Assembly: GCA_015232465.1 (NCBI GenBank)
Contig: JADFZO010000017.1
Location: 1-43,517, forward strand
Origin: Desulfamplus sp.
GTDB lineage: Bacteria > Desulfobacterota > Desulfobacteria > Desulfobacterales > Desulfobacteraceae
Reading direction: 5' to 3'
Length of the DNA stretch: 43,517 nt
The notes under the pieces were generated by a model. It was not told the DNA's origin. It made no database searches and saw only the letters and a program-made list of their open reading frames with translations. The stretch's first letter is position 1; each line of letters begins with the position of its first letter. The position numbers were made by a program, and so were the translations under genes. Shown here one piece after another: positions 1 to 43,517 of the stretch.

Positions 1-1550
1 TCTCCATTAAGAAAAGTAGGAAGAGCTGGGTCTATAAAAGATGTTAGCTCTAAATTTTTTGCTTTAGCACTTGGGAATAAAAACTCCGCTACATCATCAA
101 GTAAATTTTTTGGTTTAAAATCAATATATTCAAGCTCTATCTTTTTAGCCTCAATCTTTGAAAAATCGAGAATATCATTAATAATAGAGAGCAGAGATTC
201 AGCACTTGATAAGATTATCTCAGCGTAATTTCTCTGCCCATCTTGAAGTTGAGTCTCTAAAAGTAGCTTAGTTAGACCAATCACCCCATTCATTGGGGTT
301 CGTATCTCATGGCTCATGTTGGCAAGAAATTGGCTCTTAATTTTATTTGCCCGCTCTGCCTCAACAACTGCTTTTTGAATTGCACTATCGCGATTACGCA
401 AAGCACGGGTGGTTAAAACAGCAGCAAGGATAGATAAAAAGCAACTTATAAAAGATATTGAGACAAGTGCTGTAACTCCTGTTAATCTGCCTCTGCTCAC
501 AAGTTCTGCCTGACGGTGAAGGTTGTGCTGCACCTGATCCACGATCACCTCTATCTGTTGAGATAAGATTTTTGCCTCATCTCTGCCTTGATTGAGCAAA
601 GATAAGATGGCACGCTCCTTTTCAATCTCTTGTCGCCTTATGACAAATGGGTTTTGCTCCCCCTTTATCAGCTCTGAAAAGTTCTGCTCAATATTCTTTA
701 AATTTACACTTAAAACTGGATTTCGTTTAGATAGTTCGCCCTTATTAAACTCGTTTGATGCAAGTAAAAAGACATTAAAAGAGCGAGCAGCCCTATTTTC
801 AAGCGGGAATATATCTTCAGTAGAGTTTACGTGCATTGCCATATTTAAAAGGGTCATCAAAAGGGCACTCTCTGATTTAATATCAAGTGCTGTCTGAAGA
901 GGCTTTATTGATGCTTCTGTAAAATGGTTAAGAGCCTCTCTTAACTTCTCAATATCTTTGCTATTGTTATCAATCTCTTGGGTTACCATTCTGACTGTTC
1001 TTTTGCCAAGAAGTTTGGTCAAAGATGTTGTACCCCAAATAAGAGGACCTAAAGTGTCGTCAAGCTCTGCTTGAAGTTTTAAGAGATTATCCAACATATC
1101 CTCTCTGCTTTTACTTAAAGCAAGTTTCTCTTCAACCATCTTACGTAGATTGCCCTCAATTACCGATACACGCTCTAAACTCTTTTCAACCTCAGAGATA
1201 GTTTTATTATCGCCCATATTGTAAAGGCTTTGCAGATCGCTGTGGTTTTGTAGCATGTGCTTTTCAAATTCACTGTAAATCTCTTTTATATCATCATATT
1301 TTGAGGCAGCATTAAGTGCTGGAGCACTTGCAGCAATTAGAGCTGTTCTTTCAGAAAGACGCATAGCAGCAAGGGTTGCGGGAAAGGTCTTTTGCTCAGT
1401 TGTATTTATAACTTTTCCAAGACTGTAGAGCGTGTAGATACCAAATCCAGATGCAATAACAACAAGTATAAAAATAAATGCAAATGCTGCATTTAATTTG
1501 ATGTAAAAGCCCTCTGCCTCTTTGCTGGTAGGTGGTGAATCTATTTTCAT
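1..1550 (-). CDS. Sensor histidine kinase, TorS-like sensing region, 3' part missing
   Basis: Membrane histidine kinase, read from an ATG at 1550 to the left window edge (516 codons, no stop). A first membrane helix lies near residues 20-42, then a long helical extracytoplasmic region of about 310 residues, a second membrane helix around 360-385 and a HisKA dimerisation domain. The H-box reads [15 protein letters not shown] with the phospho-accepting His at residue 414. The ATPase domain, and any receiver or Hpt domain, would lie outside the window. The long helical sensing bundle resembles TorS-type hybrid kinases, which sense through a periplasmic binding protein. The gene starts 5 nt after the binding-protein gene stop at 1556, with no clear ribosome site of its own, so translational coupling is likely. 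Kinase identity is certain; the TorS resemblance is my inference. Confidence 0.88.
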
Positions 1551-1555
1551 TCTAT

Positions 1556-2536
1556 TTAAAAAAGCCCATTATTTTTTAAAATTTCTTCTGCATTGGTTGA
1601 ATCTATAACCATTGTGGGCAATATAACATTTGGCGGGATACTTTGCCCTTTAAGCAGCTTTATTGCCTGACGAATCCCTTCTGCCCCTGGTGTCATATAT
1701 AGAAATGTTGCTGTCAATTGTTTTTCATAAACCCACTTTACCCCTTCAGCAGGGATTCCATCAATTCCAAGAAATATAATCTCTTTTTCTCTGCCCATAT
1801 CTTTTGCAGCAAGATAAGCTCCGTAAGCCATAGGATCGTTGTGTGCATAGACAAGATCGATCTTATCAAACTTATCAAGAGCCTCTGCCATGATGTCATA
1901 GGCTAAATCTTGCTTCCAATCCCCATCTTTTGGGGTGTTGATAATTTTGATTCCAGCCTCTTGAGATATGGGATCCATAAATCCAGAGTGTCTATCTTGT
2001 GCAGGAGTCGCAGCCATTCCTCCCCATATCTCAACAATATTTCCCTTAGCCTTGCCCTTGCCTCCAAGATGCTCAACTGCGTATTCTCCAGCAGTTCTGC
2101 CAATAAGCTGATTATCTCCGCCTATAAATTGGGTATAGTTTTTGTTTGCAAGATCGCGATCAAGCACAATAACTGGAATCTTGCGATCCATAGCCTTATT
2201 GACCACTGGAGTTAAGGCATCAGCAACTTTAGGGGAGATTAGAATCAGATCAACTTTACGCGATATAAACTCCTCAACATCTGCAATCTGCTTTTTTTCA
2301 TCATCAAGACCATCTCGAACAATAAGATCAATCTCAGGATACTTTTCAGCCTCAATGCGAAGCTCTTTGTTAAATAGCAATCTCCAAGGCTCTGTGATTG
2401 TTGCTTGCGAAAAGCCAATTGTGTATTTTTGTTTTGCTTCAGATGCAAAACAGTTGCTAACTGGTGTAATTTCACAATTTGCAAATATATAAACAGCAAC
2501 AGACATTAAACTAAACAGAAATATTTTTATATTCAT
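1556..2536 (-). CDS. Periplasmic binding protein, LacI/ribose-binding type (Peripla_BP_4)
   Basis: Secreted type-I periplasmic binding protein of about 326 residues. It has a hydrophobic N-terminal signal (residues 1 to about 20), and the mature fold begins near TIGFSQ. Typical ribose-binding-protein features are visible: an ISPKVADAL-like segment, IPVIVLDRD, a [14 protein letters not shown] segment and a hinge region with [11 protein letters not shown]. Such proteins bind sugars or similar small ligands for ABC transporters or, as TorT does, present a signal to a kinase. No permease or ATPase gene flanks it; instead a sensor kinase starts 5 nt downstream. I place the start at the ATG at 2536 because AAGGAG sits 9 nt upstream. 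An in-frame TTG two codons earlier lies too close to that site. Ligand unknown. Confidence 0.85.
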
Positions 2537-2572
2537 AATCAATTTCTCCTTATATTTTTTTTGTTAAATGAA

Positions 2573-4063
2573 TTAGTTAGCTAAACCCATTGATGCTCTG
2601 TATATCTTTTTTTGACTATCTCGACCAATTGAGTCAGTTATCTTTTCCCACTCATCTGCAACCTTATCCATTCCATTTTTTATCTCTGATCTGCCGTTAA
2701 TGATATTTGTTAGTTCAGATTCAAGAACCCTGATGTAGTCGTTATAACCTAAAACACGTAAATCAAGGGCAGCATGTGGCGAATCAAGGCTCTCTTTTAA
2801 GACATTTAAAAATTCAGATGCGGCACGAGGCGAAAAAGCCTTAGACCACTCATCAATTGCAAAAAAGTGGGAGTATCTGTATGGATTAACTCCAGTTCCA
2901 CTCTTTACAACATCGTGCAGGCTATTTTCAGGGTTTGAGAACCACATAATGTAATCCCAAGCAGCATCTTTGTTTTTGCTATTTTCAGGCACACTTGCAA
3001 CCCATCCTCCAAATGCAAGAAATGGGGCTTGAAAGAGATTTTTTTGAGCCTCCCACTTGTTAGTTTTGATATTCCATATCTCTTTTGTGCCGGGCAACAC
3101 AAAATAGCCAACATTATCAACAATTTTTGAGATTTTAGGGTCAGCAGATATTTGGGCAGTATCTCCCCAATCAAGAGCCATTGCACTCTTTCCCTCAACA
3201 AAAGCCATACGGCTATCAACAATGTTGTAGTTTATAGCATCTGGAGGACAAAATTTTAAAATATCAACATATTCAGTAAGAGCACGTATCCAACCCTCAT
3301 TGTTTACCTGTGCTCTCATTGTATCTGGATCAAAAAATTGGCTACCTGGGTTATCAGGGTGGTTTACATAGGCAGATACTCGGCTAAATAGATCCCAATA
3401 AGATTGACCTCCGTATGCAAATGGCTCTGATGTTCCATAAAATTTATTAGCTGGGGAGGTGAAAAACTCAGCAATATCTCGATATTCTCTCCAAGTTTGG
3501 GGCGGTGCAAGCTCATATCCATACTTTTGTTTAAATCCATTTCTGTTAGCAGGATCAGCAAAAAGGTCTTTACGGTAATATCCATTAAAAAGGTCACCAT
3601 CAATGGTAACTGCAATCCATTTTCCCTCCCAAAGCATAAGCCTTTCACGGTATGTTGTGTGAACATCATCAAAAATCTCACTCTTTGTAAGCTCAATAGG
3701 CAGCGGTGAGAGATAGTCGTGATAATCTCCAACCCAAGAAGATGCGTATAAAATTACATCAAAGTTAGATGGCGTTTTAGCAATCCCATTTTTTAGAGCA
3801 TTATACAAATCTCCAAATTGATACTTTTTAACAACAGCTTTTGCCCCTGTTTTTGCCTCCCAACTCTTTGCGTGTTCAGTTGCAGGGCTGCCAATTGCTG
3901 GTGCATCTTGAACACCTATCACTATTGTGGTTGAGGAAAAATCGATCTCACCCGCTATTGCATTTAGTGAAGATAGAGCAACAGAGCCAATCAGAGATGT
4001 GATTAGCAGCATAAAGATTGCTGTTAAGATAAAAATATTGGATTTTATTCTATATTTTACCAT
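2573..4063 (-). CDS. Extracellular solute-binding protein, family 1
   Basis: Periplasmic substrate-binding protein of 496 residues, the size of sugar-type family 1 binding proteins. The N terminus is a signal peptide with a hydrophobic stretch at about residues 10-33 and a likely cleavage after AIA near residue 37. The body contains recognisable SBP_bac_1 segments: YELAPPQTWREY in the first lobe, GKSAMALDWGD in the middle, and FGGWVASVPENSKNKDAAWDYIMW in two lobes toward the C terminus. The start ATG at 4063 follows AAAGGAGT closely. It is the first gene of a three-gene set with a second binding protein (36 nt gap) and a sensor kinase. With no transport genes nearby, I infer ligand sensing rather than, or as well as, uptake. 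Confidence 0.86.
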   Translation of the reverse strand: MVKYRIKSNIFILTAIFMLLITSLIGSVALSSLNAIAGEIDFSSTTIVIGVQDAPAIGSPATEHAKSWEAKTGAKAVVKKYQFGDLYNALKNGIAKTPSNFDVILYASSWVGDYHDYLSPLPIELTKSEIFDDVHTTYRERLMLWEGKWIAVTIDGDLFNGYYRKDLFADPANRNGFKQKYGYELAPPQTWREYRDIAEFFTSPANKFYGTSEPFAYGGQSYWDLFSRVSAYVNHPDNPGSQFFDPDTMRAQVNNEGWIRALTEYVDILKFCPPDAINYNIVDSRMAFVEGKSAMALDWGDTAQISADPKISKIVDNVGYFVLPGTKEIWNIKTNKWEAQKNLFQAPFLAFGGWVASVPENSKNKDAAWDYIMWFSNPENSLHDVVKSGTGVNPYRYSHFFAIDEWSKAFSPRAASEFLNVLKESLDSPHAALDLRVLGYNDYIRVLESELTNIINGRSEIKNGMDKVADEWEKITDSIGRDSQKKIYRASMGLAN

Positions 4064-4178
4064 TTAATACTCCTTTATTAGCTTTTAAAATGTCAATAAT
4101 AGAAACAAGTAATATTTATTTTTTATAATTTTATTCCAATATAGATTAAAGATGCAGATAAAATCAACAAAATAGCTA

Positions 4179-4207
4179 TTGACAAGATATGAGCTATTGC
4201 TTATTAT
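4179..4207 (+). promoter_or_regulatory. Sigma-70-type promoter for the ORP-like cluster
   Basis: TTGACA at 4179-4184 and TATTAT at 4202-4207 are separated by exactly 17 bp, about 65 nt before the first ATG at 4272. An 8-bp direct repeat AGCTATTG (4174-4181 and 4192-4199) brackets the -35 element, and a 12-bp palindrome (4201-4212) overlaps the -10, so a repressor or activator could bind here. Not tested. Confidence 0.6.
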
Positions 4208-4271
4208 AATAATGAGCATAAACTTGTTATATTAATGCTCTAAAAATTTAAAAATTTTAAGGATAAACAAT

Positions 4272-5150
4272 ATGATAATTACAGTAGCAAGCGGTAAAGG
4301 TGGAACAGGCAAGACAACAGTTGCTGTAAATCTTGCAACCATAGCAGCAGAAAAAGGGTCAGTTGAGCTTTTTGACTGCGATGTTGAAGAGCCAAATGCC
4401 CACCTATTTGTTAAGCCTCAAAATATCACCAAAAAAGAGGTCTCAACCATGATCCCATCGGTTGATATTGCTCTTTGTAATTTATGTCAAGAGTGCGAAA
4501 AAATATGCCGTTTTAGTGCAATTAATATTGTTGCAAAAAAGATTATGGTATTTGCTGATATGTGCCACTCATGCAAAGGCTGCCTTATGGTCTGCCCAAC
4601 TGGTGCAATTTCAGAGGGTGCTCGTCAGCTTGGTTCAGTTCTTACTGGTTATAGCAAACAGGGCTTTAAACTGACATGGGGAGAGCTAAGGGTTGGTGAG
4701 GCTATGTCTCCCCCCTTAATTAAAAAGGTTAAAGATGAGATTAACAATTTATATAATTTAATATCAATAGTTGATGCCCCGCCCGGTACATCGTGCCCTG
4801 CTATTACAACGCTTCGTGATTCTGATTTTGCCCTGCTTGTTGCTGAAGAGACCCCTTTTGGTCTTAATGATCTTACTTTAACTGTTGAGGGGCTTAAAAA
4901 ACTTGGTGTTCCAATGGCAATTGTGATCAATAGAGCAGAAGAGTCAAAGGGGATTATTGATGACTATGCAGAGCATGAAAATATTGAGATTTTAGGGAAA
5001 ATTCCATTTAGCAAAGAGGCTGCTAAAATCTGCTCAAAGGGGCTATTTTTGGTTGAGGAGATGGCTGAAATAAGGGCAATTTTTCAAAAAATCTATCAAA
5101 AAATCTATTGCAAAATTGTAAAAACTGAAAATAAAGGGGAGATAAAATGA
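4272..5150 (+). CDS. MinD-superfamily P-loop ATPase with inserted 2x[4Fe-4S] ferredoxin domain (ORP-cluster type)
   Basis: Cytoplasmic ATPase of 292 residues. A deviant Walker A motif (KGGTGKTT, residues 9-16) opens the protein. A bacterial ferredoxin insertion follows, with two CxxCxxCxxxC sets at Cys69/72/75/79 and Cys98/101/104/108. The MinD fold then resumes with DAPPGTSCP. This architecture is known from the Mrp/MinD-like ATPases of the Desulfovibrio vulgaris orange-protein operons and from related clusters in anaerobes, where it is thought to serve metal-cluster handling or positioning. It overlaps the next gene by 4 nt (ATGA), so the pair is translationally coupled. The ATG at 4272 follows AAGGAT. 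Domain assignment is firm; biochemical role is inferred. Confidence 0.9.
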   Translation: MIITVASGKGGTGKTTVAVNLATIAAEKGSVELFDCDVEEPNAHLFVKPQNITKKEVSTMIPSVDIALCNLCQECEKICRFSAINIVAKKIMVFADMCHSCKGCLMVCPTGAISEGARQLGSVLTGYSKQGFKLTWGELRVGEAMSPPLIKKVKDEINNLYNLISIVDAPPGTSCPAITTLRDSDFALLVAEETPFGLNDLTLTVEGLKKLGVPMAIVINRAEESKGIIDDYAEHENIEILGKIPFSKEAAKICSKGLFLVEEMAEIRAIFQKIYQKIYCKIVKTENKGEIK

Positions 5151-6061
5151 GAGAGCTAACCATCATAAGTGGTAAAGGTGGAACAGGAAAGACCAGCATA
5201 ACAGCCTCTATCGCCTCCCTTGCTGAAAATAGAGTTGTTATTGATGCTGATGTTGATGCTGCAAACCTTTTTTTAACACTTGAGCATAAACTTATAGAAA
5301 AAGAGCCTTTTCAGGGGGGGCACAAGGCTCGCATAGATATAGATAGCTGTGTTGGTTGTGCTGAATGCCTCAATCGCTGTCAGTTTGATGCTGTTTTTGA
5401 GAAGTTAGATCAAGATAAAAAACCTACTGGTAAATTTTCAATTGATCCCATCTCATGCGAAGGTTGCGGAGTTTGTGCCCATTTTTGTCCAACTGGTGCA
5501 ATTTTGTTTGAGCGTCAAATTTGCGGCGAAAAATATATCTCAACAACTGCAAATGGTCCAATGGTTCACGCAAGACTTGGTATTGCTGAGGAGAACTCTG
5601 GATTGCTTGTAAGCCAACTGCGTCAAAGGGCAAGAGAGATTGCCAAAAAGCAAAAAATCCCTTTAATTATAACAGATGGACCGCCCGGCATTGGTTGCCC
5701 TGTTATTGCATCAATAAGCAATGCTGATGCCCTGCTTGTTGTTACTGAACCAACCATATCTGGTATGCACGATATGCAAAGAGTTATAAGACTTGGCAGA
5801 CAGATGAATGCTGCAATCTATCTTTGCATAAACAAAGCTGATTTAAATATTGAGGCATCAGAAAAGATAAAAGAGTTTTGTAACCACAACAAAATTAAAT
5901 TTGCAGGAGAGATTCCATTTGATAGGGCTGTTGTGGAATCTATGAAGATGGGTCAAAGCCTTGTTACATACTCTCCTGATAGTGAGGCATCTAAAGCTGT
6001 AAAACTGGTTTGGAAAAATGTTGTGGAGTTTATGGGCGATCTAAAAGAGCGGTTAATCTAA
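5147..6061 (+). CDS. Second MinD-superfamily ATPase with ferredoxin domain (ORP-cluster type)
   Basis: Paralogue of the preceding gene, 304 residues. Walker A is GKGGTGKTS (residues 9-17). The inserted ferredoxin domain has Cys68/71/74/78 and Cys104/107/110/114, with a longer linker between the two cluster motifs than in its partner. DGPPGIGCP marks the later nucleotide-binding loop. In characterised ORP operons two such ATPases are co-expressed and are proposed to work as a pair, possibly a heterodimer. The start ATG overlaps the upstream stop (ATGA at 5147-5150). A short gap of about 40 nt with a strong ribosome site leads into the ORP-like gene. Role inferred from family and neighbours. 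Confidence 0.9.
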   Translation: MRELTIISGKGGTGKTSITASIASLAENRVVIDADVDAANLFLTLEHKLIEKEPFQGGHKARIDIDSCVGCAECLNRCQFDAVFEKLDQDKKPTGKFSIDPISCEGCGVCAHFCPTGAILFERQICGEKYISTTANGPMVHARLGIAEENSGLLVSQLRQRAREIAKKQKIPLIITDGPPGIGCPVIASISNADALLVVTEPTISGMHDMQRVIRLGRQMNAAIYLCINKADLNIEASEKIKEFCNHNKIKFAGEIPFDRAVVESMKMGQSLVTYSPDSEASKAVKLVWKNVVEFMGDLKERLI

Positions 6062-6103
6062 CAAGATAAATATTGATTTAAAATTGTTTTAAAGGAGGTA
6101 CCA

Positions 6104-6466
6104 ATGAAAGTAGCAGTATCATCAAGCGGAGAGAGCCTTGATTCTGAGATTGATTTACGGTTTGGAAGGGCATCATACTTTTTGATTGTTGAGACAGATA
6201 CCCTTGATTTTGAGGTAAAGCCAAATGAGCAAAATATGGATCTACCACAAGGAGCTGGAATTCAGGCTGGTAAAACTGTTGTAAATTGCGGGGTTGAGGC
6301 AATCATTACAGGCAACTGCGGACCAAAGGCGTACAATGTTCTTGAGTCTGCTGGTGTCAAGGTGGTTACTGGAGTTAATGGAACTGTAAAAGAGGTTTTG
6401 GAAAAATTTAAAAAAGGTGAGCTTCAATATTCAGTATCAGCAAATGTTGAGGGTCATTGGGTCTAA
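6104..6466 (+). CDS. ORP/NifX-like metal-cluster-binding protein
   Basis: Small cytoplasmic protein of 120 residues with the fold of the dinitrogenase iron-molybdenum cofactor (NifB/NifX) family. It opens with MKVAVSSSGE, then DLRFGRASYF, and carries AIITGNCGPKAYNVLE and a GVKVVTGVNGTVKEVL-type end. The length matches orange protein (ORP) of Desulfovibrio, which binds a Mo-Cu sulfide cluster. The translation signal is near-perfect (AAAGGAGGT at 6091-6099, ATG at 6104), suggesting higher expression than the ATPases. There are no nif structural genes in the window, so I read it as ORP-type rather than nitrogen fixation. Metal content cannot be seen from sequence. Confidence 0.82.
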   Translation: MKVAVSSSGESLDSEIDLRFGRASYFLIVETDTLDFEVKPNEQNMDLPQGAGIQAGKTVVNCGVEAIITGNCGPKAYNVLESAGVKVVTGVNGTVKEVLEKFKKGELQYSVSANVEGHWV

Positions 6467-6523
6467 TTTTTATATCAATTTTTAAGGTGTTAAATTTTAA
6501 GTTAAACAGATGAGGAAAATATT

Positions 6524-6886
6524 ATGAAATTTGCAATACCTATGGCAATGGGTAAATTAACGGCACATTTTGGACACTGCAAAGAGTTCTGTTTTGTTAC
6601 AACTGAAGATCAAAAGGTAAAAAATAGAGAGGTTCTTGTGCCTCCACCACATGAACCGGGCGTGCTTCCAAAGTGGCTGCACGATCACGGCATTAATGTT
6701 GTTATTGCTGGTGGTATGGGGCATAAAGCACAAGAGCTTTTTTCACAGGCTGGTATAAAGGTTATTACTGGTGCTCCAGTAGAAGCACCTGAAAAGTTGG
6801 TTGCTGATTATCTTGCAAACTCGCTTGTAACTGGCGAAAATGTTTGTGGGCATGATCCAAACTCTGCTTGCAACCATAACCATTAA
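6524..6886 (+). CDS. NifX/NifB-family protein with Cys/His-rich tail
   Basis: Second 120-residue NifX-like protein of the cluster. The N terminus MKFAIPMAMGKLTAHFGHC is typical of the subgroup with a FGHC motif, and GGMGHKAQELF and GAPVEAPEKLV follow. It ends in a metal-ligand-rich tail, VCGHDPNSACNHNH, which the ORP-like neighbour lacks. Such tails may bind or deliver metal; this is inference. It lies 57 nt after the ORP-like gene and is read in the same direction, so it is probably the last gene of the operon. An inverted repeat sits about 20 nt past its stop. Confidence 0.82.
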   Translation: MKFAIPMAMGKLTAHFGHCKEFCFVTTEDQKVKNREVLVPPPHEPGVLPKWLHDHGINVVIAGGMGHKAQELFSQAGIKVITGAPVEAPEKLVADYLANSLVTGENVCGHDPNSACNHNH

Positions 6887-6904
6887 TTGTATTGATTTTA
6901 CATC

Positions 6905-6928
6905 AGAGACGCACCATCGTGCGTCTCT
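6905..6928. repeat. Perfect hairpin, REP-like (AGAGACGCAC / GTGCGTCTCT)
   Basis: A 10-bp perfect inverted repeat with a 4-nt loop (CATC), in the gap between two convergent genes. It is much more GC-rich than its surroundings and lacks a long T tract, so it looks like a dispersed REP-like palindrome as much as a terminator. A hairpin of similar style occupies the convergent gap at 33947-33972. Confidence 0.6.
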
Positions 6929-7733
6929 ACATCGCCTCACCTTCAAGAGCACCTTTTTTATCAGTTCTTATAAGTGTTAAACCTAAAAGCCCATCCTCTT
7001 TTAAGACACGCCCATCATCATCAAGCCAAGTAAAGAGGTTTAAACCTTTAAATGATAGCGACACTTTTTGTGCTAAAATCTCTTTTCCATCAATATTGAC
7101 ACTCTCTTTAGCCTCAATCTTTACAGTTGCAGGTATCTGTCCAAGTGTTGATGGATCAAATATAAAGAGCACCATCTCATCACCTTGTTTAAGACCTGAT
7201 GCCAATGTTGCCTGAATTATTCCTGATGTCAGATATGGGCGATTTTCAAGAGGTATCTCAATTGTGCTATCTTTTTTATCTGAAGAAGAGTTAGAAACCA
7301 AAGAGTTATTATTTTTAATAATTATGGTATTGCCTTTGATCTCGCCATTTAAAGATAGGTTAAAGCTACCTGATGCAATTTTAAAATCAAATACTTGGAC
7401 TGCAAAATCCATATCAGTTGTGCTTTTGGACTCAATATCAACCTTTTGAGCTAAACCCATTGTGTTTAGCTTCATCACACTCTTTTCATTGATGTTGTAG
7501 CCTTGTCTCAATTTCTTGATGGTTCTATGGGTAAACCCTATCTTTTTTGAATTTTGGTAAATATTCATCCAAGATTCATCATATTTTGTAGCTTTTAAGA
7601 GCCAATTAGAGCTATTGCCAACCTGTTTAAATGTGCCATTGTAGAGCGTAACCCTATAAACCATAATAGAGACAAATAAAATGGTTGAGAGGGTCGCACC
7701 AATTAAAAATGGTCTATTTTTATGAAGTCGCAC
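6927..7733 (-). CDS. Membrane-anchored protein of unknown function
   Basis: I do not recognise the family with confidence. Read from a GTG at 7733 it is 268 residues: a short basic start (VRLHKNRP read as Met), one hydrophobic helix near residues 8-26, then a soluble, mainly beta-type domain. ESWMNIYQNSKKIGFTH and IEIPLENRPYLTSGI are its most distinctive segments. A downstream part contains IDGKEILAQKVSL and WLDDDGRVLKE, reminiscent of envelope proteins with repeated strands. The frame is open further upstream, to 7892, but that part lies inside the preceding gene. The GTG gives a 14-nt overlap with the rhodanese gene stop at 7720, and this coupling suggests joint expression. Likely anchored in the inner membrane facing the periplasm (inference). 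Confidence 0.6.
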   Translation of the reverse strand: MRLHKNRPFLIGATLSTILFVSIMVYRVTLYNGTFKQVGNSSNWLLKATKYDESWMNIYQNSKKIGFTHRTIKKLRQGYNINEKSVMKLNTMGLAQKVDIESKSTTDMDFAVQVFDFKIASGSFNLSLNGEIKGNTIIIKNNNSLVSNSSSDKKDSTIEIPLENRPYLTSGIIQATLASGLKQGDEMVLFIFDPSTLGQIPATVKIEAKESVNIDGKEILAQKVSLSFKGLNLFTWLDDDGRVLKEDGLLGLTLIRTDKKGALEGEAM

Positions 7734-8577
7734 GCTCAAGAGCCTTAATAAGAGTATCCATGTGAGATTTTTCAGCTTGCGAAAGTGAGTAAAAGGCATC
7801 TTTAAGAGAGCCATTATCAACTCTTTCTGATATGACCCTGTAAAGATCAAACGCCCGATACTCCATTGAAATCGCAACTTCAAGAATATCAATATTTTGA
7901 TCTTTAGTCCTATTCTCTATAAGTTTAACCATCTCATCAAAGGTTGCACCCCCTTCAAGAATATCGCCTTTTAATTTTTCATAAAGAGTGTCAAATTCAG
8001 AGAAAACTTGATCATTTGGCAAAATCTTTTTTAAATGGGAGTAGATAAGTTTTGCGTGTCCAAGCTCTCCATCTCTTGCATTTTTGATAACTTCAACCAT
8101 AGAGTCTCCACCATTATTTGAAGGAGATTTATTAAAATTAGCATCTAAATCAAAATGGTTAAGTATATGCTCGTAAAACCTAAAAGCACCTTTTTCTAAA
8201 TTTATGGCATCTAAAAGTGTCTCATGCAGCTCTTTATTTAGATCAAAAGTTTTAAAACATGGAAGACCACTAACTGTGATCCCCTGCCAACCCAATATAC
8301 CACCTTCAAGAGTGTATATATCTTTTTTTGACTCATTGAAAAAGTCCGCTGTAATGGCTGCTGCTTTAGAGCGAATACCGCTTCTGCAATAGAAGATTAG
8401 ATTCTTTTCAGGAAGCTCCTCTACCTGCTCCTCAAACTCATTTAATGGAAGAATTATTGAGCCTGAGATGTGGCTCTCTTCATACTCATTAGGCTGCCTT
8501 ACATCAATTAAAAGATAGCTCTTTTCATGCTCTTTTTCTCTATATTCACGTAACTCATCAGCAGTCATTGATTTCAT
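7720..8577 (-). CDS. Rhodanese-ferritin-like fusion protein
   Basis: Protein of 285 residues in two parts. Residues 1 to about 110 form a rhodanese domain (LLIDVRQPNEYEESHISGS) with the active-site loop CRSGIR and catalytic Cys64, as in single-domain sulfurtransferases. After a linker, the rest is a ferritin/rubrerythrin-like four-helix domain with EKGAFRFYEH, DGELGHAK, MEYRAFDLY and QAEKSHM, which supply Glu and ExxH-type ligands for a diiron site. No rubredoxin-like CxxC pair is present. Fusions of this type occur in anaerobes and are linked to sulfur transfer and peroxide or oxygen defence, but the exact reaction is not known. GAGGG lies upstream of the ATG at 8577. Confidence 0.85.
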   Translation of the reverse strand: MKSMTADELREYREKEHEKSYLLIDVRQPNEYEESHISGSIILPLNEFEEQVEELPEKNLIFYCRSGIRSKAAAITADFFNESKKDIYTLEGGILGWQGITVSGLPCFKTFDLNKELHETLLDAINLEKGAFRFYEHILNHFDLDANFNKSPSNNGGDSMVEVIKNARDGELGHAKLIYSHLKKILPNDQVFSEFDTLYEKLKGDILEGGATFDEMVKLIENRTKDQNIDILEVAISMEYRAFDLYRVISERVDNGSLKDAFYSLSQAEKSHMDTLIKALERATS

Positions 8578-8606
8578 TTAAAATTCCCTCACTCTTAAGT
8601 AAACAG

Positions 8607-9797
8607 CTATTTTGGCTGATTTGAAAGGTATTTTTGATAACCATATCTTGATATGATGATCTGCTGCATCTGGTTGCTACCCTCAATTATCTCCATTATC
8701 TTTGCATCTCTAAAGTGCCTCTCAACAGGATAGCTATCAGAGCAACCGTTTGCACCATGTATCTGGACAGCATCGCTTGCAACTTTAAGTGCTGTGCGTG
8801 ATGCAAAATATTTTGCCATTGAGGTCTCCATTATAACTGAAGGGTCTTTGCTCTGCCTTAAAAATGCAGCATTATAGCAGAGCATTCTTGCAGCTTGAGT
8901 CTGGGTAATCATATCAGCCACAAGCTCTTGAATTAACTGATGCTCTTTTAAGCTCACCCCAAACTGTTTTCTTTGCGTGCTATATGAAAGTGATGCCTCA
9001 AGAGAGCCTTGAGCAATTCCAACACAGCCCCATGCAATGCAGTACCTGCCCTGATCCAACGCTGTGCCAGCAACATGGGAAAATCCAAAGCCAATCTTGC
9101 CAACCATATTTGAGGCTGGAATTTGGCAATTTTCCATGTTAAGTGTTGCAAGCATTGCAGATCGAAACCCTAACATGCCGGTTATTGGCTCAGTAGAGAA
9201 GCCATCTTGTTCACGCTCAACAAGAAATGCAGTTGCCTTTCCATCAACTTGAGCTAAGATCAAAAAAAGATTTGCAACCTGACCAAACGAGATCCACCGT
9301 TTTTGACCATTGAGGATATAGTTATCACCATCTTTTATAGCTGTTGTCTGTGCATTTTTTGCATCACTTCCAACCTTTGCCTCAGTAAGTCCAAATCCAC
9401 CAATAACCTTGCCAGTTGCAAGAAGAGGGAGCCACTTATCACGCTGCTCTTTAGTTCCCCATTTTATGAGCGTCTGAATAACCATGCTGTGAACAGTGAG
9501 CAGTGATACAAGCGAGCCACTTGCTTTTCCAATCTCTTCACACAAAATACCCCATGTGAGCGGATCCATCTCCTGCGTCTGATTTGCTGCTTGATTGGAG
9601 ATATCATCTTGTTTGGTCAAATATGTTGATGGAACAAGTGCTCCAAGATAACCTTCATCAGCCATAATCTTTACAAGCTCAATTGGAGTTGTTTGGTTGC
9701 GATCATACTCAGCAGCATTTGGTGCAACATACCTATCAACAAACTGACGAAATTTTATCTGTGCATCTCTCTGTTCTGGTGTTAATTCAAAATTCAT
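8607..9797 (-). CDS. Acyl-CoA dehydrogenase family protein (FkbI-like by context)
   Basis: Flavin-dependent acyl-CoA dehydrogenase fold of 396 residues. Visible family signatures are GGFGLTEAKVGSDA (FAD/substrate loop), KRWISFG, a C-terminal VQIHGANGCSDSYPVERHFRDAK segment, and IIEGSNQMQ, whose Glu matches the usual catalytic base. I place the start at the ATG at 9797 because AGGAG precedes it at good distance; an extension of the frame upstream has no such site. Directly upstream come a discrete acyl carrier protein and a 3-hydroxyacyl-CoA dehydrogenase, all on the minus strand. That set matches FkbI-FkbJ-FkbK, where the dehydrogenase oxidises a carrier-bound three-carbon unit. Family certain, pathway inferred. 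Confidence 0.88.
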   Translation of the reverse strand: MNFELTPEQRDAQIKFRQFVDRYVAPNAAEYDRNQTTPIELVKIMADEGYLGALVPSTYLTKQDDISNQAANQTQEMDPLTWGILCEEIGKASGSLVSLLTVHSMVIQTLIKWGTKEQRDKWLPLLATGKVIGGFGLTEAKVGSDAKNAQTTAIKDGDNYILNGQKRWISFGQVANLFLILAQVDGKATAFLVEREQDGFSTEPITGMLGFRSAMLATLNMENCQIPASNMVGKIGFGFSHVAGTALDQGRYCIAWGCVGIAQGSLEASLSYSTQRKQFGVSLKEHQLIQELVADMITQTQAARMLCYNAAFLRQSKDPSVIMETSMAKYFASRTALKVASDAVQIHGANGCSDSYPVERHFRDAKIMEIIEGSNQMQQIIISRYGYQKYLSNQPK

Positions 9798-9828
9798 GGG
9801 GTAATCTCCTAAACGATTTTTTGTTTTT

Positions 9829-10083
9829 TCAAGCAGCTGGAGCAGCAAGTTTTCGCTGAATAAATCCTAAAATTGCGTCAATAGATTTAAAATTTTCATA
9901 ATCAAGGTCTTCATTTTCCACCTTAAATCCAAACTCTTTTTCCACAAATAGAACAAGCTGCATTGCAAATAGAGAGTTTACCCGTCCAGAGGCAAAGAGA
10001 TCAAGATCATTTGTAATTTCGCTGATGTTGACATATTGTCCCACAAACTTGGTCAATTTTGGCATTATATCTTCTGTGTTCAT
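9829..10083 (-). CDS. Discrete acyl carrier protein (FkbJ-like by context)
   Basis: Acyl or peptidyl carrier protein of 84 residues, ending AAPAA. The phosphopantetheine attachment Ser is Ser37 within GRVNSLFAMQLV. The usual residue before it is Asp (DSL), and here it is Asn. The following helix LVLFVEKEFGFKVENEDL is typical. It does not look like the fatty-acid-synthase ACP, which normally sits with fabD, fabG or fabF and has DSLD. It lies 31 nt upstream of the acyl-CoA dehydrogenase start and about 54 nt downstream of the hydroxyacyl-CoA dehydrogenase, so the three are probably one operon. It would carry the substrate of both dehydrogenases. Confidence 0.85.
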   Translation of the reverse strand: MNTEDIMPKLTKFVGQYVNISEITNDLDLFASGRVNSLFAMQLVLFVEKEFGFKVENEDLDYENFKSIDAILGFIQRKLAAPAA

Positions 10084-10137
10084 TGTTTTTAGGTCTCTTT
10101 AATTTTAATAAATATAGAAAGTTGTTTTAAATTTAAT

Positions 10138-10992
10138 TTAATATGAATAAAAACCTTTTCCGCTTTTGCGTCCTAACAGCCCAGCATCAACCATCTTTTT
10201 TAACAATCCACATGGGCGATATTTGCTGTCATTAAAGCTCTCGTGCAGAACCTCAATTGAGTATAAAATAGTGTCAAGCCCAATAAGATCAGCAGTCTCA
10301 AGAGGTCCCATCTTATGCCCAAAACACTTTTTAAATATATCATCAACATCTTTAGCAGTTGCAACCTGCTCTTGAAGAAGAAATATCGCCTCATTGATTG
10401 TGAGCATCAAAACACGATTAGAGACAAATCCAGGTGAGTCATTAACAATTACCCAATCTTTGCCCATAGCTTTAAGAAGATCAGTTGTGATGTTAATTGT
10501 CTCCTCTGATGTGTGCCACCCCTTTATAACCTCAACAGTTGGCTTCATTGGAACAGGATTCATAAAGTGGATACCAATAACCTTGTCAGCACGATTTGTC
10601 AGTGCACCTACACGGGTGATTGAGTAGCATGATGTATCAACCGCAAACACAGCATCTTTAGGGCAGATTTTATCTAAGCGTGGATAGACTTCGCTCTTTA
10701 CAGCCCACTTTTCAACAACATTTTCAACAACATAATAGACATCTTTTAGCTGCTCGTAATCTGTAGTAAATAGAATCCTATCCAAAATCGTATCAGGGTT
10801 GTCAACCAGACTCTTATCTTTTTTCATAAAACCTTGAAAACGGACGTTATTATAAATCTCTTTTTTTGCCCGCTCAAGTGCTGCTGCTGCAACATCAATC
10901 AACACAACCTTAAAGCTGCTCTGTGCAAGATTTTGTGCAACGCCGCTTCCCATTACACCAGCACCAATGACTCCTACTATATTTTCAGCCAT
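10138..10992 (-). CDS. 3-hydroxyacyl-CoA dehydrogenase family protein (FkbK-like by context)
   Basis: NAD-dependent dehydrogenase of 284 residues. The Rossmann motif GAGVMG is at residues 10-15. The catalytic His142 sits in GIHFMNPVPMKPTVEV, and a second half has SPGFVSNRVLMLTINEA and the C-terminal LGRKSGKGFYSY, all diagnostic of the 3-hydroxyacyl-CoA dehydrogenase family. I prefer the ATG at 10992 because GGGAG lies 8 nt upstream; the in-frame ATG at 11007 would overlap that site. Next to a discrete carrier protein and an acyl-CoA dehydrogenase it resembles FkbK/ZmaG, which oxidise glyceryl-ACP on the way to hydroxymalonyl-ACP. It could instead be an ordinary 3-hydroxybutyryl-CoA dehydrogenase. 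Confidence 0.85.
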   Translation of the reverse strand: MAENIVGVIGAGVMGSGVAQNLAQSSFKVVLIDVAAAALERAKKEIYNNVRFQGFMKKDKSLVDNPDTILDRILFTTDYEQLKDVYYVVENVVEKWAVKSEVYPRLDKICPKDAVFAVDTSCYSITRVGALTNRADKVIGIHFMNPVPMKPTVEVIKGWHTSEETINITTDLLKAMGKDWVIVNDSPGFVSNRVLMLTINEAIFLLQEQVATAKDVDDIFKKCFGHKMGPLETADLIGLDTILYSIEVLHESFNDSKYRPCGLLKKMVDAGLLGRKSGKGFYSY

Positions 10993-11294
10993 AAGAACTA
11001 CTCCCATATTATTTTTTTACATAAATTATAATAATCCCCAAAATCTAAATGCTTTATCGCAATTAATCGTCAAATTAACTCATATTGAGGTTGCTTTAGA
11101 AAAAAGGCTCGTAAAGAAAATTTACGATATATTAAGAGTGAAATTTGGTGGGATTAAATACTTGCGGATTTTAAAGCTCTTTTTGTATCAAGATAGATTT
11201 GACAAATCTTATAAATACTGTGCCAAATCTATCTTAAATATTTGTTATAAATATCTATATAATTAACTTAAAAATCAAGATATTATATTGTGGT
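10993..11294. other. Intergenic stretch with a 12-bp inverted repeat
   Basis: About 300 nt separating the hydroxyacyl-CoA dehydrogenase from the DUF697 gene, both on the minus strand. The one clear structure is a perfect 12-bp inverted repeat, AAGATAGATTTG at 11190-11201 and CAAATCTATCTT at 11224-11235, with a 22-nt spacer. It may end transcription of the DUF697 gene or serve as an operator for the dehydrogenase operon. I see no convincing gene here. Confidence 0.5.
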
Positions 11295-12023
11295 TTAGCC
11301 CACTTTTGCCTCTGATTTAGCAAACTCTTTTCCCTTCTCAAACTGCTCTTGAAAATACCCCTTTACCTTATCAGGATCAAATGTTAGGAATGTTCCGCCT
11401 GACTCAAAGTGCTGAATAAAGACCTGTCCAACAGCATAAGTTGCAGCACCAGCAATAACTGGCATTGAAACTGCCCCCATGATTGGTCCAATAACTGGTA
11501 TTGTTTTGGCAAGAGAGCTTATCCATGGTCCAGTTGCAACTGGCACGAAACCGCCAGTAAGGGTAGTTATGGCGGTTTTACCAATATCTTTGCTAAATTT
11601 TATATCATAAAGTTTAGCAAGTGCCCTTACTGTATCCATCTGAATACCAGTTAAGGCAACAATATCAACTATTGGAAATGGAATAAGACCAGCACCAACA
11701 GATGCTATCATTCTGTTTTTAACGATATGATTTGCCTCTGCTACCTTCTCTTTAGGGGTCATTGGGGTTTCTGTCTTCTCTGTGCTCTCTTTTTGTTCAT
11801 TTTTCATCTCTGTTTTGGTCTCCTTTATTTGATTTGTTGTTGAACTCTGTTGAGTTGAGCCACTTGGACTCTGTTGAGCCGCACCGCTCGCACTCGCTTG
11901 AGTTGTGGTTGCTGAATTTTGTTGATTTATGGTCGTTGATGTTGGATTGGTAGTTGGATTATCTTTTTTAACCTTATCATCTTTAGGCTTTTCCATTTTT
12001 TCGCTCTTTTCCTCTTTCACCAT
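11295..12023 (-). CDS. DUF697 (YcjF-type) family protein with low-complexity N terminus
   Basis: Protein of 242 residues. The first 90 or so are charged and then Ser/Thr/Gln-rich and clearly disordered. From about residue 90 the DUF697 domain appears: KEKVAEANHIVKNRMIASV, GLIPFPIVDIVALTGIQMD, and later GPIMGAVSMPVIAGAATYAVG, giving amphipathic or membrane-inserted helices. The last part is charged (FEKGKEFAKSE). DUF697 proteins are often found beside or fused to small GTPases and are thought to act at membranes; no GTPase gene is visible here. AAGGAG lies 4 nt before the ATG at 12023. Function unknown. Confidence 0.78.
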   Translation of the reverse strand: MVKEEKSEKMEKPKDDKVKKDNPTTNPTSTTINQQNSATTTQASASGAAQQSPSGSTQQSSTTNQIKETKTEMKNEQKESTEKTETPMTPKEKVAEANHIVKNRMIASVGAGLIPFPIVDIVALTGIQMDTVRALAKLYDIKFSKDIGKTAITTLTGGFVPVATGPWISSLAKTIPVIGPIMGAVSMPVIAGAATYAVGQVFIQHFESGGTFLTFDPDKVKGYFQEQFEKGKEFAKSEAKVG

Positions 12024-12430
12024 AACGCTCCTTGTTGCTTTATGTATTTATATTGACTCTTTTATTTTCTTTGTTGATGCTTTTATTTTGCTTTTTTAAA
12101 AGCAAAATAAATTGTATTAGATATAATTATTTATGGTAGATAGTTATTTAAAATCTAATTAAAAACTTTTATCTTTTAAATAAATTCTTGTCAATGAGTT
12201 TAATATCATTATATTAATTCAAAATAATATCTATGAAATACTTAACCATGATTAATAGTTAAAAAAACTTAAGCATAAAAATTTGGCTATTTTTTTGAAA
12301 ACTATCAAATCTACATATTGACAAGAGTATCTGACTAAGATATTGTGAAAAATTATTAATTCTAAAAGATAAGACGGCAAGCTTACTTAATAGAATATCA
12401 ATTTATTTTTTTAACAGGAGGTAGTTTTAA
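12024..12430. other. Divergent regulatory region between the DUF697 gene and dsrC
   Basis: 407 nt without a gene, very AT-rich. It holds the dsrC promoter (12318-12346) and, nearer the DUF697 gene, a perfect 12-bp palindromic arm pair TTATTTTGCTTT / AAAGCAAAATAA at 12083-12094 and 12099-12110 with a 4-nt loop. No other clear structure was found. Confidence 0.55.
12318..12346 (+). promoter_or_regulatory. Sigma-70-type promoter of dsrC
   Basis: TTGACA at 12318-12323 and TATTGT at 12341-12346 with a 17-bp spacer, about 85 nt before the dsrC ATG. The leader ends in a strong ribosome site, AGGAGGT, 8 nt before the ATG. The match to consensus and the strong ribosome site fit an abundantly made protein such as DsrC. 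Confidence 0.65.
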
Positions 12431-12748
12431 ATGGCGAGCATAGAGATAAATGGAACCACTTTTGAAGTTGATGAGGATGGTTTTCTTCTTGATTACAAAA
12501 CATTCACTAATGATTGGGTTGAGTATGTAAGACAGCAAGAGGGAATTGAAGAGCTTACAGACGAGCATTGGTCAGTAGTTAATGTTCTTCAAGACTACTA
12601 TGAGAAAAATGGTATTGCTCCAATGGTAAGAGTTCTTTCTAAACTTACTAAGTTTAAACTAAAACACATCTATGAGCTGTTCCCATCAGGACCTGGAAAA
12701 GGAGCCTGTAAAATGGCTGGTCTTCCAAAACCAACTGGTTGTGTGTGA
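12431..12748 (+). CDS. dsrC: DsrC, sulfur-carrier partner of dissimilatory sulfite reductase
   Basis: Cytoplasmic sulfur-carrier protein of 105 residues. DsrC receives sulfite-derived sulfur from DsrAB as a trisulfide between two C-terminal cysteines, later reduced at the membrane by DsrMKJOP. Both are present: Cys93 in GACKMAG and the penultimate Cys104 in PTGCV, ten residues apart. Many DsrC/TusE homologues keep only the last cysteine, so this is a bona fide DsrC rather than a TusE. The family core WVEYVRQQEG and LQDYYEKNGIAPMVR is intact. It is monocistronic by its own promoter and a strong terminator just downstream. Its location away from dsrAB is usual in sulfate reducers. Confidence 0.96.
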   Translation: MASIEINGTTFEVDEDGFLLDYKTFTNDWVEYVRQQEGIEELTDEHWSVVNVLQDYYEKNGIAPMVRVLSKLTKFKLKHIYELFPSGPGKGACKMAGLPKPTGCV

Positions 12749-12790
12749 TCAATTAAACTGTCTAATATAGCTATTGATAGTATCTTAAAT

Positions 12791-12831
12791 AAAAAGCCCT
12801 GCATTGTTTTGAAATATGCAGGGCTTTTTTT
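12791..12831 (+). terminator. Rho-independent terminator of dsrC
   Basis: AAAAAGCCCTGCAT (12791-12804) pairs with ATGCAGGGCTTTTT (12816-12829) around an 11-nt loop and runs into a T tract. It lies about 40 nt past the dsrC stop. It should separate dsrC from the following gene, though some read-through is possible. Confidence 0.9.
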
Positions 12832-12856
12832 ATAACAATTTTAAGAGATTAACTTT

Positions 12857-13315
12857 ATGAGCAAAATTGATGATATAGACAAAAAGATAATCAACAGAAT
12901 CCAAACCTTGTTTCCGATTGCTCCTGAACCATATAAGTTAATAGCCAAAGAGCTTGGGCTATTAGAAGATGAGTTAATATCAAGGATAAAAAGGTTAAAA
13001 GATGAGGGGGTTATTAGACGAATTGGGGGTAACTTTGGACCATACAAACTTGGTTTTTTTAGCACACTTTGTACTGCCTCTGTCCCTGATGATGCTTTAG
13101 AACTCTTTACAAAGGTTGTTAATGGCTATTCAGGGGTAACTCACAACTACATGAGAAACCATAGGTATAATGTATGGTTTACCTTTATAGCAGAATCTAT
13201 GGAGATTATCGAAAACAACCTTAAAGAGATATCTGAAAAGACAGGTGTTTATGATATTTTAAATCTTCCAGCTACAGATGTCTTTAAAATCAGTGCTAAC
13301 TTCAAAGTTGTTTAA
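12857..13315 (+). CDS. ahbA: AhbA-like sirohaem decarboxylase subunit (Lrp/AsnC fold)
   Basis: Protein of 152 residues built like an Lrp/AsnC regulator: a winged helix (about 1-60, DDIDKKIINRIQ and LKDEGVIRRIGGNFG) followed by an alpha/beta domain. The GVTHNYMRNHRYNVWFTF segment is typical of AhbA/NirD-type decarboxylases rather than true Lrp regulators. AhbA and AhbB form the sirohaem decarboxylase of the alternative haem pathway used by sulfate reducers, turning sirohaem into didecarboxysirohaem. The THNY...R pattern favours AhbA; AhbB usually shows a CYER-type motif. No ahbB is adjacent. The ribosome site is weak (AAGAG). It follows the dsrC terminator, fitting a sirohaem-rich sulfite-reducing cell. 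Subunit assignment is less sure than family. Confidence 0.75.
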   Translation: MSKIDDIDKKIINRIQTLFPIAPEPYKLIAKELGLLEDELISRIKRLKDEGVIRRIGGNFGPYKLGFFSTLCTASVPDDALELFTKVVNGYSGVTHNYMRNHRYNVWFTFIAESMEIIENNLKEISEKTGVYDILNLPATDVFKISANFKVV

Positions 13316-13343
13316 CCCCCCTTACTCTCTCACTTTTTAGCCA

Positions 13344-14027
13344 CTAATCAGATCTCTTTTGCGTTGATTTTAAGTTATCCTCATGCCTGACAATCTTTCC
13401 ACTTACAAGGTGTATAACCTCTTCTGCAATATTGGTGGCGTGATCTCCAATTCTCTCTAAGTGCCGAGCAATTAGGTAACGATTTACAATCTGTCCTGCA
13501 TATTCAGGGGCATTTAAAATTGCCGCTTTCATAGCATCATAAGCCTCATCTCTGATTGTATTTACCAACTTATCTGTTGTCTGAACAGACTCAGCAAGGT
13601 CTGAATCCATACTAACTAAAGCATCAAGGCTCTTTTTGAGCATTAACCCTGCAAGCTCTGCCATTCGGGTATAGTCAAAATCATATTTACCCATATTTTT
13701 GCCTGAAATCGTTTTAACTCTTCTTGCTATGTTGACCGCCTCATCTCCAATCCGTTCAAGATCGTTGTTTATCTTTATTACAGCTATAATAAATCTTAAA
13801 TCAACTGCAACTGGCTGATAGAGAGCTAAAATCTTAAGGCACTCCTCTTCAATATCAATCTCAAGCTCATCAATCTCTACATCAGAGTCTATAATAGATT
13901 GAGCAATCTTTATATCGACATTTTTTACAGCATCAATAGCTCTTCTAAAACGGTGCTCTGCCATAGAACCAAGTGATAAAATTGATTTTTTTATCTTATT
14001 CATCTCTTTATAGAAATTTGCGATCAT
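13344..14027 (-). CDS. phoU: Phosphate signalling protein PhoU
   Basis: PhoU of 227 residues, the normal size, with two three-helix PhoU domains. Each carries the family's metal-binding acidic signature: IAVIKINNDLERIGDEAVNIA in the first half and IARHLERIGDHATNIAEEV in the second. PhoU represses the Pho response when phosphate is plentiful by linking the Pst transporter to the PhoR kinase, and loss of it often causes polyphosphate accumulation. No pst or phoRB genes lie in the window. It is the last gene of the sixA-ppk-ppx-CHAD-phoU operon and overlaps the CHAD gene by 4 nt (ATGA). The placement suggests feedback between phosphate signalling and polyphosphate. Confidence 0.95.
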   Translation of the reverse strand: MIANFYKEMNKIKKSILSLGSMAEHRFRRAIDAVKNVDIKIAQSIIDSDVEIDELEIDIEEECLKILALYQPVAVDLRFIIAVIKINNDLERIGDEAVNIARRVKTISGKNMGKYDFDYTRMAELAGLMLKKSLDALVSMDSDLAESVQTTDKLVNTIRDEAYDAMKAAILNAPEYAGQIVNRYLIARHLERIGDHATNIAEEVIHLVSGKIVRHEDNLKSTQKRSD

Positions 14028-14917
14028 TTTCGCATCATCTCCTTTAAATTAAGTTTTTTAAATCTTTCTAAGAAAAGATCGTTAAAGTGCTGCTTTCTCA
14101 CACTAAAAGATTGCAGCATATCGTTATATGACGACTCACAAAATAGGGGTCTTAGGCTTTGATAGGATAAAACCCTGTTTAAAAGATTAATAGCCTCGTC
14201 TGTATCGTGCCAATCCCCCAAAGGCTGATGGATACTCTTTAGGCTACTATTCAAAAGCTCAAATGAATTAGGCTCAAAAAGGCTTGATAATATCTCTAAG
14301 GTGTATCTGCTCTTTTTACACAGTATCCTTATATCGTGAAAATCCTCCTCTTTAAGTTCTGCTTGATTTTGCTTATCTGATAAAGTGTCAAATAGGGAGA
14401 TGATATAATCTTTTGAATATGTTATTAATCTATTTTCATAACAAGCCTCAGATCGAACAGATTTGGCAAGTGAGCCTAAAGCCTTTTCAACAGAAGCCCA
14501 ATTTTTCTTAAAAATGGTAAGATCAAATTTTTTGCACAACTTGATAAAATCTTTTTTGCCAGCCATCTCTTTTTGCTTTAACAGGTTGAAATATTCGCTA
14601 ATATTTACATTTAAACCAACCTCTGCAATATACTCTCGTGTCATTGTCTGAAGCACCTGAGAGTCTCGTATTGGTGCTGCCATCTTAAAGAGCGTTCGTA
14701 TTGGACTGTATGCTTTTTTCAAATCAAAATATGGGGTAACCCCCTTGATTAGTTCAAGAAAAGCCCTTGTTTTTTTAATTTCAACTCGCAGCTCATGGAT
14801 AGACTCCTCATCTACAATCTCTGCTGCACGCATAAAGTGTTTTGTAACAGCCACATCTCGCTCGTTGTAATAGTCTCTAAAAGACTTGATAATGCCCAAC
14901 TCTTCTTGAACAACCAT
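14024..14917 (-). CDS. CHAD domain protein (polyphosphate-binding)
   Basis: Helical protein of 297 residues, almost all one CHAD domain. The diagnostic basic and histidine motifs are present twice: ESIHELRVEIKKTRAFLEL near residue 40 and DFHDIRILCKKSRYTLEIL near residue 190. CHAD domains bind inorganic polyphosphate and target proteins to polyphosphate granules. Other CHAD proteins carry a CYTH phosphatase domain; this one does not. It sits 29 nt after ppx and overlaps phoU by 4 nt, so it is very likely a granule-associated member of the polyphosphate system. A direct enzymatic role is not expected. Confidence 0.9.
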   Translation of the reverse strand: MVVQEELGIIKSFRDYYNERDVAVTKHFMRAAEIVDEESIHELRVEIKKTRAFLELIKGVTPYFDLKKAYSPIRTLFKMAAPIRDSQVLQTMTREYIAEVGLNVNISEYFNLLKQKEMAGKKDFIKLCKKFDLTIFKKNWASVEKALGSLAKSVRSEACYENRLITYSKDYIISLFDTLSDKQNQAELKEEDFHDIRILCKKSRYTLEILSSLFEPNSFELLNSSLKSIHQPLGDWHDTDEAINLLNRVLSYQSLRPLFCESSYNDMLQSFSVRKQHFNDLFLERFKKLNLKEMMRK

Positions 14918-14946
14918 AAGTATCTCCGTAAATTTAATCAGTTTTT

Positions 14947-15840
14947 TTAAAAGTTCTGTTTTACGTTATGCTTTTCATAAAGTTCTCTTATAAGCCCGTC
15001 AGCTAAACCAATTTGAGGCACATGAATCTTTTTTATATCTGCCCACTTCATAATCTTTATAAATGTTGATGCTGCTGGAATTATTACATCAGCTCTATCA
15101 GTATGCAGATTTAAAATCCTGACTCGCTCATCAAATGAGAATGAGTTTAGATAGTTAAAAATCTTCTCCACCTTTTTAATAGAGAGATAAGTTTGATCTT
15201 TTTTGCCAGCAAATTTATATAACTTGTTGATATTCCCGCCAGTTCCAATAGCCTCTATGGGTCTGTCATGCTTTTTGACCTGCTCTTTTACCCACAACTT
15301 CATATCGCTCCAATTGGACTCTGTAACTTTATTTTGTATTATTCTGACTGCACCAATATTAAATGACTCAGATATAATGATTTTGCCTCTACAAAAAAAG
15401 GTCATCTCAGTACTGCCGCCTCCAACATCAATGTGCAGATACGATTTTCCAGTATCTGAAAGATGTTGCTCAATATGGTTAGAGCAGATAATCTCAGCCT
15501 CTTTGCGTCCATCTATAACCTGAAGCTCAATTCCTGATTTTTGTTTTATCTCATCAACAACCTCTTGACTATTTGAAGCCTCTCTCATTGCAGCAGTTGC
15601 ACACGCCATAAAATCAACTGGTTTATACGCCTCTATTATATATTTAAACCCAGCCATTGCAGTTACAAGTTTTTCTCTCTTCTCATCAGAGATAACGCCA
15701 TCTGTAAAGACATCTTCGCCCAACCTTATTGGAATTCTAAGCAAAGAGTCTTTTGAAAAAAATGGTGTACAGTTACTCAAAACTTGAGCTAAAAGTAATC
15801 TTACTGCGTTAGAGCCTATATCGATAGATGCAAATTTCAA
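14947..15840 (-). CDS. ppx: Ppx/GppA family exopolyphosphatase
   Basis: Phosphatase of the ASKHA fold, 297 residues, the short form without the C-terminal HD-type part of E. coli Ppx. The two phosphate-binding signatures are SIDIGSNAVRLLLA at the N terminus and DVGGGSTEMTF in the middle; AIGTGGNINKL follows. The family removes terminal phosphate from polyphosphate or the gamma-phosphate-like group of pppGpp, and family membership alone does not decide which. Being between ppk1 and a CHAD gene makes exopolyphosphatase the better reading. It follows ppk1 by 28 nt. Confidence 0.9.
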   Translation of the reverse strand: MKFASIDIGSNAVRLLLAQVLSNCTPFFSKDSLLRIPIRLGEDVFTDGVISDEKREKLVTAMAGFKYIIEAYKPVDFMACATAAMREASNSQEVVDEIKQKSGIELQVIDGRKEAEIICSNHIEQHLSDTGKSYLHIDVGGGSTEMTFFCRGKIIISESFNIGAVRIIQNKVTESNWSDMKLWVKEQVKKHDRPIEAIGTGGNINKLYKFAGKKDQTYLSIKKVEKIFNYLNSFSFDERVRILNLHTDRADVIIPAASTFIKIMKWADIKKIHVPQIGLADGLIRELYEKHNVKQNF

Positions 15841-15868
15841 TTTATCTTCTCCTTAAATATCTTTTTGA

Positions 15869-17908
15869 TTAGCAATGTCTTGTTTTTAAAAATTCATAAA
15901 AAGCATCTTGAGCTTTTATCTCTTTTTCTGAATCTCTTTTTCTTATTTTGTTATCTTGATTTATGTTTAACACTCTGGCTTTTGTATTATCTAAACACTG
16001 AATCTCCAAAAATCTACGCAGCTCCTCTTTAAGCTCTTTGTTGTAGATAGGACAAGTAACCTCAACCCTTGAATCCATATTTCTGGTCATAAGATCAGCA
16101 GATGATATAAAATATTTTGGACTTCCACCATTTGCAAAGGCAAATATTCGAGCATGTTCTAAATATTTATCAACTATACTAAAAGCCTCAATATTTTCGC
16201 TTACATCTTTTAAACCTGTCTTTAAAGAGAACATGCTCCTAACAATCAATGTGATCTTTACGCCAGCAGAGCTTGCCATATAAAGATTATCAATTATCTG
16301 GGCATCAACTAAGTTGTTGAGCTTTAAAATAATATAAGCAGCTTTACCTTGCTGATGATTTTTAATCTCATTGGCAATAAAGCTGATAATCTTCTTTCTT
16401 GTCTGAAACGGAGATACAATAAGGTGTCTAAAAACTGGAGTATTATAGTTACGTCTAAAAAAACAAAATAGACTCTCAACCTCAGATGTCAACCTTTTAT
16501 CTGTTGTGAACAAAAATAGATCACTGTATATTTTGGCTGTATCTTCATTAAAATTTCCAGTTCCAATAACAGCATATCTAAAATCTTTTTTACAAGTTAT
16601 AAGGCAGAGTTTTGAGTGCACCTTTAAATCAGGTACACCAAAGATCACCTTTACCCCCTCCTCTTGAAGTCTGTTTGCCCAGATTACATTTGCCTCCTCA
16701 TCAAAACGCGCCTGAAGCTCAAGTACAACAGTAACCTTTTTGCCATTTCTCACAGCATTAATAAGTGCATTCATAACATTTGAGTGTTTTGCAGCACGAT
16801 AAAATGTCATCTTGATAGAGACAACATCTTTTTCAATAGCAGCCTCTCTGAGCAAATCTATAAGATAGTCAAATGATTGGTAACAGGTATATATTATGCT
16901 CTCCTTCTTTTTGATTGAGTCAAAAATTTTTTTATTGGGCATAATATCTTTGTGGGGAAGCTTTGGAGGTTTATTATATTGAAGATGGTTTATTCCAAAA
17001 TCAGGGAATTTGATAAAATCCTTAAAATTGTGATACCGACCACCTGGTATAATATTTTCAGCACCCTCCAATTTTAGATTTTTAGTAAAGAGCTGCAAGA
17101 ATTTTTCAGGCAGATTTAGATCATACACAAATCTTACAGGATTTCCCTCCCTACGCTGCTTTACGCTTTTTAAAATTTTTCTAATATAGCTCTCTGAAAT
17201 ATCGCTCTCAATAGCCAATTCAGCATCTCGTGTTACCTTTACAGCGTATGCCTCTACTTTAGTAAAGTTGAAGTTGCCAAATATATCAATAAGCCCCAAT
17301 CTGATCACATCATCTAAAAGCATAATATACTTTTTATCGCCTATTTGAGGCAGAGTCAAAAAACGGGATAGGCTCTCTGTTGGAACCTCAATAATTGCAA
17401 ATTTAGATTTAGCCCCTTTGTTCTGTTTTAAAATAACAGCAAGGTATAAGGTGTGATCTTTAAGATCAGGAAAATCTGTTGCCTGATCCATCATAACTGG
17501 GAAGAGTTTAGGACGTACCTCATTTTGAAAGTAATTTTTTACAAATATATCCTGCTCTGCATTTAGCTTAGTTTCATTCACAATAAAGATATTTTCACCT
17601 TCAAGTGCATACAAAATCTTCTCATAAACAGCCTCAAAACGCCTTTGAAGAGTCAGCACTCTCTCCTGAATTTCTGTTAAAACCTCTATTGGATCAAAAA
17701 ATATAATATCTTTAGCACTCTTTCCCAACTTTGATATCCGCTTTAAAACAGCAACTCTTACCCTGAAAAACTCATCTAAGTTTGAGGAGAATATCCCTAA
17801 AAAGCGTATTCGCTCAATTAATGGAACTGTTTTATCCTCAGCCTCCTGCAATACCCTCTCATTAAAAGAGAGCCAACTTATCTCTTTATTTATCAGCAGG
17901 TTGTCCAT
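15869..17908 (-). CDS. ppk1: Polyphosphate kinase 1
   Basis: Polyphosphate kinase of 679 residues from the ATG at 17908, close to the usual length (about 690). It makes polyphosphate from ATP by a phosphohistidine intermediate. The N terminus NKEISWLSFNERVLQEA and IERIRFLGIFSSNLDEFF is classic PPK1. The phosphorylated His is His431 in KVHSKLCLI, and the second catalytic His is His585 in YLEHARIFAF; both match E. coli PPK1 spacing. A GTG at 17944 and an ATG at 17929 are also in frame, but homologues begin only a few residues before the NKEISWLSF segment. The gene overlaps the end of sixA by about 23 nt, so the two are translated together. Confidence 0.95.
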   Translation of the reverse strand: MDNLLINKEISWLSFNERVLQEAEDKTVPLIERIRFLGIFSSNLDEFFRVRVAVLKRISKLGKSAKDIIFFDPIEVLTEIQERVLTLQRRFEAVYEKILYALEGENIFIVNETKLNAEQDIFVKNYFQNEVRPKLFPVMMDQATDFPDLKDHTLYLAVILKQNKGAKSKFAIIEVPTESLSRFLTLPQIGDKKYIMLLDDVIRLGLIDIFGNFNFTKVEAYAVKVTRDAELAIESDISESYIRKILKSVKQRREGNPVRFVYDLNLPEKFLQLFTKNLKLEGAENIIPGGRYHNFKDFIKFPDFGINHLQYNKPPKLPHKDIMPNKKIFDSIKKKESIIYTCYQSFDYLIDLLREAAIEKDVVSIKMTFYRAAKHSNVMNALINAVRNGKKVTVVLELQARFDEEANVIWANRLQEEGVKVIFGVPDLKVHSKLCLITCKKDFRYAVIGTGNFNEDTAKIYSDLFLFTTDKRLTSEVESLFCFFRRNYNTPVFRHLIVSPFQTRKKIISFIANEIKNHQQGKAAYIILKLNNLVDAQIIDNLYMASSAGVKITLIVRSMFSLKTGLKDVSENIEAFSIVDKYLEHARIFAFANGGSPKYFISSADLMTRNMDSRVEVTCPIYNKELKEELRRFLEIQCLDNTKARVLNINQDNKIRKRDSEKEIKAQDAFYEFLKTRHC

Positions 17909-18653
17909 CTTCTTTATTTCCACATTCATGTTCAACTGTTTCACCTATCTTTTCAGATTTTTTATCAGATTTATCAGACTTGTCAGATTTAGGCTGTTTT
18001 AGGTTTCCTGTAAAATTTTCAGCTAACCTTGTAGAGTATTTTGCAACAGATTTGATAACATTTCCAGCAGCATTAGGGTTGATATTTTTTAGTGCACTTG
18101 AGATTGATTCAGATATTTTTAATATCAAACTCTCTTCAAATCCACTCAACTCCTCAGATTTTTTAGAAGGGTATTCAACATAATTTAAAATACCACCTTG
18201 AGCCTCAATATCTCTCCATGAACTCTTATCAAAAGAAAAGGCAACAACCCCAGATTTAGGGATATTGAACTCAAAATCTTTTATTAAAGATGATGCAAAA
18301 TCGCTCAAAGATGGATTGTGCCCAAAAATAAGCACTGTGTCGTAGTTATCATCAACCTCTTTTATCAAACTTAGTAGCTTTTCTGTTTTTGGATCGTTGT
18401 AGATAAGCTCTCTAATAAGAATTTTTACTGTTGGATAGTTCAACTTTCCAGCAAAGATGTGAGCAGTTTCAAAGGCTCTATTTGCAGGGCTTGATATAAA
18501 TAGAGGGTTGCCTAAAAGATTACATTTTATCTTTTCAGCCATCTTTTTTGCATCTTTTATCCCCTTTTTAATAAGAGGACGTGGAAAATCAGAGTCATAC
18601 TCTCCTTGCAGGGGTGCGGCTTTTGCGTGTCTTACTAAAATTAAGTTTTTCAT
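17886..18653 (-). CDS. SixA-like histidine phosphatase with charged C-terminal tail
   Basis: Histidine phosphatase superfamily protein of 255 residues. The N terminus LILVRHAKA holds the RHA catalytic motif (Arg8, His9), and later GHNPSLSDFASSL supplies the second catalytic His, as in SixA. SixA enzymes are about 160 residues; the extra 90 here begin after the domain with SESISSALKNINPNAAGNVIKS and end in a Lys/Asp/Ser tail that includes SDKSDKSDKKSEK. As the first gene of the polyphosphate operon it could act on phosphohistidine or on polyphosphate-linked targets, which I cannot tell. The basic tail might contact polyphosphate (inference). Confidence 0.82.
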   Translation of the reverse strand: MKNLILVRHAKAAPLQGEYDSDFPRPLIKKGIKDAKKMAEKIKCNLLGNPLFISSPANRAFETAHIFAGKLNYPTVKILIRELIYNDPKTEKLLSLIKEVDDNYDTVLIFGHNPSLSDFASSLIKDFEFNIPKSGVVAFSFDKSSWRDIEAQGGILNYVEYPSKKSEELSGFEESLILKISESISSALKNINPNAAGNVIKSVAKYSTRLAENFTGNLKQPKSDKSDKSDKKSEKIGETVEHECGNKEDGQPADK

Positions 18654-18717
18654 TGTGAAGTTCCTTAAAAAAGGTTTTGGTAAAAAATAGGGTGATATTT
18701 TAGTTGGAATTTAAGCT

Positions 18718-18785
18718 ATTATAGTGAAACATTTTTACACTCTAAATGTTAGACAGGTGTTAGAAATATGTTAGTATTTGGTTAG
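18718..18785 (-). promoter_or_regulatory. Polyphosphate operon promoter with four 11-bp-spaced direct repeats (Pho-box candidate)
   Basis: On the minus strand the -10 TATAAT (18723 to 18718) and a -35 TTTAGA (18746 to 18741) are separated by exactly 17 bp. Directly upstream, abutting the -35, are CTAACA units whose plus-strand forms are TGTTAG at 18747-18752, 18758-18763 and 18769-18774, then GGTTAG at 18780-18785. All are spaced by 11 bp, one helical turn. This is the layout of PhoB/PhoP-type operators, though the hexamer matches the Gram-positive/cyanobacterial style (TTAACA, CTTAACC) better than E. coli CTGTCAT. Confidence 0.65.
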
Positions 18786-18925
18786 GAACAATAAAAGCCA
18801 TTTAAATTTAAAATGCAATTATGTGGCAAACTTTTTGGTGAACAGAGGCTAAGTTTAATGGTATATGGTTTTTAAACAATCAAAAATACTAAATTTTACG
18901 CACCACCCAAAAGGTCTATTAAAAA

Positions 18926-21238
18926 ATGAGAAATCTAAAAATACCTGTTGTGGTATCAGGCTTGGTTGTAACTATCTTGGCGGTTATGCTCTACCTTGCA
19001 GAACCCTACTCTGTAAGAATAATTGATAGAAGGTTGTATGATATATGTTGTCAATTATCACTCTTAAACTCTAAAAGCTCAAATCAAGAAGAGGGGGTAA
19101 TAAAAGGCAAAGATGGGTCATATTCAGCAGTTATTGTTGATATTGATGAGTATAGCCTTGATAAATTTGGTCAATGGTCTTGGCCCCGCTACCGTGTAGC
19201 AGAGCTTATCAATAAAATTCATGATGCTGGCTCTGCTGCAATTGGCATTGATATTGTGTTTGCAGAGCCAGATAGAACATCGCCTATTGAGATTCAGAAG
19301 GCTATAAAAGAAAATTTCAACATTGATCTTACATTTTCTGATCTTTCGCAGAGCCTTATTGAATCGTATAAACTTATGGATAACGATGCCTTGCTTGCAC
19401 AGGCGATTATTAAATCATCAGCCACCCTTGGTTACTACTTTAATTTTGCAAGCCAGCCAGCCACAAACAATAAAAACTCTCAAATAGCCTCATCTTATAT
19501 TCCGCAGCTTATTGCAAATATTGAGTTTAAAATAGGTAGTGATCCTGATGCAATTTTTAACTATATTTTCAAGGCATCTGATATTTTAGCACCTATTCCA
19601 GAGCTTTTAAGCAGTGATAAAAAGTATGCTGGTTTTATGAACACACTTTCAGATGAAGATGGAATTTTAAGGCGAACTCCTCTTTTTATATCGTGGAATG
19701 GCAAACTATATACCCAACTTGCTTTAGCCACTCTGTTACAATCACTAAGCAAAAAGGGGGCTTACGAGCCAATTATAAAGCTCTATGAAAACGGCATTGA
19801 ATCTATTAGCATTGGCAACACAACCATACCGTTAGAGCGTAACGGCTCAATGCTTTTGAACTATCGAGGTGCTTCACACACATTTCCATACATCTCTGCT
19901 GCTAAAATACTTGAAAACAGCGTGGATATAAGCAGATTAAAAGATAAAATTGTGTTTATTGGCAGTTCAGCTTCAGGATTAAAAGATATTAGAATGTCCC
20001 CGTTTGATCACGATTTTCCAGGTGTTGAGGTTCATGCCACAATTGTTGATAACATCATAAAGGGGGATTTTATCTTACGCCCAGATTGGGCATCTGCCCT
20101 TGAGCTTATTTTGACCATTTTATGCGGCATTTATACCACCCTTCTTATTGGTTGGTCTGGTGCTTGGACAACTTTAATAATAAGTTTAGCTGTCAGCAGC
20201 ACTATGCTGATAAGTAGTTTGTCAATATTAAGTAGCGGTCTATTTGAAATTAGCCATCATATATGGATATCTCCTCTATTTCCCTTACTTACGCTATCAA
20301 TAAACTTTGCAATACTAAATCTTGTCAAATATGGGTTATCTGAAAAAGATAAGAGATTTTACAAATCAGCATTTGGTCATTATGTCTCTAAAGCTGTGGT
20401 AAATCAGATAATTGAATCACCAGAGACATTTAATTTAGATGGTGAGGAGAAAGATATAACTCTGCTATTTTCTGATATACGCGACTTTTCATCAATCTCT
20501 GAAACCTTATCGCCATCACAGGTTAGCAGCCTTTTGCACAAATATTTTACACCAATAACAAAAATAGTTATCAACCATCATGGCACTTTAGATAAATTTA
20601 TAGGCGATGCCATGATGTGCTTTTGGAATGCCCCTATAAATGTTGAGAACCATAAATCTTTAGCATTAAACACAGCTATAAAGATTATTGATAAACTCGA
20701 TGCTTTGAGCCGAGAATTTGAAAAAGATTACGGTGTTAAGATTAAAACAGGTTTTGGGATTCACTCTGGAGTTTGTCGTGTGGGCAATATGGGTTCAGCA
20801 GATCTTTTTGACTACACAGCTATTGGAGATAATGTAAATATTGCCTCAAGACTTGAGGGGCTTACCAAATTTTATGGCGTTAATATCCTATTTAGCCAAG
20901 TTATGATACCAGATAATCAAAAGGATATGCTGATTCAATATGTTGATAGGGTAAGGGTTAAAGGGAAATTTGCTCCAATTAATATCTACACACTCCATTT
21001 AGTAAAAACTGGTGTTGAGTACGCTTTTATAAAAAATGAGATTGACCAATACAATTATGCCATTGAGCTTTATAAAAAAAGAGACTTTAAATTTGCTTTA
21101 GAGGCACTATCATTGCTTAATGGCAAACAAAGTGGCATGTCACAGCTCTACTCTATCTACAAAAGGCGGGCTGTGGAGTTTAACAGCACCCCGCCAGACG
21201 ATAAATGGGACGGGGTTTTTAACCATACATCAAAATAA
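18926..21238 (+). CDS. CHASE2-domain adenylate cyclase (class III)
   Basis: Membrane adenylate cyclase of 770 residues. A first membrane helix (about 8-25) is followed by an extracytoplasmic CHASE2 sensing domain (DIDEYSLDKFGQWSWPR, IGIDIVFAEPDR, with GSSASGLKDI near its end). About three membrane helices (about 385-475) lead to a cytoplasmic class III cyclase domain from about residue 505. Catalytic features are intact: the metal Asp in LLFSDIRDFSS, KFIGDAMMCFWN with the second Asp, and LFDYTAIGDNVNIASRLEG with the adenine-binding Asp and the Asn/Arg pair. It should make cAMP in response to an unknown external signal. It is divergent from the polyphosphate operon, with 272 nt between starts. 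The ribosome site is AAAGGT before the ATG. Confidence 0.93.
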   Translation: MRNLKIPVVVSGLVVTILAVMLYLAEPYSVRIIDRRLYDICCQLSLLNSKSSNQEEGVIKGKDGSYSAVIVDIDEYSLDKFGQWSWPRYRVAELINKIHDAGSAAIGIDIVFAEPDRTSPIEIQKAIKENFNIDLTFSDLSQSLIESYKLMDNDALLAQAIIKSSATLGYYFNFASQPATNNKNSQIASSYIPQLIANIEFKIGSDPDAIFNYIFKASDILAPIPELLSSDKKYAGFMNTLSDEDGILRRTPLFISWNGKLYTQLALATLLQSLSKKGAYEPIIKLYENGIESISIGNTTIPLERNGSMLLNYRGASHTFPYISAAKILENSVDISRLKDKIVFIGSSASGLKDIRMSPFDHDFPGVEVHATIVDNIIKGDFILRPDWASALELILTILCGIYTTLLIGWSGAWTTLIISLAVSSTMLISSLSILSSGLFEISHHIWISPLFPLLTLSINFAILNLVKYGLSEKDKRFYKSAFGHYVSKAVVNQIIESPETFNLDGEEKDITLLFSDIRDFSSISETLSPSQVSSLLHKYFTPITKIVINHHGTLDKFIGDAMMCFWNAPINVENHKSLALNTAIKIIDKLDALSREFEKDYGVKIKTGFGIHSGVCRVGNMGSADLFDYTAIGDNVNIASRLEGLTKFYGVNILFSQVMIPDNQKDMLIQYVDRVRVKGKFAPINIYTLHLVKTGVEYAFIKNEIDQYNYAIELYKKRDFKFALEALSLLNGKQSGMSQLYSIYKRRAVEFNSTPPDDKWDGVFNHTSK

Positions 21239-21260
21239 TTTATTGCAATCATGTAGGGGA

Positions 21261-22229
21261 CTACTTCTGTTTTACGACTGATTCTTCTACTACAACTGGC
21301 TCTACCAATCTTGCAACCTCACTTTTTGATCTATGTTGACTTAAAAATATACCCAAAAATATCACCACACATGCAGCATACTGCTGTAAATTTAGCCTCT
21401 CATTTAAGACAACCATACCTAAAATAAGTGAAAATATGGGAATCAAATTTATAAATGCCGATGCCTGCCCCGCTGGAATCCTGCTAACGCCAAAATTAAA
21501 CAGAGCATAAGCCCCTAAAGTAACTGCTGCCCCTAAATAGATTACAGAGAGCGTTGGCAAAAGTGCGATTGAGTCAGGCAGATTGGTTGATGGAAAAAAT
21601 AGCATAGGAAAATAGAAGATAGCCCCTCCAAATGCCTGAAGTGCTGTTAGAAAAAATGGGGAGTAACCTCGTTGAGTCAATTTTTTAAGGCAGATGGTGT
21701 ATCCAGCAGCACACACCATAGCTATAAACTCAAAAAGGTTGCCAAGTGGAGGATTAGGGGCATTTTCTGCAACATCTCCGCTAAAACTGAGCCAGCACGC
21801 CCCAAATACGGAAATTGTAAGTCCTGCCAACACCTTTTCTGTAAGTCTCTCTTTTAACACAAAAAATGCAACCACAGAGACTAAAAGAGGCATGATTGCT
21901 GTTATCATACCAACCTGCGATGCTGTTGTTAGCTCTAATGCTTTAGCCTCAAATATAAAATATAGACAAGGCTCGCAGATCACCATTGCAAGAATCCACC
22001 TTATATCTGAATAGAAATTACCCTCTTTAAGAGCACTATTTTTTAAAATTCCTCTAAAAATTGTTGCAAGAATTATAAATGAAAGGCTACCCACAGCCAT
22101 TCTACTAAAAATAACAACCATTGGGTGGTATCCTTGAAATGCAATTTTAAGGGCAACAAAAGAGCTTGACCATATTACAGTGGCAAGCAGCAGACTAATA
22201 TAGGGCAAAATTGGATTTTCTCGGCTCAT
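21261..22229 (-). CDS. EamA/DMT-family transporter
   Basis: Integral inner-membrane protein of 322 residues with ten predicted membrane helices in two EamA repeats (about 1-150 and 160-300). Typical motifs are ATVIWSSSFVALK in helix 1 and ASAFINLIPIFSLILG in the second repeat; the conserved FVLKERLTEKV and LNERLNLQQY ends of each repeat are visible. DMT transporters export amino acids, metabolites or drugs; the substrate cannot be read from sequence. The start chosen is the ATG at 22229, matching the usual short lead before helix 1. An upstream in-frame TTG at 22262 has no better ribosome site. It lies downstream of glnA but behind that gene's terminator. Confidence 0.88.
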   Translation of the reverse strand: MSRENPILPYISLLLATVIWSSSFVALKIAFQGYHPMVVIFSRMAVGSLSFIILATIFRGILKNSALKEGNFYSDIRWILAMVICEPCLYFIFEAKALELTTASQVGMITAIMPLLVSVVAFFVLKERLTEKVLAGLTISVFGACWLSFSGDVAENAPNPPLGNLFEFIAMVCAAGYTICLKKLTQRGYSPFFLTALQAFGGAIFYFPMLFFPSTNLPDSIALLPTLSVIYLGAAVTLGAYALFNFGVSRIPAGQASAFINLIPIFSLILGMVVLNERLNLQQYAACVVIFLGIFLSQHRSKSEVARLVEPVVVEESVVKQK

Positions 22230-22299
22230 GGATATTTTCTTTTTATATAAATGGGTTAACAAGTTCTCTGCTTTTATCTACTCATGCCATGCTAATAAA

Positions 22300-22332
22300 A
22301 AAAATAGGCAGGGTCAACCCCTGCCTATTTTT
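22300..22332 (-). terminator. Rho-independent terminator downstream of glnA
   Basis: AAAAATAGGCAGGG (22300-22313) and CCCTGCCTATTTTT (22319-22332) form a 14-bp perfect stem with a 5-nt loop. On the minus strand the stem is followed by a T tract. It lies about 75 nt past the glnA stop and ends the glnD-glnB-glnA unit. A-rich and T-rich flanks make it work in both directions. Confidence 0.9.
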
Positions 22333-22408
22333 AATCTTTTTAATCTAAATTTTTACAACCTAAAACACTATAAAGCAAAACTATAAAACAACAACCTAAA
22401 GGGAAGAG

Positions 22409-23821
22409 TTATATGTCGTAATAGAGATAGAACTCATAAGGATGTGGACGGCTATTTACTGGTGTAAGCTCATTTTCTCTTTTGTATGCAATCCATTTTT
22501 CAATAACATCTTTTGTAAAAACATCGCCTTTGAGCAAGAACTCACAATCTTTTTCAAGTGCATCAAGAGCCTCACCAAGTGAACCAGGTGCAGATGGAAT
22601 CCCTGCAAGCTCCTCTGGTGGAAGATCATAGATGTTCTTATCCATAGGGTCGCCTGGATCAATTTTGTTCTGTATTCCATCAACCATTGCCATTGTCATT
22701 GCTGCAAATGCAAGATAACCATTGCATGATGGGTCTGGAGTTCTAAACTCAATACGCTTTGCAGATGGAGAGCTTGAATACATAGGAATTCTTATAGATG
22801 CACTTCTATTACGGCTTGAGTATGCAAGGTTAATAGGAGCCTCAAAACCAGGAACAAGGCGTTTATAAGAGTTTGTAGTTGGATTTGTGATTGCACAAAG
22901 AGCTTTGCAGTTTTTGATTATACCGCCAATTGCATAGAGTGCCTCTTGAGATAACCCAGCATATTTATTACCAGCAAATGTATTTTTTCCATCTTTCCAG
23001 ATACTTAAATGGGTGTGCATACCAGTTCCATTGTCCCCATAAAGAGGTTTTGGCATAAAGGTTACACTGTTGTTATACTTTGCAGCCACATTTTTAAGCA
23101 CATACTTAAACCAAGCAAGTTTATCGCCCATCTCCAAAAGTTTGCTAAATCTAAGATCAATTTCACACTGTCCAGCAGTTGCAACCTCATGGTGCTGACA
23201 CTCCATCTCAATGCCCATATCCTCAAGAGTCATAAGCATTTCAGTTCTCATATCCTGATACTTATCAGAAGGAGGAAGTGGATAATAGCCATGTTTATGG
23301 CGAATTTTATATCCAGTATTTGGCATCTCATCACGCCCTGAGTTCCAGATAGCTTCATCAGAATCTAACTCATAAAAGGCTGCATTTGACTCAGCACCAT
23401 AACGAACATCGCTAAAGATAAAGAACTCTGGCTCAGGTCCTACAAAAACACTATCTCCAATACCACTGCTTTTGATATACTGCTCAACCTTTTTTGCAAT
23501 GTGGCGTGGGTCTCTTGTGTATGCAGCTCCAGTAATTGGGTCTTTTATATCGCCTATGATTGCAAGAGTTGGCTGTTTAAAAAATGGATCCATCTTGGCT
23601 GTGGTGGCATCTGGAATAACTATCATGTCGCTGTTGTTAATATCTTGCCATGCTCTCATACTTGAGCCGTCAAATCCAAATCCATCTTCAAATGAGGATT
23701 CTGAAACTTCAGATGCTGGAACTGTAAAGTGCTGCCATGTTCCGGGAAAATCCATATACCTAATATCAACCATTCTAATTTTTTCTTCTTTAATCTTTGC
23801 AACTATACTTGCTGGTGTCAT
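22409..23821 (-). CDS. glnA: Glutamine synthetase type I
   Basis: Type I glutamine synthetase of 470 residues, forming glutamine from glutamate, ammonia and ATP as a cytoplasmic dodecamer. GFDGSSMRAWQDI is near the N terminus, EPEFF gives metal-binding glutamates, and NGTGMHTHLSIW and SRNRSASIRIP are the nucleotide and ammonia regions. The adenylylation site KNIYDLPPEE places the Tyr at residue 398, equivalent to E. coli Tyr397, so the enzyme is probably the adenylylated GSI-beta form. AAGGA lies about 10 nt before the ATG at 23821. It follows glnB by 94 nt. glnE is not in the window. Confidence 0.97.
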   Translation of the reverse strand: MTPASIVAKIKEEKIRMVDIRYMDFPGTWQHFTVPASEVSESSFEDGFGFDGSSMRAWQDINNSDMIVIPDATTAKMDPFFKQPTLAIIGDIKDPITGAAYTRDPRHIAKKVEQYIKSSGIGDSVFVGPEPEFFIFSDVRYGAESNAAFYELDSDEAIWNSGRDEMPNTGYKIRHKHGYYPLPPSDKYQDMRTEMLMTLEDMGIEMECQHHEVATAGQCEIDLRFSKLLEMGDKLAWFKYVLKNVAAKYNNSVTFMPKPLYGDNGTGMHTHLSIWKDGKNTFAGNKYAGLSQEALYAIGGIIKNCKALCAITNPTTNSYKRLVPGFEAPINLAYSSRNRSASIRIPMYSSSPSAKRIEFRTPDPSCNGYLAFAAMTMAMVDGIQNKIDPGDPMDKNIYDLPPEELAGIPSAPGSLGEALDALEKDCEFLLKGDVFTKDVIEKWIAYKRENELTPVNSRPHPYEFYLYYDI

Positions 23822-23915
23822 TTTAACAAATCCTTTTTGTAATTAGTTTTAAGTTTGATCTAATTAATACTATTTTTTAATACGACTTTACGATTATTTT
23901 AAATTGTCCAATAAG

Positions 23916-24275
<360 letters not shown>

Positions 24276-24336
24276 TTAATGTTATATTTATTATGATAAC
24301 TTTTTGGCTAAACATCCTAATTTTAAAGCTTTGGTC

Positions 24337-27063
24337 TTAAGTTGTGATTTTAGGAAGGGCGCTAAGAATCGCCCTTTTTATCTCATCTTGCCTCTCAAGA
24401 TCGTCAATCTTACCACCATCTACAGCCCTTACATAAAAAACATCTACCACCTGATCGATCTTTGTTGCAACCATAGCAACCCTAACATCAAGCCCAAGTT
24501 TGTAGAGCACATTTGTTATGGCAAATAGAAGACCCTGAAAATCGTAAGCAAAAACCTCAATAACAGTGAAAAAACTTGAAGTCTGATTATCAATTTTAAC
24601 CCTGTTTGGCATTGGGATATGACCAGATTTAGGTGTAATTGTTTTTGGTAATCTATCAGTAAGCCTCTCAAGAAACGCATCATCATTTAGAGCCTGCTGA
24701 AACTCTCGTTCAGCCTTTTGCCACTTTTCGTTTTCAAATATCTTATCTTTTGGAGGCATAACCTTAAAAATATCAAGCGCTGTGTCGCTGATAAACGAGT
24801 ATGCCTGAGAGCCTACAATATTTAGTCCATTTAGAAAAAAGACACCAGCAAGTTTAGAGTAAAAACCTGGTTTATCCTTTCCACATATAGTTATGCTTCT
24901 AATATCAGACTCCCCGTTAGATGTTATACTCCATATAAAATCTCTATCTTTTAGCTGTCTGTATAGGTTAAGATGAGATATTATTTCAGATGCCGATACA
25001 TAGAGAAGATACCTTCGACTCATGCTCTCAACATCTTTTAAAATAAGCGATTCATCAGACAATCCATCTTTTAAAAGCTCTTTTTGATTAAGCTCAAGAA
25101 CCTCTTCTCTCTTTTTCTGTATTGTCTTTGCAGCCTTTTTAGTTGCAAGCTCTTTATCTTTCATAACTCCCATAACTTTTAAAAAAAGCTCTCTAAGAAG
25201 TGCCTCAGTCCAGCCATTCCAAGCCTTTGGACCTGTGGCAATTGAGTCTGCAACTGTAAGCAGATAGAGCTTTTTAAGAAGAGATAGCCTCTCAATTCTG
25301 CTTGCACAAAAAACCGCTGTCTCTTCATCGTTTATATCGCGGCGAGTGGCAACTTTAATCAAAAAAAGGTGGTTTCTAACAAGAAATGCAACCTCATCAA
25401 TATCTGCCTCAGAATAGCCTGATCTAACCATTATTTTACGGGCAATATCAGCACCTCTTTTTGAGTGCTCTTCAGCAGGATCGCCCTTTCCAATATCGTG
25501 CAAAAGAGCAGCCATCAAAAGCGTTTTTCTGTTTCTTAGCTCTTTGTATATTGCAGAATAGAGAATAATATTGGGGTGATTTGGATCATCGCTATCACTA
25601 TCTTTAAAACTATTTATAAGCTGAACGCACCTTATAGAGTGCTTATCTACAGGAAAAAGGTGATATTGATTATACTGAATCTTATTAACTATAAGTGAGA
25701 ACTCAGGCATAAATTTAACAAGTAAGCCTGTGTTTAGCATCACATTTAGTACATTGAACTCCCACAATGAGTGAGAGAGTATATCTTCAAAAGCCTCAAC
25801 ATTTGCAGGGTCTCGTCTGAACTTATCGTCAATTAGATGCGAAAATTCGCTTACAATACGTCTTGCATCTATTGAGAGTGGTTTTTTTAATCTGCCGCTC
25901 TCAACAAATATCTTTAATAAAAGATTAGGCTCGTGAGGCACCATCTCAACAGGGTCAAACTCAAGCCGTCTTGCACGCACCACAATACCTTTATAGTTTG
26001 TAGATCGCTTAATTGATGTAAAGATGAGTGCCCTTTTGCTAAGTTGAATATCCTCTGTGAGCATAAGATTTATCTGTTTGATAAAATCCATCTTAGAGTG
26101 GAGATCGCCCATAAAGGTCTCAACTGCTTTATGACCACTTTGCTCTTTAAAACCGTAAATTTTAGCAAGCTCAATTTGGTGTTCAAAATAGAGCTGATCG
26201 CACTTTCTACCAGCAATATGGTGGAGCATATTTCTTATGTTCCATATAGATAACAGAGAACTTTCAAGGGTATTAAACTCATTGTGAGATAAAAAGCCAT
26301 AACGCTCAAGGTCTCTACGACACTTAATGTCAGCCATTATTCTGGCATACCACAAGATTGTGTGGTAATCTCTAAGACCTCCATGACCAGATTTAAGATT
26401 TGGCTCTAAGAGATAGGTTGAGTCTCCATAATCTGCATATCTTTTTTGGCTCTGCTCTATTAAACGGTTTAAACTTGCCTGAACATATTTTTTTGATAGC
26501 TTACTTCTAAATCGCTCCATGAGCATTGAGTAGATATGAGATGCTCCGCACACAAACCTTGCATCAAGCATTGTTGTAAGAATATCAAACTCCTCCCACG
26601 CCATTGCAAGACACTCTTTTATAGTTCGTACAGCGTAACCAGTCTCAAGTTTTGCGTCCCAAAGCGGATAGATAAACTCTTTAACAAGCTCGTCAGCTTT
26701 TTCTGGGAGTTTTTTTTCAAATAAAATAAGAATATCAACATCAGAGTGGACACACTGCTCCTCTCTGCCATATCCGCCAAGAGCAACAATAGCAACTGGG
26801 TTATCTCTGAATGTCATTTCGCGTGCTATTTTGCTCTTTGCAAACACATTCATAAAGTAGTCGTCAATGATGCGGGTGTATGACTCAATAAATTCAAAAT
26901 GTTGGGGTAAATCATCAGGATGTTTTAGACTTAAATCTTGCAAAAAAATTGACTTTTTAGAAGATGCAAACCTCTCAATAAGCTCTTTACGCTTAAAAAT
27001 CAATTCAGCACAATCCCCTTGAATCTGCCTATTATCATCTGCTATTTGAGCTTTAAGAGTCAT
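24337..27063 (-). CDS. glnD: P-II uridylyltransferase/uridylyl-removing enzyme
   Basis: GlnD of 908 residues, the full four-domain form. The nucleotidyltransferase domain has GGYGREEQCVHSDVDIL (residues 96-112) with metal Asp108 and Asp110. The uridylyl-removing HD domain shows LLHDIGKG near residue 520, and two C-terminal ACT domains (about 715-790 and 830-905) bind glutamine. GlnD uridylylates P-II when glutamine is low and reverses it when glutamine is high. Its target glnB starts 82 nt downstream and glnA follows; glnD is usually elsewhere in proteobacteria, so this clustering is notable. A sigma-54-type promoter lies about 130 nt upstream. The ATG at 27063 follows AGGGT. Confidence 0.96.
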   Translation of the reverse strand: MTLKAQIADDNRQIQGDCAELIFKRKELIERFASSKKSIFLQDLSLKHPDDLPQHFEFIESYTRIIDDYFMNVFAKSKIAREMTFRDNPVAIVALGGYGREEQCVHSDVDILILFEKKLPEKADELVKEFIYPLWDAKLETGYAVRTIKECLAMAWEEFDILTTMLDARFVCGASHIYSMLMERFRSKLSKKYVQASLNRLIEQSQKRYADYGDSTYLLEPNLKSGHGGLRDYHTILWYARIMADIKCRRDLERYGFLSHNEFNTLESSLLSIWNIRNMLHHIAGRKCDQLYFEHQIELAKIYGFKEQSGHKAVETFMGDLHSKMDFIKQINLMLTEDIQLSKRALIFTSIKRSTNYKGIVVRARRLEFDPVEMVPHEPNLLLKIFVESGRLKKPLSIDARRIVSEFSHLIDDKFRRDPANVEAFEDILSHSLWEFNVLNVMLNTGLLVKFMPEFSLIVNKIQYNQYHLFPVDKHSIRCVQLINSFKDSDSDDPNHPNIILYSAIYKELRNRKTLLMAALLHDIGKGDPAEEHSKRGADIARKIMVRSGYSEADIDEVAFLVRNHLFLIKVATRRDINDEETAVFCASRIERLSLLKKLYLLTVADSIATGPKAWNGWTEALLRELFLKVMGVMKDKELATKKAAKTIQKKREEVLELNQKELLKDGLSDESLILKDVESMSRRYLLYVSASEIISHLNLYRQLKDRDFIWSITSNGESDIRSITICGKDKPGFYSKLAGVFFLNGLNIVGSQAYSFISDTALDIFKVMPPKDKIFENEKWQKAEREFQQALNDDAFLERLTDRLPKTITPKSGHIPMPNRVKIDNQTSSFFTVIEVFAYDFQGLLFAITNVLYKLGLDVRVAMVATKIDQVVDVFYVRAVDGGKIDDLERQDEIKRAILSALPKITT

Positions 27064-27188
27064 TGATACCCTATTATTTTACAATTTTAATTGATATTGT
27101 TTAGAAAAGATGGATACTAATCTATTATTGCTACTCTCTATTATTATTGTTGTTTTGTTATTGCCGATTATTTTTTATGATATTAATA

Positions 27189-27204
27189 AGCAATATATAT
27201 GCCA
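27189..27204 (-). promoter_or_regulatory. Sigma-54 (RpoN) promoter upstream of glnD
   Basis: On the minus strand the sequence is TGGCATATATATTGCT. It matches TGGCAC-N5-TTGCW with GG and GC exactly 10 nt apart (-24/-12 layout), and the only departures from consensus are outside the GG and GC pairs. The start point would fall near 27178, leaving a leader of about 115 nt. Sigma-54 control fits a nitrogen operon driven by NtrC. Confidence 0.6.
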
Positions 27205-27415
27205 CAATCTCTAATTGAGTCTTTACAGCTTTTATACAACCAAGAACATAGTAAACATCATAGAGTTGATTTATATTAATTACAAAAATGCAACCAAAAA
27301 AATCTGCTAATCTACATTTATGTATTTTTAGATTTTAATCAAGTTAGATTTGCTTTAAATGGTGGGGCAAAGTTTGATGCAAAAAAGGGGTTAAGCTATT
27401 AAAGTAAAAAAAGAG

Positions 27416-27480
27416 ACTCCATGTAGAGCCAAAATTATAAGGGGTAAAAGTTTTATATCAATCAATGGACCGCATGGAGT
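27416..27480 (-). terminator. Terminator-like long-loop hairpin downstream of tatA
   Basis: On the minus strand ACTCCATG and CATGGAGT are separated by 49 nt and followed by CTCTTTTTTT, so the distal arm and T run look like a rho-independent terminator for tatA. The long internal region, which contains short complementary GG/CC pieces, could instead be part of a structured RNA. Weakly supported. Confidence 0.35.
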
Positions 27481-27514
27481 GGTTAAAATAGATAAAGCAT
27501 AATATCAAACAGAA

Positions 27515-27706
27515 TCAAGATTTTAGCTTATCTTCAATCTTTTCTGGCTCTTTATCTTCTTGTTCAATCTCTCTTGTTGCCTTTTTAAAATTCTTTATCC
27601 CCTTTCCTATTCCAGCACCTATTTCAGGAAGTTTACCAGCACCAAATATTATTAATATGATGACAAGGATAATCAAAAGTTCAGGCATTCCAATTCCACC
27701 AATCAT
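27515..27706 (-). CDS. tatA: Twin-arginine translocase subunit TatA/TatE
   Basis: Small membrane protein of 63 residues. [28 protein letters not shown] is split here between a membrane helix (about 6-21) and the FG...LP hinge, followed by an amphipathic helix ([15 protein letters not shown]) and an acidic tail. TatA forms the pore-like assemblies that move folded, often cofactor-bearing, proteins across the inner membrane with TatC. The length and lack of a long acidic tail fit TatA/E rather than TatB. No tatC is adjacent. A good ribosome site AGGAG precedes the ATG. Confidence 0.93.
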
Positions 27707-27913
27707 AGCACACTCCTATATTTATCTTATTTACAAAACCATAAACTGAGACCTATTTAAACACTATGTTTACGAGTTGCTAACATATAGTAAATACTAT
27801 GTAAGTGTCAATATGATAGAGTGGCAGGCAATAAAAAGATTATATAGGCTGATTTCTTGCATGAGCTATTATTAATAATCTTTTTAACAACCATCTTCAG
27901 GGAGAAGAAAGCA

Positions 27914-29641
27914 ATGAAAATGCTTAACAAATTAAAAATTTCGCACAAGCTATTTATTTCAACCTCAATAATAGCAGTTGGTTTTGTAATGTTTTGTCTC
28001 TACATATTCCACACTCTAACCATAATAAAGGTTAATGGTCCTATGTACAGGCAGATTGTGCAGGGAAAGGACCTTGTAGCTGATATTTTGCCGCCGCCAG
28101 ACTATATAATTGAATCATATCTTACTGCATTTGAGTTGCGAGAAAATATTGATGATGAAAAAGAGGTAGAGAGATTATCGCAATACCTTATGACAAAACT
28201 GAAAAAAGAGTATATAGATAGGCATGAATATTGGGTTAATGACAAGATATTTCTTCCACAAGAGCCAATAATAAAAGAGACTTTAATCGACTTGAGCTAC
28301 AGACCAGTTGTTGATTTCTACAATCTCTTTGAAACTGAATATTTAGATGCTATTAAGAGCAAAAATAGGCAATCTGCTGATTTGATTCTTAATCAAAAAT
28401 TAAAACAATATTATATTGAACATCGAAAACATATTGATACAGTTGTCAGATTGACATTAGAGAAAAATTCAGTCATAGAGCAAGAGGCAGCCCAACTTAT
28501 AAAAAGAAAAACTATTCAGGCAATAGCAATATTTATTGGCTCTCTATCTGTTGGAACAGTGCTATTTATGGTAGTACTTTTTCAGATAACATCATCTTTA
28601 AGAAGATTGACTTTAAGCATTAAAGATATTTCTGAAGGGGAGGGCGATTTAACCAAACGCTTAGCAATAAAGAGCCATGATGAGATTGGAGAGACATCAT
28701 CATACTTAAACCAATTTGTAGATAAGCTACAAAATTTAATTGTAATGATACGATATAATGCTGACTCTTTAGCATCTTCAGCATCTGGGCTTGCAGCAAC
28801 ATCAACCCAGATAGATGCAAGTGCAAGTCAAATAAGTAGCAAAACAACAGCAGTTGACTCTATAACCAAACAGGCAACAGAGAATATGAGCACAATATCA
28901 GCAGCAGCAAAAGCGATGTCTGACTCGACAAATTCTGTTGCAACAGCAATTCAGGAGATGAACGCATCAATAAGCCAAGTTGCAATGAATTGCCAAAAAG
29001 AGTTAAAGATTGCAACAGAGGCAAATTCTCATGCTGTTAGGAGTAAAGATATAATGGCTCGTCTTGATTTGGCTGCAAAATCTATTGGTAAAGTTGTAGA
29101 GGCTATTAAAGATATTGCAGATCAAACAAAACTTCTTGCACTTAATGCAACTATTGAGGCAGCATCAGCAGGAGATGCAGGCAGAGGTTTTGCTGTTGTT
29201 GCAAATGAGGTAAAAGAGCTTGCAAAACAGACAGAGCAGGCAACAGAGTCAATAAACAAACAGGTTGAAGAGATTGTAACAAACACAGAGTCAGCAGTAG
29301 ATGCAATTGATATAGTTACTAAGGTGATTGAAGAGGTAAATATGATCTCTCAAGCAATTGCAAGTGCTGTGGAGGAGCAGAGTGTGGCTGTTAATCAAAT
29401 ATCTCAAAGCGTTGTTGGTGTAAGTTCAAGGGTTGATAATGTTACGCAAAATGTTACGCAATCAGCTCAAAATCTGCTCTTGGTATCAAGCTCAATATCA
29501 GGCATAAGCAGTGCAGTTAAAGATACATCGTTAGGAATTGCTCAAGTTAAATCCAGTGCTGGTGAGTTGGCAACTCTTTCAGTAAATCTTAAGGAGATTT
29601 TATCAAACTTTAAAGTTAATGAAGAGTGTAAAAGCAAATAA
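27914..29641 (+). CDS. Methyl-accepting chemotaxis protein
   Basis: Chemoreceptor of 575 residues from the ATG at 27914, chosen for its GGGAGAAG ribosome site; the frame is open further upstream. A membrane helix near residues 15-35, an extracytoplasmic helical sensor of about 165 residues and a second helix near 205-228 precede a HAMP domain ([17 protein letters not shown]). The cytoplasmic signalling tip is the classic [22 protein letters not shown]. The sequence ends NEECKSK, so the CheR/CheB-binding pentapeptide is absent. It would report a ligand to CheA; no che genes are in the window. Ligand unknown. Confidence 0.94.
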
Positions 29642-29697
29642 TATAATAAAATGTTAAATTTATTCATCATAAGATATTGATTTACAGGAGTTTTTTT

Positions 29698-30555
29698 ATG
29701 ACAGATCAAAATGGAACAACAGCCCGTTTTTCTGGTGCTACAAAGTATGTTTTAGATAGTGAATTGGCATCTATTGTAAATATATCAATGGCTCTTGAGA
29801 TGCCCCTGCTGCTTAAAGGCGAGCCAGGAACAGGCAAAACTATGCTTGCCCATGCTATTGCTGAGAATCTCAAGATGCCACTTATCATACTAAATGTTAA
29901 ATCAAGTATGAAACTTATTGAGGCACTTTATCAGTATGACACACTCACAAGGTTAAATGATAGCCGTTTTGGGGACTCTAAAAGAGATGTTAGTAACATT
30001 AATGAATATATCAAAATGGGTAAAATTGGTCAGGCATTTACAGCAGAGGAGCGAAGTGTTCTTCTGATTGATGAGATCGATAAAGCAGATACAGATTTTC
30101 AAGATGACATGCTTGATGTGCTTGACCAGATGCAGTTTGACATTATTGAGACAGATCAGACTATAAAAGCACGCCACAGACCAGTAATTATAATTACCTC
30201 TAATGCCAAAAAAGACCTATCTGATCCATTTCTTGGTCGTTGCAACTTTCACCACATCGCATTTCCAGACCCTAAGATGATGAGAAAAATCATATCTGTC
30301 CACTTTCCATCAATTGACAATAAACTTGCTGAAAATGCTATTACTGCATTTTACTCAATGCGTGAAGTTGATGCTATTGAAAAAAAGCCAGCAACAAGGG
30401 AGCTTATTAACTGGATACGTGCCCTTAATGTTGATCCTGATTTTCGTGCAAAAGATATTCTAAAAGGAGAGCTTCCATTTTTGGGTGTTTTGTTCAAAAA
30501 AAGCCCTGATTACGAGCGAGTACAGAGTGTAACATCAAGGCGTAAGTTCTTTTAA
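29698..30555 (+). CDS. MoxR-family AAA+ ATPase
   Basis: AAA+ ATPase of 285 residues from the ATG at 29698, which follows AGGAG. Walker A GEPGTGKT is at about residues 41-48, Walker B VLLIDEIDKAD at about 122-132, and the sensor segment is VIIITSNAKKDLSDPFLGRCNFH. MoxR proteins act as chaperones that insert cofactors or metals into, or remodel, partner complexes, nearly always beside a VWA protein. That partner starts 15 nt downstream. The C-terminal RELINWIRAL is typical. The target complex cannot be told from this window. Confidence 0.92.
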   Translation: MTDQNGTTARFSGATKYVLDSELASIVNISMALEMPLLLKGEPGTGKTMLAHAIAENLKMPLIILNVKSSMKLIEALYQYDTLTRLNDSRFGDSKRDVSNINEYIKMGKIGQAFTAEERSVLLIDEIDKADTDFQDDMLDVLDQMQFDIIETDQTIKARHRPVIIITSNAKKDLSDPFLGRCNFHHIAFPDPKMMRKIISVHFPSIDNKLAENAITAFYSMREVDAIEKKPATRELINWIRALNVDPDFRAKDILKGELPFLGVLFKKSPDYERVQSVTSRRKFF

Positions 30556-30570
30556 TAAAAGGTTAATCTT

Positions 30571-31761
30571 ATGTTCATACCATTTTTTTATAAGCTAAAA
30601 GAGGTTGGAATTCCAGTAACGCCTACATCTTTTCTGACACTTCAAAAAGCTATGTCAATGGGGCTTATCAACTCTCTTGATGATTTTTACACCTGTGCCA
30701 GAGCTGTTCTTGTAAAGAGCGAGCGATATTTTGATCTTTATGATCAAGTTTTTGCCTTTTATTTTGACGGTGTCCCGCTTCCTGATATTGATGGCTTTGA
30801 GATAGATGAAATTGCAAAGGCTATGCTTGATGAGTGGCTAAAAAATCCAAAACAGCTTGCAGATGCACTTGGAATTGATGCCTCAAAACTTGCAAAACTC
30901 ACACCTGACGAGCTGATTGACTATTTTAAGGAGCGGTTAAAAGAGCAAAAAGGCAGGCATGAAGGGGGTAACAAATGGATTGGTACAGGCGGCACCTCTC
31001 CAGTTGGGCACTCTGGATACCACCCTGGAGGAATGAGAGTTGGCGGTGAGTCAAGAAATAAATCTGCTGTAAAGGTTGCAGGGGAGAGAAGATATAAAGA
31101 TTACTCTACCCATGGACCGTTGACTCAAGCAATGATGGGCGAGGCTCTAAAGCGTCTTAGAAACATGGTGCCAACTGGAGCAAAAGATCAGATAAATATT
31201 GATGAGACAATCCATAAAACCATGAAAAATGGCGGAGAGATTGAGCTTATTTTTGATCGATCCTTAAAGGACAGACTTAAAATTATCCTTGCCATTGACA
31301 ATGGTGGCTGGTCAATGGATCCTTATATATCTGTTGTTCAGACACTTTTTGATTATGCACGCTCTCAATTTAAAGAGGTTAAAACCTGCTTTTTTCACAA
31401 TACAATCTATGATTGCGTATGGGAAGATTCAGCACGTTACCGCAAACCAATAAGGATTGATGAGTTTATAAAGCGTGATCCAGATACTCGATTTATTGTT
31501 GTTGGTGATGCAAGCATGGCACCTTATGAGCTTATGGCAACTGACGGTTCAATACACATCAAAGAGAGAAGTGGAAAACCAAGCATTGATAGGCTTCGTT
31601 TTATTGCCAACACATTTAGCCACTCTGTATGGCTCAATCCTGTGCCTCAATCTATGTGGAACTACACTCACACAATTATTGCCATATCAAAGATTTTTCC
31701 AATGTTTGAATTATCAATAGATGGGCTGGAGAAGGCTGTAAGCCATCTGATGTCAAAATAG
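30571..31761 (+). CDS. VWA-domain (CoxE-type) partner of the MoxR ATPase
   Basis: Protein of 396 residues. Residues 1-125 are helical, then a Gly-rich linker (GGNKWIGTGGTSPVGHSGY) leads to a von Willebrand A domain from about 235. The metal site is DNGGWSM starting at Asp243, the CoxE-type variant of DxSxS. A later NTFSHSVWLNPVP matches the second half of CoxE-like domains. These proteins work with MoxR ATPases in assembling or remodelling other enzymes, possibly via Mg-dependent partner binding. It follows moxR by 15 nt and is clearly in the same operon. Confidence 0.9.
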   Translation: MFIPFFYKLKEVGIPVTPTSFLTLQKAMSMGLINSLDDFYTCARAVLVKSERYFDLYDQVFAFYFDGVPLPDIDGFEIDEIAKAMLDEWLKNPKQLADALGIDASKLAKLTPDELIDYFKERLKEQKGRHEGGNKWIGTGGTSPVGHSGYHPGGMRVGGESRNKSAVKVAGERRYKDYSTHGPLTQAMMGEALKRLRNMVPTGAKDQINIDETIHKTMKNGGEIELIFDRSLKDRLKIILAIDNGGWSMDPYISVVQTLFDYARSQFKEVKTCFFHNTIYDCVWEDSARYRKPIRIDEFIKRDPDTRFIVVGDASMAPYELMATDGSIHIKERSGKPSIDRLRFIANTFSHSVWLNPVPQSMWNYTHTIIAISKIFPMFELSIDGLEKAVSHLMSK

Positions 31762-31793
31762 CAAATTGCCTAACATTTAAGGAGAGTAAAAAA

Positions 31794-32021
31794 ATGAGCG
31801 TAATTCAAGTTGATATTGATGATCAATTGGTTCAGACAATAGGGTTAAAAGCGATTAAAGAGTTTATGGATAACAAAATTGCTGCCCTAAAAATAGAGCT
31901 TTTAGGGGATAGTATTTCTGAAATAGTTGCACTGTCTGAATTTGATCATTCAAAAGAAGTAGAGATAGCTCGTCAAGAGGCATGGGAAGAGTATAAACAA
32001 AAATATATAGTATCATTATGA
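31794..32021 (+). CDS. Putative antitoxin of the PIN pair
   Basis: Small protein of 75 residues. It opens with MSVIQVDIDDQLVQTIGL, a strand-helix start typical of ribbon-helix-helix or AbrB-type antitoxins, and the rest is helical and acidic. It overlaps the PIN gene by 4 nt (ATGA at 32018-32021), the usual antitoxin-then-toxin order. AAGGAG lies upstream of the ATG. I do not recognise the exact antitoxin family; the call rests mainly on context. Confidence 0.65.
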   Translation: MSVIQVDIDDQLVQTIGLKAIKEFMDNKIAALKIELLGDSISEIVALSEFDHSKEVEIARQEAWEEYKQKYIVSL

Positions 32022-32461
32022 CAATAATAGCTAATTCATATCTGATCGATGCCAATATACTTTTTAGCGCATTTATAAGCGGAAAAGATATATATCCCCT
32101 CTTGTTTTCACAATACAAAATTTATCTCCCTGATTTTGCATTTCTTGAACTTGAAAAATATAAAAAACGAATCCTTAGTAAAACAAAGTTGACTGAATAT
32201 CAATTTCAGGAGTTTGTACTTGGGCTTTTAAAAGATGTAACCGTTATTCCAAACTTGCTATTATCTAAAGAATCTTTATCTAAATCGTATGAAATTTGTA
32301 AGGATATTGACGAAAAAGATACTGTTTATGTTGCTGCTGCCCATGAGTTTAATTTGACTTTAATAACAAGCGATAAAAAATTGTATCTGGGTCTTAAACC
32401 CCATAATTTTATAGAGGTTATATTATTAGAAGATATAATAAATACAATATGTTCAACCTAA
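32018..32461 (+). CDS. PIN-domain ribonuclease (toxin candidate)
   Basis: Protein of 147 residues with a PIN fold. The acidic metal-binding residues can be traced: Asp11 in LIDANILF, Glu44 in FLELEKYKK, Asp101 in DEKDTVYVAAA and Asp119 in TSDKKL. PIN toxins cleave RNA, often tRNA or mRNA, when released from their antitoxin. The start ATG overlaps the upstream stop by 4 nt. It lies between the MoxR-VWA genes and the TolC gene, and may be a passenger module. Confidence 0.82.
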   Translation: MTIIANSYLIDANILFSAFISGKDIYPLLFSQYKIYLPDFAFLELEKYKKRILSKTKLTEYQFQEFVLGLLKDVTVIPNLLLSKESLSKSYEICKDIDEKDTVYVAAAHEFNLTLITSDKKLYLGLKPHNFIEVILLEDIINTICST

Positions 32462-32489
32462 GAAAATAAACAATCAAGGAGAGTAAGAT

Positions 32490-33920
32490 ATGTCTATTTT
32501 TAAGAAATGTATTAAAAAAAAATTAAGATTATACATTTTAAGTATGAATAAAATAATAGTACTTGCTTTGTCATCTCTTTTTATACTCATTGCTTTCAAT
32601 AGCATTGCAAATGCTTCAGACACTAACATAAAGCTATCTGATATAACCCCTCTAACAATTGAAGATGCCATTAAAACAGCACTTTTGCAAAACCCTGATA
32701 TTGGTATGGCTCGCGAAGGTGTAAAAATTGCACAAGAGGCTCTAAAACAGACAGACTCTCTTTTTAGACCCCGTGTTACTCTATTTAGTGAAGTATCAAC
32801 TGGAGATGCCCCATCTGCCTATCTATTTAAAACAATTGATCAGCGATCACTGCCTCCAAACACAAACTTTAATGATCCCGGCACATTTACCAATCTTGAA
32901 ACAGGAGTCAACATGAACTTTAACCTCTATAAAGGCGGAATTGACTCACTTAATAGACGTATAGCAAAGTCAGATGTCAGATATAAAGAGGCTCTTACAG
33001 ACCACTCAGAAAATATGGTGGTATCATCAGTTATAGAGCTATTTTTTTCAGTTCTAAAGGCTCAAGAGTATGTTGAGATCGCAAAGCAATCTGTTGAGAC
33101 TGTAGAGGAGCAGCTAAGGGTTATGAATGTAAGATTCAAAGGGGGAGGAGTTCTTAAATCTGATATTCTCTCCCTTGAAGTAAGGCTTGCAGATTCTAAA
33201 AAAGATTTGGTTCAAAGCCAAAATCTATACACCACAACTATTACAGCATTTAACACTTTGCTTGCAAAAAGAGCTGAAGATAATGTTGAGCTTGCCCGAA
33301 ATTGCGAGTGCCCATTTACATTTCCAACCTCTTACAAAGAGGCTGTTGTGATAGCAATGGAGAATCGCCCAGAGATGCTTCAAGCAAAAGAGATGATCCA
33401 AAAGGCACGTTTTGCACTTAAACAGGCAGATGCTACCTACCTTCCAAGCGTTGATTTAAATGGCAGATGGTATATTGGCAGCGATGATTTAAAGGTAAAT
33501 GGCAGCAGCGATAACTACACAGCAGCACTAACAATGAATTGGAATATTTATACAGGGAACTCCACACAATCTGATATTGTTATGGCAAAGCACGGGCTTG
33601 CACTTGCTCTAAAAAATCTTGAAAAGACAGAGCTTATGATAAATCAAGATGTTCGTCAGGCTTATTTAAACCATGATGATGCTATTGAGCGTCTAAATGT
33701 TGCTGGCAAAAGTGTTGAGATGGCTGATGAGTCCTTGATGCTTGTAAAGCAGCGATATGAGGGGGGATCAGATTCAATTACCCGATACCTTGAGGTAGAG
33801 CTTGCAAGAAACAGGGCAATGATAAACAGAGCAGCAGCTTTTTACGATGAGAAGATAGCTTTGAGCGATATTGCTAAATCTATGGGCACACTCTCATCTC
33901 TTTGGAAAGATGCAAAATAG
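32490..33920 (+). CDS. TolC-family outer-membrane efflux protein
   Basis: Outer-membrane factor of 476 residues. A signal peptide is present, though it begins with an unusually long basic n-region and cleavage probably follows ANA near residue 42. TIEDAIKTALLQNPD starts the first OEP repeat, and a second repeat appears near YKEAVVIAMENRPEMLQAKE; both have coiled-coil regions. TolC proteins form the trimeric exit duct for tripartite efflux pumps or type I secretion. No RND pump, membrane-fusion protein or ABC exporter is beside it, so its partner must be elsewhere. The ATG at 32490 has AAGGAG 9 nt upstream; a second ATG at codon 19 is possible. Confidence 0.9.
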   Translation: MSIFKKCIKKKLRLYILSMNKIIVLALSSLFILIAFNSIANASDTNIKLSDITPLTIEDAIKTALLQNPDIGMAREGVKIAQEALKQTDSLFRPRVTLFSEVSTGDAPSAYLFKTIDQRSLPPNTNFNDPGTFTNLETGVNMNFNLYKGGIDSLNRRIAKSDVRYKEALTDHSENMVVSSVIELFFSVLKAQEYVEIAKQSVETVEEQLRVMNVRFKGGGVLKSDILSLEVRLADSKKDLVQSQNLYTTTITAFNTLLAKRAEDNVELARNCECPFTFPTSYKEAVVIAMENRPEMLQAKEMIQKARFALKQADATYLPSVDLNGRWYIGSDDLKVNGSSDNYTAALTMNWNIYTGNSTQSDIVMAKHGLALALKNLEKTELMINQDVRQAYLNHDDAIERLNVAGKSVEMADESLMLVKQRYEGGSDSITRYLEVELARNRAMINRAAAFYDEKIALSDIAKSMGTLSSLWKDAK

Positions 33921-33946
33921 GATAGGATAAAAACAGATGATTTTTA

Positions 33947-33972
33947 TAGCCGAGCGATGAATCGCACGGCTA
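33947..33972. repeat. REP-like hairpin in a convergent gap
   Basis: TAGCCG-A-GCGAT-GA-ATCGC-A-CGGCTA forms an 11-bp stem with one internal A/A mismatch and a 2-nt loop. It lies between the stops of the TolC gene and the PrkA-like gene, which converge. It is GC-rich against an AT-rich background and matches the layout of the hairpin at 6905-6928, also in a convergent gap. It could be a dispersed palindrome or a bidirectional terminator. Confidence 0.6.
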
Positions 33973-33986
33973 CACTTTAGATGTTT

Positions 33987-36341
33987 TTATTTAAATTTTC
34001 TTGCTAAATTGCTGTCAATTACATAAATACAGACCTCTTTTGCCCCTTGCTGAGTATATCCAAATTTAGAGACCATGTTGCTGATTAAAAATTCAATGTC
34101 TGTCTTTATACGATTATCATAAGTTTTAAAAAGCGGGGTATCAAAATCTTTAATTGCACGACCAAAATTTTCATTATCAATAAATGGTTCAAGCACCTTT
34201 TTCTTTAAATTATTTATATATTGCTCATGCAGATCATCAAAAAGTTTGGTATCAGCAATATCTTTTCCCTCAATCATTATCTCTCGTGTTAAGGCATTTG
34301 TGGTGTAATCTTTTAGCACATCTTGACGCATCTCTTGGCGTCTTGCATAACTAAAATTACCAGCAAATAGACGGCTCTCAAGGCTCTCAAGAAATGAGTT
34401 GCTTACATGGAGCATCTCTTTAGTAAAAAGGCACTTTTCTGATGAGCCAATCTCAAAATTGACTGCTGAGATGTAGTTTTTTATATCTTTTGCAATCTGA
34501 TCTTCATTGTAGTAGTAGAGCGACTCTTTTACCTGCTGAAGAACATTGTAATCATACATTCGCAATAGAGATTCAAGAAAACCATCTGGTACCATTTTGG
34601 GCATCTCATTCATCAAATTTCTAAAAAATGAGCAGAGTGCTGGCATGTTTATAAGTCTATCCTCTCTTGCAAACCTTGAGTAGAACTGATCAAATATCCT
34701 TATTGAATCTCTGCCTGAAAAACCACTATTTCCCTCTGTATCTGATTCAGCAAGAATTTTTCGCCACATTTTAGATGTTAGAGCCTTTCTATCATCACTA
34801 TCAAGCCACTCTGGAAGAGAGCCTGAATATATCTCCATTTTTAGCAATAGTAGCTGCTCATCGCAATAGAGCCGATATTTAGAGGCATCTCTTATCCACT
34901 CCATAAGGCTCTCTGATCTTGCCTTTAAACGAGAAGAGACAATAATTCTTGCAAAATTCTCCATTACCATTGGCAGAAAATTATCCTCAATATGTCGTCC
35001 AAAAATATTACAATATATCTTTACCTCTGTGTTTATATCAAGAACATAAGGTATATTTATATACTGAATCCTATCTGAAAAAGAGGGAAACTCCTTGATA
35101 TTATTCTTATCTTCTGGATTCATAAGTGCAAGAAAAAGTGAGTTGACACTCTCTTCAATATCTTCAACCTTGTGAACAGCTTCACTGATGATATTATGAA
35201 GCTCCACCATTCTCTCAACATTGTGAGACTTTATATCCATAAGGGCATAGATACCATTATTGGTCTTTGCAAACCTTGAGTAGATATAATGGATAACATT
35301 GCTGTCTCTAAAGAGGTTGTTGATTCTATTTTGAACCATCTGGTTTGTAATGACATTTTGCTGAACAGGGCGATCTCCTGGATTAAATACACTGATTCCA
35401 GCACCAAGTCTGCGGTTAAAGTAGTAGGGGCGAGCATGGAGCATCTCAAATACCCTTGATGGCTCTCCAAGTCTTTCTAACAGAGATTGATAGATAGATT
35501 CACAAATTGTGCAGCATGAGCCGCTAAAGACCCAATCATATTGCTTTTCAGTAAAGAGTCGCCATTTAAACTCATCATTTTTTATGAGCTTGTCTAAAAT
35601 TTTACGTCTGTGGTTTTTTGGGATAATAAGTATTGGGTTGTCGTGCGATATACATGGAATCTCAATGTGCGATGCGTTAAAACCTGTTCCAATGCACTGC
35701 TCTGTAAGCATCTGGTTGGTTTTATCGTTTGGTTTGCCCCCTTTGTTATCAACTTTATGATCTGATTTTTCAATAAGATCAACAAGCCTCTCAATTGCTG
35801 TAACTGTCTCAGCCCTGCCATGACCCCCAAGTGTCTCAATGTCAAGCCTCCAGACAACTTCATAACGCATACCCTCCTCTGTGTTGGCATAGGCTTCAAA
35901 TTTTTTCAAAAGATTATTTAAAAATGTGCTCTTGCCACAACCGTGAGGACCATGAAAAATATAGATTCGGTTCTGTTGAGTACCGTGACGCAAACCCTCC
36001 ATGTGCTTCATAAGACGATTGGCAAATAGCCTATCTGTAAAGTAGGGGTTTTCAGAACCCTCAACAAATAGGCGGCTACAATCGTAGTCAACCAAGGAGA
36101 ACTCGTCCATATCGTTTAAGATTGAATCGTCAGAGACAGTAACATGAGCCTGCATCATATCGTGAAAAACCTGAAAAACATTGCGCAGCATATCTGACGG
36201 TCTTGTCTCAACAAGGGTGAGAAAATTTTTAAAAGTTATTGGCTTTAGCCTTTCGTAATCGCCAATCTCAACATTAAGAAGCTCAACAGCTTCATTAGCT
36301 CGTGTTTTGTCATACTCTATACCAAGGGATTGTGTTGTCAT
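33987..36341 (-). CDS. PrkA-like serine kinase/AAA protein, divergent and long
   Basis: Protein of 784 residues, longer than classical PrkA (about 640). A PrkA-type AAA start is clear: YFTDRLFANRLMKHMEGL leads to Walker A GPHGCGKST at residues 131-139, and a long helical C-terminal part includes YKEV-free regions ending KFGYTQQGAKEVCIYV. An insertion carrying GSCCTIC is unusual and could hold a metal or disulfide. PrkA proteins are AAA-containing kinases or proteases linked to stress and sporulation-type responses, and in E. coli YeaG works with YeaH and SpoVR-like YcgB. Here it directly follows a SpoVR-like gene, with 2 nt between stop and start. The ATG follows GGGAG. Confidence 0.78.
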   Translation of the reverse strand: MTTQSLGIEYDKTRANEAVELLNVEIGDYERLKPITFKNFLTLVETRPSDMLRNVFQVFHDMMQAHVTVSDDSILNDMDEFSLVDYDCSRLFVEGSENPYFTDRLFANRLMKHMEGLRHGTQQNRIYIFHGPHGCGKSTFLNNLLKKFEAYANTEEGMRYEVVWRLDIETLGGHGRAETVTAIERLVDLIEKSDHKVDNKGGKPNDKTNQMLTEQCIGTGFNASHIEIPCISHDNPILIIPKNHRRKILDKLIKNDEFKWRLFTEKQYDWVFSGSCCTICESIYQSLLERLGEPSRVFEMLHARPYYFNRRLGAGISVFNPGDRPVQQNVITNQMVQNRINNLFRDSNVIHYIYSRFAKTNNGIYALMDIKSHNVERMVELHNIISEAVHKVEDIEESVNSLFLALMNPEDKNNIKEFPSFSDRIQYINIPYVLDINTEVKIYCNIFGRHIEDNFLPMVMENFARIIVSSRLKARSESLMEWIRDASKYRLYCDEQLLLLKMEIYSGSLPEWLDSDDRKALTSKMWRKILAESDTEGNSGFSGRDSIRIFDQFYSRFAREDRLINMPALCSFFRNLMNEMPKMVPDGFLESLLRMYDYNVLQQVKESLYYYNEDQIAKDIKNYISAVNFEIGSSEKCLFTKEMLHVSNSFLESLESRLFAGNFSYARRQEMRQDVLKDYTTNALTREIMIEGKDIADTKLFDDLHEQYINNLKKKVLEPFIDNENFGRAIKDFDTPLFKTYDNRIKTDIEFLISNMVSKFGYTQQGAKEVCIYVIDSNLARKFK

Positions 36342-36343
36342 AA

Positions 36344-38119
36344 TCAGTTTATCTCCCTTTTTATCAGCTTACGATTTTCCATAATATACAATACCCGCTT
36401 CCATGCAACTGGCTGTTGCTCTTTTTTAGGTTGTGGCATAGCACCTCCTGAGTGTTGCGGAGATACAGGAGGATTCCAGTAGTTACCAAATCCCTGTTGA
36501 GCCTTGTTGTTAGCAAGATAAGGCTCGCTTGTCTCAAGCCTGACAGAGCGTCCCCAGAGATACTCAAGTCCTATCATTGTGTTCTCAATGTAATCAACTT
36601 TCAGAGGCTTTTCCTCAAACTTGTGCACCAAATAAAGAGGTCCTTGCTGAGTCTTTTCATGGTTTACATAGATAACAGGGGGGTGATAGAGCGTATCTAT
36701 AAGCATCTGTTTATAATCTTCTGCTTTTCGTGACTTTATGTAGTATTGCCAAGACATTCGTTCGCGATTAAGGCGTTTTCCTGATACAAACAGTTTATGT
36801 TTGTCAATGAACTCTTGATCTATGTAGCTGTTTATAAAGGTAAAATCACATAAATTCTCTCGTATAGAAAAGATACGATCAAAGCCTCTTTTCTTATCCG
36901 CCTTGATATTTATTGCTTTGGCTTTTGCCTCTACACTATTTAAGTGGCAATCTTTTGAGCTGCACGTATCTAACATATTATATCTCTTGCGTTTGATAGC
37001 ATCATGGGTATTGATATAATCCCACGAGTAACAGCCACGCTCCTCCATATCCATTATGTGGTAAAAAAGACGCATTCCAAGTGCGTAGGGGTTAAGCCCA
37101 ACCTTTGGCATGGCTGTAACTCCAGCATTGACTTTGGCAAAATCGACCTCATGCCCCTTTATCCTATCATCTTGCATAAAGAGCATCTCATGCCAGATAC
37201 TTGCCCAACCCTCATTCATTATTTTACTTCTTATCTGTGGCTGAAAAAAGATAGATGTGTTTCGCACAATCTCCATGATTGATTTCATCCACTCATTCTC
37301 CTCTTTTTGTAAAAATGCAGAGTGGTTGATAATATACTGCATTACATCAAAAGAGTTATCTGGTTTTTTTTCGATATGTCTTTTATAAAAAGCATCAAAT
37401 TCAGGGTATTTTATTCTAACATCTATTAAAAAGTCATCTTCTGATATATTAATCTTCTCTCCATTGCCTTTGGCTCTACCCATTTTATTGTATCGATCGA
37501 TCTCTTTTAAATACTCATTTTGGGAGGCTTTTTTCTCTTTTTGCAAAAATAGATCAAAATAGTAGTCAAGTTTGTTAATCACCCTTCTATCATCTGGCAT
37601 TACAACATCAGATACAGCCTTGTGATAGCCAACAAGATTGTCAATTCCCCTTGCAAATTCAATAACATAATCAACCCACCTGCCTTTTTCAGAGCGATAT
37701 TTTGCAATAAGCCTTTTGTCGGCAAGAGCTTGTCCATTAAAATCGTAATCCCAAGTGTGTTTAAAAAAGAGGTTATTTTGAAAAAAATCAATATGAGCTA
37801 AAACATGATAAAAGATCATCACATTTAACCAGTCAGGGTTATTGTCATTATAAAATGAGATAGGAGGTCTTGTATTGATAACAGTTTCGTAAGGGTTGCT
37901 TGGATAGAGTTCATACATACCTTTACCTGAAATTACCCTAACATCATGGACCCAGTAATCGTAAAGTGTTGGTATCATCACCTTAGGGCTAAGTTCAATC
38001 ATATCTCTGTTGGTAACAATATATTCAAGAGACTCATCTTCAAACGAAAGTCCTGCATCTCTTGCCCTCTTTTTGCACCCCTCCATGATCCCTTTGACAT
38101 GCTGATCTATTATTTCCAT
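36344..38119 (-). CDS. SpoVR-family protein
   Basis: SpoVR-like protein of 591 residues, longer than typical (about 500). Family features are YELYPSNPYETVINTRPPISF, HVLAHIDFFQNN and a WASIWHEMLF-type segment. The C terminus adds a proline- and glutamine-rich linker (PPVSPQHSGG, QPKKEQQP). SpoVR proteins are of unknown biochemical function; their genes commonly lie with a PrkA-like kinase and a YeaH-type VWA protein. Here a PrkA-like gene follows by 2 nt, but no YeaH-type protein is adjacent; the MoxR-VWA pair lies about 2.2 kb past the end of the PrkA-like gene. AGGAG precedes the ATG at 38119. Confidence 0.85.
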   Translation of the reverse strand: MEIIDQHVKGIMEGCKKRARDAGLSFEDESLEYIVTNRDMIELSPKVMIPTLYDYWVHDVRVISGKGMYELYPSNPYETVINTRPPISFYNDNNPDWLNVMIFYHVLAHIDFFQNNLFFKHTWDYDFNGQALADKRLIAKYRSEKGRWVDYVIEFARGIDNLVGYHKAVSDVVMPDDRRVINKLDYYFDLFLQKEKKASQNEYLKEIDRYNKMGRAKGNGEKINISEDDFLIDVRIKYPEFDAFYKRHIEKKPDNSFDVMQYIINHSAFLQKEENEWMKSIMEIVRNTSIFFQPQIRSKIMNEGWASIWHEMLFMQDDRIKGHEVDFAKVNAGVTAMPKVGLNPYALGMRLFYHIMDMEERGCYSWDYINTHDAIKRKRYNMLDTCSSKDCHLNSVEAKAKAINIKADKKRGFDRIFSIRENLCDFTFINSYIDQEFIDKHKLFVSGKRLNRERMSWQYYIKSRKAEDYKQMLIDTLYHPPVIYVNHEKTQQGPLYLVHKFEEKPLKVDYIENTMIGLEYLWGRSVRLETSEPYLANNKAQQGFGNYWNPPVSPQHSGGAMPQPKKEQQPVAWKRVLYIMENRKLIKREIN

Positions 38120-38266
38120 GAAACTCTCCTTATTTTATGATTGTTTGAACTCATCAATTGATCAGTTTTACAAATATTTCTCACAGCGTCAACTATATTA
38201 CCACAGCTCCCATTAATTAATTACCCACTCTTATTAGATGACTGATTTACTTTTTAGTTTATAACA

Positions 38267-38275
38267 TGGTATAAT
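38267..38275 (+). promoter_or_regulatory. Extended -10 promoter of rfbD
   Basis: TGGTATAAT is an extended -10 element about 70 nt before the rfbD ATG. A weak -35 TTTACT lies at 38246-38251, 18 bp upstream. The gap 38120-38344 between the divergent SpoVR-like gene and rfbD holds nothing else that I can identify. Confidence 0.5.
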
Positions 38276-38344
38276 TTTTTTAAATTGATGAAAAGCAGAT
38301 TTTACCATTAAAATAAATCCGTTATAGTTGAGGAGATATTAATT

Positions 38345-39235
38345 ATGAAACTGTTGATATTTGGAGGAAACGGTCAGCTTGGTTGGGATTGTCAACGGGT
38401 TTTTAGCAAAGAGAATGAGGTTTTAGCCTATGATCTTCCAAACCTTGATATTACAGACAAAGAGGCTGTCAATTCAACTATAAAATCACTCATGCCAGAT
38501 GTTGTTATAAACTGTGCAGCTTATACCCAAGTTGATAAGTGCGAAACAGAGCAAGCAATCGCCAAAACTGTAAATGCCGATGGACCAGAGTTTATTGCTC
38601 AAGCATGTAAAGAGATAAATGCAACAGTAGTGCATATCTCTACTGATTATGTTTTTGATGGGGCAAAAGAGCCTCCCCTATCATACACAGAGCAAGATGA
38701 GGTCAATCCTCTATCTGTCTATGGCAAGACCAAACTTGAAGGGGAGCAAAGGGTTGCACAGATAATGCAAAACCATATAATTGTTAGAACAGCATGGTTA
38801 TATGGAATTAATGGTAATAACTTTCTTAAAACAATGCTAAAATTGGCACTTTTAACACCAGATAGAGAGATAAAGGTTGTAAATGATCAGTTTGGCTCAC
38901 CAACTTGGTCTTTGCGTCTTGCCCTTCAGATAGAGAGAATTTTAAATATAAATGGTCAAGGCATTTACCATGCTACTGCAGAAGGGTACTGCTCATGGTA
39001 TGAACTTGCACTCTATTTTTTAAAGCAGATGGGAATCAAAGCCAATATTGTTCCATGTTCAACAAAAGAGTATCCTGTTGCTGCAAAACGTCCCGCCAAC
39101 TCAATTCTTGACAATAGAAGGCTAAAAAATTCTGATAATAACCTTATGACTGGCTGGCGATATGGGCTTGATAATTTTGTAGCTCGATTTGGTCAGCAGC
39201 TAATTGATGAGATTAAGGCAAATCGCAATAAATAG
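38345..39235 (+). CDS. rfbD: dTDP-4-dehydrorhamnose reductase
   Basis: NAD(P)H-dependent short-chain reductase of 296 residues that makes dTDP-L-rhamnose, the last step of that pathway for cell-surface polysaccharide. The Rossmann motif GGNGQLG is at residues 7-13, NCAAYTQVDKCETE and VHISTDYVFDG are RmlD signatures, and the catalytic YxxxK is in VYGKTKLEGE. VVNDQFGSPTW and YHATAEGYCSWYE complete the family. The other rhamnose genes (rfbA, rfbB, rfbC) are not in the window. A GAGGAG ribosome site precedes the ATG. Confidence 0.93.
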   Translation: MKLLIFGGNGQLGWDCQRVFSKENEVLAYDLPNLDITDKEAVNSTIKSLMPDVVINCAAYTQVDKCETEQAIAKTVNADGPEFIAQACKEINATVVHISTDYVFDGAKEPPLSYTEQDEVNPLSVYGKTKLEGEQRVAQIMQNHIIVRTAWLYGINGNNFLKTMLKLALLTPDREIKVVNDQFGSPTWSLRLALQIERILNINGQGIYHATAEGYCSWYELALYFLKQMGIKANIVPCSTKEYPVAAKRPANSILDNRRLKNSDNNLMTGWRYGLDNFVARFGQQLIDEIKANRNK

Positions 39236-39269
39236 ATAAGGTTTTAGTGCTCTTTAAAATCTTAACTTT

Positions 39270-39776
39270 TTACTCTAAAATGTGCTTTATAATGTGTCCA
39301 AGCTCTGGAAAAATAAGCGAATTACAGGCAAGTTTGCACCCATTAAGGCTACCTGGCATACAAAATATGACTGTCTGACCGATTATTCCAGCAGTAGCTC
39401 TTGACATAATGGCTGCTGAATCGATCTCCTCAAAGCTCAACTGGGCAAAAAGCACGCCAAATGAGGTGAGGGTCTTAGCAAACATTGGCGATAGAGCCTC
39501 GATAGTTACATCTTTGGGGCTAATGCCAGTTCCGCCTGAGATAAGTATTGCATGTGGAGAGACCTTTTCAACTACATGCTCAACCATTGAGCGAATAGCA
39601 GCAATATCATCAGTAACTACATGGTGCACAACAACCTCATGCCCCTCTTTTTTAGCCTGCTGCTTTATCCATGCTCCGCTTTTATCTTCGTTAATTCCCC
39701 TTGTTGTAGATACAGATATAACTGCAATTTTAAGATTCTTAGGTGTCTGCTGCTTATGTAAAAGTGTTCCCATCAT
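39270..39776 (-). CDS. moaB: Molybdopterin biosynthesis protein MoaB/MogA family
   Basis: Protein of 168 residues of the MoaB/MogA family. VISVSTTRGINEDKSG at the N terminus and ILISGGTGISPKDVT, whose GGTG binds molybdopterin, are decisive; MSRATAGIIGQTVIFCMPGS follows. MoaB/MogA adenylates molybdopterin before metal insertion, supplying Mo or W cofactor to enzymes such as formate dehydrogenase. Two adjacent in-frame ATG codons lie at 39776 and 39773; AGGAAG upstream can serve either. It begins 1 nt after the pyrR stop, so the two are co-transcribed. Confidence 0.92.
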   Translation of the reverse strand: MMGTLLHKQQTPKNLKIAVISVSTTRGINEDKSGAWIKQQAKKEGHEVVVHHVVTDDIAAIRSMVEHVVEKVSPHAILISGGTGISPKDVTIEALSPMFAKTLTSFGVLFAQLSFEEIDSAAIMSRATAGIIGQTVIFCMPGSLNGCKLACNSLIFPELGHIIKHILE

Positions 39777-40313
39777 CTAATCTTCCTGTTCAATAAAAAC
39801 GCTATCTTTGCCATCACATTCAACCAAAGAGACATTTATAGTCTCAGCATGACGAGTATCCACAGATACACCTTTATAATCAGCCTGAATCGGAAGCTCT
39901 CTGTGTCCCCTATCAACTAAAACTGCCAACTCAATAATTGATGGTCTGCCAAAATCCATCAATGCATCAAGTGCTGCCCTGATAGTTCTACCAGTAAATA
40001 GCACATCATCAACAAGGATTATCTTTTTGTTGTCAACAGAGAAGGCTATTTTAGATGGTCGCACAATAGGTTGATGGCTTATTCTTGTCCAATCATCACG
40101 GTAGAGGTTAATATCCATTGCACCAACTGGCACATCTTCGCCCTCTATCTGTAAAATTTTCTTTTGAATCCTCTTTGCAATAAAATCTCCTCGCGTAATA
40201 ATTCCTGCTAACGCAAGATTTTTAACCCCTTTGTGAGCCTCTATAATCTCGTAGGACATCCTTGTAAGTGCCCTCTCCATATCTTCAGCATCAAAAATAA
40301 TTTTCTGTTTCAT
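39777..40313 (-). CDS. pyrR: PyrR-type uracil phosphoribosyltransferase/pyrimidine regulator
   Basis: Phosphoribosyltransferase of 178 residues. The PRPP-binding motif VLVDDVLFTGRTIRAALDAL is clear, and the N terminus DAEDMERALTRMSYEI and AGIITRGDFIAKRI match PyrR. PyrR in Gram-positives binds pyr mRNA to control attenuation and has weak uracil phosphoribosyltransferase activity. Outside Firmicutes the RNA-binding role is not established, so the enzymatic activity may be the main function here. No pyr genes or pyr-type leader are visible next to it. moaB follows by 1 nt. The ribosome site is weak (AAGG). Confidence 0.9.
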   Translation of the reverse strand: MKQKIIFDAEDMERALTRMSYEIIEAHKGVKNLALAGIITRGDFIAKRIQKKILQIEGEDVPVGAMDINLYRDDWTRISHQPIVRPSKIAFSVDNKKIILVDDVLFTGRTIRAALDALMDFGRPSIIELAVLVDRGHRELPIQADYKGVSVDTRHAETINVSLVECDGKDSVFIEQED

Positions 40314-40603
40314 TATACTTTAAGCCTTAAAAATAATTTGCCATGTTAAGAAAATAGTAACCTTTAACTACGCTTGCATTATGAATAAAAGGAGTTATCA
40401 CTTTTTTTAATAATCAGCAATCTTTGATTTTAAGTTTTATCTTAAACAGATTTTTGTTGCTATTGACAATAGGGTTCACAAATCTTGATTAGACAAATTT
40501 TTTACTTGATTTTTTATAGCCTCCTTTATATCCATTGTTTTCACTTATTATAAGAGATGCGTTTATTGTAGTTAAAAACTGAAAATCTTTAGGAGATGTT
40601 TTT
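40314..40603. other. 290-nt divergent gap between pyrR and the small coiled-coil gene
   Basis: AT-rich and non-coding. A TTGACA lies at 40463-40468 on the plus strand, but no convincing -10 follows at 16-18 bp. I see no pyr-type attenuator or riboswitch structure. Confidence 0.4.
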
Positions 40604-40825
40604 ATGCCAACATTGGAAGAGAGGGGAGCAGAGACCCAAGCAGAGCTGAAAAAAAGATTAAAATCAAGAGCAAAAGAGTTAGGAATTAACTGTGCTTTTG
40701 CTGAATATATAGAGATGATGGAAAAATATCTTTTAACCCTTGAGAGGCGAGTAAAAAGAATTGAGAGAAGACACAACTACAACAGCGATGATCTTTTGAG
40801 CATGGAGGGAGAGGAGATTAGGTAA
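40604..40825 (+). CDS. Small charged helical protein, unknown function
   Basis: Protein of 73 residues, very rich in Lys, Arg and Glu. It is almost wholly helical, with a heptad-like middle part (IEMMEKYLLTLERRVKRIE) suggesting a short coiled coil. An AGGAG ribosome site precedes the ATG, and a clear terminator follows the stop, so it is likely a real gene. I do not recognise a family. Its neighbours (pyrR and a ferritin-like gene, both opposite) give no clue. Confidence 0.7.
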   Translation: MPTLEERGAETQAELKKRLKSRAKELGINCAFAEYIEMMEKYLLTLERRVKRIERRHNYNSDDLLSMEGEEIR

Positions 40826-40840
40826 TCTGCTGAATTTTTT

Positions 40841-40870
40841 AAGCCCCTCTTGCTTTAAAGAGGGGCTTTT
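40841..40870 (+). terminator. Rho-independent terminator after the small helical gene
   Basis: AAGCCCCTCTT (40841-40851) pairs with AAGAGGGGCTT (40858-40868), an 11-bp perfect stem with a 6-nt loop, followed by a short T run. It lies in the gap between the plus-strand small gene and the minus-strand ferritin-like gene. Confidence 0.88.
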
Positions 40871-40881
40871 ATTGAGACTAT

Positions 40882-41373
40882 TTAGCTTAATTTTTTTAGA
40901 AATGTATTTAGCTGGGCAATATGCTTTTGTTCCTCTTTAATTATATCATCAATCTTCTCTTGACCATATTTTGGAGGCAGAAGATTTCTTATCCCCAAAT
41001 AGAACAATATTGACTCTTTTTCAAGACCAATGGCAATATTTAAAATATCCTTCATGGGTTGATTTTCAGTTAGGCTCTCTGTAACCTTAGGGTCACCCTC
41101 GCCGCCGTGAGCGTCAGCCATAGCAGAAAGATAAAGCCCAAGCTCATCTTGCGGATCAAAAACTGTGCTGCTCTTATCCATTTCAGAAAGCTCTTTTCTC
41201 ATCTTCTCAAAAGATGTTTTGTGGTTATCCTCAACCTTTGCAAGCTGCTGCAAAAATTTTTGATTCTCCTCATCTTTTTGAAGAGAAGCTGCTTTTCTGT
41301 AAAATGCTGCTCCATTCTCTTCAATCCTTATTGCTACTGCAAAAATTTCATCTGCGTTAAAGTTGTAAGCCAT
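40882..41373 (-). CDS. Ferritin-like (rubrerythrin-type) diiron protein
   Basis: Protein of 163 residues with a four-helix ferritin-like domain. Ligand-rich motifs are visible: IRIEENGAAFYRKA, KVEDNHKTSFEKM, IGLEKESILFYLGI and IKEEQKHIAQLN, giving the paired Glu and ExxH pattern of rubrerythrin. There is no rubredoxin-like C-terminal CxxC domain, so it is a domain-only member. Such proteins reduce peroxide or handle iron in anaerobes. AAGGAG lies before the ATG. It pairs in theme, but not by position, with the rhodanese-ferritin fusion at 7720-8577. Confidence 0.88.
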   Translation of the reverse strand: MAYNFNADEIFAVAIRIEENGAAFYRKAASLQKDEENQKFLQQLAKVEDNHKTSFEKMRKELSEMDKSSTVFDPQDELGLYLSAMADAHGGEGDPKVTESLTENQPMKDILNIAIGLEKESILFYLGIRNLLPPKYGQEKIDDIIKEEQKHIAQLNTFLKKLS

Positions 41374-41431
41374 TTTTTTATTCTCCTTGTTGTTAAAGTG
41401 TGTAACTAAATTATACTACTTTTGTTCATTT

Positions 41432-42334
41432 TTAACTTCTTGGGTGAGCCTTATCATAAACCTCCATCAGTTTGTCAATGGTTACGTGGGTGTAAATCTG
41501 AGTTGTAGATAGGTTGGCGTGCCCTAAAATCTCCTGTATGCCACGAAGATCAGCCCCAGCATCAAGCATGTGCGTTGCAAATGAGTGCCTAAGAGTATGA
41601 GGAGATACATGCATTTTAAGGCTACAATCATTTACAATCTTTTCAAGAATACGTCTCATAGAGCGATCTGTCAGACGTGTCAAATTTTTGTTCAAAAAAA
41701 GTGGAGTAAAACGGTGCCCAAGTGTGTATCGATACTGTAAAATCGCATTTAGTGCCCTCTCTCCAACAGGCACAACCCTATCTTTGCCCCCCTTGCCTGA
41801 TAAAATTTTGATAAACCGCCGATCAAAATCAATATCATCAAAGTTAAGGGCAGCCATTTCAGATATTCGCATACCTGTTGAGTAAAAGGTCTCGATAATT
41901 GCAAGGTTTCGTTTTCCAAATAGCGAGTCTGCCTCAATTGAGTCAAGAAGAAAAAAAATATCATCTACAGTCAAAAAATCTGGTATCTTACGGGGAGATT
42001 TTGGCATTGGGACTCTATCTGCTGGATTTAATTCAATCACGCCCCCTCTAACAAGATTGTTAAAAAAAGATTTTAAAGCTGACAACTTTCTTGAAATTGA
42101 ACTCTTTTTGATTCCACTACTGGCAATATGGGCAATATAATCTCTGGCTATATTTTTGTAATCTTGACGAATAAGCTCAAGAAATAGCTCATCTGTCATC
42201 TCAACTTTAGAGTCTCTCTCGTGAAGATAATTTATATAATCGTTTATATCATTTTTATAGGCAACAATAGTATGTTTAGAGTAGCCTTTTTCAGCCTCAA
42301 GCATATCAAGAAATGATTTTAAAATTGGTAGCAT
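41432..42334 (-). CDS. xerC: Tyrosine recombinase, XerC/XerD type
   Basis: Site-specific recombinase of 300 residues, the length of Xer proteins. The N-terminal SAM-like domain is followed by a catalytic domain with all key residues: Arg156 in STGMRISEM, Lys181 in GKGGK, His246 and Arg249 in SPHTLRHSF, His272 in LGHANLSTTQ and nucleophile Tyr281. Xer proteins resolve chromosome dimers at dif. XerC fits the N-terminal layout, but XerC and XerD are hard to tell apart. It lies after the UDG-like gene and coaBC, probably in one operon, which is a common housekeeping context rather than a mobile element. GAGG precedes the ATG. Confidence 0.9.
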   Translation of the reverse strand: MLPILKSFLDMLEAEKGYSKHTIVAYKNDINDYINYLHERDSKVEMTDELFLELIRQDYKNIARDYIAHIASSGIKKSSISRKLSALKSFFNNLVRGGVIELNPADRVPMPKSPRKIPDFLTVDDIFFLLDSIEADSLFGKRNLAIIETFYSTGMRISEMAALNFDDIDFDRRFIKILSGKGGKDRVVPVGERALNAILQYRYTLGHRFTPLFLNKNLTRLTDRSMRRILEKIVNDCSLKMHVSPHTLRHSFATHMLDAGADLRGIQEILGHANLSTTQIYTHVTIDKLMEVYDKAHPRS

Positions 42335-42372
42335 TTATAAAACCTCATTTTAGCAATCCTCACTGGAAAGTA

Positions 42373-43074
42373 TCACACAGAGCCTATTATCCCCATAACC
42401 TGCTTCATATCTTCCCACACTAACCGTTTTAGATTTTTATCATCTATAATATTTGCTGGGTGATAAGTTGGCATAAGGCGAGTGCCGTTATAGTTGTGAA
42501 ATCTCCCCCTTGAAGATGATAGCATATACTCCCTTCCCATCATAATTTTTAGTGCGGAGTCCCCAAGTGTACAAATTATTTGAGGATAAAAACCATTGGT
42601 TTTGGCTTTTATCTCATCAATGCAATCTTCCACCTGTTTTCGTGTAAAGTTTACCTGTTGACGCAATACTGGAATGCTAAGTCTATAATCAAGGGGCGGA
42701 AAGGTGCAAAGACAGATAGACTCTTTTTTATGATTCATCGCTTTTAATATATTTATAAATAGCTCTCCAATTGGTTCTGTGTAACTAAATGATTCGCTAA
42801 AAAAAAATAGTTGAGAATTTAAATCACCCTCGCATTTAATAGAGCTAAAGGTTATTTCATCAACTTTTGTAATAACATCTATTGGCTTTGCTTTGGCAAC
42901 CACAGTATGAGACAATTGTTGATAAACAGGAGTGTTGATTTTTCTCTTTTCTGTCCACCTACTTATAACTTTTATAGACTCTTCAGAAATATCAAGATGC
43001 TTGATACCTATCTGCCTATACCATGAAAATAGCTCTGATACCTCTTCAATTGCCTGACAAACCTGCTCTCTCAT
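42373..43074 (-). CDS. Uracil-DNA glycosylase family 4-like protein, derived
   Basis: Protein of 233 residues from the ATG at 43074. The C-terminal half matches family 4 uracil-DNA glycosylases: QIICTLGDSALKIMMG, SSSRGRFHNYNGTRLMPTYHPA with the motif HPA, and KRLVWEDMKQVM. But the first catalytic motif, normally GExPGxxED, reads FSESFSYTEPIGELF, and the four Cys ligands of the 4Fe-4S cluster are not in the expected pattern. The protein is therefore probably not a fully normal UDG. The frame is open 60 nt further upstream, but that part overlaps coaBC and lacks a ribosome site. It follows the coaBC stop by about 22 nt. Confidence 0.72.
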   Translation of the reverse strand: MREQVCQAIEEVSELFSWYRQIGIKHLDISEESIKVISRWTEKRKINTPVYQQLSHTVVAKAKPIDVITKVDEITFSSIKCEGDLNSQLFFFSESFSYTEPIGELFINILKAMNHKKESICLCTFPPLDYRLSIPVLRQQVNFTRKQVEDCIDEIKAKTNGFYPQIICTLGDSALKIMMGREYMLSSSRGRFHNYNGTRLMPTYHPANIIDDKNLKRLVWEDMKQVMGIIGSV

Positions 43075-43096
43075 CTTAAAATCTATCCAGTTATAG

Positions 43097-43517
43097 CTAT
43101 TTTTTATTACAATAAAATGATACAATATGGTCAAAAAGCCTATTTGCCACCATTAACTTATCCATCATAGGCAGATCATCAGTTGTGCCATCTTTAAAGA
43201 AAAATTTAACTTTATTTGTGTCAGCTTCAAATCCTGAGCCTTTAACACCAACAATATTGCCAACAATCATATCTAATTTCTTTTTCTCCATTTTGGCTAC
43301 AGCATGTTCATCAAGATTTTGGGTCTCTGCTGCAAATCCTGCAAGAAACTGATCATCTCTTTTCTTTTCACCCAACATCTTTAAAATATCTTGATTTTCA
43401 GTCAAGTCAATTGAAAGGGCAACTTTATCAGTTTGATTACCTTGCTTTTTTATCTTGTTCTGATGAGATACCAATGGTCTATAATCAGCCACAGCAGCAA
43501 CTTTTATAATTATATCA
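43097..43517 (-). CDS. coaBC: CoaBC C-terminal (phosphopantothenate-cysteine ligase) domain, 5' part missing
   Basis: The gene enters from the right edge: in-frame codons reach the end of the window with no start, giving DIIIKVAAVADYRPL at the boundary. The stop is at 43097. It carries the end of the CoaB half of the bifunctional CoaBC (Dfp) protein, which joins cysteine to 4'-phosphopantothenate using CTP and then decarboxylates it, in coenzyme A synthesis. KIKKQGNQTDKVALSIDLTENQDIL, FLAGFAAETQNL, the KKKLDMIVGN segment and LPMMDKLMVANRL are conserved. The N-terminal CoaC half and the true start lie outside. Followed closely by the UDG-like gene. Confidence 0.92.
   Translation of the reverse strand, partial: DIIIKVAAVADYRPLVSHQNKIKKQGNQTDKVALSIDLTENQDILKMLGEKKRDDQFLAGFAAETQNLDEHAVAKMEKKKLDMIVGNIVGVKGSGFEADTNKVKFFFKDGTTDDLPMMDKLMVANRLFDHIVSFYCNKK

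Follow-up and report, generated by a model that had tools for sequence, protein, structure and literature searches.

The closest described counterparts of the locus analyzed here are gene sets for hydroxymalonyl-ACP or methoxymalonyl-ACP. In the FK520 system, FkbH–FkbK belong to the same enzyme families and have the same proposed chemistry, and FkbG is the methyltransferase. In the butyrolactol A cluster of Streptomyces, a 3-hydroxyacyl-CoA dehydrogenase-like protein (HADH), an acyl carrier protein (ACP), an acyl-CoA dehydrogenase-like protein (ACAD), and FkbH are encoded in this order, and labelling supports hydroxymalonyl-ACP (PMC5355916). The same four-gene order occurs in those relatives of the present locus in which the genes are linked, and the cluster description in that report gives no O-methyltransferase homolog nearby; the four genes are downstream of the PKS genes in the actinomycete (PMC5355916), whereas FkbH and the PKS of the present genome are on other contigs. 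The bafilomycin genes BafAI–BafAV of S. griseus also have the HADH, ACP, ACAD, and FkbH order, but they lie in a single cluster, and the fifth gene encodes an O-methyltransferase for methoxymalonyl-ACP (PMC3679948). ZmaD, ZmaE, ZmaG, and ZmaN of zwittermicin A form a hydroxymalonyl-ACP enzyme set, and a 2017 description confined the pathway to Bacillus, Xenorhabdus, Paenibacillus, and Streptomyces (both PMC5355916). The titles and abstract beginnings in the literature searched contained no description of it in Desulfamplus or in sulfate reducers. For Desulfamplus strain BW-1, PKS/NRPS genes were counted, and the part of the report concerned describes a hybrid cluster without an assignable specific pathway (PMC4306944).

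We analyzed a stretch of 43,517 nucleotides (the window), which is the whole of contig C56 of a Desulfamplus sp. genome (G000; 3,017,047 bases, 147 contigs, 85.9% complete). The host has not been cultured and is related to a magnetotactic bacterium. The original prediction placed an HADH, an ACP, and an ACAD consecutively in one operon. The three genes are intact, consecutive ORFs on the minus strand with Pfam matches, and the trio extends over exactly 8607–10992 (Table 1). With intergenic gaps of 54 and 31 bp and AGGAG preceding the ATG of the ACAD gene, a single transcript is plausible. A scan of 6500–12500 for promoters and terminators was uninformative (17 promoter-like sites versus 19.0 expected; 6 terminator-like sites versus 4.0), and no tRNA was found in the window.

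Table 1. Trio genes and their immediate neighbors in the window
Feature	Position	Strand	Length	Start codon	Pfam matches	Remark
HADH, FkbK/ZmaG type	10138..10992	-	284 aa	ATG at 10992	PF02737 (1.7e-52), PF00725 (3.4e-34)	
Free-standing ACP, FkbJ/ZmaD type	9829..10083	-	84 aa	ATG at 10083	PF00550 (6.4e-6)	
ACAD-like flavoprotein, FkbI/ZmaE type	8607..9797	-	396 aa	ATG at 9797	PF00441 (1.8e-43), PF02771, PF02770	
DUF697 protein	11295..12023	-			PF05128	Upstream of the trio; association only
Rhodanese–rubrerythrin fusion	7720..8577	-			PF00581, PF02915	Next gene downstream; 29-bp gap

None of the three proteins reached a curated NCBIfam cut-off. The top names below it were 3-hydroxybutyryl-CoA dehydrogenase and acryloyl-CoA reductase for the two dehydrogenases, and their closest solved structures are acyl-CoA enzymes. 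The motifs are intact. In the HADH, Ser121, His142, Glu154, and Asn192, which we take to be the counterparts of the catalytic residues of human HAD, are kept in at least 95% of 96 cassette sequences. Glu372 of the ACAD (in EGSNQ), presumably the catalytic base, shows the same degree of conservation (at least 95%) among 82 cassette ACADs. The phosphopantetheine serine of the ACP is Ser37, in VNSLFAMQLV, and it is invariant in the 12 aligned cassette ACPs. The three genes also stand together in six congeners (G001, G002, G004, G005, G006, and G008), so their neighborhood is not a matter of chance. G005 and G008 have DUF697 homologs (71–72%) on the upstream side of the trio, none was seen at that place in G004 or G001, and further DUF697 genes adjoin the PKS genes on contigs C72 and C53 of G000. 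No homolog of the rhodanese–rubrerythrin fusion was found beside the trio in the loci of ten relatives, and this protein is probably outside the pathway.

The phylogenetic trees separate both dehydrogenases from the other HADHs and ACADs sampled. In the HADH tree, one branch with SH-aLRT 100 splits 48 cassette HADHs from 13 paralogs of the relatives (61 of the 112 collected sequences, hand-picked for spread); "paralog" and "β-oxidation type" are our labels, assigned by sequence, for the HADH group at 43–49%. At 14 alignment columns, the 96 cassette HADHs and the 16 paralogs are nearly fixed for different residues; Lys150 is present in 96/96 cassette sequences, and methionine occupies the position in 16/16 paralogs. 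One branch with SH-aLRT 99 likewise splits 38 cassette ACADs, chosen from 82 collected, from 11 other ACADs in a tree of 49 sequences picked for spread. These trees and the FkbH tree described below are quick searches with SH-aLRT as the sole support measure. By sequence, both dehydrogenases thus belong with the enzymes of FkbH cassettes, apart from the sampled β-oxidation-type relatives. A comparison with FkbI/ZmaE and FkbK/ZmaG had been proposed along with the original prediction. The cassette clades were recovered, but FkbI, FkbK, ZmaE, and ZmaG are not among the tree sequences; FkbI is missing because the structure searches left it outside the alignments shown. The solved FkbI structure, 1r2j, is not the best structural match of the window ACAD, for which it ranked 54th. 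It ranked 46th for a cassette ACAD profile (249.6 bits versus 338.6 for the best) and 24th for the cassette ACAD of S. cattleyicolor, and it was absent from the 12 structures listed for an actinobacterial cassette ACAD profile.

The window itself contains neither FkbH nor PKS among the eight proteins scanned around the trio, as had been noted, and the proposal that they lie elsewhere in the genome was borne out. An FkbH gene is located on contig C122 (G000:C122:3804-4721) and scores 272.6 bits against TIGR01686 (cut-off, 146.65). The genes on its two sides encode a poly(A) polymerase and an ABC ATPase. In FkbH, Asp45, Asp47, Thr49, and Cys296, presumably functional residues, are kept in at least 95% of 76 sequences. 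In the FkbH tree (47 sequences, with a long-branch warning among the non-cassette FkbHs), it falls within the cassette-type clade, together with the FkbHs that are linked to trio genes in G001 and G003. Next after the genus come Thalassomonas, Delftia, and Kiritimatiellales (98), in an order close to that of the HADH tree. FkbH matches at 25–34% identity in G019, G031, G069, and G128, together with the second G123 match, belong to another class on long branches. Type I PKS modules of G000 were found on C72 and C53; C53 also encodes NRPS domains, including adenylation domains, a SAM methyltransferase, an AMP-ligase, an ornithine-cyclodeaminase-family protein, and a protein without a family match that was read by eye as an amidinotransferase. 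The trio, FkbH, and the PKS are all on separate contigs.

Relatives connect these separated parts. A trio-type HADH (at least 58%) was found in 10 of 144 other genomes (G001, G002, G004, G005, G006, G008, G011, G096, G117, and G123) and FkbH in 15, and nine have both. This co-occurrence gives a Fisher value of 8e-10, and outside the genus (4/4) one of 1e-5; both values ignore kinship and score G003 and G091 as FkbH without the trio. In G003, which has no HADH at 58% or more, the ACP (91%), ACAD (75%), and FkbH genes are consecutive at a contig end. G091 has a cassette-type FkbH (64%), and no trio-type HADH was found there. FkbH was not found in G002 (72% complete), though the trio is present and its ACP (70%) stands with it. 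FkbH lies beside or near trio genes in the congeners G001 and G003 and in G011; the same holds for three further families of the order (G096, G117, and G123). The HADH–ACP–ACAD–FkbH cassette is contiguous in G001, G011, and G123. In G096 and G117, two further genes interrupt this order. The first, of the β-lactamase family in G096 and partly masked in G117, separates ACP from ACAD; the second, before FkbH, encodes an AMP-ligase that matches the one of C53 at 52–55%. KS genes are present on the cassette stretches of G001, G096, and G117 and were not found on those of G011 and G123. In G123, a fragment resembling the sulfotransferase of C72 (50%) precedes the HADH gene. The G011 cassette adjoins sugar-type genes (DegT aminotransferase and hexapeptide transferase), with no KS on either of its two stretches.

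Beyond the order, FkbH was present in 65, ACAD in 66, ACP in 76, and KS in 66 of the best 80 named loci listed, which come from many phyla (counts by tblastn). Fifteen of these loci had no FkbH and 14 no KS, with several cut by contig ends; excluding the 17 that have a flank shorter than 5 kb, the remaining 63 gave 55 (FkbH), 53 (ACAD), 61 (ACP), and 57 (KS). In a plasmid collection, HADH, ACAD, and FkbH had largely one and the same set of top records: cyanobacterial, Streptomyces, and Alkalihalophilus plasmids. A scan of viral contigs with the HADH as the query found no relative.

Five genomes (G000, G004, G005, G006, and G008) carry FkbH on a contig other than that of the trio, and no KS was found on the trio stretches of the last four. 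The neighbors of the trio differ among G000, G004, and the G005/G006/G008 group, as do those of FkbH. Because the FkbH tree puts these split genomes beside linked congeners, the scattered arrangement is more likely derived than ancestral: a once-contiguous cassette would have been broken up in this part of the genus.

Here, we propose a pathway based on the presence of the genes, their intact motifs and phylogeny, and their co-occurrence and linkage in relatives. The trio most likely carries out the final reactions in the supply of hydroxymalonyl-ACP as an extender unit, with FkbH and the PKS encoded elsewhere in the genome. With 1,3-bisphosphoglycerate as the source, FkbH would load a D-glyceryl unit onto the window ACP. 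The NAD-dependent HADH would then oxidize the C3 alcohol to the aldehyde, and the flavoprotein ACAD would convert the aldehyde to the acid, yielding 2-hydroxymalonyl-ACP; its electrons may pass to an electron-transfer flavoprotein. Since the trio, FkbH, and PKS genes are on different contigs, the loaded carrier would have to reach the PKS in trans. The assignment to a hydroxymalonyl-ACP-type pathway in the original prediction is supported by the FkbH gene and both dehydrogenase trees, whereas its other suggestion, a new use of the trio, found no positive evidence in G000. Counting against the pathway are the separation of the trio from FkbH and the PKS in G000, the missing GYSxG motif in the six acyltransferases read there, the low rank of 1r2j for the window ACAD, the partial gene sets found in G002 and G091, the G011 cassette beside sugar-type genes, and the named loci without FkbH or KS.

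The consumer is the least secure element of this pathway; hydroxymalonyl-ACP would most likely be used by the type I PKS/NRPS line of C72 and C53. Its acyltransferases (ATs) are unusual. The six ATs read in G000 have the motifs GHSSG, GHSVG, GHSLG, and GHSIG (the four on C72/C53), GHSVG (C91), and GHSFG (C59), and none has GYSxG, a signature of ATs that use ACP-bound substrates; a seventh place, a weak PF00698 match on C58, had no motif printed. In two of the C72/C53 ATs, the carrier motif reads FCR or FCK. The AT of zwittermicin ZmaA differs in having GYSFG and MCM (PMC4207774). Among the best 80 named loci listed, GYSxG ATs occur in 36 of the 65 FkbH-positive loci, of which 56 gave an AT hit, versus 2 of the 15 FkbH-negative loci, of which 9 gave one. 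They also lie near the G001 cassette, and none was seen near those of G096 and G117.

The N-terminal AT on C72 (L021:3175-4170) combines GHSSG, FCR, and IPYH. Its relatives at 43% or more occur in seven other genomes, all with the trio, a cut that was set after seeing the list; matches at 33–38% occur in genomes without the trio. This association is a correlation, partly inside one genus. In the N-terminal ATs of G117 and G096, GHSAG and LGFH are accompanied by FCR or FSR, and in G117 this AT (46%) shares one contig with the cassette. The G000 assembly breaks at a module on the junction of C72 and C53, with ~67 residues missing between them. In G004, G005, G006, and G008, the AT of the matching module is shortened and lacks the serine of GHSxG; this serine is also missing from a more distant G002 copy, so this module would need loading in trans. 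That hydroxymalonyl is the unit it takes is a guess. A more elaborate model, in which the roaming trio and roaming FkbH amount to a genome-wide trans supply and the new N-terminal AT class (GHSSG, FCR, IPYH) feeds the dead module of a cis/trans hybrid PKS, is tentative and rather doubtful.

Several other roles were weighed against this pathway. The same four enzymes followed by an O-methyltransferase would give methoxymalonyl-ACP, as in bafilomycin and FK520, and a candidate exists in the C53 cluster: a SAM methyltransferase (Methyltransf_25/11; L022:14184-14915). It reaches no NCBIfam cut-off, and its weak matches include UbiG (44.6 bits) and BioC (35.6 bits), a malonyl-ACP O-methyltransferase. 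We regard this as unlikely; among nine cassette neighbors in G001, G096, and G123, a Pfam scan detected no methyltransferase (three of them matched no family), the G117 neighbors were assessed only by homology, and in the matches listed for the G004 and G008 cluster genes read, the C53 protein never ranked first. The methoxymalonyl reading is therefore kept as a minor alternative. A zwittermicin-like production of aminomalonyl-ACP from a seryl carrier, with FkbH serving something else, could draw on the adenylation domains of C53, and HADH relatives at L153, L160, L163, L164, and L172 are accompanied by ACP and KS, without FkbH or ACAD. The window HADH and ACAD and the FkbH of G000 nevertheless cluster with FkbH-linked cassettes, and ACAD adjoins FkbH in G001 and is its neighbor in G003, which makes this reading very unlikely. 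The idea that the dehydrogenases are ordinary enzymes of fatty-acid or amino-acid degradation, with the ACP flanked by happenstance, fits the acyl-CoA enzymes that lead the NCBIfam names and solved structures. We give it almost no weight: an ordinary β-oxidation role was rejected on the HADH and ACAD trees (support 99–100), the ACP is conserved, the trio co-occurs with FkbH, and the genome has a separate HADH paralog (47%), adjoining a thiolase gene, as well as four other ACADs (35–42%). Neither of the two findings named beforehand as jointly fatal to the proposal, a grouping with β-oxidation enzymes and a genome lacking FkbH, was obtained.

A loss of the polyketide role in the split part of the genus, with the hydroxymalonyl or glyceryl unit supplied elsewhere, for example to a glycan or lipid, agrees with the different contigs of the trio and FkbH in five genomes, the trio stretches of four congeners without KS, the lack of GYSxG in the six ATs read in G000, and the sugar-type neighbors in G011. 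The type I PKS linker PF16197 is present in 11/11 trio genomes, but this argument is weak because it is also found in G003, G007, G009, and 4 of 14 control genomes. The N-terminal AT (at least 43%) of the seven other trio genomes and its presence on the cassette contig of G117 also speak against such a loss, which appears quite improbable.

The chemistry of the hydroxymalonyl-ACP pathway proposed here is already known, and the scattering of its genes, together with the unusual ATs, is the variant. Our assignment would widen the known range of a rare extender-unit pathway to include Desulfamplus and further members of the same order. The N-terminal AT class and the dead-AT module provide a testable model for the trans loading of a carrier-bound extender. 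The arrangement in this genus suggests that the pathway can persist after its genes scatter, so tools confined to one gene cluster would miss it.

An N-terminal acyltransferase with the class motifs GHSSG/FCR/IPYH is encoded on C72, a contig of the Desulfamplus sp. genome that carries type I PKS genes. At ≥43%, a cut-off set after the match list had been seen, a search of 145 genomes found this class in none that lacked the trio. In one PKS module of Desulfamplus relatives, the acyltransferase is shortened and lacks the GHSxG serine. The GHS is kept in a stretch from another trio-bearing genome, G117 (L095), which is 30% similar to this module.

Coordinates of features in the window and in related DNA stretches
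Feature	Stretch (contig)	Position
DUF697 gene upstream of trio	window	11295-12023
DUF697 genes adjoining PKS genes	L021 (C72)	2612-3175
	L022 (C53)	7732-8214
N-terminal acyltransferase, GHSSG/FCR/IPYH	L021 (G000 C72)	3175-4170
PKS module with shortened acyltransferase	L192	4271-12268
	L195	6475-14733
	L197, L199, L204	
G000 counterpart of this module	end of C72/start of C53	junction
PIN-domain gene near FkbH	L019 (C122)	1227-1628
PIN-domain genes on either side of G001 cassette	L090	7328-7714; 12373-12819
DsrC-family protein and siroheme decarboxylase AhbA, adjacent	window	12431-12748 and 12857-13315
Two neighboring ATPase-like genes with ferredoxin-like motifs, then two small genes	window	4272-6886
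3753-aa ORF, three ketosynthase matches	L025 (G000 C91)	2412-13673

The PIN-domain genes, which we take to be of the toxin–antitoxin type, may possibly be linked to movement of genes. The 3753-aa ORF presumably resembles a polyunsaturated fatty acid synthase. One of the ATPases and one of the small genes at 4272-6886 resemble parts of MrpORP, below the cut-off.

On contig C16 of G011 (L098), the HADH–ACP–ACAD–FkbH cassette adjoins a DegT aminotransferase, a hexapeptide transferase, an arginase-family gene, and methyltransferases. No ketosynthase was found on this stretch, and a use of this cassette outside polyketides is possible. Ketosynthase genes lie near HADH–ACP relatives at L153, L160, L163, L164, and L172, where FkbH and ACAD are both missing; these relatives perhaps serve another carrier-bound oxidation, e.g., aminomalonyl.
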